From Lyngbya sp. HA4199-MV5 (GTDB lineage: Bacteria > Cyanobacteriota > Cyanobacteriia > Leptolyngbyales > Leptolyngbyaceae), in the NCBI GenBank assembly GCA_019359375.1, contig JAHHHL010000048.1, positions 1-45,618 of the forward strand: a stretch of DNA of 45,618 nucleotides. The letters run 5' to 3'. The notes below the pieces were generated by a model, which worked only from the letters and a program-made list of their open reading frames with translations, did not search any database and was not told the DNA's origin. Both the position numbers and the translations under genes were made by a program. How positions within the stretch are numbered: the first letter of the stretch is position 1; each line of letters opens with the position of its first letter. Below, piece by piece: positions 1-45,618 of this stretch.

Positions 1-124
1 GAGCGGTTGGCGCAACTCAACTTACCCTTGCGCTGAGGCAGGGTCTCCTTGGGAGACGCATAAACTTGCCCCCTTGGGGGGCTAACAGATGATAAGCCTC
101 CGGCTTTGCCGGAGGTGATTTAAC
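1..124. repeat. cluster of three short palindromes at window edge
   Basis: No gene is visible here. Three short hairpins follow one another: GTCTCC/GGAGAC (43-48 with 52-57), a CCCCC/GGGGG pair (69-80), and CCTCCGGC/GCCGGAGG with a TTT loop (97-104 with 108-115). The last lies just past the stop codon of the minus-strand gene ending at 125, so it could help end that transcript, although no clear U-tract follows. Short palindromes of this sort are dispersed in cyanobacterial genomes. Confidence 0.55.
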
Positions 125-970
125 TTAAAACTCCTCTTCTTCTGTGGGGATGAACTCTAGACGATAACGGTATAACGCTACCGGACGATCGCCTGCCTTG
201 AAGTATTTTGGATCTTGTGGCGAGAGATAAATCGCTGTCACCTGATCGGCTGTGATCGCGGGCTTTTCGGCTGAAGTCTCTGCAAGGTGTTGGTAGGCGG
301 TTGTGGTTTCAACCTGGTTCAGGTAGGGATTAGGCACTCCGCGAAAGACTTGCTGGAAAAGCTCGGTGGTGAGGAAGCGATCGATCTCAGGTGTTTCGAC
401 CGCACGAGCTGTCACCACAGAAATTAACTGCCGTCCACCTTCCAGTAATGTCATCTGACGATTGGGCGATCGCGGATCGACCGTCACAGCCAACACGCTG
501 TCGCCCATGTAGGCTTTGGCAAGATTAAATCCATTGAAGGCACGATCGGACACCACGGGATCTTTAATCAGACCCTTGAGCGGCAGCATAGACAGAAATT
601 CGCGGGTTGTAGACAGAGTGCTGGAGGGGACAAAGCGAACTTTACAGGCGATCGGCTGATTGAGATACTGCTGGTTACTATCAAACCCTGGTGTCACTAC
701 ATCGGGTGCCAGGGGTGCTGCCAACTCAACCAGTGTGCTGGTCATCGTCCAGGTGCCTGCTAACCAGGCGGGATACTCCAGGTCGCCGTTAGCAGGTTGT
801 ACGACAGGCTTGTTGTCCCACTTGGGAAAAGATGCAAGGCGATCGTCTAACAAGCCCGCGTTGACGGCATTCATCGACATGAACCAGCACAGCAGCACAC
901 ACCAGAAAAGGCGCAAGCACACTTGAGGAGAAGGAGCTACGCCTTTGAATCGTTTCCAATGTGTAGTCAT
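125..970 (-). CDS. DUF6816 family protein with signal peptide
   Basis: A protein of about 281 residues when started at the ATG at 970; the frame stays open upstream to 1198, but that part is not protein-like and runs through a hairpin. The start at 970 gives a signal peptide: basic N-terminus (THWKRFK), a hydrophobic stretch (LRLFWCVLLCWF) and a likely cleavage site after NAVNA. The mature part begins AGLLDDRLASFPKWDNKP and carries the motifs GDLEYPAWLAGTW and APLAPDVVTPGF, which I recognise as the cyanobacterial/plastid DUF6816 family. Members are conserved in oxygenic phototrophs and their function is not established; export to the periplasm or thylakoid lumen is inferred from the signal peptide. 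An alternative ATG is at 991. It follows the zinc-ribbon gene on the same strand after a 150-bp gap holding a hairpin. Confidence 0.75.
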   Translation of the reverse strand: MTTHWKRFKGVAPSPQVCLRLFWCVLLCWFMSMNAVNAGLLDDRLASFPKWDNKPVVQPANGDLEYPAWLAGTWTMTSTLVELAAPLAPDVVTPGFDSNQQYLNQPIACKVRFVPSSTLSTTREFLSMLPLKGLIKDPVVSDRAFNGFNLAKAYMGDSVLAVTVDPRSPNRQMTLLEGGRQLISVVTARAVETPEIDRFLTTELFQQVFRGVPNPYLNQVETTTAYQHLAETSAEKPAITADQVTAIYLSPQDPKYFKAGDRPVALYRYRLEFIPTEEEEF

Positions 971-1042
971 GCTGCCAATGGATGCGGTCATCCTCAATCG
1001 TAGCAAGGGACGACACAGGTTTAGGGTAAAAATCGAGCCTTT

Positions 1043-1073
1043 AGACCTCCAAGGTTTTAAACCTCGGAGGTCT
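1043..1073. repeat. hairpin between two minus-strand genes
   Basis: AGACCTCC (1043-1050) pairs with GGAGGTCT (1066-1073), and the enclosed GGTTTTAAACC is itself palindromic. It lies between the stop of the zinc-ribbon gene (1122) and the start of the DUF6816 gene (970). Related AAACCTCNGAGGTTT palindromes occur at 4304-4318 and 4356-4370, so this is a small dispersed repeat type. A terminator or RNA-processing role is only inferred. Confidence 0.5.
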
Positions 1074-1121
1074 TGGGGAACGCTCAAAATCGGTGCCCTA
1101 AAATGAAGTTGTGACGCTGCC

Positions 1122-1571
1122 CTAGTTTTGAGCGCGATCGTCCTCAAGAAAAGGATGGGGTTGCGATCGCCAGGGATGGCTATGCTCATGCAAGCCAAAG
1201 CGTGCGGCTTCTAGCTCCTGCGTATCCTGGGCAAAGACACCAAGTTGCATGAGCCATTGCTGCCAGAACGACGGAAATTTGATCGGTTCTTTTGCCGCTT
1301 CTAGCAACTCCAGGGCGCGTGCCTGTAGCGTGACAGTCTGAGCCTCCTGTGTGCTCTCTTGTTGCAGAAGGATTCTTGCGTTTAAGACCATGCGTTGCTT
1401 AAACTCCGTCGCTGGTAATTTGGCACAGGTTGGGCAAACATCGCCTTGAAGTAACCCATTGTCCTCGTACAGCAGAGCACGAATCGGCGCGACATGAAAC
1501 ACCTGCTGACAAACCGTGCAGCGAAGGTTGTCTCGGCAAGGATAAAGCTTACGTTCTAGTTGAATTTTCAT
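1122..1571 (-). CDS. small zinc-ribbon-like conserved protein
   Basis: A 149-residue protein started at the ATG at 1571 (MKIQLERKLYPCRDNL); an upstream in-frame start at 1601 adds ten residues without protein character. The N-terminal half has two cysteine pairs, LRCTVCQQVF (C-x2-C) and DVCPTCAKLP (C-x2-C), about 33 residues apart, the layout of a zinc ribbon. Helical, Gln/Glu-rich sequence follows (LLQQESTQEAQTVTLQARAL), then a tryptophan-containing tail (FPSFWQQWLMQLG). I know no functional name for it; similar hypothetical proteins occur in cyanobacteria. Zinc binding is inferred from cysteine spacing; a role in nucleic-acid or protein binding would be a guess. Confidence 0.65.
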   Translation of the reverse strand: MKIQLERKLYPCRDNLRCTVCQQVFHVAPIRALLYEDNGLLQGDVCPTCAKLPATEFKQRMVLNARILLQQESTQEAQTVTLQARALELLEAAKEPIKFPSFWQQWLMQLGVFAQDTQELEAARFGLHEHSHPWRSQPHPFLEDDRAQN

Positions 1572-1990
1572 AGTGACGATGGCTCGTATTGAAAGGGGCA
1601 ATTAACGTGCGCCATAGTTCAACGCTAGCTGATAGGTTCTATACAAATTTGGGCTTTTTCATAATTCTCAATGTTAAGAATCGATCGAGTTTGGTTCGCG
1701 ATCAAACGCCAGACATAACGCTAAAAACGCTACGAAGCAGTTGATCCCCACACTTAAATTCAAGCGATTCTTTGTTAAGACGGAGCAACAAAAACAGATA
1801 GCTTTTGTAGGGATCATCCGTGAGATGGGCTGTCAACTCCGATCTAGATCGGTTAGTCTGACGAATGGAGTCGGGTAGCCTATCATCAACCTTTGATGAC
1901 AATGCTTTTCACCTTTGGTTGTGCTTCTGTTGGACACATTTGCCTTGGCACATTCGCTCAGCGATCGCGCGCTTAACTGTCACCTGCACC
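1572..1990. other. divergent intergenic region
   Basis: This 419-bp gap lies between the minus-strand zinc-ribbon gene and the plus-strand ExoD-family gene, so it should hold both promoters. I see no convincing sigma-70 pair, operator or RNA gene. A 66-codon minus-strand frame (1702-1902, TTG start) has no family resemblance and I do not call it. Confidence 0.4.
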
Positions 1991-2596
1991 ATGAAGCTAA
2001 GATTTTCGCAAGATTTGGAAGCATTGCTAAAGGTACTGGCAGAGAAACCTCTAACGCTGGGCGACATTTTGGCAGAAACCTCCGAACGAGGCTTTAGTCT
2101 GGTGATTGCGTTGCTTGCTCTACCGTTTCTATTGCCAATGCCACCGGGCTTTGCCGGACCATTGGGGTTAGGCTGCCTTATCTTAGGGGCACAGATGGCA
2201 GTGGGGCGACGATCGCCCTGGTTGCCCAAACGGATCGCGCAATTCCAGTTCCCTAACTGGCTCGTGTCGAACTTGCTCGGTCTACTTCGCCGAGTGACCG
2301 CACTGATCGAGACGTTCGTTCGCCCCCGATTGCGTCAGCTTGCCGAAAGTGCTCACATTTGGCAGTTGAATGGGCTTTGCATTGCCTGGTTGGCGTTTTT
2401 GCTCATGCTTCCCATCCCGTTTACCAACCCCATTCCCACTGCTGGTATCCTGTTGCTGGCAATTGCCATGCTAGAGGCTGACGGGCTGCTCATGTGTATT
2501 GCCTATGGCATGACGATCGCCATTACCCTTGCCGTTGCGGGCATTGGCTATGTGCTCTGGCAATCACCCGGCTTTTTTCAAGATCTGTTTGGGTGA
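1991..2596 (+). CDS. ExoD family membrane protein
   Basis: A 201-residue membrane protein from the ATG at 1991 (MKLRFSQDLEALLKVLAEKP). The frame is open back to 1865, but the upstream part does not resemble the family. The sequence reads as exopolysaccharide-synthesis protein ExoD (PF06055): an N-terminal amphipathic 'TLGDILAETSERGFSL' segment, a first hydrophobic block (VIALLALPFLLPMPPG), a basic middle (RLRQLAESAHIW), then several hydrophobic segments (LCIAWLAFLLMLPIPF, PTAGILLLAIAMLEADG, MTIAITLAVAGIGYVLW). The family's typical proline-rich membrane turns (LPMPPG, LPIPFTNPIP) are present and length is normal. Rhizobial ExoD affects exopolysaccharide production and alkali tolerance; its biochemical activity is unclear. 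The TIR gene follows about 100 bp downstream on the same strand, with no obvious functional link. Confidence 0.85.
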   Translation: MKLRFSQDLEALLKVLAEKPLTLGDILAETSERGFSLVIALLALPFLLPMPPGFAGPLGLGCLILGAQMAVGRRSPWLPKRIAQFQFPNWLVSNLLGLLRRVTALIETFVRPRLRQLAESAHIWQLNGLCIAWLAFLLMLPIPFTNPIPTAGILLLAIAMLEADGLLMCIAYGMTIAITLAVAGIGYVLWQSPGFFQDLFG

Positions 2597-2698
2597 TGCA
2601 GGGCAGCAGAAAACGCTCGATCATCTTATCTTTCTCGCACAAAATTAATGTAGATTGAGGGCATCGCTGCTTCAGATCATTAAGTGTCGCCATCACGC

Positions 2699-4297
2699 AT
2701 GTCTGATCTTCCTGTCAATGCCCCATTGACTCAGCCAAAGACTGTAGAACCACGATCGCCGGACGAAGCACCGCGACGTATTTTCATTAGTTACAAGCGT
2801 GGGGTCGAGCCAGATGAACCGATCGCGCTGCATCTCTTTCACACGCTGAACCAGCACCATGCAGTCTTTATTGACCAGACGATGACGGTGGGTACGCGCT
2901 GGGCAGAGCGTATTGAAGCCGAGATCCGGCAGGCGGATTTTGTGATTATGGTACTCTCGGCGCAGTCGGTGCACAGTGAGATGGTGTTGGGAGAAATTGA
3001 GACGGCGCATCATCTGGCAAAGAAACAGAATGGTAAGCCAGTGCTGCTGCCTGTGCGGCTTGCTTATCGGGAGCCGTTTGTGTATCCGCTGAGTGCATAC
3101 TTGAATGGCATCAACTGGGCGTTTTGGGAAAACGCTGCTGATACGCCCCGGCTCTTGCAGGAATTGATGCAGGCGATCGCGGGGAACACCCTTTCGCTGA
3201 ATACTGAGGACTCGAAAGCAGATCTGCTCCAGCCAGCCGCGCCTGATGCGATGCCGCCACCGCTACCGTCTGCCCAGCTAGCGCCTCTGGAAATGCCTGA
3301 GGGGACGATGAACCCAGAGTCGCGGTTCTATGTGGAGCGTCCTACGGATGCGATCGCCCTCAGTACGATTCAGCAGAGGGGGAAGGGCGTAACCATTACC
3401 ATTAAGGGACCGCGCCAGATGGGCAAAAGCTCGCTGCTCGTAAGGACGATCGAAGCCGCTATCAATGCCGGAAAGCGGGTTGCCTTTCTGGATTTTCAAC
3501 TCTTCGACAAAACAGCATTGACCAATCCGGAGCCGTTCTTTCGGCAGTTTTGCGCCTGGTTGTCAGATGAGCTGGAGATGGACAGCCAGGTAGAGTCGTA
3601 TTGGGCAATGCCGCTGGGCAACAGTCAGCGCTGTACGCGCTATATGCAGCGGTATTTGTTGAAGGAACTGGGCAGTCCGCTGGTGCTGGCGATGGATGAG
3701 GTAGAGTCGGTCTTCGATACCGATTTTCGCTCAGACTTTTTTAGTATGCTGCGGAGCTGGCACAACAGCCGCGCCACATCACCTATTTGGCGGCAGCTTG
3801 ACCTGGCGCTGGTGACATCCACGGAACCCTACCAGTTGATTGAAAATCTGAACCAGTCGCCCTTTAATGTGGGGCTGGTGATTGACCTGACGGACTTTAC
3901 GCCTGACCAAATGACAACCCTGAACCAGCGGCACGGCTCCCCCTTCAACGCCGAGCAAGAACAACAACTCATGCGACTCCTGAATGGGCATCCCTATCTG
4001 GTGCGACGGGCGCTGTATCTGACTGCCAGTGAGCAAATGACGGTGGCAGAGTTGTTTGAGCAAGCGATCGACGATCGGGGTCCCTTTGGCGATCACCTGC
4101 GCTATCACCTGTTTCGGATGCACGACAAGAAAGCGTTGGTGCAGGGTTTTGTGCAGGTGATTAAGAACAATGTCTGCCAGGATGAGCAGGTGTTCTTTCG
4201 TCTACGCGGGGCAGGGCTGGTGCGGCGAGAGGGGCAGACGGTGTTGCCTCGGTGTCAATTGTATGCAGATTATTTTCGAGAGCACTTGAGGGGGTGA
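2699..4297 (+). CDS. TIR domain fused to AAA/STAND-like ATPase
   Basis: A 532-residue two-domain protein, started at the ATG at 2699; a GTG at 2684 would add five residues and neither has a clear ribosome site. Residues about 26-160 form a TIR domain: RRIFISYKRG at its start, then AVFIDQTMTVGTRWAERIEAEI, and LSAQSVHSEMVLGEIETAH, in which the Glu near residue 99 matches the catalytic Glu of NAD-cleaving TIR domains. A Pro-rich linker (DAMPPPLPSAQLAPLEMP) leads to an AAA_35-like ATPase (PF14516 type) at about 200-530, with Walker A GPRQMGKSS (237-245), Walker B LVLAMDEVE (328-336) and a conserved LNGHPYLVRRAL segment. TIR-STAND proteins in bacteria include antiphage and cell-death effectors that hydrolyse NAD; that role here is inference. 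The next gene on the same strand shares the ATPase domain, about 200 bp away, suggesting joint function or duplication. Confidence 0.88.
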   Translation: MSDLPVNAPLTQPKTVEPRSPDEAPRRIFISYKRGVEPDEPIALHLFHTLNQHHAVFIDQTMTVGTRWAERIEAEIRQADFVIMVLSAQSVHSEMVLGEIETAHHLAKKQNGKPVLLPVRLAYREPFVYPLSAYLNGINWAFWENAADTPRLLQELMQAIAGNTLSLNTEDSKADLLQPAAPDAMPPPLPSAQLAPLEMPEGTMNPESRFYVERPTDAIALSTIQQRGKGVTITIKGPRQMGKSSLLVRTIEAAINAGKRVAFLDFQLFDKTALTNPEPFFRQFCAWLSDELEMDSQVESYWAMPLGNSQRCTRYMQRYLLKELGSPLVLAMDEVESVFDTDFRSDFFSMLRSWHNSRATSPIWRQLDLALVTSTEPYQLIENLNQSPFNVGLVIDLTDFTPDQMTTLNQRHGSPFNAEQEQQLMRLLNGHPYLVRRALYLTASEQMTVAELFEQAIDDRGPFGDHLRYHLFRMHDKKALVQGFVQVIKNNVCQDEQVFFRLRGAGLVRREGQTVLPRCQLYADYFREHLRG

Positions 4298-4303
4298 GGG
4301 TGC

Positions 4304-4461
4304 AAACCTCAGAGGTTTTAACCCAGCATCAAGCGTCTGACCAATGTCGTCGCTGAAACCTCCGAGGTTTTGGTCAGAGTATCAAAGGCTCATGGAAGAA
4401 ACCGGATTTCTGGCTGTAATCTGATTGCAACAGCAGAGACTCGTAGAAAAATCCGGTTTCT
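4304..4461. repeat. three foldbacks between the two STAND genes
   Basis: The 196-bp gap holds AAACCTCAGAGGTTT (4304-4318); AAACCTCCGAGGTTT (4356-4370) enclosed by TCTGACCA/TGGTCAGA (4336-4343 with 4371-4378); and a 13-bp inverted pair AGAAACCGGATTT (4397-4409) with its complement at 4449-4461. The AAACCTC type recurs near 1043-1073. The last hairpin ends 32 bp before the ATG at 4494, so it would lie in the leader of the second gene. A terminator/attenuator role is possible but not shown. Confidence 0.6.
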
Positions 4462-4493
4462 AGCAATCGGTAGGCGTGGATGAGGAGAAAATG

Positions 4494-7400
4494 ATGACAG
4501 GCACAACCATCTATACGGTAGGCGGCACAGTGCAGGCGGGGGGTGGGGTGTATTTGCCCCGTCGCGCGGATGAGGAACTGTTGGCGCTGTGTCGATCGTC
4601 CACGTTTGCCTTTGTCCTCACGCCGCGCCAGATGGGGAAGTCGAGCCTGATGGTGCAGACGGCAGAAACGCTGGCAGAGGAGGGCATCCGCTCTGCCATT
4701 GTGGATTTGCAAGACCTGGGCGCACAGGTGACGGCAGAGCAGTGGTACTTTGGCTTTTTGGTGAAGCTGGAAGACCAACTGATGCTGGATACCGACGTGG
4801 TGAGCTGGTGGCGCGATCGCGAACATCTGGGTGTGTCCCAACGGTTAACGTCCTTTTTTGAAGCGGTGCTGCTGACGGAGATCCCAGACCCGATCGTGAT
4901 CTTTGTGGATGAGATTGACACCACCCTCAGCCTCGACTTCACCGACGATTTCTTCACCGCCATCCGGTATCTCTACCTCGCCCGTGCCCATAAACTCGTC
5001 TTTCAGCGGCTCTCCTTTGTGCTGGTGGGCGTTGCCACCCCCGGCGATCTCATCCACGACCCCAAGCGCACGCCCTTTAACATTGGGCAGCGGGTAGACC
5101 TGACCGACTTTACCCAGGCAGAAGCGCTGCCCTTGGCGGATGGCTTTGGGCTACCCGCAGATCAGGCAACCCAGGTGTTGGGCTGGGTGATGCAGTGGAC
5201 AGGCGGACACCCCTACCTGACGCAGCGCCTGTGTCGTGCCCTGGTGGATGTGGGGCAGTTGTATTGGACGAAAGAAGAGGTCGATCGCGTCGTTGGCAGC
5301 ACGTTCCTGGGTGCGATGTGTGAGCAGGACAGCAACATGCAGTTTGTGCGCGACATGCTGACGAAACGGGCAGATGATGTGTACGGCGTGTTGACCACCT
5401 ACCGCGAGGTGTGGCGCGGGCGACAACCCGTGCTGGATGAGGAGCAATCGCTCAATAAATCACACCTGAAGCTATCGGGCGTGGTGAAGCGAGCCGATGG
5501 AGCGCTGGTGGTGCGGAATCCTATCTACCGGGAGGTGTTTGATGATCAGTGGGTGAAAAGCCACCTGCCCGTCAACTGGAATAAGCGACTGCAACGGGCA
5601 GCGGTGATCTTAATTGGAGCAGTATTGGTTTCCTCGGTGCCTTTAGCCGTCTTTGGTTGGAGTCAAGCCATTGAGGCTGGTAAGCAACGTCTGCTTGCTG
5701 AAGACAACGCAAAGGTCGCTCGTTTGAGTGAACGGGTAGCGAAACGGCAGGCTGAACTAGCTCAAAAAAGCAAACAGGAGGCTGAAAAGAGCAGACAGGA
5801 AGCTGAAACACAAGCTCGATTAGCCAGACAACAGGAACGGATTGCTAAACAACAGACAATATTGGCTGAAAAAAGACGGCTACAGGCAGAAGCCGCACAA
5901 CAAACGGCTAATAAGCTGCGGCAGAAAGCAGAGATGGCTCGCAAGGCTGAAGCAGATCAGCGGGTAAAAGCGGTTGACGCTCAACGACTAGCTGAAAGAA
6001 GCAGGCAGGAGGCGATCTCTGCGAGAGCAATTATCGAGGCTCAGAAGGCAAACGTCGATCTTAATACCCGCAGTCTAGTCGCGGAAAAGCTCCTCGATTC
6101 AAATTTGGATCTTGAAGCACTAATAGAAATCTTGACGACAGAACGACGAATCAAGCAGTTAGGAAAACTTGTGAACGCAAACACTCAAATGCTAGCGACT
6201 GCCACACTACAGCAAGTTGTTTATGGAGTAAGTGAGCGTAATCGATTAAAAGGTCATAAAGGTCCTGTTTCTAGTGTCAGTTTCAGTCCTGATGGAAAGA
6301 CGATCGCTTCTGCTAGTCTTGATGGCACGGTGAAACTATGGGACCTAAAGGGGCAGGAACTTGAAACCCTCAAAGGGCATCAGGATTATGTTTCTAATGT
6401 TAGTTTCAGTCCCGATGGGAAGACGATCGCTTCTGCTAGTGGGGATGGTATGGTGAAGTTGTGGAACCTAAAGGGGCAGGAACTGAAAACCCTCAAAGGG
6501 CATGGCAGGAGTGTTCTCAGTGTTGCTTTCAGCCCAGATGGCAAGACAATCGCTTCCGCCAGTAATGATAAAATGGTGAAGCTGTGGAACCTAAAGGGGC
6601 AGGAACTTAAAAGCTTCAAAGGGCATAGCGATTCTGTTTTCAGTGTTAGTTTCAGCCCGGACGGAAAGATAATTGCCTCAGCCAGTGGTGACAAAACGGT
6701 GAAACTGTGGAATCTGGAGGGGCAGGAACTCAAAACCCTTAAAGGGCATAGCGATTCTGTTTTCGGTGTTAGTTTCAGCCCGGACGGAAAGACGATTGCT
6801 TCTGCTAGTGCGGATGGTACGGTGAAACTGTGGAATTTGGAGGGGCAGGAACTCAAAACTCTCAAAGGGCATAGCAGTAATGTTCTCAGTGTTAGTTTCA
6901 GCCCGGACGGAAAGACAATTGCCTCTGCTAGTGCCGATGGTACGGTGAAACTGTGGAACTTGGAGGGGCAGGAGCTCAAAACCATCAAAGGACATAGCAG
7001 TTATATTAACGGCGTTAGTTTCAGCCCGGACAAGAAGACGATTGCTTCTGCTAGCGCTGATGGTACGGTGAAACTGTGGAATTTGGAGGGGCAGGAACTC
7101 AAAACCCTTAAGGGGCATGAGAGTAGTGTCCTCAATGTCAATTTCAGCCTGGACGGAAAGACAATCGCTTCCGCCAGTGATGACAAAACGGTGAAACTGT
7201 GGAATCTGGAGGGGCAGGAACTCAAAACCCTTAAAGGGCATAGCGATTCTGTTTTCGGTGTTAGTTTCAGCCCGGACGGAAAGATAATTGCCTCAGCCAG
7301 TGGTGACAAAACGGTGAAACTGTGGAATCTGGAGGGGCAGGAACTCAAAACCCTTAAAGGGCATAGCGATTCTGTTTTCGGTGTTAGTTTCAGCCCGGAC

Positions 7401-8147
7401 GGAAAGACGATTGCTTCTGCTAGTGCGGATGGTACGGTGAAACTGTGGAATTTGGAGGGGCAGGAACTCAAAACTCTCAAAGGGCATAGCGATTCTGTTT
7501 TCAGTGTTAGTTTCAGCCCGGACGGAAAGATAATTGCCTCAGCTAGTGATGACAAAACGGTGAAACTGTGGAATCTGGAGGGGCAGGAACTCAAAACTCT
7601 CAAAGGGCATAGTAGCTCTATTAATGACGTTAGTTTTAGCTCGGACGGAAAGACGATTGCTTCTGCTAGCGCGGATGGTACGGTGAAACTGTGGAATTTG
7701 GAGGGGCAGGAACTCAAAACTCTCAAAGGGCATAGTAACGGGTTATTGGGTGTTGGTTTTAGCCCGGACGGAAAGACGATTGCTTCTGCTAGTGCGGATG
7801 GTACGGTGAAATTATGGAATTTGGAGGGGCAGGAACTCAAAACTCTCAAAGGGCATAATGGCTGGGTTAGACGCGTCAGATTTAGCCCAGATGGCAATAC
7901 CCTCGCCTCCGCTAGTGATGACAACACGGTGGCTCTCTGGAACCTGGATCTGGATGACTTGATGGCGCGTGGCTGCGATTGGCTGCACGACTATCTCACC
8001 ACCAACCCCAACGTCAGTGAGTCTGACCGTCATCTCTGCGACGGCGTTAGGCGAGTCAGGAAGGTCTCAGCCGTACCGGAACAGCAGGCGGAGGGGCAGT
8101 GGTTTGGGTGGGTGGCGAGGGAGTGGAGAAGGTTGATGAGGGTGTAG
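4494..8147 (+). CDS. AAA/STAND-like ATPase, membrane segment, coiled coil, 14 WD40 repeats
   Basis: A 1217-residue protein; the ATG at 4494 has GAGGAG six bases upstream (a second ATG is at 4491, a GTG at 4476). Domain order: AAA_35-like ATPase (PF14516 type) at about 1-360, with Walker A TPRQMGKSSL (43-52), Walker B IVIFVDEIDT (134-143) and WTGGHPYLTQRL; one transmembrane segment at about 368-388 (AAVILIGAVLVSSVPLAVFG); a long Lys/Gln/Glu/Ala-rich coiled coil at about 395-525; then 14 WD40 repeats of exactly 41 residues (about 585-1158), each of the pattern LKGHxxxVxxVSFSPDGKTIASASxDGTVKLWNLxGQELKT; and a basic tail ending EWRRLMRV. Fourteen blades fit two seven-bladed propellers. The family is common in filamentous cyanobacteria and is usually read as a signalling or NLR-like receptor; partner and trigger are unknown. 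The propeller side relative to the membrane cannot be told. Confidence 0.9.
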   Translation: MTGTTIYTVGGTVQAGGGVYLPRRADEELLALCRSSTFAFVLTPRQMGKSSLMVQTAETLAEEGIRSAIVDLQDLGAQVTAEQWYFGFLVKLEDQLMLDTDVVSWWRDREHLGVSQRLTSFFEAVLLTEIPDPIVIFVDEIDTTLSLDFTDDFFTAIRYLYLARAHKLVFQRLSFVLVGVATPGDLIHDPKRTPFNIGQRVDLTDFTQAEALPLADGFGLPADQATQVLGWVMQWTGGHPYLTQRLCRALVDVGQLYWTKEEVDRVVGSTFLGAMCEQDSNMQFVRDMLTKRADDVYGVLTTYREVWRGRQPVLDEEQSLNKSHLKLSGVVKRADGALVVRNPIYREVFDDQWVKSHLPVNWNKRLQRAAVILIGAVLVSSVPLAVFGWSQAIEAGKQRLLAEDNAKVARLSERVAKRQAELAQKSKQEAEKSRQEAETQARLARQQERIAKQQTILAEKRRLQAEAAQQTANKLRQKAEMARKAEADQRVKAVDAQRLAERSRQEAISARAIIEAQKANVDLNTRSLVAEKLLDSNLDLEALIEILTTERRIKQLGKLVNANTQMLATATLQQVVYGVSERNRLKGHKGPVSSVSFSPDGKTIASASLDGTVKLWDLKGQELETLKGHQDYVSNVSFSPDGKTIASASGDGMVKLWNLKGQELKTLKGHGRSVLSVAFSPDGKTIASASNDKMVKLWNLKGQELKSFKGHSDSVFSVSFSPDGKIIASASGDKTVKLWNLEGQELKTLKGHSDSVFGVSFSPDGKTIASASADGTVKLWNLEGQELKTLKGHSSNVLSVSFSPDGKTIASASADGTVKLWNLEGQELKTIKGHSSYINGVSFSPDKKTIASASADGTVKLWNLEGQELKTLKGHESSVLNVNFSLDGKTIASASDDKTVKLWNLEGQELKTLKGHSDSVFGVSFSPDGKIIASASGDKTVKLWNLEGQELKTLKGHSDSVFGVSFSPDGKTIASASADGTVKLWNLEGQELKTLKGHSDSVFSVSFSPDGKIIASASDDKTVKLWNLEGQELKTLKGHSSSINDVSFSSDGKTIASASADGTVKLWNLEGQELKTLKGHSNGLLGVGFSPDGKTIASASADGTVKLWNLEGQELKTLKGHNGWVRRVRFSPDGNTLASASDDNTVALWNLDLDDLMARGCDWLHDYLTTNPNVSESDRHLCDGVRRVRKVSAVPEQQAEGQWFGWVAREWRRLMRV
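6246..7967 (+). repeat. 14 tandem 123-bp repeats encoding WD40 blades
   Basis: Fourteen in-frame units of 123 bp start at 6246 and recur every 123 bases to the last unit at 7845. Similarity is at the DNA level, not only protein: bases 6643-6875 (233 nt, parts of units 4-6) are identical to 7258-7490 (units 9-11), exactly five units away, and units 5 and 10 agree at all 123 positions. Unit 14 and units 1-3 are the most divergent. The pattern shows recent internal duplication or gene conversion. The unusually regular codons also leave long open frames on the opposite strand, which are not genes. Confidence 0.95.
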
Positions 8148-8194
8148 GGTGTGGGGTGTAGCCAGGAGAAGGGGGAGGGGCGATCGTACACGTA

Positions 8195-8262
8195 GCTGAG
8201 TACTGAGGTGAGGACTGAGTATTCGTCTTCTCTCAGCCCTCAGCCCTCAATCCTCAGCACTC
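8195..8262. terminator. foldback between convergent genes
   Basis: GAGTACTGAGG-type sequence (8198-8219) is followed by CTCAGCCCTCAGCCCTCAATCC (8232-8253) and CTCAGCACTC, which can pair back on it. The right arm is built of 7-bp units (CTCAGCC twice, then variants). It sits between the stop of the plus-strand WD40 gene (8147) and that of the minus-strand glycosyltransferase (8275), where a bidirectional terminator would be expected. The function is inferred. Confidence 0.5.
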
Positions 8263-8274
8263 TTAAAACACGCC

Positions 8275-9528
8275 CTATGCTTTTGTTTGCTTTGCTTCAA
8301 GATACTGCTTGGCGACAAGAGCATCATGGGTTAGCGATGCACCATAAAGCGGCATTGAAGGTAGGTCTAACAATTTGCCGCCTGCCGCGATGGTTAGCGG
8401 TTGCCCACGCCACTCAATGCGATCGCCCACAAAGCCATAGCACCACAGCCCGAACCGCACCAGATCGCTGAAGGGCACCAGCCACCAAAGCCTTTGAGCC
8501 ATTGGATCGTGTAAGACCTTCGTGCTCATCATCCATGCCATGAAGAGCCTGAATGCCAACGTGATAGCCGACACCCGCCAACTTAATGCTGAACCGTGGG
8601 ATAACAGCAAAAAGCTTGCGCTTGCTACCGTGCCAAAGGTAAAGATCTGACCCGCATAGCCCCAGGGTTGAGAAAAGCGAATGCCGCGATTCCACCGCGT
8701 TTGATGCTGTAAGAACTCCGTAAAGCGCGTCGTTGCTAACACGTGATCGACCACGTAGTGGGATAGCACAACTCGATAGCCCAAATGCGTTGGCATCCGT
8801 CCCAGGTGAAAATCATCGTGAAGGTAATTGGCAACAGCAGTAAAGCCCCCGATCGCTGCCAGCACTGATTTTTGCATCCCAATAGTGGCACCAATGCCAA
8901 ACGTCATGCCCGTTAACAGACGGGAAACTAAAACCGTTGGCACCAGTTCTGTCGTGATGCCCAGCGCCTCGAAAGCCGCGACCCAGCCTTGCGCTAACGA
9001 ACGGTAGGTACAGGTGATAACTCCCACGGTTGGGTCGCGTAAGGGTTGTACCACTTGCCTCACATAGTTGGCATCAACCTGAATGTCGCTATCGGCAATT
9101 AGCAAAAGGTCATGCTTCGCCTCTAAAAAGGCATTTGCCAGGTTGTTAATTTTGCGGTTCAGCCCAATGGCACGATCGCTCACCACAAGGCAAAGATCAG
9201 AGGCTGGAAAGTCACGGATCAGTTGCTTCACCACGCTGATCACTGGGTCAGTTGGATCTTGAACGCCAAAAATGATCTGGTAAGTTGGATAGTTCTGATG
9301 GCAGAAAGAGGCAAGATTTGCGTAGGTGTTGCGATCGAGTCCGCAAAGTGGTTTCAGGATGCTAACAGGCGGATGAAAATCAGGATTAGCCTCCGTCGGC
9401 TGAGCGAGAAAATCGATCGCGGCATACAGGACAAGACAGTCATAAACAATGGCGCTTAAACAAAAAAGCAACGGTAAAAACGGAGCGTAATCAGTGATTC
9501 GCTCCATCTGCTTCAAGGCTAATAACAC
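8275..9528 (-). CDS. hpnI: HpnI-like membrane glycosyltransferase (GT21/ceramide glucosyltransferase type)
   Basis: A 417-residue GT-A glycosyltransferase resembling hopanoid glycosyltransferase HpnI and ceramide glucosyltransferases. An N-terminal membrane segment (FLPLLFCLSAIVYDCLVLYAAI) is followed by PPVSILKPLCGLD, the ADSD metal/nucleotide motif (145-148), LHDDFHLG (237-244) and the QTRWNRGIR acceptor-site motif (from 276), then C-terminal membrane segments. HpnI adds N-acetylglucosamine to bacteriohopanetetrol at the membrane, and HpnK then deacetylates it. The start is a GTG at 9528 whose first base is the last base of the hpnK stop codon (TAGTG), which implies translational coupling; an ATG at 9507 is the alternative. 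A paralogue lies at 13708-14949. I use the symbol hpnI for this copy because it adjoins hpnK, but either copy could be the true HpnI. Confidence 0.8.
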   Translation of the reverse strand: MLLALKQMERITDYAPFLPLLFCLSAIVYDCLVLYAAIDFLAQPTEANPDFHPPVSILKPLCGLDRNTYANLASFCHQNYPTYQIIFGVQDPTDPVISVVKQLIRDFPASDLCLVVSDRAIGLNRKINNLANAFLEAKHDLLLIADSDIQVDANYVRQVVQPLRDPTVGVITCTYRSLAQGWVAAFEALGITTELVPTVLVSRLLTGMTFGIGATIGMQKSVLAAIGGFTAVANYLHDDFHLGRMPTHLGYRVVLSHYVVDHVLATTRFTEFLQHQTRWNRGIRFSQPWGYAGQIFTFGTVASASFLLLSHGSALSWRVSAITLAFRLFMAWMMSTKVLHDPMAQRLWWLVPFSDLVRFGLWCYGFVGDRIEWRGQPLTIAAGGKLLDLPSMPLYGASLTHDALVAKQYLEAKQTKA

Positions 9529-10409
9529 TAGCTGCCAATGGCTCCTAAATGGCGGTAATTCGTTAATTCAAAGCCCTGGTTGCGAATGACCGCACGAACC
9601 CGATCGCTCATGAGCGCATCGCATTCTGCCTGCCCTAACCCAAAGGCTTCATTGGCGGGTTCGCCGGGAATGGCAATGGCAGGATGGGCGTAAAGCTCCA
9701 CCCGATTGGCTTGAATTTGGGGAATAAGCTTCAGCAAGTAGTCTTCTGTCATGCGACCGCTGTGCAATACGCCATAAACACGATCGACCGATTGAATGCC
9801 GTGTGCCTGTAGCAATCGCTTTCCGTAAAGGCGCAGTCCTGCATAAACAAAGGACAATAGCTGTTTGATGACCCAATCTGAGGAATCGGCTTTCAGCGCG
9901 ATCGACGCTTCCTCGTAGGGCAGGCGAATGAACCGAATCTTGAAGGCATCTGCCAGGTGTACCAGGTGGTGCAGCACGACTGGCTGAGCGTGGACATGGA
10001 CATGACCATCCACATGAGAGAGCGGCAGCCCGGTTTGGCGAAACGTCTCTAACTGCGCTCGGATTTCAAGCGGCAGCTCGCGTCGGGCAGCACGGCTAAA
10101 CTGGTAATACAATCCCACGGCTTCTGGTTGACTCGAAAAATGACCTTGAGCATCCACCAGATGGGGAATTTGAGCTGGTGGTAGCACCGATCGCCCACAC
10201 GCCAGCACTAAGTGTAGTCCTACCGCCAGCGTCGGATGAGCTTTCGCCAGAGTCACAGCCTCCTCAAAGGCAGCACCTGTCACCATCAAACTGGTGCTGG
10301 TTAAGACTCCTCGTCGGTGCGCGTCAATAATGGCTCGATTAACGCCCGAAGAAAAGCCGAAATCATCTCCATTAATGATGAGCTGACGCTGCTGACGCTG
10401 TGCTTCCAT
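9528..10409 (-). CDS. hpnK: hopanoid biosynthesis deacetylase HpnK (YdjC family)
   Basis: A 293-residue YdjC/ChbG-like carbohydrate deacetylase (PF04794). Metal-site motifs are clear: GDDFG (14-18), His66 in AVGLHL, and HVDGHVHVH (132-140). The ATG at 10409 has AGGA six bases upstream. HpnK removes the acetyl group from the N-acetylglucosamine placed on bacteriohopanetetrol by HpnI. It overlaps the HpnI-like gene by one base and follows hpnJ on the same strand after a 600-bp gap filled with three small inverted-repeat elements, which probably split an older operon or add a promoter. YdjC proteins also act on chitooligosaccharides, but the neighbours favour the hopanoid role. Confidence 0.88.
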   Translation of the reverse strand: MEAQRQQRQLIINGDDFGFSSGVNRAIIDAHRRGVLTSTSLMVTGAAFEEAVTLAKAHPTLAVGLHLVLACGRSVLPPAQIPHLVDAQGHFSSQPEAVGLYYQFSRAARRELPLEIRAQLETFRQTGLPLSHVDGHVHVHAQPVVLHHLVHLADAFKIRFIRLPYEEASIALKADSSDWVIKQLLSFVYAGLRLYGKRLLQAHGIQSVDRVYGVLHSGRMTEDYLLKLIPQIQANRVELYAHPAIAIPGEPANEAFGLGQAECDALMSDRVRAVIRNQGFELTNYRHLGAIGS

Positions 10410-10462
10410 TGTTTTCCTGGTAACAGGATCTCCAACTTCGTTTTTAAGGCTCTGAAACCTAA

Positions 10463-10560
10463 GGATCGTGGATTAATTAACCTGAACCACTTCTCGTCCG
10501 TAGGGACGTTCCATGTAACGTCCCTACAGAAAGAATTACACCTGATTAAATTCGCGTTCT
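10463..10560 (+). mobile_element. miniature inverted-repeat element 1 (98 bp)
   Basis: The left end reads GGATCGTGGATTAATTAA and the right end is the related inverted sequence TGATTAAATTCGCGTTCT. TAA trinucleotides flank it (10460-10462 and 10561-10563), as expected of a 3-bp target duplication. The core is a perfect 11-bp hairpin, GTAGGGACGTT (10500-10510) with AACGTCCCTAC (10517-10527). It has no coding capacity. It shares its right TAA with the next element. The ends match elements at 10789-10912 and 27813-28017. Confidence 0.7.
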
Positions 10561-10563
10561 TAA

Positions 10564-10698
10564 GGATTGTGGATTCAATAACACCGCAAACTCAAGCGTA
10601 AGGGTTTAACATGCTGTAGGTATGCTTTCGGTATGACAAAGATTTTCGCCCGCATACTAACCCCCTACAGATGATCGGTTTTATTTAGTTCTCTCTCC
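10564..10698 (+). mobile_element. miniature inverted-repeat element 2 (135 bp)
   Basis: The left end is GGATTGTGGATTCAATAA and the right end TTATTTAGTTCTCTCTCC (inverted), flanked by TAA at 10561-10563 and 10699-10701. The core differs from element 1: CTGTAGGTATGC (10614-10625) pairs with GCATAC (10652-10657) and CCTACAG (10664-10670) around a bulge. The shared TAA shows it inserted directly beside element 1, or the reverse. Confidence 0.65.
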
Positions 10699-10788
10699 TA
10701 AGCATTGATAAGCTAAAGCGATCGCTTGATTGCAGCACTTCTTCAGGTAAGCCCCAACGACAGTACACGAGGCGATCGCGATCGCTTA

Positions 10789-10912
10789 GGAATGAGAATT
10801 AAATAATACCGACTTTTGGTAGGTTGGGTTGAGGCACGAAACCCAACATCTCCGGAGGGTTGGGTTGAGCTTTGCGAAACCCAACCTACGCAGGTTATCT
10901 AATCCACGATCC
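10789..10912 (-). mobile_element. miniature inverted-repeat element 3 (124 bp, opposite orientation)
   Basis: The left end GGAATGAGAATTAAATAA and the inverted right end (complement GGATCGTGGATTAGATAA) match the other family members but in reverse order. Both flanks are TTA (10786-10788 and 10913-10915). The core is a large hairpin with GTAGGTTGGGTT (10819-10830) pairing with AACCCAACCTAC (10878-10889), and a second GTTGGGTT/AACCCAAC pair inside. It lies about 100 bp past the 3' end of hpnJ (11015). Confidence 0.7.
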
Positions 10913-11014
10913 TTAATGTCTTTGCACCTGGAGAAAGCCACGCTTGAACGATCGCTTGGGCAATTCTGCAACGCCGCTTCAATGTAAACGGTTTCCACGG
11001 CTAACCGCTTCCAC

Positions 11015-12490
11015 CTAATGGGTCTCTCCAGCGAGTGGAGTAACCTGTCCCGTTTTCACCAAATCTCGCCGTCTGGCGCGAGTAGCTAGAAACTCTTTGG
11101 CTTCTTTGTAGAGGCGCTTCCGCTCATTGGTTTTGAACATAGCGTTCTTGATAATGCGATAGATCGGCTTGGGACGGAAGTAGTATTCGTCGTAGAAACG
11201 ATGCACCCATTCCAGCATTTCAGCACCCGAAAGGTGTGGGAAGTTTGCCATCGGCAATTGCTGACCCAATTCATCCGACATTTTGGTGGTCATGATGATG
11301 CCCTGCTCCTCAAACCATTGGTACATTTCGGTTCCTGGATAGGCGTGCGCGACGGACACCTGCAACGTTTCAGGGTCCATTGCTTTGGCATACTCGATCG
11401 TTTCGCGGATCGTTTCGCGCGTTTCACCTGGAAGCCCAATGATGAAGTCGGCGTGTACCTTGATGCCAACTTTGTGACAGTCTTTGGCAAACTCCAGAGA
11501 ACGCTTCGCCGTAATCCCCTTTTTAATATTTTTTAGGATTTGCTCATTCCCAGACTCAAACCCGACGATAAAGAGACGACAGCCGGAATCTGCCAGAATT
11601 TTCAGGGTGTCGTAATCCAGGTGCGATCGTGAGGTGGAAGACCATTGAAATTGCAGCGGTTTGAATGCCTTTGCCATTTCAACCATGCGCTTGGGGCTGT
11701 AGGTGAAGGTATCGTCGTCGAAGAAGATTTCCTGCAAGCCTTCGGGTTTAAAGGCATCCAGCGCCCATTCGACTTCGTTACGCACATCTTCGACCGATCG
11801 CGTGCGCCACCGATGCCCATCAAAGGTCTGGGGCCACAGACAGAAGGTGCAGAGCGCTGGACAACCCCGCGTTGAGTACATGGCGAGGTAGGGATTCAGC
11901 AGAAACGGCACATTGTATTTGGTGATGTCGAGATCGCGCTTCCAGATTTTGCTGACCCAGGGAAAGCGATCGAGGTTTTCTACAGGCGGTTCGGGTGCGG
12001 TTGAAACCATCTGGTTATCGCGCAGAAAATGCACACCCGGAATGGTGTCGAGCGCTTCACCGCTGGCAAACCGAGTCACCGCATAGTCAAATTCTTTGTG
12101 GGTGACGAAATCGATCGCGGTGGAAGCCCGCAAAGCCACTTCGGGATGCGTCGTTACAGGTGGACCCACAAAGGCAACCTTTAGGCTTGGATTCAGCTCC
12201 TTCATCCGCTCCACCAGGAGCACATCGTTGGTAAAGCCCACATGCGAGGTGAACAGGATGACAAATTCGTAGTCGGCAGCAATGCGAACCGTCTCTTCGG
12301 GACCAACGTGATGAGGTGACGCATCCAGCACCCGTGAATGACCACCGAGGTCGCGAATCATCCCTGCCGGATAGCCCAACCAAACGGGATACCAGTAGCT
12401 TTCGATTTCGCGGGTGGCGGGCCAGCGGGAACTGGCACCGCCGTCGAATTTTTCAAAGGATGGGGGATTGAGCAGCAGTGTTTTCAACAA
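11015..12490 (-). CDS. hpnJ: hopanoid-associated radical SAM protein HpnJ
   Basis: A 491-residue protein with an N-terminal B12-binding-like region (about 35-140, including VILFTSHVGFTNDV and KVAFVGPPVTTHPE) and a radical SAM domain with the cluster motif C210-x3-C214-x2-C217 in YSTRGCPALCTFCLWP; later GFESGNEQILKNIKKG and DFIIGLPGETRETI are typical of the B12-radical-SAM class. Overall it matches HpnJ, the enzyme linked to making the cyclitol ether of bacteriohopanetetrol from the glucosamine form. The start appears to be a TTG at 12490, preceded by AAGGAGAGGG about nine bases upstream; no ATG is nearby. It lies between the ferritin-like gene (upstream) and hpnK on the same strand. Confidence 0.88.
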   Translation of the reverse strand: MLKTLLLNPPSFEKFDGGASSRWPATREIESYWYPVWLGYPAGMIRDLGGHSRVLDASPHHVGPEETVRIAADYEFVILFTSHVGFTNDVLLVERMKELNPSLKVAFVGPPVTTHPEVALRASTAIDFVTHKEFDYAVTRFASGEALDTIPGVHFLRDNQMVSTAPEPPVENLDRFPWVSKIWKRDLDITKYNVPFLLNPYLAMYSTRGCPALCTFCLWPQTFDGHRWRTRSVEDVRNEVEWALDAFKPEGLQEIFFDDDTFTYSPKRMVEMAKAFKPLQFQWSSTSRSHLDYDTLKILADSGCRLFIVGFESGNEQILKNIKKGITAKRSLEFAKDCHKVGIKVHADFIIGLPGETRETIRETIEYAKAMDPETLQVSVAHAYPGTEMYQWFEEQGIIMTTKMSDELGQQLPMANFPHLSGAEMLEWVHRFYDEYYFRPKPIYRIIKNAMFKTNERKRLYKEAKEFLATRARRRDLVKTGQVTPLAGETH

Positions 12491-12626
12491 GGTCGTTACC
12501 CTCTCCTTTCTTAAAGTGGGTGTGCTTTGAAACGTGAAAAGTGGGTGTGCTTCGCACTGTGAGTGTGGTGTGATCGAGATACAGATGTTGCAGATAACGT
12601 TAGCATCCCGACAAGACTGGTTCGCG

Positions 12627-13484
12627 TTACGAGGCGCTCATTTCAGTGGTAGGAGTTGAGCGACGTTTGGGAAGCCGTTTCAGCACCTGGAGGGCGATCG
12701 TAGAAAGGCGAGGAAACAGTCGAGGTTGAAGGAGGCGATCGTCAAAGTGGCTCATCCGCCGTTCATTCTCCTGTAAGCACATGGAAAACACGCTTTCGAG
12801 GGTTAGATTGTCGATGAAGCTATTGGAAGATGCGGCGGTAAAACTCTCGCCACTACCGCCCGCACCACCGAAGGATTTAGCCAGATGCAACAGGGCGCGA
12901 CTATAGTGCCAGGAGGCGTGCATCCCCCGAAACAGATCGGCTCCTCGCCCTGCCTGGATTTGCTGATAGGTAATCCAATTCACAAAGAAAACGATATGTC
13001 GCGCTTCTTCATCCAAAATCGGTTCAAAAATGTTGAAGATAGACTCTGGAAAGTAGCCTGTTTGACGCGCCAGCCCAAACATTCCAAACGCAAAGAAGGA
13101 ATCCAGGCATTCACCAAAGCCAAAGTCTGTAAATTCCTGTGCAGGATTAGCAGGAATCTTTGTGGGAGCAGGTTCGGCGATTTCAACGCCATAGTGATTG
13201 ATCAAAAATTCTAGCAACCGACCGTGACGACTTTCTTCCTGAGCTTGCAGTGCTACCGCCTCCTGAATCAGCGGATCGTCTACCGTTTCAGCAAAGGCAC
13301 TCACCATCACCCCTGCTTGCCGCTCGGTTTCTAGCGCCACTCGCCAAAAGGGAATCCCTCGCAAACGAGCCAAAGCATCCTCATCCAATTGGGGCCATGC
13401 TATCGTTTCAGGCTCATAGGTCAGATGGGTGTCTAAAAACGATCGACAAAATAGCTCCTTATGGGCATCTGTTCCAAGTTCCAT
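12627..13484 (-). CDS. ferritin-like di-iron domain protein in the hopanoid cluster
   Basis: A 285-residue protein from the ATG at 13484, which has GGAGGAG four bases upstream (an open extension to 13502 is unlikely). It reads as a ferritin-like helical bundle with two E-x2-H iron motifs, EESRH (83-87) and DEEARH (158-163), plus a Glu in LETERQA (52/54), the ligand set of a di-iron centre. A flexible glycine-rich loop (FGGAGGSGES) follows the bundle. It lies between an HpnI-like glycosyltransferase and hpnJ, all on the minus strand. I know no characterised member with a hopanoid role. Oxidation or hydroxylation of a hopanoid side chain or head group is inference from context and fold; iron storage is less likely because the iron sites are of the di-iron oxidase type. 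Confidence 0.75.
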   Translation of the reverse strand: MELGTDAHKELFCRSFLDTHLTYEPETIAWPQLDEDALARLRGIPFWRVALETERQAGVMVSAFAETVDDPLIQEAVALQAQEESRHGRLLEFLINHYGVEIAEPAPTKIPANPAQEFTDFGFGECLDSFFAFGMFGLARQTGYFPESIFNIFEPILDEEARHIVFFVNWITYQQIQAGRGADLFRGMHASWHYSRALLHLAKSFGGAGGSGESFTAASSNSFIDNLTLESVFSMCLQENERRMSHFDDRLLQPRLFPRLSTIALQVLKRLPKRRSTPTTEMSAS

Positions 13485-13537
13485 ACTGCTCCTCCAAAGC
13501 AATCAAACCCTGATCAAGAACCGTCAATTAACCGTCA

Positions 13538-13705
13538 ATCAGAGGAAAGGATAAAGGATGAAGTATAAAGTCTAAAATTTTTAGCCTTTAGCCTTTAGCC
13601 TTTAGCCTTCTGCCTTCTGCCTCTGCCTTCTTTCTATCTAAGCGGTCAGCCGTCAGCTTTTTAGCCTTTAGCCTCCTGCCCTATGCCTCCTGCCTTCTGC
13701 CTTCC
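13538..13705. repeat. heptanucleotide array (STRR-like), intergenic
   Basis: Purine-rich units (AGGATAAAGGATGAAG) are followed by long pyrimidine-rich runs of 7-bp units: CCTTTAG repeated, then CCTTCTG, with CGTCAGC-type units in between. It fills the gap between the ferritin-like gene start and the 3' end of the upstream glycosyltransferase. It is one of about ten similar arrays in this window. Confidence 0.75.
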
Positions 13706-13707
13706 TA

Positions 13708-14949
13708 TCAACGAGGGCTTAGTTTAATGCTGCTTGCCATCCCAGCAGGAAGGACAACCAGTTCGCCCTTCTTGGTTAACCGAAACAGTTGACTGCGCCA
13801 GCGGAAGGTGTTGCCCATGAAACTATAGCCCCACAGGACAACATTCAGGAGATCTCGCAAGGGAGAGAGCCAAAACCAGGCTTTGGCGACGGGATCATTC
13901 AAACAACGAACCCCCACCATCCATGCCATCGTGATTCTGGTGAGCAGGGTGAGACTCCAAAGCAGCCAACTTAAGGAAGCGCCTCCGGTCATGAGCAACA
14001 ATACGGTACTGCCAAGCGTACCATAGGTAAAAATGAGTCCAGCGTAGCCCCAGGGACGGGATACCCGGATTCCCACCAGCCAGCGGATTTGGCGCTGCAA
14101 GGCATTGATTACCGTATCGTTGCTGGGCAAGACATGATCCACCACGTAAGAGGACAGCACCACTTGATAGCCTGCTTGAGTGGGTAAATAGCCCAGTTGG
14201 AAATCATCGGCAAGGTAATTGGCGATCGCTTTAAACCCCCCAATTTCTTCCAAAACCGAACGGCGAATCACGATCGTCTGCCCCATCGCAAACCTGGTTC
14301 CTTCCAGTTGGTTACTGACCAATACTCCGGGGTGAAAATCGGTGGCGGTGCTGAGGGATTCTAACGTGGTCACCCAACCCTGGGTGATGGAACGATACAG
14401 GCAGGTAATCACGCCCACTTGGGGACTTTTTAGCGGTTGCACCACGCGTTGCAGATAATCTGGCTTTACCCGAACATCGCTATCAGCAAGCAGCAAGACT
14501 TCGTAACTGGCTCTAGCCAAAGCGCTGGCTAAATTGTTCACCTTACGATTCGTGCCCAAAACGCGATCGCACACCACCAGTTGGATATCGATCGCTGGAA
14601 AATCTCGAATAATTTGCTTGACCACCTCCAGGCTGGAGTCGTGTAAGTCTTGTACTCCAAAAATAATTTGATAGTTGGGATAATCCTGGCGGCAGAAGGA
14701 CGCGAGATTGGCGTATGTTTTGTCATCAGCCCCACAAATGGGTTTGAGAATGCTCACGGGCGGCTGAAAGCTGAGATCGACATCCGTGCCTTGTTTCAAG
14801 AACTTGAAGGCAGCATAGATGGCGTAGCTATAGTAGCTGATGGCAGTTAAACACAGGCAAAACAAGGGTACGAGCAGGTAGGGCGCGGGTGCAGTCCTGG
14901 CGATCGGGAACGCAGTCAAAAGCATTGAAAAGGAGGGTAGATGCGCCAT
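13708..14949 (-). CDS. second HpnI-like membrane glycosyltransferase
   Basis: A 413-residue paralogue of the protein at 8275-9528, with the same order of parts: N-terminal membrane segment (YLLVPLFCLCLTAISYYSYAIY), PPVSILKPICGAD, ADSD (155-158), ADDFQLG (from 247), QRQIRWLVGIR and C-terminal membrane segments (TYGTLGSTVLLLMTGG, LSWLLWSLTLL). The family includes ceramide glucosyltransferase and HpnI. Two copies in one cluster suggest two acceptors or two sugars; which one makes bacteriohopanetetrol-GlcNAc cannot be told from sequence. The start is taken as the ATG at 14949, with an alternative ATG at 14925. It is the first gene of the minus-strand cluster, so the cluster promoter should lie in the 676-bp gap before dapL. 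Confidence 0.8.
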   Translation of the reverse strand: MAHLPSFSMLLTAFPIARTAPAPYLLVPLFCLCLTAISYYSYAIYAAFKFLKQGTDVDLSFQPPVSILKPICGADDKTYANLASFCRQDYPNYQIIFGVQDLHDSSLEVVKQIIRDFPAIDIQLVVCDRVLGTNRKVNNLASALARASYEVLLLADSDVRVKPDYLQRVVQPLKSPQVGVITCLYRSITQGWVTTLESLSTATDFHPGVLVSNQLEGTRFAMGQTIVIRRSVLEEIGGFKAIANYLADDFQLGYLPTQAGYQVVLSSYVVDHVLPSNDTVINALQRQIRWLVGIRVSRPWGYAGLIFTYGTLGSTVLLLMTGGASLSWLLWSLTLLTRITMAWMVGVRCLNDPVAKAWFWLSPLRDLLNVVLWGYSFMGNTFRWRSQLFRLTKKGELVVLPAGMASSIKLSPR

Positions 14950-15625
14950 ATGCAGTGCAAGAAAGGTTGAAGGTCTTCGTCAACGAGCCGCCACTAAACG
15001 CTCTATCGGCTACCCGCGAGGCGTATTCATTTGCATCATCAGACTCCTGGTAAGACATAAACAGTGGACAGGTTTGATCTACACAGTTGACCCAAGGATT
15101 ATTCAGCGATCGTGCAACCCCTGGATGGCTCACCGCTGCGCGAAACGACATCTAACAGCTCTCATCAATGCGGGTATACGCTGAGCGAACGGCTATCTGG
15201 CAGTAGTTTCGCGCTTTACCTGAAGGTATATCCCTCAATCACCATCAAAGTCTGAAGGGGTAGTGGACTTAAAAATAGCGTTTTTCACAAAAGGCTCTCT
15301 TGCTAACGGAAATACATGTTTCAAACGCAGGTACGATGAAACACATTAGAGGGTCAATATGTCAGCACAACCAACTTTCTGCGGTGATTTTGTTACAGGA
15401 GCGACAAGATCGCAGGGCTTGATACGTGAGCAGCGTTGCAAATGCTGGCAGTTAGACCAACATTGAGGTTTTAAGCAGTCACGGATACTGTAAGCGAATT
15501 GCCGTGTCAGGTCAAACAGTTATTGACCGTTCGCGCTGATGGCTCCAAAGCGTTGCACTCCTGGCTGACTCTGCTTTACTGGTTAAAGGCGTTCACATTC
15601 AAAGCGTTCAGAGCGATCGAATCTC
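14950..15625. other. 676-bp divergent intergenic region
   Basis: It separates the minus-strand hopanoid cluster from plus-strand dapL and presumably holds both promoters. I find no convincing gene, RNA gene, palindrome array or mobile element. A 107-codon minus-strand frame overlapping the glycosyltransferase start (14828-15151) has no family features. Confidence 0.4.
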
Positions 15626-16861
15626 ATGGCTACCATTAACGACAACTACCTCAAACTCAAAGCAGGCTATCTGTTTCCCGAAATTGGGCGGCGGGTGTCC
15701 ACCTTTGTAGACGCAAACCCCGACGCAAACGTGATTCGGCTGGGCATTGGGGATGTCACGGAACCCCTCCCAGAAGCCTGCCGCACCGCCATGATCCACG
15801 CGGTAGAAGACATGGGCGATCGTGCCAACTTCAAAGGCTACGGACCAGAGCAGGGCTATGCCTGGTTGCGGGAAAAAATTGCGGCTCAAGATTTTCATGC
15901 ACGAGGCTGTGACATCGACGCGTCAGAGATTTTTATTTCGGATGGTTCCAAGTGCGACTGCGGTAATATTCTCGATATTTTTGGCAGCACCAACAGCATC
16001 GCCGTCACCGATCCGGTCTATCCCGTCTATGTCGATACCAACGTCATGGCGGGGCATACAGGCGATGCCAACGACAAGGGTGAATATGGCGGCTTAGTCT
16101 ACCTGCCAATCACTGCCGAAAATCACTTCACCGCCGAGATTCCCACCCAAAAAGTAGATCTCATTTACCTGTGTTTTCCTAACAATCCAACAGGCGCGAC
16201 TGCCAGTAGAAAGCATTTACAGACGTGGGTTGATTACGCTCGATCGCACGGCTCCATCATTTTCTTTGATGCCGCTTACGAAGCCTTCATTACCGATCCA
16301 GCGATTCCCCATTCCATTTATGAAATTGACGGTGCGCGGGAGTGTGCGATCGAATTCCGCTCCTTCTCCAAAAATGCAGGCTTCACAGGCACCCGTTGCG
16401 CCCTCACCGTTGTGCCCAAAACCCTCACAGGCAAAGCGGCTGATGGCTCCGGTGTGGAACTGTGGAAACTGTGGAATCGCCGCCAGTCCACAAAGTTTAA
16501 TGGCGTTTCCTACATCGTGCAGCGAGGAGCCGAAGCCGTTTACAGTTCCGAAGGACAGGCGCAAACCAAAGCCTTGGTCAGCTTCTACATGGAAAACGCC
16601 ACCATCATCCGCGACCAACTCACCGCGGCGGGTCTGACCGTCTATGGCGGAGTCAACGCCCCTTACGTCTGGGTGCAAACTCCCAATGGTCTTTCCAGTT
16701 GGGACTTCTTCGACAAGCTGTTGCACACCTGTCATGTCGTCGGTACACCCGGTTCAGGCTTCGGTGCAGCAGGTGAGGGCTACTTCCGCCTATCAGCCTT
16801 CAACAGCCGCGAGAATGTGGAAGACGCGATGCAGCGGATTACAGCGACGTTTAAAGGCTAG
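15626..16861 (+). CDS. dapL: LL-diaminopimelate aminotransferase
   Basis: A 411-residue class I/II PLP aminotransferase of the DapL type used by cyanobacteria, plants and chlamydiae. It converts tetrahydrodipicolinate directly to LL-diaminopimelate for lysine and peptidoglycan. Diagnostic stretches: [14 protein letters not shown] at the start, [29 protein letters not shown] and the PLP-lysine motif [12 protein letters not shown] (Lys249). Length is as expected and the ATG at 15626 gives the usual N-terminus. It stands alone on the plus strand, facing ruvC (convergent) across a heptanucleotide array. Confidence 0.97.
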
Positions 16862-16865
16862 AGGC

Positions 16866-17156
16866 AGGAGACAGAGGAGTTATTAGTGGTTAGTTGTTAG
16901 CAGAAGGCAGAAGGCAGGGGGCAGAAGGCAGAAGGCAAGAGAGTTATGAGTTGATTGAGCGGTCAGCCGCCCCTGCGGGAAGCAAGCTACAGTCTCCAGT
17001 GATCAGTTTGCTGCTTCCAGCCTTCCCTCTTGCCGCACTCGTCCACTGGTAACTGTTTCATTGATCACTGACGACCGTTAAACCCTTTTATCCTTTATCC
17101 CTCTGCCTTCTGCCCTCTGCTTTCATCCCTTAGCCTTCATCCCTCATCCTTCTGCC
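16866..17156. repeat. heptanucleotide array between convergent dapL and ruvC
   Basis: About 290 bp of degenerate 7-bp units. The left part is purine-rich (repeated GGCAGAA), the right part pyrimidine-rich (CCTTCTG, CCCTCAT), so the two halves can pair. The middle holds GAGTTGATTGAGCGGTCAGC, shared with arrays near 19070, 20330 (inverted) and 44020. It may serve as a bidirectional terminator; no gene is present. Confidence 0.75.
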
Positions 17157-17648
17157 TTAATTCTGAAACCACGCTGTCAGCGCCACGGCTAGACCATCGG
17201 CGGCATCGTCGGGTTTGGGAATCTGCTCAAGGTTCAACTCGCGGGTGACTGCCGTTTGCACTTGTAGCTTATCGGCGTTGCCATAGCCTGTTAACGCTTG
17301 CTTAATTTGAGCGGGGGTGAACTCAACATAGGCGGCGTTGTATTGTGCCAGTACCAGCATGACTACGCCACGAGCCTGTGCTACCGCGATCGTATTCCCC
17401 ATGCGGTAGAAAAACAGCTTTTCGATCGCCACCAGATCGGGTTGCCACTGCTGCATCAGCGTATGCAGATCGTCGTGAATGATAATCAGCCGTTGTCCAA
17501 TTTCCTTGGCTGCTGGGGTCTGCACCACGCCGTAATCCAGCACAGACACCTGCGAGTCTGTCTCACCCCTCGCCAGCCCAGAACACGCGATCGCCCCAAA
17601 CCCCAACGTCGCCAGCCCTGGATCGAGTCCGAGAATCCGCTTTTGCAT
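17157..17648 (-). CDS. ruvC: Holliday junction endonuclease RuvC
   Basis: A 163-residue RuvC resolvase, of normal length, from the ATG at 17648 ([18 protein letters not shown]). The four acidic active-site residues are visible: Asp9 in GLDPG, Glu76 in VAIEKLFF, and Asp148/Asp151 in [12 protein letters not shown]. It cleaves Holliday junctions with RuvAB during recombinational repair. ruvA and ruvB are not in this window. It lies downstream of chlI on the same strand, but the 147-bp gap with an array makes a shared transcript uncertain. Confidence 0.96.
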
Positions 17649-17653
17649 GGAGT

Positions 17654-17790
17654 TTGAGTTAAAAAAGTTGTTGGTTGTAAAGCCTCCGGCATGGCTGCGC
17701 TAGAGTTGTTGGTTGTTAGAAGAGGATCTTGGTTACTGCCCTGCTTTTGACTTCTAACAACTAAAAACTAAGCACTAAAAACTCCCCTTG
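17654..17790. repeat. heptanucleotide array between ruvC and chlI
   Basis: GTTGTTGGTTGTTAGAAG (17704-17721) can pair with CTTCTAACAACTAAAAAC (17751-17768), making a long foldback. GTTGTTGGTTGT also occurs at the left end, followed by a short foreign insert (AGCCTCCGGCATGGCTGCGC) of the kind seen in dispersed palindromes. It is of the same class as the other 7-bp arrays. Confidence 0.65.
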
Positions 17791-17795
17791 ACTCC

Positions 17796-18905
17796 TCACC
17801 CTTCTCCCCCTTCCAGTCCAAACACCTGGTTGAAGACCTTCTCCACCTTGTAGCCAGAGTCGATCGACTCCAGCGGATCTTTCCGCAGGCGATGGCGCAG
17901 GCAAAGGGTGACGACGCGACGAATATCCTGCACCGTGACCTCATCCCGTCCTTCAAAGGCAGTCAGCGCTTTAGCGGCACGATTGGTCACAATGTCGCCC
18001 CGCAGCCCATCGACATCCAATTCAGAGCAAACCTGGGAGATTTTGATGCGCAGATCGTGGTCGATCGTCACCGTTTTGAGCCGTTCTTGAGCCACCACCA
18101 ACCGCTGCTGTAAGGCATCTTGTTCTGCCTGACACGCATCGAGAAAAGCCTGTGGGTTCTGGTCAAACTCGGTGCGTTGCTCCACAATTTCGACTCGGAG
18201 TGCAGGTTCTTTCACCGTGCGGATTTCGGCGTGCATCCCAAAGCGATCGAGCAACTGGGGACGCAATTCGCCTTCCTCTGGATTGCCAGAACCCACCAGC
18301 ACAAACCGCGCCGGATGACGTACCGAAATGCCTTCTCGCTCGACGGTGTTCCACCCAGAAGCCGCCGAATCCAGCAGCACGTCTACCAGGTGGTCATCGA
18401 GCAGGTTGACCTCATCTACGTAGAGAATGCCCCGATTTGCCTTTGCCAATAGCCCTGGTTCAAACGCTTTTACCCCTTCCGAGAGGGCTTTTTCAATGTC
18501 GATCGTGCCACAGACCCGGTCTTCCGTTGCGCCCAGCGGCAGATCCACCATCGTAACTTTTTGCTTCGTCACGGGAATGTCGATGCCCTGTTCCATTTGC
18601 TGCCGCACCGCATCGCCCATCATCTCTGGATCGTGAGGATGGCTGTTAAACGGATCATCTGCCACCACGTCAATCTCAGGCAGCAGATCCGCCAGTGCGC
18701 GAATAGTGGTGGACTTGCCCGTGCCCCGATCGCCCATAATCATCACCCCACCAATTTTGGGATCAATGACATTCAGCAAGAGCGCCAGTTTCATTTCCTC
18801 TTGCCCCACGATCGCGGTAAAGGGAAACACTGGACGACGACGGGTAGAAGGGGTTTGCACCGATCGACCATTCTCAACACTAACGGGATTTGCAATAAGG
18901 CTCAC
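17796..18905 (-). CDS. chlI: magnesium chelatase ATPase subunit I
   Basis: A 369-residue AAA+ ATPase, ChlI/BchI, which with ChlD and ChlH inserts magnesium into protoporphyrin IX, the first committed step of chlorophyll synthesis. It begins with a basic leader, then [13 protein letters not shown]. Walker A is GDRGTGKST (58-66) and Walker [12 protein letters not shown] (159-169); [21 protein letters not shown] and [20 protein letters not shown] are diagnostic. The start codon is GTG at 18905, with AGG about eight bases upstream. Length is normal for the family. chlD and chlH are not in the window. Confidence 0.97.
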
Positions 18906-18961
18906 GGACTTACCTGATTGTTAAAACGTATGGATCACTGGCATTCATTGTGCCATAGAGG

Positions 18962-19197
18962 GGGGTAGGAGAGTGAGGGGTGAGGAGTGAGGGGCAGAAG
19001 AGTTGTTAGTTGTTGGTTGTTGGTTGTTAGAAAAAGGCAGAGGGCAGAAGGTAGGAGAGTTTTGAGTTTTGAGTTGATGGAGCGGTCAGCCGTCAGCCGT
19101 CAGCGGTCAGCTTTTTAGCCTACTGCTACATAGAAGCAAGCTATAGCCTTCTGCCTCCTGCCCTCTGCCTTCTGCCTTTTTTTAGCCTTCATCCCTC
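18962..19197 (+). repeat. 230-bp heptanucleotide element, copy A of an inverted pair
   Basis: It runs GGTGAGGAGTGAGGGGCAGA, then GTTGTTGGTTG units, AAAGGCAGAGGGCAGAAGG, GAGTTTTGAGTTGA, GCGGTCAGC units, a turn, then CCTTCTGCCTCCTGCCCTC and CCTTCATCCCTCATCC. The whole element reappears in reverse orientation at 20229-20450 with only scattered differences. The right end overlaps the last codons of the cupin gene. Confidence 0.85.
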
Positions 19198-19602
19198 ATC
19201 CCTACTCCCTACTCCCTCTCCCGGATCTTCCCCAAACCGAGTAATGTCGTCCTCGCCGAGGTATTCGCCGTTTTGTACCTCAATCATTACGAGGGGAATT
19301 ACGCCGGGATTTTCGACGCGGTGGGGGGTACACATGGGCACGTAGGTCGATTGCTTCTGCATCAGGATGGTTTCTTGCCCGTCGCAAATGACTTTAGCGG
19401 TGCCCGAAACGACGATCCAGTGTTCGCTGCGGTGATAGTGCATCTGGGTGCTGATGTGCTGATTGGGAGCCAGTTCGATGCGATTGATGCGGTAATGGTC
19501 AGCTTCTTCTAGCAGTGTGACGGTGCCCCAGGGTCGCATCCGAATGGTGTCAGAGTCTACAGGTTGCGAGTGCGGGAGGTCGCGATCGTTCATTTCGCCC
19601 AT
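19189..19602 (-). CDS. cupin-domain protein, mannose-6-phosphate isomerase type II-like
   Basis: A 137-residue single-domain cupin with the double-stranded beta-helix motifs of the GMP/PMI type II C-terminal domain (PF01050): RPWGTVTLLEEADHYRINRI, QMHYHRSEHWIVVSG (metal-binding His and Glu) and YVPMCTPHRVENPG. Stand-alone cupins of this kind are widespread; activity could be sugar-phosphate isomerisation or metal-dependent binding and cannot be fixed. The start is the ATG at 19602 (a second ATG is at 19593). The last nine residues (EGVGSRDEG) are encoded by the heptanucleotide array beginning at 19197, so the tail is probably acquired. It is followed at its 3' side by copy A of an inverted repeat, with lspA upstream on the same strand. 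Confidence 0.82.
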   Translation of the reverse strand: MGEMNDRDLPHSQPVDSDTIRMRPWGTVTLLEEADHYRINRIELAPNQHISTQMHYHRSEHWIVVSGTAKVICDGQETILMQKQSTYVPMCTPHRVENPGVIPLVMIEVQNGEYLGEDDITRFGEDPGEGVGSRDEG

Positions 19603-19701
19603 GCTTTATCTACCAAAATCCACAGTTCCATCATGCCGGATCTTCATCCCTTTTTCCCGACACCCCGAACCCTGTACCCTATATCCAGTAGAGGTTAACG
19701 C

Positions 19702-20193
19702 CTATTTTGGGTTCGTTTCGCCTTGAGCGGACGATCGCCCAAAGCTGGCAATCAGCAGACAGACAATCCCGATGTTGATAAATGTATCTGCCACGTTAAA
19801 GACTGGAAAGCGAATGAGCCGAAAATCGAGAAAGTCAATCACTTCGCCCACCAGAAAGCGATCGATGCCATTGCCCAAGGCACCTGACAGAATGAAGCCA
19901 TAGCCAACCTGCTCCCACCGATTCAGCGCAAATCTTTTTGACCACGCCAGAATCATTAGCCCGATGCTCACCCCTAGCGACAACCAGCGGAGCCAGATGG
20001 AACCGCCCGGAAAGATGCTGAACGCTGCGCCAGGGTTTAGCGCGTAAGTAAAGTGAAACACGCCAGGGAGCACCGGAATTGAATAGCCCAAAAGCGGCGG
20101 AAAGATATAGACCACAAACAAAATCTTGGTCAGACGATCGAGCGCCAAGCCCACCACAGCAGCAATCCAAAAAAAGCGGTTCTTAAAAAACAT
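19702..20193 (-). CDS. lspA: signal peptidase II (lipoprotein signal peptidase)
   Basis: A 163-residue membrane aspartyl protease that removes the signal peptide of prolipoproteins. Four hydrophobic segments are visible. The two catalytic aspartates lie in GALGNGIDRF (Asp111) and FNVADTFINIG (Asp136), with the conserved ALNPGAAFSI between. The first ATG is at 20193; a TTG just before it (20196) is less likely. It lies downstream of bioY on the same strand, but a 230-bp repeat separates them. Inverted repeat copies flank the lspA-cupin pair on both sides. Confidence 0.96.
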   Translation of the reverse strand: MFFKNRFFWIAAVVGLALDRLTKILFVVYIFPPLLGYSIPVLPGVFHFTYALNPGAAFSIFPGGSIWLRWLSLGVSIGLMILAWSKRFALNRWEQVGYGFILSGALGNGIDRFLVGEVIDFLDFRLIRFPVFNVADTFINIGIVCLLIASFGRSSAQGETNPK

Positions 20194-20228
20194 CAAACGC
20201 GACCAACGTGAATCAGAACTTTAGCGAG

Positions 20229-20450
20229 AGCAGAGATGAAGGCTAAAAAAGGCAGAAGGCAGAAGGCAGAGGGCAGGAGGCAGAAGGCTATAGCTTGATT
20301 CTGCGGAGCAGTAGGCTAAAAAGTTGACCCCTGACCGCTCAATCAACTCAAAACTCAAAACTCTCCTACCTTCTGCCCTCTGCCTTTTTCTAACAACCAA
20401 CAACCAACAACTCTTCTGCCCCTCACTCCTCACCCTTCACTCCCCTCTCA
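20229..20450 (-). repeat. 230-bp heptanucleotide element, copy B of an inverted pair
   Basis: The reverse complement matches 18962-19197 almost throughout: GGTGAGGAGTGAGGGGCAGA, the AGAGTTGTTGGTTG units, AAAGGCAGAGGGCAGAAGG, GAGTTTTGAGTTGA and the CCTTCTGCCTCCTGCCCTC run are all shared in order. Differences are mainly a few unit counts and the turn sequence. It fills the lspA-bioY gap. Confidence 0.85.
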
Positions 20451-20455
20451 GGCTA

Positions 20456-21034
20456 TCAGTAAAACATCAAGTGACGCAGCGTAAAGGCAATGACCGTCAC
20501 GGCACAGACGATCGCAAATTGCCCTGGTAGCGGGTAGAGGGAATACTTCAGCAACAGTTGTGCTAACGGTAAGCCTGCTGTATTAACCAGCTTTAGCCCA
20601 TAGGTCGCTGCCATGTATAGCATGCCCGTTACATGAATGCTCAACAGTCCACACAGGCAGCTAAACGCGAGGGACTCCAGCTTGGGTGACGCTTTGAAGG
20701 CGAGATAACCGCACAGCCATGCACCAGGGATAAAGCCCAGAATGTAGCCAAAGCTGGGTTCCTTGAGGTAGCCCAACCCACCACCCTGCGAAAAGACTGG
20801 AAACCAGGTCAACCCCAACATAATGTAGGCAATCTGGGAGAGCGCAGCAGCATTCTTGCCGCCGAGACATCCCACCAGCAACGCCGCCCCAAATTGGTAC
20901 GTAACGCCTAACGAGTGCGTCTGAAAGTTTCCTGCCCCCAGCGTTGGGGTTGCCAGGAAGGCTTCTAGAAAGGTTCCTCCGATCGTCAGGATGAGACCAA
21001 TCAGCGCCCACAGCAGTTCAGTGGAAAAAGCCAT
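20456..21034 (-). CDS. bioY: biotin transporter BioY
   Basis: A 192-residue membrane protein of the BioY family (PF02632), the substrate-binding S component of energy-coupling-factor biotin transporters. Hydrophobic segments cover nearly the whole chain (LLWALIGLILTIGGTFLEAF, GAALLVGCLGG, IAYIMLGLTWFPVF), with the family's GGGLGYLKEPSFGYILGFIPGAWLCGYL stretch split around residues 95-120. The start is the ATG at 21034, with GGAGGT one base upstream (unusually close); an upstream TTG at 21043 is the other option. The genes for EcfA and EcfT are not in the window, so it may share a general module or act alone. Confidence 0.9.
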   Translation of the reverse strand: MAFSTELLWALIGLILTIGGTFLEAFLATPTLGAGNFQTHSLGVTYQFGAALLVGCLGGKNAAALSQIAYIMLGLTWFPVFSQGGGLGYLKEPSFGYILGFIPGAWLCGYLAFKASPKLESLAFSCLCGLLSIHVTGMLYMAATYGLKLVNTAGLPLAQLLLKYSLYPLPGQFAIVCAVTVIAFTLRHLMFY

Positions 21035-21156
21035 GACCTCCAAAAGTAAAAGTGTAAAAGCAAACGGTAGCAGAGTCCAATTGTGAAAAAGCGGAACGTG
21101 TACTGTTAAGCGCGATCGCAGGGCAGACTAGCAGGGTGAAGCCGTTCTTACCCCCC

Positions 21157-22752
21157 ATGAACATGTCTCCCTATGCCAACCTCTACTGGCAGTACCTCCA
21201 GATCACCTGTCCGTCGATCGCGCCTGATTTCTTACCCTTCATCGGCACGGCACTCGAAGCTACCAATTGGGATGAACCACAGTCTCCTGTAGAGTGGAAT
21301 AACTACGGAGTTATTGCCCTGGTTGAAGCGGAGCAGACAACTGATCTGGCGCTTCGTCGGCTCTATGTAGAAACGGCGATCGATGCGTTCAACAAGGGTG
21401 TTCATGTCCATCCCCTCTGCGCCGCACATCTTGCGCTCACCTATAGCCTTGTTGGTGAGACTCAGATTGCTGGTCAGATTGCCCTTAACAGCTTTGTTCA
21501 AACCATCCAACCGCTCTACACCACATCAGTACCCTTAGCACCTGGGTTAATCTATCTACCGTTGGGCAAGGCTCATACAGAGGTAGCTCAGCGCCTGATG
21601 GCAGTGGTGCAGCAAGAAGATGGAGTGCGCCAAGCTTTTTTGCTACTGGGTGATGTACTCAGTCACCAACTGCAAACCATTTTTTATAACGAAGCGGGGC
21701 AGCGCTTTCTGCACCTGGCGGTTCACCTGGCACCCGACTCTGTGATCAGCAATGTACTGTTAGGTGTTTCAGGCTGCATGAATGAAAAATGGGAAACGTT
21801 GCTCCATCTTCATCGTGCTCAACAGCTCGCGCCCGAACAGCCGACGATTCTACAGGCACTCTATTTGGCATACCGCGATCGCCAGCAAGCAGCGCAAGCA
21901 AACAGATGGCTGGAAACGGCTCAAACACTTTCCTTAAAAGCTAGTCTCTCAGATGATTGGCACTGGACAACATTAGCCAACGATGCTCCTTTTACCTACG
22001 TTTCGTTTGATACCATTCAACTCGCTGTAAGAGCCAGTTTGTTGACCATTACAACCGGAGTTTTACTGGCAAAAGGAGATTGGTTTGAAGCAGAAATGGA
22101 GTTTTGGCGCAATCAGATTCAGCCAGGAATGACGGTCATTGATGTGGGTGCAAATGTGGGCGTATATACCTTTAGTGCCGCCCGACGAGTCGGTGAAACA
22201 GGGCATGTCCTGGCAGTAGAGCCATTCTCAGATTGCGTCCAATGTTTGCAAGAAACCCGTGCGATGAACCACTTTCACTGGGTGAATGTGATTGCAGGAG
22301 CAGCGAGCGATCGTAACCATACGGCTCGTTTAGCGCTCAACTCAGCCAGTGAATTAAATCGACTCATTACACCGGATGCCAAAGGTTTTGATTCAGAGCC
22401 ATTAGAGGCAGAAAAAACAGAAATCGTTTCCTGCTTTACCCTTGATTATTTAGTTGATCAAGCTGCATTCACTCAGGTAGACTTTCTCAAAATCGATGCT
22501 GAAGGGCATGAACTTCAAGTATTAATCGGCAGCGAAAGAATGCTCGCTGAATTTATGCCAACGATTCTGTATGAAAATATTGGTTTTGGTGAGGCAGCCA
22601 ATTTGGATGCTGCCAGGTTTTTACAGGCAAAAGGCTATCAGCTTTTCTGCTACGTTCCCTATGTGCAGACGCTCTCTTATATTGAAACGCTAACAGCCTC
22701 GCAGGACAACCTGAACATCATCGCCATTCACATCAGCAAAGCTGGCTTGTAA
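21157..22752 (+). CDS. FkbM family methyltransferase with helical-repeat N-terminal half
   Basis: About 531 residues from the ATG at 21157 (another ATG at 21163; a GTG at 21136 is open). The N-terminal 300 residues are helical and Ala/Leu/Gln-rich with TPR-like spacing (LGDVLSHQLQTIFYNEAGQR, LHRAQQLAPEQPTILQALY, AYRDRQQAAQANRWLETAQT). From about residue 324 comes an FkbM-type SAM methyltransferase (PF05050): motif I VIDVGANVGVYTFSA, the acidic VLAVEPFSDCVQCL, and VDFLKIDAEGHELQVLIGSE. Family members methylate sugars, polyketides or glycans; the substrate cannot be predicted. The fusion suggests a protein-bound or glycan substrate, which is inference. It has no co-directional neighbour. Confidence 0.82.
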   Translation: MNMSPYANLYWQYLQITCPSIAPDFLPFIGTALEATNWDEPQSPVEWNNYGVIALVEAEQTTDLALRRLYVETAIDAFNKGVHVHPLCAAHLALTYSLVGETQIAGQIALNSFVQTIQPLYTTSVPLAPGLIYLPLGKAHTEVAQRLMAVVQQEDGVRQAFLLLGDVLSHQLQTIFYNEAGQRFLHLAVHLAPDSVISNVLLGVSGCMNEKWETLLHLHRAQQLAPEQPTILQALYLAYRDRQQAAQANRWLETAQTLSLKASLSDDWHWTTLANDAPFTYVSFDTIQLAVRASLLTITTGVLLAKGDWFEAEMEFWRNQIQPGMTVIDVGANVGVYTFSAARRVGETGHVLAVEPFSDCVQCLQETRAMNHFHWVNVIAGAASDRNHTARLALNSASELNRLITPDAKGFDSEPLEAEKTEIVSCFTLDYLVDQAAFTQVDFLKIDAEGHELQVLIGSERMLAEFMPTILYENIGFGEAANLDAARFLQAKGYQLFCYVPYVQTLSYIETLTASQDNLNIIAIHISKAGL

Positions 22753-23121
22753 TCGAAACCTGAAAAAATTTTAGGTCGATCGACTTTGATGCTGCTAACG
22801 ACGAGTCTCCATTTAACCAAACGGATGAGTTCGACAAAAAGTGAAGAAGCGTCTGTTTCATCTGTTCCCATCCGCTGCTTATCGATCGTTCGACAGAATA
22901 AGATAGCCCTGTGAGCGATGGTGTGTCTAAAAAGCACTTAGCTGTCTAAAACCACTTAAGAGATTTCTAACAAACAAAATACCCGTAGAGGCAGGTTTGA
23001 CACGAATGCGATCGGTGAGAGGCAATGATGCTGGCAAAACCTGCTCCCTACAAACGGTACATTCTTTCTTGAAAATCCCCTTAGAGCGGTGCTTGCTCGT
23101 TAGTCGTAGGTAGCGGGCAAT
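22753..23121. other. intergenic region holding the severed end of the hydrolase gene
   Basis: After the FkbM stop there is an AT-rich imperfect hairpin (ACCTGAAAAAATTTTAGGT, 22758-22776) that could end transcription. The right-hand part, read on the minus strand from 23114 to 23081, encodes LPTTNEQAPL and a TAA stop, which is the original C-terminus of the hydrolase at 24321-26039 before the insertion sequence. I see nothing else. Confidence 0.6.
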
Positions 23122-24345
23122 GGGGAGCCTGTCATATTAGCTGTGAGCAATTATGCTTAGTGCAGGAGTAACTCTTGTGAGCCAATGAGCCCATTGAGAT
23201 AGGCACAGCGATGAGCTAACACTTGAGGGACCTTCTCGCGATTCCATTGTGCTCCTGCTAGTTGAATGCGACGGTCAATTTGTTTGATGGCAGATTCAAC
23301 CGCACCTGAACCAATGGAACAAAGCCCTTCAGCCTGAAAATAGTCATCATTGACAATGCGCTGTTGATGCTTCCGCAGATACTCACAAAAGTTCTTCGCT
23401 TGTTTTCTTTTGCAGTCGTTGAACAACCTTATCGTTGCCCCAACCTGACCTTGCCACAACAGCGCTTCTGCTTGATTGAGCCGTGTTATCGAGCCGCCAA
23501 CTTTATGGAGATTCTCCTTGAGATGATACCAGTCTAAGAGCTCTCGTCGTGCTGATGCTGGAGCAATTTGGCTGATGATATTCCACACGCCATCATGCCC
23601 ATCACCTAAACAGGTTATCGGTTGAGCTAACGGTTGTTCATTGACCCACTCAATTAATGGGGCATTGTTGTGAAAGTTGGCAACCATCCCCTGGTCAGTC
23701 TCAAGGGCTTTGTAGTCTCGCCATGCACTCGCTTCTCCCAGAGGCGTGCGCAATCGAACTTTACCCCCATCGACACACAACTCCGCCATCGGTGACTCAA
23801 TGCTTGGCAGAGCAAAGGTCTGACCATGCACCAAGCGTTGCTGAGTTTTGGCTGGTACGCGTATCCCCGTCAGGTCAGCCACATCCTGCTCGGCTTGCTC
23901 AGAAGACACCGTGGCACTTAAGCGCAGACAGCAATTCTCTCAATGAGGACTCAATTGACGATAGGGCAGTACTGCCAGTTTAGCGGCTTGCTTGGCGGTG
24001 ATTGCTAACTCCCCCAAGGTGCTTTTCAGCCGTCTCGGCTTGCCTGCTTGCGTTCCTGTAACCGTTTGGATAAAAAACTCCCTCATTCTGGGCTGACATG
24101 CTTCTGTAGCTGCTGCCGTACCGTCAACTCAATGCCTTCTAGGGTTTTCATCGCTTCTGGGTCACTTTCGTCATATAAGATTTGGGCAATGGCTTGGAGA
24201 TGAACTTTGAGCGCCTGTTCGTGTTCAGGAGTCATGGCTTTGCACCAGAGGTGGACTGCTCTGCTCCTCGCTGATACGGTCTTAACTTGCCAGTCATGCA
24301 ACTCGCTTAAGCATTATTACTCATCGCAAAGCTGACATGCTCCCC
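23122..24345 (-). mobile_element. ISKra4-family insertion sequence, 1224 bp, inactive
   Basis: The element is bounded by imperfect inverted repeats starting GGGGAGC: left GGGGAGCCTGTCATATTAGC (23122-23141) and right, read inward on the minus strand, GGGGAGCATGTCAGCTTTGC (24345-24326); similarity continues for about 35 bases to ATGCTTA. The exact 7-bp target duplication GGGCAAT flanks it (23115-23121 and 24346-24352). It carries one transposase gene, which is broken. It sits in the 3' end of the hydrolase gene. Confidence 0.88.
23157..24235 (-). pseudogene. ISKra4-type transposase, frameshifted and stop-interrupted
   Basis: Joining the frames gives a nearly full ISKra4-family DDE transposase. 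The N-terminal part (MTPEHEQALKVHLQAIAQIL, from 24235) ends at KHVSPE plus TGA near 24083. The sequence then continues in another frame as FFIQTVTGTQAGKPRRLKST, consistent with loss of one A after the GAA codon. In that second frame a TGA at 23942-23940 (after LSPH) interrupts it again, followed by the main block with VDGGKVRLRTP, CLGDGHDGVWNI and SIGSGAVESAIKQIDRR, the catalytic parts. Two lesions make it a pseudogene, so the copy could move only if served by another transposase. Confidence 0.88.
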
Positions 24346-26039
24346 GGGCAATGTCCCAAAATATCCTTCTCATAGCGAATGGGAGCCAGCACAACCTGAA
24401 TGCCTTTTTGTTGACACTGCGTTGCTAGAAGATGCAGCCGTTCTTTCATTGCTTCAGGGGATTCATGCTCAGAGGCTGTCGCTTGAGGAAGCGATAGCAG
24501 AAATTGTCGAAACCCTAGAAAAGCGAGTCCATAAATCATCTGCTGACTCCACAAACCATTAAAGTAACCTCCATGTACGTTCACGCCGCCAAAGCCGAGA
24601 CTCTGCTTGAAATACGAAACATTAAGTAAGGCATAATCCCACAAGTTGAGTGCGGCTTTTCTCAGCGCAAAACTCACAATGCCGCGCGGCTGGTCTGCCC
24701 GTTCTGACTCTTTCAAATCATCTTGAAAATCGACATAATCAGTGCAGTCAAAATAGGTGAAAACATCAGCAATGACATCGCCTTGAGCGCCGGGTATTGT
24801 TTCTGTTTGTACTTTACCGTTTCTCAGTTCTTCAAGACTTTGATGCTCACGATCGGACGCACGCACTTCTAAGCATTTAAATGGCGGTTCAACCTTTTCA
24901 TTGTTTAAGTTGATAATGCCATATGCATCTTCTCTGAGAAGCTGATTCGCATGATCCTGTTCATTTTGAAAATGCCGTGCGGTGATGTTGCCTAACCGAT
25001 AGCCACTGGAACGTTTTCTAGCGGGAAAGCTAAAGTAATTGGCAGTTGTTGACGCAAGCCGTAAGGCTAAGTCACCTTCGTTACTAAACACATAGGCTTC
25101 TTCACACCGCCGCAAAGACGATCGCAAAAAGTTAGCTCGTCTTGGCATAATCGACTCGGCTGGAATGTCGGGTGCGATCAGCACTAAGCGTCCCAGCGAA
25201 AATACACGACCAATCTCGCTGGGTGGGTTCTGCGCGATCGAATTCGTGTCAAAAACATCAGAAAGAATCCGGATCGTATTGGTGACCACAAAGCAACCCA
25301 TACTGTGACCAATAAACGTGAGTTTAATTCTCCGGTCTTTACTGAGCGGCGCTTTGACATCTAGTTTTTCGGAAATCGCCTGGTCAAGTTGCCGAATGAG
25401 TTCAACTAGATCCAAAACGCCATAATTTGTCGCCCGATAGTGATCTCTAAAGTAGGTAGACAAGCGCAAGAGTATCAGCGTCAACACAAGCGAAAACGCC
25501 AGCACAGATGCCATCAAGATCGGTATTAACAGAGCGCTTGAGCCACTTGTTTTCAAGAGCAAAATCACTGTGATTACACTTAGAAAGAAGCTGCCACTAA
25601 TGACTCCAGTAAGCAAAATTGGTAAGGCGTTGATGGCATCTCCTAGCTTTGTCTGAAACGAAGTTCCAAGCGATGGATCTCCCGTCATTTTTTCAGACGG
25701 CCAAAGATAGCCTAAAAAGATAGCGGACTGCGCTTTGCAAATACTTCCAGCATAGTGATGAATCTTGCTATATCGCTGTTGTGCATCCGATCGCTGGGTG
25801 CCATAGCCATGAATTGCAATGACTAACTGTGGATCATTGCTTGCAATCAAATACTCTGCAATGTCTCTAATTCTGGCGGCAACTAGCGCATTGTCTGTTT
25901 GCACTAGATTATCTTCAATATTAATTGCAGCGGTACTATTAACGTAATAACCGGGAACCCTGTTAGAGGACTCTGACCCATCAATGGGACTAAGATCAAA
26001 TTGAGTGATATCCGGTGCGGAGTGATCGGGTGTAGCCAT
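24321..26039 (-). CDS. alpha/beta-hydrolase membrane protein, 3' end cut by an IS
   Basis: 572 residues as it stands. From the ATG at 26039: an N-terminal region, then VIAIHGYGTQ (74-82, the oxyanion-side HGYG), a pair of transmembrane segments (about 140-163 and 169-192), and TFIGHSMGCFV with the nucleophile Ser in GHSMG (244-248). Later APDIPAES and VFSNEGDLALRL fit the DUF900-like serine hydrolases; the acid/His part of the triad is not certain. The last residues, GSMSALR, come from the IS inverted repeat. Without the IS and one GGGCAAT copy, the frame runs on as LPTTNEQAPL and stops at 23081, so only the tail changed and activity may survive. Substrate is unknown. Confidence 0.75.
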   Translation of the reverse strand: MATPDHSAPDITQFDLSPIDGSESSNRVPGYYVNSTAAINIEDNLVQTDNALVAARIRDIAEYLIASNDPQLVIAIHGYGTQRSDAQQRYSKIHHYAGSICKAQSAIFLGYLWPSEKMTGDPSLGTSFQTKLGDAINALPILLTGVISGSFFLSVITVILLLKTSGSSALLIPILMASVLAFSLVLTLILLRLSTYFRDHYRATNYGVLDLVELIRQLDQAISEKLDVKAPLSKDRRIKLTFIGHSMGCFVVTNTIRILSDVFDTNSIAQNPPSEIGRVFSLGRLVLIAPDIPAESIMPRRANFLRSSLRRCEEAYVFSNEGDLALRLASTTANYFSFPARKRSSGYRLGNITARHFQNEQDHANQLLREDAYGIINLNNEKVEPPFKCLEVRASDREHQSLEELRNGKVQTETIPGAQGDVIADVFTYFDCTDYVDFQDDLKESERADQPRGIVSFALRKAALNLWDYALLNVSYFKQSLGFGGVNVHGGYFNGLWSQQMIYGLAFLGFRQFLLSLPQATASEHESPEAMKERLHLLATQCQQKGIQVVLAPIRYEKDILGHCPGSMSALR

Positions 26040-26344
26040 AGCCTGATCGTGCCTTTTGAATTAATTATTCGCGATAAAAGCGTATTCAGACTAGCAAATT
26101 AATCCGCCTTGTTAGTGCTTTGCTAACAAATTTTAGCGTTTGCATACCAAGCATCAATTCTGTGTCCCAAAGGCAGCGATCAGTCTCCTACAGAATCCCT
26201 GATCAAAACTACTCTAAAGGCAAAACTCGACAATGCTTACTGCTCAACCGACGCAAGCATTGTCGAGTTTAAGTATCAAAAGGTACCGCCAGGTGACTTC
26301 TACACATTAACCCTTGTTTTCAAGGATTCAGTGACGCAATGAAA
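26040..26344. other. intergenic region with strong hairpin
   Basis: It separates the Rieske-oxygenase gene (ending 26345) from the start of the hydrolase gene (26039). Apart from the perfect hairpin at 26223-26270 I see no gene, box or repeat. Confidence 0.4.
26223..26270 (-). terminator. perfect 16-bp hairpin past the Rieske oxygenase gene
   Basis: AAACTCGACAATGCTT (26223-26238) and AAGCATTGTCGAGTTT (26255-26270) are exact complements around a 16-base loop. On the minus strand the hairpin lies 75 bp past the Rieske gene stop and ends in a short T-run (GAGTTTTGCC). That fits an intrinsic terminator of modest T-tract; the long perfect stem could also be a protein-binding site. Confidence 0.6.
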
Positions 26345-27499
26345 TTACGATCGCACGACATCAGAGGCAAGACCCATTGCGGTAGGGCTTTGCTCGTTTA
26401 CAGCAAGGCTTTTCGTTGAAGAGGTCGATGCGATTGCATTTGAATGCACTGGTTGCGCCTCTGTAAATTGCAAGTATTGGCGTACCATTAAGCGCTGCAC
26501 GGCGAACACAGCCGGATTAATTTCTACCCTGCGCCATGCAGGATCTTTCAGATGGTTAAGTTGTTCGCTTTCAACCATTTCAACATCCTGTGCCAGAAAC
26601 TGTAGAATCAGCAATCGCCGCAGCAACCTTTCTAGGGCTGGCTTCAACGGTTTCAACACCCACGACGGCAGGCGCAGCTTAAAGAAAAAGAACACGAAAG
26701 AACGACTTTCAGTCGCGCTTACGGGCAAGCGCATCATGTAGTTAGAAGACATCCCTTGCAGCTTGCAGGAGAAGTGTGGGTAGTGATATTCCACGACGAC
26801 AGGTCGCGTTGTCACCTGATTGGCGTGTTCGCTCAAGCCCAAAAACTTAGCCAGATGCCCTTTGTAAGAAACTTGAAACTCGGCTATAACCGTTGCGTCC
26901 GTTTCTTGTAAGCGCGTGAGCACCGGGTCAAACCAACCCTGTTGATGTTCGTGCAAAAAGCCATGGAACAGATCGACCGAGTTTTCATTGCAAAACGAAA
27001 AGTGCGCCTGAAAGCAAGCGGTACTCGGCACCATTAGCCAATCAGGGTCATCAAATTCAGGAATATCTGGCAGTGCTTTCGTCTCAGCCAACGCCCGATC
27101 GCCCGGAAAAACCCAGATGAGATGATATTTTTCTTGCACAGGATAAGCCTGCACCTGAGCGCAGGGCAACTTTTGCCCCTCTGGCAGATAGGGAATGCTG
27201 ACGCACTGCCCCTCGCTGTTAAATTCCCAGCCGTGGTAGCGACAAGCCAGCAAATCACCTTGCACTTTACCTTTGTGCAGCGCGACCCCTTTATGCGGAC
27301 ACGCATCCTCAAGTGCATGAAGGTGCCCAAAAGCATCCCGATAAACTGCGATCGCCTGATGCCAAATAGTGACAGGCATGACCTCACCAGGCTTGAGTTG
27401 ATTAGCCCAGCCTACTGCATACCAGTAATTGCCATTGATGCCAACTTCATGCACGCTCGTTCTAAGCGCCTGGTTGTGTAAGTCTGTCGCTAATTCCAT
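26345..27499 (-). CDS. Rieske [2Fe-2S] non-heme iron oxygenase (PaO/ACD1-like)
   Basis: A 384-residue protein started at the ATG at 27499, with AAGGAAG about four bases upstream; the frame is open to 27652 but that part is not protein-like. The Rieske centre is C67-x-H69 and C86-x2-H89 (ACPHKG, LACRYHGW). The catalytic iron ligands appear in NSVDLFHGFLHEH (Asp176, His179, His183). The C-terminal half has hydrophobic segments (PSWVLKPLKPALERLL). The architecture is that of plant/cyanobacterial pheophorbide a oxygenase, Tic55 and CAO relatives; the precise substrate is not known. It sits alone on the minus strand between the hydrolase and a repeat-rich gap. Confidence 0.85.
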   Translation of the reverse strand: MELATDLHNQALRTSVHEVGINGNYWYAVGWANQLKPGEVMPVTIWHQAIAVYRDAFGHLHALEDACPHKGVALHKGKVQGDLLACRYHGWEFNSEGQCVSIPYLPEGQKLPCAQVQAYPVQEKYHLIWVFPGDRALAETKALPDIPEFDDPDWLMVPSTACFQAHFSFCNENSVDLFHGFLHEHQQGWFDPVLTRLQETDATVIAEFQVSYKGHLAKFLGLSEHANQVTTRPVVVEYHYPHFSCKLQGMSSNYMMRLPVSATESRSFVFFFFKLRLPSWVLKPLKPALERLLRRLLILQFLAQDVEMVESEQLNHLKDPAWRRVEINPAVFAVQRLMVRQYLQFTEAQPVHSNAIASTSSTKSLAVNEQSPTAMGLASDVVRS

Positions 27500-28085
27500 G
27501 CTTCTTCCTTGTTCGACGGTTGCACCACTCTCAGCATATGTTGAACTTAAACCAGGAGCATGTCTGCTCAAACGAGACTTACAGCAGAATTCAGGAAGCA
27601 GAAGCCAGAAGTCAGAATCGAAGAAGGCTTCTAGACTGGCTTTCAGCCCCAATGATGTATTGGATTTAGGTATAAACTGCTGCGTGGAGCAGAGCGCATA
27701 ATACGAAAGCGATCGCGTGCTGTTTCGCTGTCAGGCGCGATGGTGGTGCGATTGGGTTTGCAATGATTGATCGGTAGAGCGATCGTGCCATCTTGCTGGT
27801 GATGCTAGCTAAGGATCGTGGATTTAATAAAGCCGGATTTTTGCGTAGGATGTGTAAAGCCGTCCCGGCATCCCAGAAAAGCGCAGCGTAACGCAGCGTC
27901 TCCGGGGCTTGTGATGCGTTACAGCTAGCGCCTTTAGCGAAGCCATGCCGTAGCTTGCTTCTCGAAGAGTAGGCTATACACATCCTACAAAAGCCGATCT
28001 TATTTAATTCTCATTCCTAAGGTGATTTCTCTGAAAGAATCTACCCAATGGATGTCGTAGTGCAAGCGTCTCGCCTACGACGCGG
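27500..28085. other. repeat-rich intergenic region
   Basis: It lies between the Rieske gene start and the unrecognised gene ending at 28132. It contains the miniature element 27813-28017. Upstream of the Rieske ATG I see no clear promoter. A 105-codon minus-strand frame (27666-27983) runs through the element and is not called. Confidence 0.45.
27813..28017 (+). mobile_element. miniature inverted-repeat element 4 (205 bp)
   Basis: The left end GGATCGTGGATTTAATAA and the right end TTATTTAATTCTCATTCC (inverted relative) match the elements at 10463-10912; TAA flanks both sides (27810-27812, 28018-28020). The core is different: GTAGGATGTGTAAAGCC near the left pairs with GGCTATACACATCCTAC near the right, and inside lie other short palindromes (GCGTAACGCAGCG, GCCATGCCGTAGC). 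The same core type, with worn ends, is at 37528-37670. Confidence 0.75.
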
Positions 28086-28137
28086 GCAAGATGTCTGCAC
28101 CACGTTGGGTCATTTCTTTTGTGGAAAGCGCCTAAAC
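28086..28137 (+). repeat. left direct repeat beside unrecognised gene
   Basis: Contains GCAAGATG...CACGTTGGGT.A.TTCTTTTGTGGAAA.CGCCTAAA. A similar copy in the same orientation is at 29180-29243. The minus-strand stop codon of the gene between them (TAG at 28134-28132) lies inside this copy. Confidence 0.7.
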
Positions 28138-29046
28138 AAATTCACTCTCTGGCAAAAAGCCGTAGCAGAGGGCAACTGGGGAATCTTCAGCCCCATTCAT
28201 GGCGCATTCCTTACGCCCACAGTGAATGCAATCTGATTGCGTTGGCAAAATCAACTCAACCGCCGGATAAACGCTGATCCCCTGGTTGATAAAGCCCTGC
28301 GCTTCCAAGTCTGAAATAGTGCTGCAAATTAAAATCGCTTGGTGAATACCCAGAGCTTCACGCTGATAGTTCAGTTGCCGCAACGTTTCCCCAAAGCTTT
28401 GAGTATCGGGCTTGATCAACACCAGTACTCTCTGAGCCGTGCTGATGAAACACTTGGGGTTATCTTGCTCAAAAAAGTCTTTATATTGCAACGTGAAGGT
28501 GCCGTCAGGAAAGCGCAAAGTCCGAATCTGGCGCAGAAAGGGCATGGTGAAGTTGCCGCCTGGGTCGATCGCATACCACCAGGACTTATGCCATGCATTA
28601 CACGGCAAGTGCAGAATTTCATCAATCTGCTCTGAGCGAAACCCTGACTCGGCAAGCAGCGAAACCGTCAGCGCCAGTGGCAAATTGCTGCCCAGGATTT
28701 GCATGTCTGATTCATGCTGAGTCAATCTTGACAGTTCTCGACTGTCAAGGGTGCGGTTGTGACCCGCTACCGAAAACCCAATCGGTTCTCCAGGCTTTAC
28801 CAGGCGGCATCGCATCGATTCAAAATGCACAATGCCATCCGCCGTTTGCTGATTGCCAGTCGGAACACCAACCTGCGTTGAAATTGCATGGATATGCTGC
28901 CCTTTTGCCAGAGACGGAATGCAATTTTCGAGCAGGGATTGCAGAACAGTACGATCGGCGATCGCCAGGGCAATCTGGATCTGGTCATGCAGATTTGAGA
29001 CACGGGTTGAATCGCTAATTGGATAAAATAGAGGATTCGTTGGCAT
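28132..29046 (-). CDS. unrecognised protein with C-terminal four-cysteine motif
   Basis: I do not recognise this 304-residue protein. The start is the ATG at 29046 (MPTNPLFYPISDSTRVSN). The middle has no obvious signal peptide or membrane segment. It includes GEPIGFSVAGHNRTLDS, HESDMQILGSNLPLALTVSLL, a Trp-rich patch (NAWHKSWWYAIDPGG) and beta-rich VLVLIKPDTQSFGETLRQLNY. The C-terminus has four cysteines, SDCIHCGRKEC and ALCYG (C273-x2-C276-x4-C281-x12-C294), which could hold zinc or an iron-sulfur cluster; that is inference. The stop codon lies in a direct repeat whose second copy lies 134 bp upstream of the ATG. Codon use looks normal for the window. A DNA-binding, nuclease-like or sensor role is all possible, and I give no function. 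Confidence 0.6.
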   Translation of the reverse strand: MPTNPLFYPISDSTRVSNLHDQIQIALAIADRTVLQSLLENCIPSLAKGQHIHAISTQVGVPTGNQQTADGIVHFESMRCRLVKPGEPIGFSVAGHNRTLDSRELSRLTQHESDMQILGSNLPLALTVSLLAESGFRSEQIDEILHLPCNAWHKSWWYAIDPGGNFTMPFLRQIRTLRFPDGTFTLQYKDFFEQDNPKCFISTAQRVLVLIKPDTQSFGETLRQLNYQREALGIHQAILICSTISDLEAQGFINQGISVYPAVELILPTQSDCIHCGRKECAMNGAEDSPVALCYGFLPESEFV

Positions 29047-29372
29047 TGTAACTGCTACCCATTACTACTGCCTGCTAGCGATCATTGTGAGACAGTTTTA
29101 GCAGAACCGTTCCTTCACTAGGGCTTCTCTTAAGAAATCGATAGCTTCTGACGGTTTAACGCGTGTCGCTGGCAACGCTGGCAAGATGCGCACAGATGCC
29201 CGCACTACGTTGGGTAACTTCTTTTGTGGAAATCGCCTAAAGCATTAGGGTGCGTCATCAATTCAGCTCCGAAACCTTGCGCTATCAGCCCTGTCGCGCC
29301 CGTCCCAACACAAGAGGCTAGGGGCTGGAACCCTTGCTGCAAGTGATGCGTAGTCGTCATTGATGACAGCCC
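29047..29372. other. repeat-rich intergenic region between the cysteine-motif gene and cphA
   Basis: It holds the right copy of the direct repeat (29180-29243) followed by a short stretch starting TTAGGGTGCGTCATC, of the kind found in dispersed cyanobacterial palindromes, and a CCCTAAC stretch close to the end of cphA. No gene or RNA is evident. Confidence 0.45.
29180..29243 (+). repeat. right direct repeat beside unrecognised gene
   Basis: Contains GCAAGATGCGCACAGATGCC, then CGCACTACGTTGGGTAACTT and CTTTTGTGGAAATCGCCTAA, matching the copy at 28086-28137 except for small insertions near the start and single changes. Confidence 0.7.
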
Positions 29373-32117
29373 CTAACGGCTGAAGTTGACGTACTCCACA
29401 GATTCTTCAGAACTCGTCTCTGAAACCCCTTGTGGCTGCCCTGAGTGGTTCGCCGCTTGACCATTCTCCACTGCCTTGACAGCAACGGGGGCTGGCGTGG
29501 GTGGTTGCTCTGGGCGACGAGCGTTAATCAGGCTAATGGCGCGAGTCACGCTTTCGGGCAAGATGACGACCAGTCCATTGAGCGAAGCCGCATCCAGAGC
29601 CGTATGAATGGCGGTCACTTCGTCAAGAATGGTTTCATAGCGAGCCTCTGGTTTTGCCTGCACGATGCCTTCTGTGATGAGGCTAGCAGCTTCTCCGGAC
29701 GGACGACCACGCGTGTCGTCATCTTCCTTGATGATGATGCGATCGAACATTTGCGCCGAGAGGTTGCCCAGGGTGATGAAGTCTTCATCGCGGCGATCGC
29801 CCGGACCACCAATGACCCCAATGCGCTCACCCGGCCAGTTTTTCACAAAACCACCTAACGCTTCGTAGCTATGGGCATTGTGGGCATAGTCCACCAGGGC
29901 GTGATAGCGACCCAGGTTAACCAGATTCATTCGCCCTGGGGTGTGCTCGGTCGATGCCTGGAAGGTCATCAATGCGTCGCGAATGTCCTCAATGCGAACC
30001 CCCTGGGCAAACGCTGCCAAACTTGCTGCCAGCGCGTTAGCAATCATAAAGGGCGCACGTCCTGCCAGGGTCAGCGGCACATTTACTGCCTGCTCAATCC
30101 GCAGCGTCCAGTCGCCTTTGAGGATGGAGAGATAGCCATTTTCGTAGACGGCTGCCAGACCACCCTGTTGGGTGTGCGATCGAATTAAGGGGCTATCTGG
30201 CTCCATCGAGAAGTACGCGACTTGACCCTTGACGCTCTCAGCCATTTCTGCCACCAGGGGATCGTCGGCGTTGAGAATGGCATACCCTCCTGGCATAACG
30301 GTTTCTGCTACAACGCCTTTGACTTGTGCCATCTGGTCGATCGTGTTGATATCGCCGAGTCCCAGGTGATCAGCAGCCACGTTCAACACGACACCAATAT
30401 CGCAGGCATTGAAGGCTAACCCCGATCGAAGGATGCCGCCTCTGGCACTCTCCAACACCGCTACTTCCACCGTGGGGTCTTGCAGAATCAAGCGGGCGCT
30501 CTGAGGTCCAGTATTGTCGCCCGGTTCAACCAGGTAATCGCCAATGTACGTGCCATCCGTGGTGGTGTAGCCGACCACTTGCCCGGTTTGCTTAAAAATA
30601 TGAGCCGTTAGACGGGTAGTTGTGGTTTTACCATTGGTGCCCGTTAGCGCAATGATGGGCACACGACTGGGCGCACCAGGCGGAAACAGCATACTCAGCA
30701 CAGGTTCCGCCACGTTGCGGGGAATGCCTTCGCTGGGGCTGACGTGCATCCGAAAGCCAGGAGCCGCGTTGACTTCGACGATTACGCCATCCACTTCACA
30801 GAGGGGACGAGAAATATCAGCGGTCACTACGTCGATCCCCGCAATATCTAGACCAATGATCTTCGCAACGCGCTGCGCCAACCAGAGATTTTCGGGGTGG
30901 ATGTCGTCGGTACGATCGACCGCAATCCCGCCCGTACTCAAATTTGCGGTGGCGCGCAAGTAGAAGATCTCACCCTCGGTCAGCACTGTATCCAGCGTGT
31001 AGCCTTGCTTTTCCAGCAGTTGCCAGGTTGTGCGATCGGCTTCCAGTTTGGTCAGCACATTCTCGTGCCCTTCCCCTCGCCGAGGGTCTTGGTTTGTGTG
31101 CTCGATGAGTTGCTCGATCGTGTCTTTGCCATTGCCCACCACATGAGCAGGCACGCGCTCAGCCACCGCTACCACTTTGCCGTTGATTACCAGCACACGA
31201 TGATCCCGTCCCTGGTAAAAGCGCTCGACAATGACATCTCTAGAGACTTCTTTCGCGGCGTCATAAGCGGCTTCTGCCTGCTCCCAGTTGGTGATGTTGA
31301 TCGTGATCCCGCGCCCGTGGTTGCCATCCAACGGTTTGATAACGATCGGATACCCACCCACATCCGCGATCGCCCCTTCCAAATCATCCAGGTAGCTAAT
31401 CACCGTCCCACGAGGCACCGGAACGCCTGCTTCCCGCAGGATTTGCTTTGTGCCTTCCTTATCGGATGCCAGCTCAACCGCCAGAATGCTCGTGCGGTTG
31501 CTCAGCGTTGCCTGAATGCGCTTTTGATGCACCCCATAGCCAAATTGAATCATGGCACGGGCACCGAGTTGAAACCAGGGGATCCCCCGTGCATCTGCCT
31601 CTTTTACCAGGGTTTCGGTACTGGGACCCAGGGAGGCATCCGCCCAGAGCGATCGCAGATCTTGCAAGTCTTGCTCCAGTTCTTCTTTGGGATAGTGTCC
31701 CGTTTCAATAATGCTCTGGCAAAGCCTCACAGCGGCTCTAGCAGCATAGCGCCCTGCCTGCTCGTCCTGGTACTCAAACACCACCTGATAGGTGCCAAGA
31801 TTCGCCGTCTCGCGGGTGCGTCCAAACCCCACGACCATCCCTGCCAATTCTTGAATTTCCAGGGCAACATGCTCAATGATGTGCCCCATCATGGTGCCTT
31901 CTTTCACACGACTCAGAAAACCGCCCCGGCATCCTGGAGAGCAAAAATGCTCAATCAAGCTGGGCAGTGTCTCCGTCAGCCCTTCGTAAAAGCCGGGAAT
32001 TACATTTGAGGGTTTGTCTGCCAATTCCTCCAAATCCAGACGCATCACGATGAGCTTTTGTCGTCGAATGCTCCAATAGTTGGGACCGCGTAATGTCTGT
32101 ACTTTGAGTATTTTCAT
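29373..32117 (-). CDS. cphA: cyanophycin synthetase
   Basis: A 914-residue enzyme that polymerises aspartate and arginine into cyanophycin, the nitrogen reserve of cyanobacteria. The N-terminus (MKILKVQTLRGPNYWSI) is typical. A central ATP-grasp region (KIIGLDIAGIDVVTAD, EVNAAPGFRMH) adds one amino acid, and a Mur-ligase-like C-terminal half with the P-loop TGTNGKTTTTRL (near residue 490) adds the other; DYAHNAHSYEALGG and PGDRRDEDF are also diagnostic. The C-terminal 45 residues (PTPAPVAVKAVENGQAANH...) are a variable extension. The ATG at 32117 is clear. cphB follows upstream on the same strand, 400 bp away, the usual order in cyanobacteria; a shared transcript is likely but not proven. Confidence 0.97.
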   Translation of the reverse strand: MKILKVQTLRGPNYWSIRRQKLIVMRLDLEELADKPSNVIPGFYEGLTETLPSLIEHFCSPGCRGGFLSRVKEGTMMGHIIEHVALEIQELAGMVVGFGRTRETANLGTYQVVFEYQDEQAGRYAARAAVRLCQSIIETGHYPKEELEQDLQDLRSLWADASLGPSTETLVKEADARGIPWFQLGARAMIQFGYGVHQKRIQATLSNRTSILAVELASDKEGTKQILREAGVPVPRGTVISYLDDLEGAIADVGGYPIVIKPLDGNHGRGITINITNWEQAEAAYDAAKEVSRDVIVERFYQGRDHRVLVINGKVVAVAERVPAHVVGNGKDTIEQLIEHTNQDPRRGEGHENVLTKLEADRTTWQLLEKQGYTLDTVLTEGEIFYLRATANLSTGGIAVDRTDDIHPENLWLAQRVAKIIGLDIAGIDVVTADISRPLCEVDGVIVEVNAAPGFRMHVSPSEGIPRNVAEPVLSMLFPPGAPSRVPIIALTGTNGKTTTTRLTAHIFKQTGQVVGYTTTDGTYIGDYLVEPGDNTGPQSARLILQDPTVEVAVLESARGGILRSGLAFNACDIGVVLNVAADHLGLGDINTIDQMAQVKGVVAETVMPGGYAILNADDPLVAEMAESVKGQVAYFSMEPDSPLIRSHTQQGGLAAVYENGYLSILKGDWTLRIEQAVNVPLTLAGRAPFMIANALAASLAAFAQGVRIEDIRDALMTFQASTEHTPGRMNLVNLGRYHALVDYAHNAHSYEALGGFVKNWPGERIGVIGGPGDRRDEDFITLGNLSAQMFDRIIIKEDDDTRGRPSGEAASLITEGIVQAKPEARYETILDEVTAIHTALDAASLNGLVVILPESVTRAISLINARRPEQPPTPAPVAVKAVENGQAANHSGQPQGVSETSSEESVEYVNFSR

Positions 32118-32517
32118 GACACTGAAGGTTTAGGAGGGACTCTGATGAATGTGTCTGAATTAAATGTGATGAAGGTACCGATTCAAAGCTGGCTAACGGC
32201 GAGATCGATGGCTGTGTTTAGGCAGTTGTCTTCAACAGCGGTGCATGGGGAACGATTTACCAGTTTCAAACTCTCAAAAGCCGACGGACTGTTCACGACG
32301 AACATTTCAGCGCTAAAATAGAGGGTGTGTGGATAAAAGTGCCAGCCGAGGAAGGCAGCAGAACCAATAGCACTGGGGGTTAGCAAGGAAACAAGCATCC
32401 TTAATCGTTGCTTTGGAAGATTCGCTTTGTCAGACGTGCTTGATCAACAGCAGCTAGCTCAACGAGTATGGATCGCCACCCATCGTTTTAGGCGCGATCG
32501 CGGTCACTTGACATGCA
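32118..32517. other. cphB-cphA intergenic region
   Basis: The 400-bp gap between the stop of cphB (32518) and the start of cphA (32117). It probably holds a cphA promoter. I see no convincing NtcA site (GTAN8TAC) or sigma-70 pair. A 71-codon minus-strand frame at 32183-32398 is not convincing. Confidence 0.4.
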
Positions 32518-33342
32518 CTAGACGATGCCGCAGCCAGGAAAAATCGGCATCCGCTTGTGAAAATCGTAGCGATCGCTGTGGCTTAAGATGTGCAACCGCA
32601 AGTTGCCAATACTGAGCGGATCGGTTGCGCCAACCTTGGTGTGATTGGTGTAACAGAGATCGCCTGGATCTAAGATCGTCACAGTGCCTTTGCCAATTAC
32701 TTGCAGCGTACCATCCCCTTCAAATAGGGCACAGGTATCTTCATCAATGCCAATGCCCATCCGATCAGGGTAGGCTGCGATCGCGCTCATCAGCCGAGCC
32801 ATCCGATTGCGGTTGTGAAAATGCTGATCCACAATCACTTCGGGTATGATGCCCAACCCCGTCGTCATATCCACCAAGGCTCGATTTGGCGATTCGCCAC
32901 TCCCTCCCCCTGCAATCATATAATGACCCATGACGGCTGCGCCTGCGCTCGTCCCAGCCAGGGTAATGTCACCTTGCTGTGCCCGGTCTCGCACCGTTTT
33001 CATGAGGGGAGTATCGGCTAACAAACCACAGAGCCGCAGTTGGTCACCCCCTGTCATAAAAACGCCCGTACAGTTTTCGACGTAGCTTTGCATCAGAGGG
33101 TCTTCGCATTGCTCCCGATCGCGGATGTCTAGAATTTCAACGCCCTTTGCGCCCATTTCGCCAAAGATCGTCAGATAGCGATCGCCAATAATGGCAGGCT
33201 CACGGGAAGCAGAGGGAATAATGGCAATGCGAGCCTCGGTAGACCCTGAACGACCAAAAAAGCTGTGCAGAATCTCCCGTCCGTGAACCTTATCTTCTGC
33301 TCCCCCAATCACCATAATGGCAGTTTTCGTAGACTGGGGCAT
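32518..33342 (-). CDS. cphB: cyanophycinase
   Basis: A 274-residue serine-type exopeptidase that cleaves cyanophycin to beta-Asp-Arg dipeptides. From the ATG at 33342 (MPQSTKTAIMVIGGAEDKVHG), which has GGAGAG a few bases upstream; the frame is open to 33546, but the extra part is not typical. The nucleophile Ser132 is in AGTSAGAAVMGHYMIAGGG. MTGGDQLRLCGLL and VDQHFHNRNRMARL are family signatures. Length is normal. It lies upstream of cphA on the same strand, so the degrading and synthesising enzymes are coordinated. Confidence 0.96.
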   Translation of the reverse strand: MPQSTKTAIMVIGGAEDKVHGREILHSFFGRSGSTEARIAIIPSASREPAIIGDRYLTIFGEMGAKGVEILDIRDREQCEDPLMQSYVENCTGVFMTGGDQLRLCGLLADTPLMKTVRDRAQQGDITLAGTSAGAAVMGHYMIAGGGSGESPNRALVDMTTGLGIIPEVIVDQHFHNRNRMARLMSAIAAYPDRMGIGIDEDTCALFEGDGTLQVIGKGTVTILDPGDLCYTNHTKVGATDPLSIGNLRLHILSHSDRYDFHKRMPIFPGCGIV

Positions 33343-33721
33343 GTTCTCTCCAAGGAACTGAACGTCAATTGGCGACGTAGCCGCGATTGGCGACGCTGCA
33401 AGATCGGGCGCGGTAGGAAAAAAGCGCTCCCATAGTTTCATGATGGATAGCTTCATGACTGAGGTGTAGACGCTGCTTTGATTCATAGTGCCGCGTGCCG
33501 CGCGCGTTGTCCTCATCATAGTGTTTGCTTGGCAAAATGATTGCAAGGACGGAGCCTAAGGCGTTGAGCGATCGTCACGGGCACAAACCGCACCTTAAAG
33601 CTTTTCGCTCTCTCAGGCTTCATCATGCCAGATCACGAAAACGTCAGCTTACGAACCTCAAGATTTTATTTAATCTTCTCATCCAACTGCTAGGGTTGAA
33701 ACGGTCAGCATGGAAGTTTTG
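33343..33721. other. intergenic region upstream of cphB
   Basis: No gene is evident. At 33661-33684 there is ATTTTATTTAATCTTCTC, similar to one end of the miniature elements (TTATTTAATTCTCATTCC) but degenerate and without the second end. The cphB promoter should lie in the first 200 bp. Confidence 0.35.
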
Positions 33722-33965
33722 AGTTTAACCAGTTGTTGGTTGTTAGAGAAGAGGGGGAGTAGGGAGTAGGAAGGCGGAGGGATGAAGGCTCAAGGCTAAA
33801 AAGCTGATAGCTGACTCCTTCTAAAAACCACAAACCAAGAACTCCCTCTGTTTCCCTTGTTCCCCTGCTCCCCTTGCCCCCTCTGCCTCCTGCCTTCTGC
33901 CTTCTGCCTCCTACCCATCGGTCAACCTTTTAGCCTTCATCCCTCATCCCTTTCTCCTTCCCCCT
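33722..33965. repeat. heptanucleotide array directly before trmD
   Basis: Purine-rich left part (GTTGTTGGTTGTTAGAG, GGGAGTAGGGAGTAGG, GGGATGAAGGCTCAAGG) and pyrimidine-rich right part (CTCCTGCCTTCTGCCTTC, CCTTCATCCCTCATCC). It ends only eight bases before the trmD ATG and leaves no purine-rich ribosome site. Confidence 0.75.
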
Positions 33966-33972
33966 CCCGGCA

Positions 33973-34677
33973 ATGCGCTTTGATCTGGTCACGCTCTTTC
34001 CCGATTTTTTTGCCTCACCCTTGAGTTCGGGCTTGCTGGGTAAAGCCTTCGCGAAGCAAATCGCTACTGTGCATTTTACCAACCCCCGCGACTTTACAAC
34101 AGATAAGCATCATCGCGTAGACGATGAACCGTATGGCGGCGGCGTTGGGATGTTGATGAAACCGGAACCGCTTTTTGCGGCTGTCGAATCTTTACCCGTC
34201 TTGCCTCGACGTGAGGTGCTGTTGATGACACCGCAGGGTGAACCGATGCGCCAACCCATGTTTCAGCAGTGGGCGATCGACTGTGATCAGCTTGTCATCA
34301 TCTGTGGGCACTATGAGGGTGTTGACGAGCGAGTGTTGCATCTGGTGACTCGCGAAGTGTCGCTGGGAGATTTTGTGCTGACGTGTGGCGAAATTCCAGC
34401 CTTGGCACTGCTCAATGGGGTCATCCGGTTAATGCCCGGTACAGTCGGCAAAGCAGAATCCCTCAAGGCTGAGAGCTTTGAAGATGGGCTGCTCGATTAC
34501 CCTCAATACACCCGTCCGCCTGTGTTTCGGGAATGGGGGGTGCCAGAGGTGTTGCGATCGGGAAACCACCAGGCGATCGCGCAGTGGCGGCAGACACAGC
34601 AGCTTGAACGTACCCGCGATCGCCGCCCAGACCTCTACGCTCAGTGGCTTGCAGAACACCTTGGTCAAGAATCATAG
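33973..34677 (+). CDS. trmD: tRNA (guanine-37-N1) methyltransferase
   Basis: A 234-residue SPOUT-class methyltransferase with a trefoil knot, acting on G37 of tRNAs that read CNN codons and so preventing frameshifts. The N-terminus MRFDLVTLFPDFF is canonical, so the ATG at 33973 is secure although the bases upstream are pyrimidine-rich array. PYGGGVGMLMKPEPLF, IICGHYEGVDERV and GEIPALALLNGVIRLMPGTVG (split here) cover the SAM site and knot. ESFEDGLLDYPQYTRPP is also characteristic. Length is normal. It is separated from rplS/rimM, its usual partners elsewhere. Confidence 0.97.
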   Translation: MRFDLVTLFPDFFASPLSSGLLGKAFAKQIATVHFTNPRDFTTDKHHRVDDEPYGGGVGMLMKPEPLFAAVESLPVLPRREVLLMTPQGEPMRQPMFQQWAIDCDQLVIICGHYEGVDERVLHLVTREVSLGDFVLTCGEIPALALLNGVIRLMPGTVGKAESLKAESFEDGLLDYPQYTRPPVFREWGVPEVLRSGNHQAIAQWRQTQQLERTRDRRPDLYAQWLAEHLGQES

Positions 34678-34770
34678 CAAGACAAGATTGCCCAGGGTAG
34701 ATTGCCTACAATGGACAGTAGGGTCAGGCGTGACGGTTTGCGATCGAACCTATATCCATAACTTCAACTC

Positions 34771-35871
34771 ATGGGACATTTCAGCTTTCGGCGCTACAGT
34801 GCGATCGCGGTAGGCGCACTCTTGGCGAGCACCATCACCATTCACCCCACTACGGATACAACCAACAATACGACCAGTGCTCACCTGACCTTTGATGCTG
34901 CTGCTTCCGCTCGCAGTAGTGGTGGGCGCAGTGGGGGTGGTTCCTTTCGGTCTTCCCCGTCACGCTCATCCGGTTCTAGCTCGTCGGGTTCTAGTCGCTC
35001 CCGATCGTCGGGTTCCTCTAGCAGTTTCAGCAACAGCCCGTCTTACCAGCGCGATCGCTCCTACGGTGGTGGCGGTACGGTGATCGTGCCCGTCCCTGGT
35101 GGTCCCAGCATCTATAATGACCCTTACCGCAACAATGGGTATAGCAACAACAGCAACAGTCAAGCTGCGACAGATGACTCTGGCGTGGGTTGGATTGTCG
35201 CCCTGATTTTGCTTGGGGTTTCGGCGATCGTCGTCTTTGGGCTTGTTTTTTTCGTCATCAAAGCCATACGTAGTTCCGGTGGGGCTGGCAGCACCGAGCT
35301 GGACAACGACACTATCACGGTGAGCAAAGTGCAGGTAGCACTGCTGGCAGAGGCTCGTGAGATTCAGTCAGAGTTGACTGCCCTCAGCCTGGACGTTGAT
35401 ACAGACACGTCAGAAGGGTTGCTGCAACTGGTACAGGAAGCGGCTTTAGCACTGCTGAGAATGCCCGAAAACTGGTCACACGTCCTGGCAGATTCCCAAG
35501 TAGTCAAAAGTCGAGAAGACGCTGAAGCCCTGTTTAACAAGCTGTCGATCGCCGAGCGTAGCAAATTCAGCGTCGAGACCTTAACCAATGTAGGCGGCAG
35601 AGTGCGGCAGAACGATCGCTTCAAGCCTGATCCGGACGAAGATCCTGCATCCTATATCGTGGTGACACTACTGGTAGGCACCGCTTACGACAAACCACTC
35701 TTTGATCACATCCGGACGCAAGAAGAACTGAGCCAAGCGCTAGAGCGATTGGCATCACTGCCATCCGATTACCTGATGACCTTTGAGCTGCTGTGGAGTC
35801 CCCAAGAATCATCCGACAGCCTGACCTACGACGAATTGCTCACCGAGTATACGGATATGGTGCAACTGTAA
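34771..35871 (+). CDS. DUF1517 family membrane protein
   Basis: A 366-residue protein with a signal-like N-terminus (SAIAVGALLASTITI, 10-24), a long Ser/Gly/Arg-rich stretch (about 48-100), a Pro/Gly/Asn-rich linker, one transmembrane segment (VGWIVALILLGVSAIVVFGL, from 139), and a C-terminal cytosol-side or lumenal domain (about 175-366) of the DUF1517 family (PF07466), with ITVSKVQVALLAEAREIQ, SREDAEALFNKLSIAERSKF and YIVVTLLVGTAYDKPLF. The family is common to cyanobacteria and chloroplasts and has no assigned activity. The next gene encodes the C-terminal domain alone, so this pair is a tandem duplication. The ATG at 34771 is the first available. Confidence 0.85.
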   Translation: MGHFSFRRYSAIAVGALLASTITIHPTTDTTNNTTSAHLTFDAAASARSSGGRSGGGSFRSSPSRSSGSSSSGSSRSRSSGSSSSFSNSPSYQRDRSYGGGGTVIVPVPGGPSIYNDPYRNNGYSNNSNSQAATDDSGVGWIVALILLGVSAIVVFGLVFFVIKAIRSSGGAGSTELDNDTITVSKVQVALLAEAREIQSELTALSLDVDTDTSEGLLQLVQEAALALLRMPENWSHVLADSQVVKSREDAEALFNKLSIAERSKFSVETLTNVGGRVRQNDRFKPDPDEDPASYIVVTLLVGTAYDKPLFDHIRTQEELSQALERLASLPSDYLMTFELLWSPQESSDSLTYDELLTEYTDMVQL

Positions 35872-36003
35872 GGTCATAATGCTGGTGAACCCGTGCGGAG
35901 AGGCGTGCTGCAACCTTGATTTCTGGCTTGAGCTAACGCGATCGCCGCCAAACGGGTTAAAGCTAAAGCACATCAAGCGGCTAACGCTGCAACGTAATTA
36001 TCG

Positions 36004-36035
36004 ATTTGCAACTTTGTAGATTTGCAACTTTGTAG
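36004..36035 (+). repeat. exact tandem repeat of 16 bp
   Basis: ATTTGCAACTTTGTAG occurs twice in direct succession (36004-36019 and 36020-36035), 60 bp before the ATG of the short DUF1517 gene. A tandem pair of this size near a start could be an operator for a dimeric regulator, or simple slippage. Confidence 0.8.
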
Positions 36036-36094
36036 AAATATAGGCATATAGATACGTCAAGCTAAAGTCAGCGATCGCTACGCAACAGGGTGTT

Positions 36095-36718
36095 ATGGAT
36101 CATTTAGAAGAATCGTCAGAGCAAGAATCTGCTGACAGCCTGGAACTGACCAACGACATTGTGACGGTTAGCAGGCTACAAGTGGTGCTGCGATCGCGCG
36201 CCAAGCGTCTTCAAACTCAATTTTCAGCGATCGCGCTACGGGCAAATACAGCAACTCCAGAGGGACTGTTTGAACTGCTGCAAGAGACGGCGAACGTGCT
36301 GCTTGAAAACGCTGATTTCTGGACACACGTTTTAGCCTGCTCGCAAACCGTTGATAGCCGTGAAGAAGCAGAAACCCTCTTCAACAAGTTTTCGCTGCAA
36401 GAACGCGCCAAATTTAGTGCCGAAACTCTCACAAACGTGAATGGAGTCGTGAGCCAGCAACCAGCCGAGGTGCCAAGCACCCCCACCGATCCCGCTTACA
36501 TTGTGGTGACGTTGCTGCTGGGTACCGCAGACGACCAACCGCTCTTTAATGAGATTTATTCAACGTCACTGCTACGCGATGTGTTGGCGGATATTTCACT
36601 CGTGCGATCGCGGTTCCTGCTGGCGTTTGAACTCCTCTGGACACCACAAGACCCGCTGGATAGTTTGACAGAAGCAGACCTGAAGGCAGATTATGCGGAT
36701 CTGGTGCCGATCGCGTAG
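36095..36718 (+). CDS. soluble DUF1517 paralogue
   Basis: A 207-residue protein matching the C-terminal domain of the preceding gene along its length: IVTVSRLQVVLRSRAKRLQ, SREEAETLFNKFSLQERAKF, SAETLTNVNGVVSQ, YIVVTLLLGTADDQPLF and FLLAFELLWTPQDPLDSL. The signal segment, Ser/Gly-rich region and transmembrane helix of the neighbour are absent, so it should be soluble. It may be a partner or decoy for the membrane-bound copy; no function is known for either. The 223-bp gap between them holds a 16-bp tandem repeat. The ATG at 36095 is the only reasonable start. Confidence 0.8.
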   Translation: MDHLEESSEQESADSLELTNDIVTVSRLQVVLRSRAKRLQTQFSAIALRANTATPEGLFELLQETANVLLENADFWTHVLACSQTVDSREEAETLFNKFSLQERAKFSAETLTNVNGVVSQQPAEVPSTPTDPAYIVVTLLLGTADDQPLFNEIYSTSLLRDVLADISLVRSRFLLAFELLWTPQDPLDSLTEADLKADYADLVPIA

Positions 36719-36719
36719 G

Positions 36720-36880
36720 GAAAGGTAGAGGGCAGAGGGCAGAAGGGTGAGGGATGAAGGCTAAAGGCTAAAAAGCTAATAGCTGACTGCTTAGAGGTTA
36801 GAAAGCTGACTCCTGACTCCTGACTCCCCCTCTTCTCTAACAACCAACAACTAACAACTAACAACTCTTCCCCAAGCTGA
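36720..36880. repeat. heptanucleotide array between DUF1517 gene and ispF
   Basis: AGAGGGCAGAGGGCAGAAGG and GGCTAAAGGCTAAAAAG on the left, then CTGACTCCTGACTCCTGAC and AACAACTAACAACTAACAA on the right. It starts at the stop of the DUF1517 gene and ends about 45 bp before the ispF ATG. Same class as the other arrays. Confidence 0.75.
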
Positions 36881-36925
36881 CCACGCGCCTCCCTCTATAA
36901 TCAAAACGTTGAGCGCCGTAGGCTG

Positions 36926-37405
36926 ATGACGAAGATTCGGATTGGCAATGGGTATGATATGCACCGCCTGGTGAGCGATCGTCCACTTATCCTGGGAGGA
37001 ATAGAAATCGAGCATGAACTGGGCTTGCTGGGGCATAGTGATGCCGATGTGCTGACGCACGCGATTATGGATGCCATGCTGGGTGCGCTGAGTCTGGGTG
37101 ACATTGGGCACTACTTTCCACCCACTGATCCCACCTGGAAAGGGGCAGACAGCGTGGCATTGCTGATGCAGGTCGATCGCCTGATTCAAGCGGAGGGCTG
37201 GACGATCGGTAATATTGACTCTGTAGTCGTGGCAGAGCGTCCAAAACTCAAGCCACACATCTCAGCAATGCGCGATCGTCTCTCTACCGCCCTCAAGCTC
37301 CAACCGAATCAGGTCGGTATCAAAGCCACTACAAACGAAAAACTGGATGCAACGGGACGTGAAGAAGGGATTTCAGCTTACGCCGTTGTGCTGCTGGTGG
37401 CATAG
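36926..37405 (+). CDS. ispF: 2-C-methyl-D-erythritol 2,4-cyclodiphosphate synthase
   Basis: A 159-residue MEP-pathway enzyme that turns CDP-methylerythritol phosphate into the cyclic diphosphate on the route to isoprenoids (carotenoids, phytol, hopanoids). Metal ligands are Asp11 and His13 in GNGYDMHRL and His45 in [37 protein letters not shown] and [20 protein letters not shown] are also diagnostic. Length is normal and the ATG at 36926 gives the expected N-terminus. Confidence 0.97.
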
Positions 37406-38174
37406 AGCGATGGCATGATGCCCGCCTTCGGTCAGTAGCCTTACCACAAACCAGCCTCGGTGCATCTTTCTCACTTGTTTGTCACGCACAGAAGCGCTGG
37501 TCAGGTTTCCCGTCTCTGTAAGTAGGGAGGCACAATTAAATATAAAATCTGCGTAGGATGGGTAAAGCCGTTCCGGCATATCAGAAAAGCGAAGCGTAAC
37601 CCATGCTGCTAATGGTTCTGATGCGTTACGGCTATGTCTAACACATCCTACATTTGATTCCATCTGGCTACTTAATGGCTTTAGAGTTGTGCGATGGCTA
37701 AAACAGTAGCGGTCCACCAACTTGATGAAGATTTCATCAAACTTCACTAAAGCTTATGTGATAGTGCTTCACCGCAGCAGGGTAAATTAGATTGCAGAAG
37801 CAGCTAGCTCAGCCTGCCACTTTTTGCTGAAACAACTTCTGGTCTGAAGGCTCGCCTTTAACAGACTATACTTTTAGTTCACTACCTCTTTCGATTGCAG
37901 AAATGTTGATGAATCGGTTAAATAGGGTTGTTTATGGCAGTGATTGGGTAATCAGGTGCAATCATACCGAGGTAAGGCATGGTACCTGGCTGACTTCAAG
38001 GCTTCATAGCGTGACGGCAGCTTGAGATACGATGCAGATATTCTTCAAGCCGTACTTGCACGTTATGCGCTCAGTGCCATGGTTCAACCACCTGCGATCG
38101 CGTTTAGCACACCGTTCTGATACGAGTCCCTGAAATTCATCCTCACTTTCTCTTCGCTTGGGAAGCCACGAGTT
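37406..38174. other. 769-bp intergenic region with an old miniature element
   Basis: At 37528-37670 there is a worn relative of the element at 27813-28017: GCGTAGGATGGGTAAAGCCG, GAAAAGCGAAGCGTAACC and GATGCGTTACGGC match its core, and CACATCCTAC closes it. The ends are degenerate. The rest, including the pilT-like promoter region, shows nothing I can name. A 124-codon minus-strand frame (37373-37747) is not convincing. Confidence 0.5.
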
Positions 38175-39674
38175 ATGACTGCTACTAATGCTTCTACCGG
38201 ATCGAAACCTGATGCCAGTACATCCATCCGGTTTGTCATTCAAGACGCTTATGACCGTGGAGCAACAGCGCTATACCTTCAGTCTGGGCGACCACCCTTT
38301 TATCGCATGAGCGGTAAGCTGCTGCCGCAAGATCATCTCGCACCACTCACGCCAGAGCAGTTTCGGCATTACCTTCAGGAAGTGCTGACACCCCAGCAAC
38401 TCAAGCATTACCTGGAAGTACGCAAGCTGGACGTTGACGTGCGGATTCCTGGCTTTATGCAGGGTCGCGTTAACTGTGGACCGACAGCACAAGGAACGGA
38501 GGCGATGAGTCTCAATGCGATCGCGCTGGATGGTCCAGGGCGTGATGTGCAGCGTCAGGGCACTGTGCAGGTCATGGTAGAAGATGCCTGTAAGCAGCGT
38601 GCGTCTGACATTCATCTGCAAGTAGGTGAGCCGGTGCGGTTCCGGATTCAGGGCAAGATGGTCAAACAGGAGTCCTACGGCAAAATCACCGCACGGCAGT
38701 TTGAAGAGTTTCTGCAAGAAGTGTTAGCACCAGCCCAACAAGAGCAGTTTAAGGTACGGCAAGAACTGGATACCGCTATTCTCTACGAAGGCATGGTGCG
38801 CTGCCGGGTGAATTGTTCGCAGTCGATTATGGGTGGAGCAATGGTGCTCCGCTTGATTTCGCTGGATGTGCCAACGCTGAAGAAATTGGGGCTACCGGAG
38901 ATTTTGGGCGTGCTGGCAGAGGAACGGCAAGGTCTCATCTTAGTGACGGGTTCGGTCAACTCTGGAAAATCGACCTCGCTTGCCGCCATGCTGCGACATG
39001 TCAATGAAACCCTGCCGCGCAAGATTGTGACGATCGAAGACCCCATTGAGTACGTTCACACCTCGAACCAGTCGCTTGTCACTCAGCGAGAAGTGGGGCT
39101 GCACACCCAGGAATTTAAGGATGCGCTTCGGGGCGCACTGCGCCAAGATCCAGACATTATTTTGATCGGCGAAATGCGCGATCGAGAAACCGTCGATACC
39201 GCTATTCGTGCCTCTCTCACAGGTCACTTAGTTTTGGGTACGCTGCATACTAAAGGGTCTGTGAATGCCTTCAAGCGGTTGCTAAATTTCTACACGCCCG
39301 AAGAGCAAGAAACGGTGCGGATTCAAATTGTGGATGCTCTCCGTGCAGTGATTGCTCAAGCATTGGTGCCAACCGTTCACGGCGGACGCACGGCGGCTCT
39401 GGAAATCATGCTCAACACCGACACCATTCGAGATTACCTCCAGAAGGGCGCGATCGAAGAAATCTATCAACTGATGGAAGAAGGTAAAGACGGGAGCCAA
39501 ACCCTCAACCAGGCATTGTTTGACCTGTATGAAGGCGGCGTGATCACCCCGCACGATGCCCTTACAGCGTCTCTTTTGCCAGATGACCTGAACTACATGC
39601 TGAAGAATTACACGCGTCGCTCTAGCCGATCGGGCTTGATGACCTCTGAGTATTTTAATCACCAGATGACTTAG
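38175..39674 (+). CDS. PilT-family ATPase with duplicated N-terminal domain
   Basis: A 499-residue type IV pilus retraction-type ATPase. Two copies of the PilT N-terminal domain lie in tandem: residues about 17-118 (SIRFVIQDAYDRGATALYLQ) and about 130-230 (VQVMVEDACKQRASDIHLQV). Each contains a PilT-like YLQEVL/FLQEVL...QQ block and ends in RVNCGP/RVNCSQ. The ATPase part (about 240-460) has Walker A GSVNSGKS (259-266, unlike the usual GPTGSGKS), TIEDPIE (286-292), Walker B DIILIGEMR (327-335) and the His box HLVLGTLHT (351-359). A normal PilT is about 350-430 residues with one N-terminal domain. The first domain has lost the SDIHL signature (TALYL), so it is probably structural or regulatory. 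It is likely a second PilT-like protein (twitching/phototaxis), not the core motor; that is inference. Confidence 0.85.
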   Translation: MTATNASTGSKPDASTSIRFVIQDAYDRGATALYLQSGRPPFYRMSGKLLPQDHLAPLTPEQFRHYLQEVLTPQQLKHYLEVRKLDVDVRIPGFMQGRVNCGPTAQGTEAMSLNAIALDGPGRDVQRQGTVQVMVEDACKQRASDIHLQVGEPVRFRIQGKMVKQESYGKITARQFEEFLQEVLAPAQQEQFKVRQELDTAILYEGMVRCRVNCSQSIMGGAMVLRLISLDVPTLKKLGLPEILGVLAEERQGLILVTGSVNSGKSTSLAAMLRHVNETLPRKIVTIEDPIEYVHTSNQSLVTQREVGLHTQEFKDALRGALRQDPDIILIGEMRDRETVDTAIRASLTGHLVLGTLHTKGSVNAFKRLLNFYTPEEQETVRIQIVDALRAVIAQALVPTVHGGRTAALEIMLNTDTIRDYLQKGAIEEIYQLMEEGKDGSQTLNQALFDLYEGGVITPHDALTASLLPDDLNYMLKNYTRRSSRSGLMTSEYFNHQMT

Positions 39675-39806
39675 GAGGCAGAGGGCAGAGGGCAGAAGGC
39701 AGGGGGAGCAAGGGAAGCAGAGAGAGCGGGGGAGGCAGGGGGAAAGGGATAAAGGATAAGAAGCTGACTCCTGAATTCAAAACTCATCCCTCATCCCTCA
39801 TCCTTC
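39672..39806. repeat. heptanucleotide array between PilT-like gene and purF
   Basis: The left part is purine-rich (GAGGCAGAGGGCAGAGGGC, AAGGGATAAAGGATAAG) and the right part pyrimidine-rich (AAAACTCATCCCTCATCC, CCTCATCCTTCACC). It begins at the stop of the PilT-like gene and ends six bases before the stop of purF (convergent). Confidence 0.75.
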
Positions 39807-39811
39807 ACCTA

Positions 39812-41368
<1,557 letters not shown>

Positions 41369-41550
41369 GCCGCAGTTCAGCTCCTGGCTGGGGATGGGAT
41401 GGGTAAGAAAAGTCAGGTAATGAGGGTGCAAACAACCATCACTTAATATTTGTTTAATCTTCTCATTAACTGACGATTACATCGTAACAATTATGAAGCT
41501 GGCTCTTAAAGTCTTCAAATGTATCTACGAATACAGAAAACTGCAAGAGG

Positions 41551-43914
41551 TTATTGATCTAACTGACGTTCGATCGCGCGGTGCCAGCGATCGCCCATAT
41601 CGGCAAGCGTGACGTTAAGCAGCGAGATTGCATTCGTGCTGATCTGCAAAGACGATGTGGTTGCCGTGACGGTGCCGATCAGTTGCCAGTTTTTTGAAAG
41701 GTGCTGATTTAGGTAAGCTTCCCAATCGACCTGAGCAACAGGCGCGATCGATACAATTATTCGCGCACCACCTTCTGCAAAGAGCAGGTGATCGAACCGG
41801 GCAGTTGAAGCTGGAAGGTCGATCGTTGCCCCATGTTGTCCACTCAGGCAAGATTCTGCCAGCGCTACGGCTAAGCCACCTTCAGCACAGTCATGCGCCG
41901 ATCGCACCCAACCGTGACGAATGCCCTCACGACAGGCTGCCTGCACGCGGCGTTCCAGATCAAAGTTGATACCGGGAGGGATGCCTGCGATCGTGCTGTG
42001 AATGACTGCCAGGTAGTCTGAAGCGCCGAGGGTGAGGAGAGAGGAGAGAGGGGAGAGGGGAGAGTCGAATTCTGGAGGTTCTGTCGTTGCTCCGAGCAGG
42101 TAAATCAAATCGCCTTCTGATTGCCAGCCTTGACCGCAGATTTTGGTTAAGTCGGGAATTAAACCAACCATGCCGACAACGGGTGTGGGGTAAATGGGTT
42201 GGGGTTTGCCGTCTGCATCCAGGGTTTCGTTGTAGAGCGAGACGTTGCCACCTGTAACGGGCGTACTGAACTCCTTGCAGGCTTCGGCTAAACCACGGCA
42301 GGCTTCGGCAAGTTGCCAGTAGCCGATCGGCTTTTCGGGACTGCCAAAGTTCAAATTATCCGTCACCGCCAACGGTTCAGCGCCTACACAGCTTAAGTTT
42401 CGTGCTGCTTCTGCCACTGCTGCCTTGGCACCTTCATAGGGATGGAGGTAGACGTAGCGGGGATTGCAGTCAACGGTGGCGGCTACGCCGGGGAGGGTGT
42501 GGGGTGTGGGGTGTGGGGTGTGGGGTCGGACACGCACGATCGCGGCATCGGCACCACCGGGCAGCATCACCGTATTATTCTGCACCTGATGATCATACTG
42601 ACGGTAGACCCAACGTTTAGAGGCGATCGTGGGGCTTGCCAGCAGTCGCAGCAGAATGTCGTTCCAGGTGTGCTGCGTGCCCTGAATCTCGATACCTTCA
42701 GGCGTGCAGGATGGCAAGCTGTCGGAAGACCATGCCCAGGCTTGTTTGGCGTAGTCGGGTGGTTCGGCTAACAGTTCACGATGGTAGATGGGTGTGTTGT
42801 CAGAAAGTGCAGTGGCAAGGATTTCAGCCGCAACTTCGCCTTTAAACAGAATGCGAACGATCGGCTCCTCAATGACCGTACCTGCGACGACGGCATGAAG
42901 TCCCCAGCGCTCAAAGATGTCGATGAGTTCTTGTTCCCGTCCTTTATGGGCGACAAACAGCATGCGCTCCTGGGATTCGGAAAGCAGGTATTCGTAGGGC
43001 CCCATGCCACTTTCGCGCACGGGGATCAAATTCAGGTCAAATTCAATGCCCACGCCACCTTTCGCCGCCATTTCGGAGGTGGAGCAGGTAATGCCCGCTG
43101 CGCCCATATCTTGAGCGGCAACGACAGCGCCCGTTTTGAAGGCTTCCAGGCACGCCTCAATGAGGGATTTTTCTAAGAAGGGATCACCGACTTGTACTGC
43201 GGGTCGATCGTCCATTGAGGCATCGCTCAACTCGGCGCTGGCGAAGCTTGCACCGCCCATACCATCTCGTCCCGTTGTAGAACCGACATAAAGCACCGGG
43301 TTGCCGATGCCCTTTGCACCAGAGACAACGATTTCAGGTGTTTCCATTAAGCCCAGCGCCATCACGTTCACCAGCGGATTGTCGGAGTAGGCGCGATCGA
43401 AGTAAATTTCGCCGCCCACAGTGGGAACTCCGACACAGTTGCCGTAGTGAGCAATGCCAGAGACCACACCGCTAAATAAACGACGCGTCCGAGGGTTATC
43501 CAACGAACCGAAGCGGAGGGAATTCAGCAGTGCGATCGGGCGTGCCCCCATCGTAAAAATATCGCGCAGGATGCCGCCTACACCCGTCGCTGCACCTTGA
43601 AAGGGTTCCACAGCCGAAGGGTGGTTATGCGACTCGATTTTGAATGCCAGATGCAAGCCATTGCCTAAATCGACGACTCCAGCATTCTCACCAGGACCTA
43701 CAAGGATGCGATCGCCCTCTGTCGGGAACTGCTTCAGCAGCGGACGCGAGTTCTTGTAGCAGCAGTGTTCCGACCACATCACCCCAAACATACCCAACTC
43801 AGCCTTATTGGGGTGGCGACCCAGACGACGCACAATTTCTGCGTACTCCTCTGGCTTAATGCCCTCTGCGGCGATTTCTTCAGGAGAGAACGGGGCAGCG
43901 ATCGGAGCAGTCAT
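41551..43914 (-). CDS. purL: phosphoribosylformylglycinamidine synthase, small-PurL type
   Basis: A 787-residue synthetase subunit from the ATG at 43914 ([20 protein letters not shown]); the frame is open to 44049 only through a heptanucleotide array, which is not protein. [51 protein letters not shown] and [13 protein letters not shown] are typical. It works with PurS and PurQ, which are not in the window, to make FGAM. Two parts look foreign: HTPHPTPHT (about residues 465-475) and [10 protein letters not shown] (about 615-628), both encoded by repetitive 7-bp-like DNA, probably in-frame repeat insertions into surface loops. purF follows 180 bp downstream on the same strand. Confidence 0.95.
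42030..42064 (-). repeat. repeat-derived stretch within purL (second site)
   Basis: GGGTGAGGAGAGAGGAGAGA and AGGGGAGAGGGGAGAG (plus strand) read, on the coding strand, as [10 protein letters not shown] between EPPEFD and TLGASDYL. The motif is like the GGGAGTAGGGAG units of the intergenic arrays. The insertion is in frame. Confidence 0.65.
42490..42528 (-). repeat. repeat-derived stretch within purL (first site)
   Basis: GGGGAGGGTGTGGGGTGTGG and GGTGTGGGGTGTGGGGTC (plus strand, 7-bp unit GGGGTGT) read on the coding strand as HTPHPTPHT, between IVRVRP and [17 protein letters not shown]. Most PurL proteins would pass directly from one to the other. It is the same unit length as the intergenic arrays. 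Confidence 0.7.
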
Positions 43915-43964
43915 ACAAAGCACGCCGGGAGAACACGCTTTATTGTATCGGTATTTCAGCGTTG

Positions 43965-44280
43965 GGCGGGAGTGGGGAGTCGGGAGTGGGAGTCGGGAGT
44001 CGGGAGTCGGGAAGAGTTTTGAGTTGATTGAGCGGTCAGCGGTCAGCAATCAGCTTTTTAGCCTTTAGCTGTACTGATTCAAAACATTAACCGCGTAGGG
44101 TGCCGTTAGCGCCAGCGTAACGCGCCGCATATTAAGGCTAACCAGACGAGTTAATACATTAGCCTTTAGCCTTCCTCCCTTATCCCCCGCCCTTATGCCT
44201 TCTGCCCTCTGCCCTCTGCCTTCTGGCTCCTGACTCCTTCTAAAAACTAACAACTAAAAACCAACAACTTCTCCTGTCTC
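43965..44280. repeat. heptanucleotide array with a nested insert, upstream of purL
   Basis: The left part has GGGAGTCGGGAGTGGGAG and GAGTCGGGAGTCGGGAAG, then GAGTTTTGAGTTGATTGAGC shared with arrays at 16950, 19070 and 20330. The right part has CTTCTGCCCTCTGCCCTC and CAACTAAAAACCAACAAC. Between them, 44064-44160 contains GCGTAGGGTGCCGTTAGCGC and CAGCGTAACGCGCCGC, a different palindrome type that seems to have inserted into the array. It separates purL from the VOC gene. Confidence 0.7.
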
Positions 44281-44283
44281 CCC

Positions 44284-44679
44284 TCAATCTGTCCGATCGC
44301 GCCGATTAACCGTTGCAGGCTGTTCTGCAAAGACAACACAGTTCCCACTGGGATCTAAAACGGTAAATTCTCGCAAACCCCAGGGTCTCGTGGTGAGCGC
44401 CCCATTGGGATGAATCACGCCGTGCGTCTGGTATTCCTCGTAAAGAGCGTCGATACCGCTGACATTAATGCGACAGCTTGTGTTTTCTGCTATCTGGCGA
44501 TCGCTGCATTGCCACAGGTGAAGCGATGCACCCCCACGACGCAAGCCCGCATAATCCTCGTACTGAAACTCGGTGGTAAAACCCATCTGCTCGTAAAAGG
44601 CGATCGTGATAGCCAGATCAACCGCTGGCAGCACGGGCACCGCACTGAGAAATTTGGTTGTAGAGGTGAGAGAGTTCAT
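44284..44679 (-). CDS. VOC (glyoxalase/bleomycin-resistance fold) family protein
   Basis: A 131-residue single VOC domain: AVPVLPAVDLAITIAFYEQMGF (the first beta-alpha unit), the central LHLWQCSD and INVSGIDALYEEY, and the closing REFTVLDPSGNCVVFAEQPA. It resembles bleomycin-resistance-type proteins (WGLREFTVLDPSGN). Glyoxalase-type metal ligands are not obvious, so it may bind rather than transform a substrate. The ATG at 44679 has GGAG about nine bases upstream. It lies head-to-tail with the Uma2 gene on the same strand, 21 bp away (44680-44700), so they are probably co-transcribed. Confidence 0.82.
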   Translation of the reverse strand: MNSLTSTTKFLSAVPVLPAVDLAITIAFYEQMGFTTEFQYEDYAGLRRGGASLHLWQCSDRQIAENTSCRINVSGIDALYEEYQTHGVIHPNGALTTRPWGLREFTVLDPSGNCVVFAEQPATVNRRDRTD

Positions 44680-44700
44680 CGTTTTAGCTCCATTTGCTGG

Positions 44701-45366
44701 CTATGGCTTGCCTTCATGATGGACGTGTAGCCATTCGCGAAGCGATCGCAGTGCTGTCATCAACCCTAGCGCATCGCTCTCGTCAATAAACTGGAGAATG
44801 CGACCCGCAGGCAAAAACGGAAACGCAAACCCGTTGGCGATCTGGCTATAGCGTTGCTGCTCTAACCCATAAATGTGCAACTGCCCCTTCAAAAAATCAT
44901 CTCCCGGTTGGCTGACATAGCGCCACACTTCAGGCACGCCCATCGCGGCGTACAGCGAGAGTCTATCTAAAGCACTCTGATTGAACGAAACATCCAGAAT
45001 TAAGTCTGGTGGCGGATCAACAGTGAGGTCGATCGCCGCCTTGCCATGAACCTGCTGCTCGTGCTGGATGTAATAGCCAGTGTCGGGTTCCACAGCTATC
45101 CCTAAATCAGACCGCTTTAACGTTGGGGTTTTGTAGCCTTCTACTGGTAGCTTCATCGCCTCAGCAAGAACGAGAATGAGCGATTCGATCAGCTTGTGGC
45201 AGCGATCGTGTTCTTCAAGCGGAGTCATGAGTTCCAGCCGACCGCGATCGTAGGTAAAGCGAGAGGCGCGATCGGCTTCCATTTCGATCAAGAGTGCTTC
45301 AAACTTCTGCCAGCTTATATTCTCCAGTACGATTCGCTGTTCACTGGGCTTGGGGTTTTTTGCCAT
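44701..45366 (-). CDS. Uma2-family (DUF820) putative endonuclease
   Basis: A 221-residue protein of the Uma2/DUF820 family, which has a PD-(D/E)xK nuclease-like fold and is greatly expanded in cyanobacteria. ENISWQKFEALLIEMEAD, SRFTYDRGRLELMTPLEEH and VDPPPDLILDVSFNQSALD are recognisable. In the predicted active site, the usual E-x-x-S and Lys positions read LDVSF and LDRLSLYA, so Glu-to-Asp and Lys-to-Arg changes may weaken activity. The true function of the family is not established. The VOC gene follows 21 bp downstream. The ATG at 45366 is the first in frame. Confidence 0.85.
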   Translation of the reverse strand: MAKNPKPSEQRIVLENISWQKFEALLIEMEADRASRFTYDRGRLELMTPLEEHDRCHKLIESLILVLAEAMKLPVEGYKTPTLKRSDLGIAVEPDTGYYIQHEQQVHGKAAIDLTVDPPPDLILDVSFNQSALDRLSLYAAMGVPEVWRYVSQPGDDFLKGQLHIYGLEQQRYSQIANGFAFPFLPAGRILQFIDESDALGLMTALRSLREWLHVHHEGKP

Positions 45367-45448
45367 ATTCGTTTCTGATCAACCCTTTTCGTGGTTGCGC
45401 TTTTCTTTATTAACGCATTGGAGGGGCACGGTGCGAGAGAGACCCTTG

Positions 45449-45475
45449 AAAGGATCGCGGATTAAATAAGACCGG
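45449..45475 (+). repeat. solo end of the miniature-element family
   Basis: GGATCGCGGATTAAATAAGA (45452-45471) followed by CCGG matches the left end of the elements at 10463 and 27813. The next bases, to the window's end, do not show the matching right end, so this is a decayed or partial copy. Confidence 0.5.
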
Positions 45476-45588
45476 AAATTTAGTCTTCTGAAGGGGCGAA
45501 CGGTCGTCATTGGTTTCAACTTAAGCTAACTCTTTCAAGAGAGGCAATACAATTTAAGCCGGTGAGATTGAGATTAGGAGGACAAGCC

Positions 45589-45618
45589 ATGGCTCGGAGT
45601 CGTCCTTGGTTCAGTGCA
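45589..45618 (+). CDS. start of a new plus-strand gene (partial)
   Basis: ATG at 45589 with TAGGAGGA upstream (45575-45582, six bases before the start) is a good ribosome site. Only ten codons are in the window: MARSRPWFSA. The family cannot be named. It is probably the first gene of the next plus-strand region. Confidence 0.55.
   Translation, partial: MARSRPWFSA

What the first reader, a model, noticed from the sequence alone, without database searches (positions are those of the whole stretch)
6246..7967. WD40 repeats that are nearly identical at the DNA level
Fourteen 123-bp units are exactly in register. Units 5 and 10 are identical over 123 of 123 bases, and a 233-nt block (6643-6875) is identical to 7258-7490, five units away. 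Such homogenised repeats show recent duplication or gene conversion, which in fungal WD40-NLRs is tied to diversification of recognition. Propeller loop positions (the residues after LKGH and before VSFS) vary most, as would be expected of a binding face.
Basis: partly seen in the sequence, partly recalled or inferred. Interest (0 to 1): 0.62.

Follow-up and report, generated by a model that had tools for sequence, protein, structure and literature searches.

The report
Cyanobacterial WRAP-type WD40 receptor array
A cyanobacterial gene carries fourteen head-to-tail copies of a small protein unit whose framework is kept constant while its likely binding surface varies; it belongs to an already described family of bacterial receptors thought to act in self-defence.

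Summary
The array is real: 14 in-register 123-bp WD40 units, 6246-7967, with one 233-nt block duplicated five units apart. 'Nearly identical' overstates it: median pairwise DNA identity of units 1-13 is 80%, 4 of 78 pairs reach 95%, synonymous difference 0.44. One patch was copied recently; the rest is older, kept alike by purifying selection.

The gene (AAA_35 ATPase, predicted membrane helix, linker, 14 blades, tail) follows a TIR-AAA_35 gene. This is the published WRAP operon; PDB 2YMU is the best match. Blades 1-13 are closest to blades of their own array, blade 14 to a relative's blade. The four most variable codons (7, 9, 25, 27) are those under positive selection in Podospora NLRs; for this array alone selection is not significant. 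At the same locus, two Stenomitos relatives have one blade or none. Low counts come from drafts; four finished records have 14, 14, 14 and 16.

New member of a known kind. Boldest open point: the propellers may lie outside the cytoplasm.

The parts
2684..4297 (+). Partner gene: TIR domain (residues 33-150) + AAA_35 ATPase (204-533); proposed effector
   Evidence: Pfam TIR_2 E 1.5e-20, AAA_35 E 7e-118
4476..8147 (+). WRAP-type receptor gene (GTG 4476, ATG 4491 or ATG 4494; stop at 8145-8147)
   Evidence: Open frame of 1223 aa
4527..5543 (+). AAA_35 ATPase domain with Walker-type motifs PRQMGKSS and VIFVDEID (motif names recalled)
   Evidence: Pfam AAA_35 E 6.3e-36, residues 12-350 of the 4494 start; motifs read
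5598..5654 (+). Predicted transmembrane helix (AAVILIGAVLVSSVPLAVF), positive flank on the ATPase side
   Evidence: Best 19-residue Kyte-Doolittle mean 2.52; net charge of the 15 residues before +4, after +1
5655..6215 (+). Charged K/E/Q-rich linker, probably coiled coil (no coiled-coil predictor was run)
   Evidence: Sequence; DNA identity to the G003 relative falls from 87-96% to 51-75% from window 5584 on
6216..6245 (+). Conserved first strand VVYGVSERNR before blade 1; inferred closing ('velcro') strand
   Evidence: Conserved in the 11-sequence consensus; PMC9218822 describes a conserved first strand in WRAP domains
6246..7967 (+). Array of 14 WD40 blades, 41 aa / 123 bp each
   Evidence: Pfam WD40 with 14 stretches
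6643..6875 (+). Copy 1 of the exact 233-nt duplicated block (blades 4-6)
7258..7490 (+). Copy 2 of the exact 233-nt duplicated block (blades 9-11)
7845..7967 (+). Terminal blade 14: diverged from the internal blades, closest to the single blade of the G003 relative (76% DNA)
7968..8144 (+). 59-aa C-terminal tail, kept in G003 (144 of 170 aligned nt) and as an out-of-frame remnant in G001

Best explanation
A WRAP-type ('WD40-family recently amplified propeller') receptor. The C-terminal 14-blade array folds as two seven-bladed WD40 propellers whose top faces bind an unknown ligand. Binding is passed through the linker and membrane helix to the AAA_35 ATPase. With the partner TIR-AAA_35 protein it switches on a TIR effector (probably NAD-consuming, leading to growth arrest or cell death in a defence response). 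Blades are copied, converted and deleted within the array, so each lineage carries its own internal blades while the terminal blade and tail are inherited vertically. Selection keeps the blade framework and varies mainly the four top-face codons 7, 9, 25 and 27. Shown: architecture, gene pair, sequence relation to 2YMU, intragenic kinship of blades 1-13, where the variation lies, loss of the array at the same locus in one relative and a single blade in another (a draft). Inferred: two rings, ligand binding, signalling order, TIR activity, defence role, membrane insertion.
For: Domains. 2YMU (WRAP of Nostoc punctiforme) is the best PDB sequence match, E 5.9e-239 against 1.2e-82 for the best match outside WRAP, its fragments and designed derivatives; Foldseek reports 68% identity over 577 alignment columns. 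An AAA_35 partner lies upstream in 63, and a TIR homologue in 59, of 68 relatives with 1.8 kb or more upstream (80 examined). L109 (Nostoc sp. CHAB 5824, 14 blades) comes from a strain whose WRAP protein is treated in PMC9218822. Internal blades nearest to their own array 13 of 13; blade 14 nearest to G003's blade. Next-longest match in the genome: 64% over 1.25 kb. The top four variable codons equal the four published for Podospora; over 17 arrays the overlap sums to 46 of 68 against 6.6 expected, and pN at these codons exceeds core pS in 16 of 17.
Against: No ligand, activity or phenotype was tested. dN/dS at the four codons is not significant for this array alone. The AlphaFold model (pLDDT 79.5, pTM 0.68) superposes poorly on 2YMU as a whole (TM 0.45, rmsd 29), so two separate rings are not shown by it. 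No PADLOC model describes the pair: the WD40 part hits HEAT-ARM_XIII (E 2.5e-49), the TIR part two Aga_TIR models (best E 5.3e-7) and PDC-S66 (E 8e-4). NCBIfam matches the TIR stretch to Thoeris ThcB4 at 27.9 bits, cut-off 220.
Confidence: 0.8

Rival explanations
1. The high local identity, or the number of units, is a short-read assembly artefact.
For: The genome is a draft of 95 contigs. Exact repeats up to 233 nt exceed common k-mer sizes. In 18 of 80 relatives the receptor ORF runs off the fetched stretch, 17 of them at a contig end by the ranges, and one (L121) has a run of N in the ORF, so such arrays do break assemblies.
Against: From k 127 on only one two-copy repeat remains, which should fix the linear order; an assembler could then mis-count only whole five-unit loops (inference). 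The count of 14 agrees with the commonest non-zero count in relatives and with three of four finished records. The 13 internal units comprise 12 different DNA sequences.
Confidence: 0.08
2. An ordinary WD40 scaffold without recognition or defence function; top-face variation is simply where any propeller tolerates change.
For: Top-face hotspot diversity is already reported for highly repetitive WD40 proteins in general (PMC5587647). dN/dS for this array alone includes 1. Several AAA_35 relatives carry other C-terminal domains.
Against: TIR-AAA_35 partner conserved. In all ten arrays with median blade identity of 0.80 or more, pN at the four codons (0.30-0.64) exceeds core synonymous difference (0.16-0.21), which plain tolerance would not give; these arrays are related, not ten independent tests. 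Sensor-half loss or divergence beside a well-kept ATPase.
Confidence: 0.15
3. The loops are diversified by targeted mutagenesis (a diversity-generating retroelement) rather than by selection plus intragenic exchange.
For: DGRs diversify putative sensors of conflict systems in multicellular cyanobacteria (PMC10907252, passages).
Against: Synonymous differences are spread through the conserved framework (pS 0.44), and the variable codons recur in every unit. The DGR machinery itself was not searched for.
Confidence: 0.02

Closest known systems
WRAP protein Npun_R6612 of Nostoc punctiforme (PDB 2YMU) and its operon
   Same: 14 WD40 blades at the C-terminus of a STAND ATPase protein whose gene is coupled to a TIR-STAND ATPase gene (PMC9218822 and PMC6805158, sections and passages)
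   Different: Blades here are older and more diverged (median 80% DNA identity; pS 0.44) than in Npun_R6612, reported with 10 point mutations and no synonymous ones. Pfam calls this ATPase AAA_35; the word transmembrane does not occur in PMC9218822
Podospora anserina NWD/HNWD NLRs (HET-D, HET-E, HET-R)
   Same: In-register WD40 array, intragenic exchange, the same four most variable codons 7, 9, 25, 27 (PMC1805685 and PMC2873952, passages)
   Different: There NACHT and HET domains in one fungal protein, with concerted evolution also between loci; here a bacterial AAA_35 protein with a predicted TM helix, a separate TIR partner, and no sign of recent exchange between loci
Highly repetitive prokaryotic WD40 proteins (PMC5587647)
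   Same: High internal identity, frequent 14-repeat (two-domain) forms, hotspot positions diverse (passages)
   Different: A general catalogue; its text holds no occurrence of 'TIR', 'AAA' or 'positive selection'

Membership tests
WRAP (recently amplified WD40 propeller) operon | C-terminal array of highly similar WD40 blades, typically 14 | tested here: met
   14 units, median protein identity 78%; above the 60% cut-off of PMC9218822
WRAP (recently amplified WD40 propeller) operon | N-terminal STAND-type ATPase in the same protein | tested here: met
   AAA_35, E 6.3e-36, Walker-type motifs; that AAA_35 is the STAND domain meant in the papers is an inference from homology with 14-blade Nostoc loci
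WRAP (recently amplified WD40 propeller) operon | Adjacent gene for a second ATPase with an N-terminal TIR domain | tested here: met
   2684-4297; conserved in relatives. Co-transcription not tested
WRAP (recently amplified WD40 propeller) operon | Blades amplified independently of those in relatives | tested here: met
   13 of 13 internal units nearest within own array; blade 14 is the exception
WRAP (recently amplified WD40 propeller) operon | 14 blades fold as two seven-bladed propellers | tested here: inconclusive
   Sequence match to 2YMU, but the AlphaFold model did not superpose globally (TM 0.45)
Fungal WD40-NLR (NWD family) | NACHT domain | tested here: not met
   The part before the array matches AAA_35; no NACHT match at E 0.001
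Fungal WD40-NLR (NWD family) | Diversifying selection at WD40 codons 7, 9, 25, 27 | tested here: inconclusive
   Same four codons most variable, but dN/dS 1.50 with interval 0.89-2.51 for this array
Fungal WD40-NLR (NWD family) | Exchange of repeats between family members | tested here: not met
   Next-longest match in the genome 64% over 1.25 kb; nearest units of blades 1-13 all intragenic, own-genome arrays fetched included
Fungal WD40-NLR (NWD family) | Control of recognition specificity by the repeats | not testable with these tools
   Needs genetics or binding assays

The most novel reading that the evidence does not exclude
The receptor spans the membrane: the ATPase and TIR partner are cytoplasmic while the two diversified propellers face the periplasm, so the system senses envelope-bound or external non-self (a phage adsorbing, a neighbouring cell) and signals inward. 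It has independently arrived at the same four-codon variable surface as fungal allorecognition NLRs, and relatives exchange the whole outer sensor (WD40 array, CHASE2 or nothing) on a fixed inner module.
Probability: 0.35. Interest if true: 0.62.

Novelty: new member of a known kind. Interest (0 to 1): 0.36.

Why it matters
It gives a locus-level snapshot of how a bacterial NLR-like sensor is rebuilt. At one position in related cyanobacteria the ATPase part is 80-96% identical in DNA, while the sensor half is a 14-blade array, a single blade (in a draft), or missing with only its tail left. That makes the proposed arms-race turnover of WRAP genes testable in one genus. The match between bacterial and fungal variable codons is a concrete, checkable case of convergence on the same binding surface.

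Tried and rejected
Fungal reading rejected: the gene lies in a genome whose named relatives are Stenomitos, and the ATPase is AAA_35.

Five-unit segmental duplication (units 3-7 to 8-12): in pairs 3/8, 4/9, 5/10 and 7/12 the second is the best partner of the first, and 5 rare bases are shared only by 7 and 12. But the shift-5 excess has P 0.018 uncorrected and 0.14 after correction over shifts. Kept as suggestive only.

Array-level dN/dS above 1: not significant for this array.

AlphaFold proof of 7+7: failed, poor global superposition.

G003 single blade as a chimera of first and last blade: its second half fits unit 14 best (53 of 63); its first half fits units 5 and 10 (42 of 60) marginally better than units 14 (41) and 1 (40), so no clear junction.

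Hotspot overlap in a less selective set: the 12 arrays give 4,1,3,3,2,2,1,2,3,0,2,2 of 4 (window first, then falling internal identity), mixed and lower than in the window. The G005 array (L042/L133) is not among the 17 rows.

Blade counts depend on an HMM made from the window's own units or from those plus relatives and can be off by one. The loci were chosen partly by ORF length near that of a 14-blade gene, so their frequent 14 is not independent evidence.

Plasmid collection: no match at megablast sensitivity. PDB search of the ATPase part: none at E 0.01.

One search used a 10-base placeholder as second sequence by mistake and was not used.
Full report
What was checked. The window gene 4476-8147 (+) is open for 1223 codons. 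From 6246 to 7967 it holds 14 units of exactly 123 bp (Tandem Repeats Finder period 123). Units 5 and 10 are identical, and 6643-6875 equals 7258-7490 over 233 nt at an offset of five units. Shuffling bases among units 1-13 within each column gives a longest in-register run of 41.7 on average and 59 at most in 300 shuffles, so the block is a genuine recent copy (or, if the assembly erred, an assembly product). The headline is too strong: median DNA identity among units 1-13 is 80%, 4 of 78 pairs reach 95%, mean synonymous difference is 0.44 per site and nonsynonymous 0.125. Most units are older copies kept alike in protein by purifying selection (dN/dS 0.21 overall, 0.06 outside nine variable columns).

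What the gene is. Residues 12-350 (of the 4494 start) are AAA_35 (E 6.3e-36). A hydrophobic segment follows (19-residue mean 2.52), then a charged linker, 14 WD40 blades and a 59-aa tail. The gene upstream, 2684-4297, is TIR + AAA_35. This matches the operon described for WRAP: a STAND ATPase carrying 14 WD40 blades, coupled to a STAND ATPase with an N-terminal TIR domain, conserved in other cyanobacteria (PMC9218822, passages; the original report, Dunin-Horkawicz 2014, was not available and not read). The best PDB match is WRAP itself, 2YMU, E 5.9e-239; the next hits are designed or truncated WRAP derivatives, and the best outside that group is 1.2e-82. Of 80 named relatives of the ATPase (the scan matched more and kept the best 80), 68 have 1.8 kb or more upstream; 63 of these have the AAA_35 partner and 59 a TIR homologue.

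The organism. The window is contig C30 of a 6.9-Mb draft in 95 contigs. So the source is probably a Stenomitos-group cyanobacterium; this is an inference, as the window itself is unnamed.

Comparison between relatives. G003, G001 and the window share the TIR gene upstream and hpnI/hpnK-like sequence downstream (hpnI and hpnK named for the window), so they are positional equivalents. DNA identity to the window in the ATPase coding part (4484-5584, bins of 100) is 87-96% for G003 and 80-95% for G001, then drops sharply at 5584, just at the membrane helix. Beyond it, G003 has a linker at 51-75% identity and one blade plus the tail. G001 has about 220 nt without a blastn match to the window (it still encodes a hydrophobic segment), a stop codon, and the tail DNA as an out-of-frame remnant (L041:5878-6076). 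This is not easily explained as a collapsed repeat, because different sequence stands in its place. The single blade in G003 could be, since it is from a MAG. G005 (same genus) has the gene pair with 14 blades of another type at 43-residue spacing, and G007 (same family) has 12; a shared position was not shown for these two (in one search only the gene pair, and for G007 the array, matched).

Blade numbers. In 80 relatives, 18 ORFs run off the fetched stretch (17 at a contig end by the ranges; L147 for another reason). The other 62 have 0 (20), 1 (3), 2 (2), 3 (1), 4 (2), 5 (2), 6 (2), 7 (2), 10 (1), 11 (4), 12 (3), 13 (2), 14 (12), 15 (1) and 16 (5) blades. One of the three singles (L121) has a run of N in its ORF; the other two (L143, L152) are from MAGs. 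The four records titled complete or nearly complete (L122, L126, L128, L171) have 14, 16, 14 and 14. One more distant AAA_35 gene was fetched from each of six family genomes with contigs over 5 Mb; they have 14, 14, 14, 14, 13 and 0, but these were chosen partly by ORF length. Copy number does not look free: 14, as expected for two seven-bladed rings, dominates where the assembly can be trusted, on few records.

Origin of the blades. Among 653 units from 92 ORFs (window included; G003's blade entered twice), each of the 13 internal window blades is closest to another blade of the same array (81-100% DNA against at most 78% elsewhere), while blade 14 is closest to the single blade of G003 (76%) and only 67% to its own array. 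In the rest of the genome the longest match is 64% over 1.25 kb; short matches reach 83% over 41 nt. So recent exchange is intragenic, and the terminal blade looks vertically inherited. This fits published independent amplification of WRAP arrays. A five-unit duplication is suggested but not significant after correction.

Where the variation is. Per codon, the highest nonsynonymous diversities in units 1-13 are columns 27, 7, 25 and 9 (0.61, 0.58, 0.52, 0.51). In Podospora, codons 7, 9, 25 and 27 of 69 NWD WD40 repeats are reported as strongly positively selected and on top of the propeller (PMC1805685, passages). The registers appear to agree: in both, the codon between each pair (8 and 26) is constrained; here 26 is an invariant Asp and 8 is V, I or L. 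By chance the top four of 41 columns would coincide with probability 1e-5. In 17 bacterial arrays with median blade identity of 0.7 or more, the overlap with these four sums to 46 of 68, against 6.6 expected and 16 at most in 5000 random draws; pN at the four exceeds core pS in 16 of 17 (L148 is the exception). These arrays are related, so they are not 17 independent tests, and columns 6, 38, 35 and 10 are also often variable. In the 12 arrays the overlap is mixed. For the window array alone, dN(four)/dS(rest) is 1.50 with a bootstrap interval of 0.89-2.51: suggestive only. PMC5587647 had already noted diverse hotspot positions in highly repetitive WD40 proteins, so the principle is not new. 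The codon-for-codon match with the fungal genes did not appear in the passages and listings I saw (searches).

Membrane and sensor swapping. A segment with hydropathy of 1.6 or more follows AAA_35 in 48 of 59 WD40-bearing proteins (window included) and in 11 of 18 without WD40; the rest of the 81 were dropped as too short. Mean net charge is +1.7 before and 0 after it in the WD40 forms with the segment, which by the positive-inside rule (recalled) places the C-terminus outside. Of the 20 zero-blade relatives I scanned 7: three (L112, L120, L131) carry CHASE2, an extracytoplasmic sensor domain (localisation recalled); one a kinase, one a CHAT domain, one TPR and PD40 repeats, one nothing besides ATPase hits. 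The kinase form lacks the segment (L149, 0.67) and the CHAT form is below the cut-off (L172, 1.52). Against the reading: seven WD40 forms (L126, L137, L144, L145, L160, L161, L179) score 0.82 or less, so at least some propellers of this kind are probably cytoplasmic, and hydropathy is not a topology assay.

Assembly risk. Exact repeats of 104 nt and 233 nt exceed small k-mers; from k 127 to 231 only the 233-nt pair remains, and none at 235. That should leave one linear order and doubt only about whole five-unit loops (inference). The count of 14 makes a mis-count unlikely but does not exclude one.

Structure. AlphaFold2 on 11 aligned arrays gave pLDDT 79.5 and pTM 0.68. Foldseek ranks 2YMU first, but with TM 0.45 and rmsd 29, so the model does not show two clean rings; repeat symmetry is a known difficulty (PMC9218822).

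Papers. PMC9218822: outline, sections 14 (first part), 17 and 18, and passages. PMC6805158: outline, introduction and passages. Passages only: PMC1805685, PMC4986451, PMC6344855, PMC5587647, PMC2873952, PMC7159879, PMC10907252. Others were seen only in search listings.

Verdict. A genuine, moderately old WD40 array with a recent internal copy, in a WRAP operon. New member of a known kind; the comparison within Stenomitos and the fungal codon match add value, and the membrane-facing reading is the most interesting open point.

Noticed in passing
L112:6941-9442, L120:6956-9424, L131:2442-4871: WRAP-type AAA_35 ATPases whose C-terminal sensor is CHASE2 instead of WD40, beside the same TIR-AAA_35 partner: interchangeable sensors on one signalling module.
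   Followed up: partly
L041:5654-6076: In S. frigidus ULC18 the array and most of the linker are replaced by about 220 nt without a blastn match to the window, ending in a stop, and the C-terminal tail survives out of frame.
   Followed up: yes
L143 and L152: Two MAG-derived genes with a single WD40 blade followed by the normal tail: a contracted array or an assembly collapse.
   Followed up: partly
window 8275-10409 (-): hpnI and hpnK hopanoid genes directly downstream; G003 and G001 have two further minus-strand open frames of 485-553 codons between the receptor gene and these.
   Followed up: no
L149:6851-9019: An AAA_35 protein of an Anaerolineales MAG with a C-terminal protein kinase and no membrane segment, downstream of a TIR-AAA_35 gene.
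   Followed up: no
window 13580-13704, 16900-16937, 19146-19178, 20249-20288, 36837-36866, 42495-42526, 43967-44012: Several 7-bp tandem repeats (GCCTTCT, GCAGAAG, CGGGAGT and others); the first four lie between the ORFs listed, the last two inside the ORF 41551-44049.
   Followed up: no
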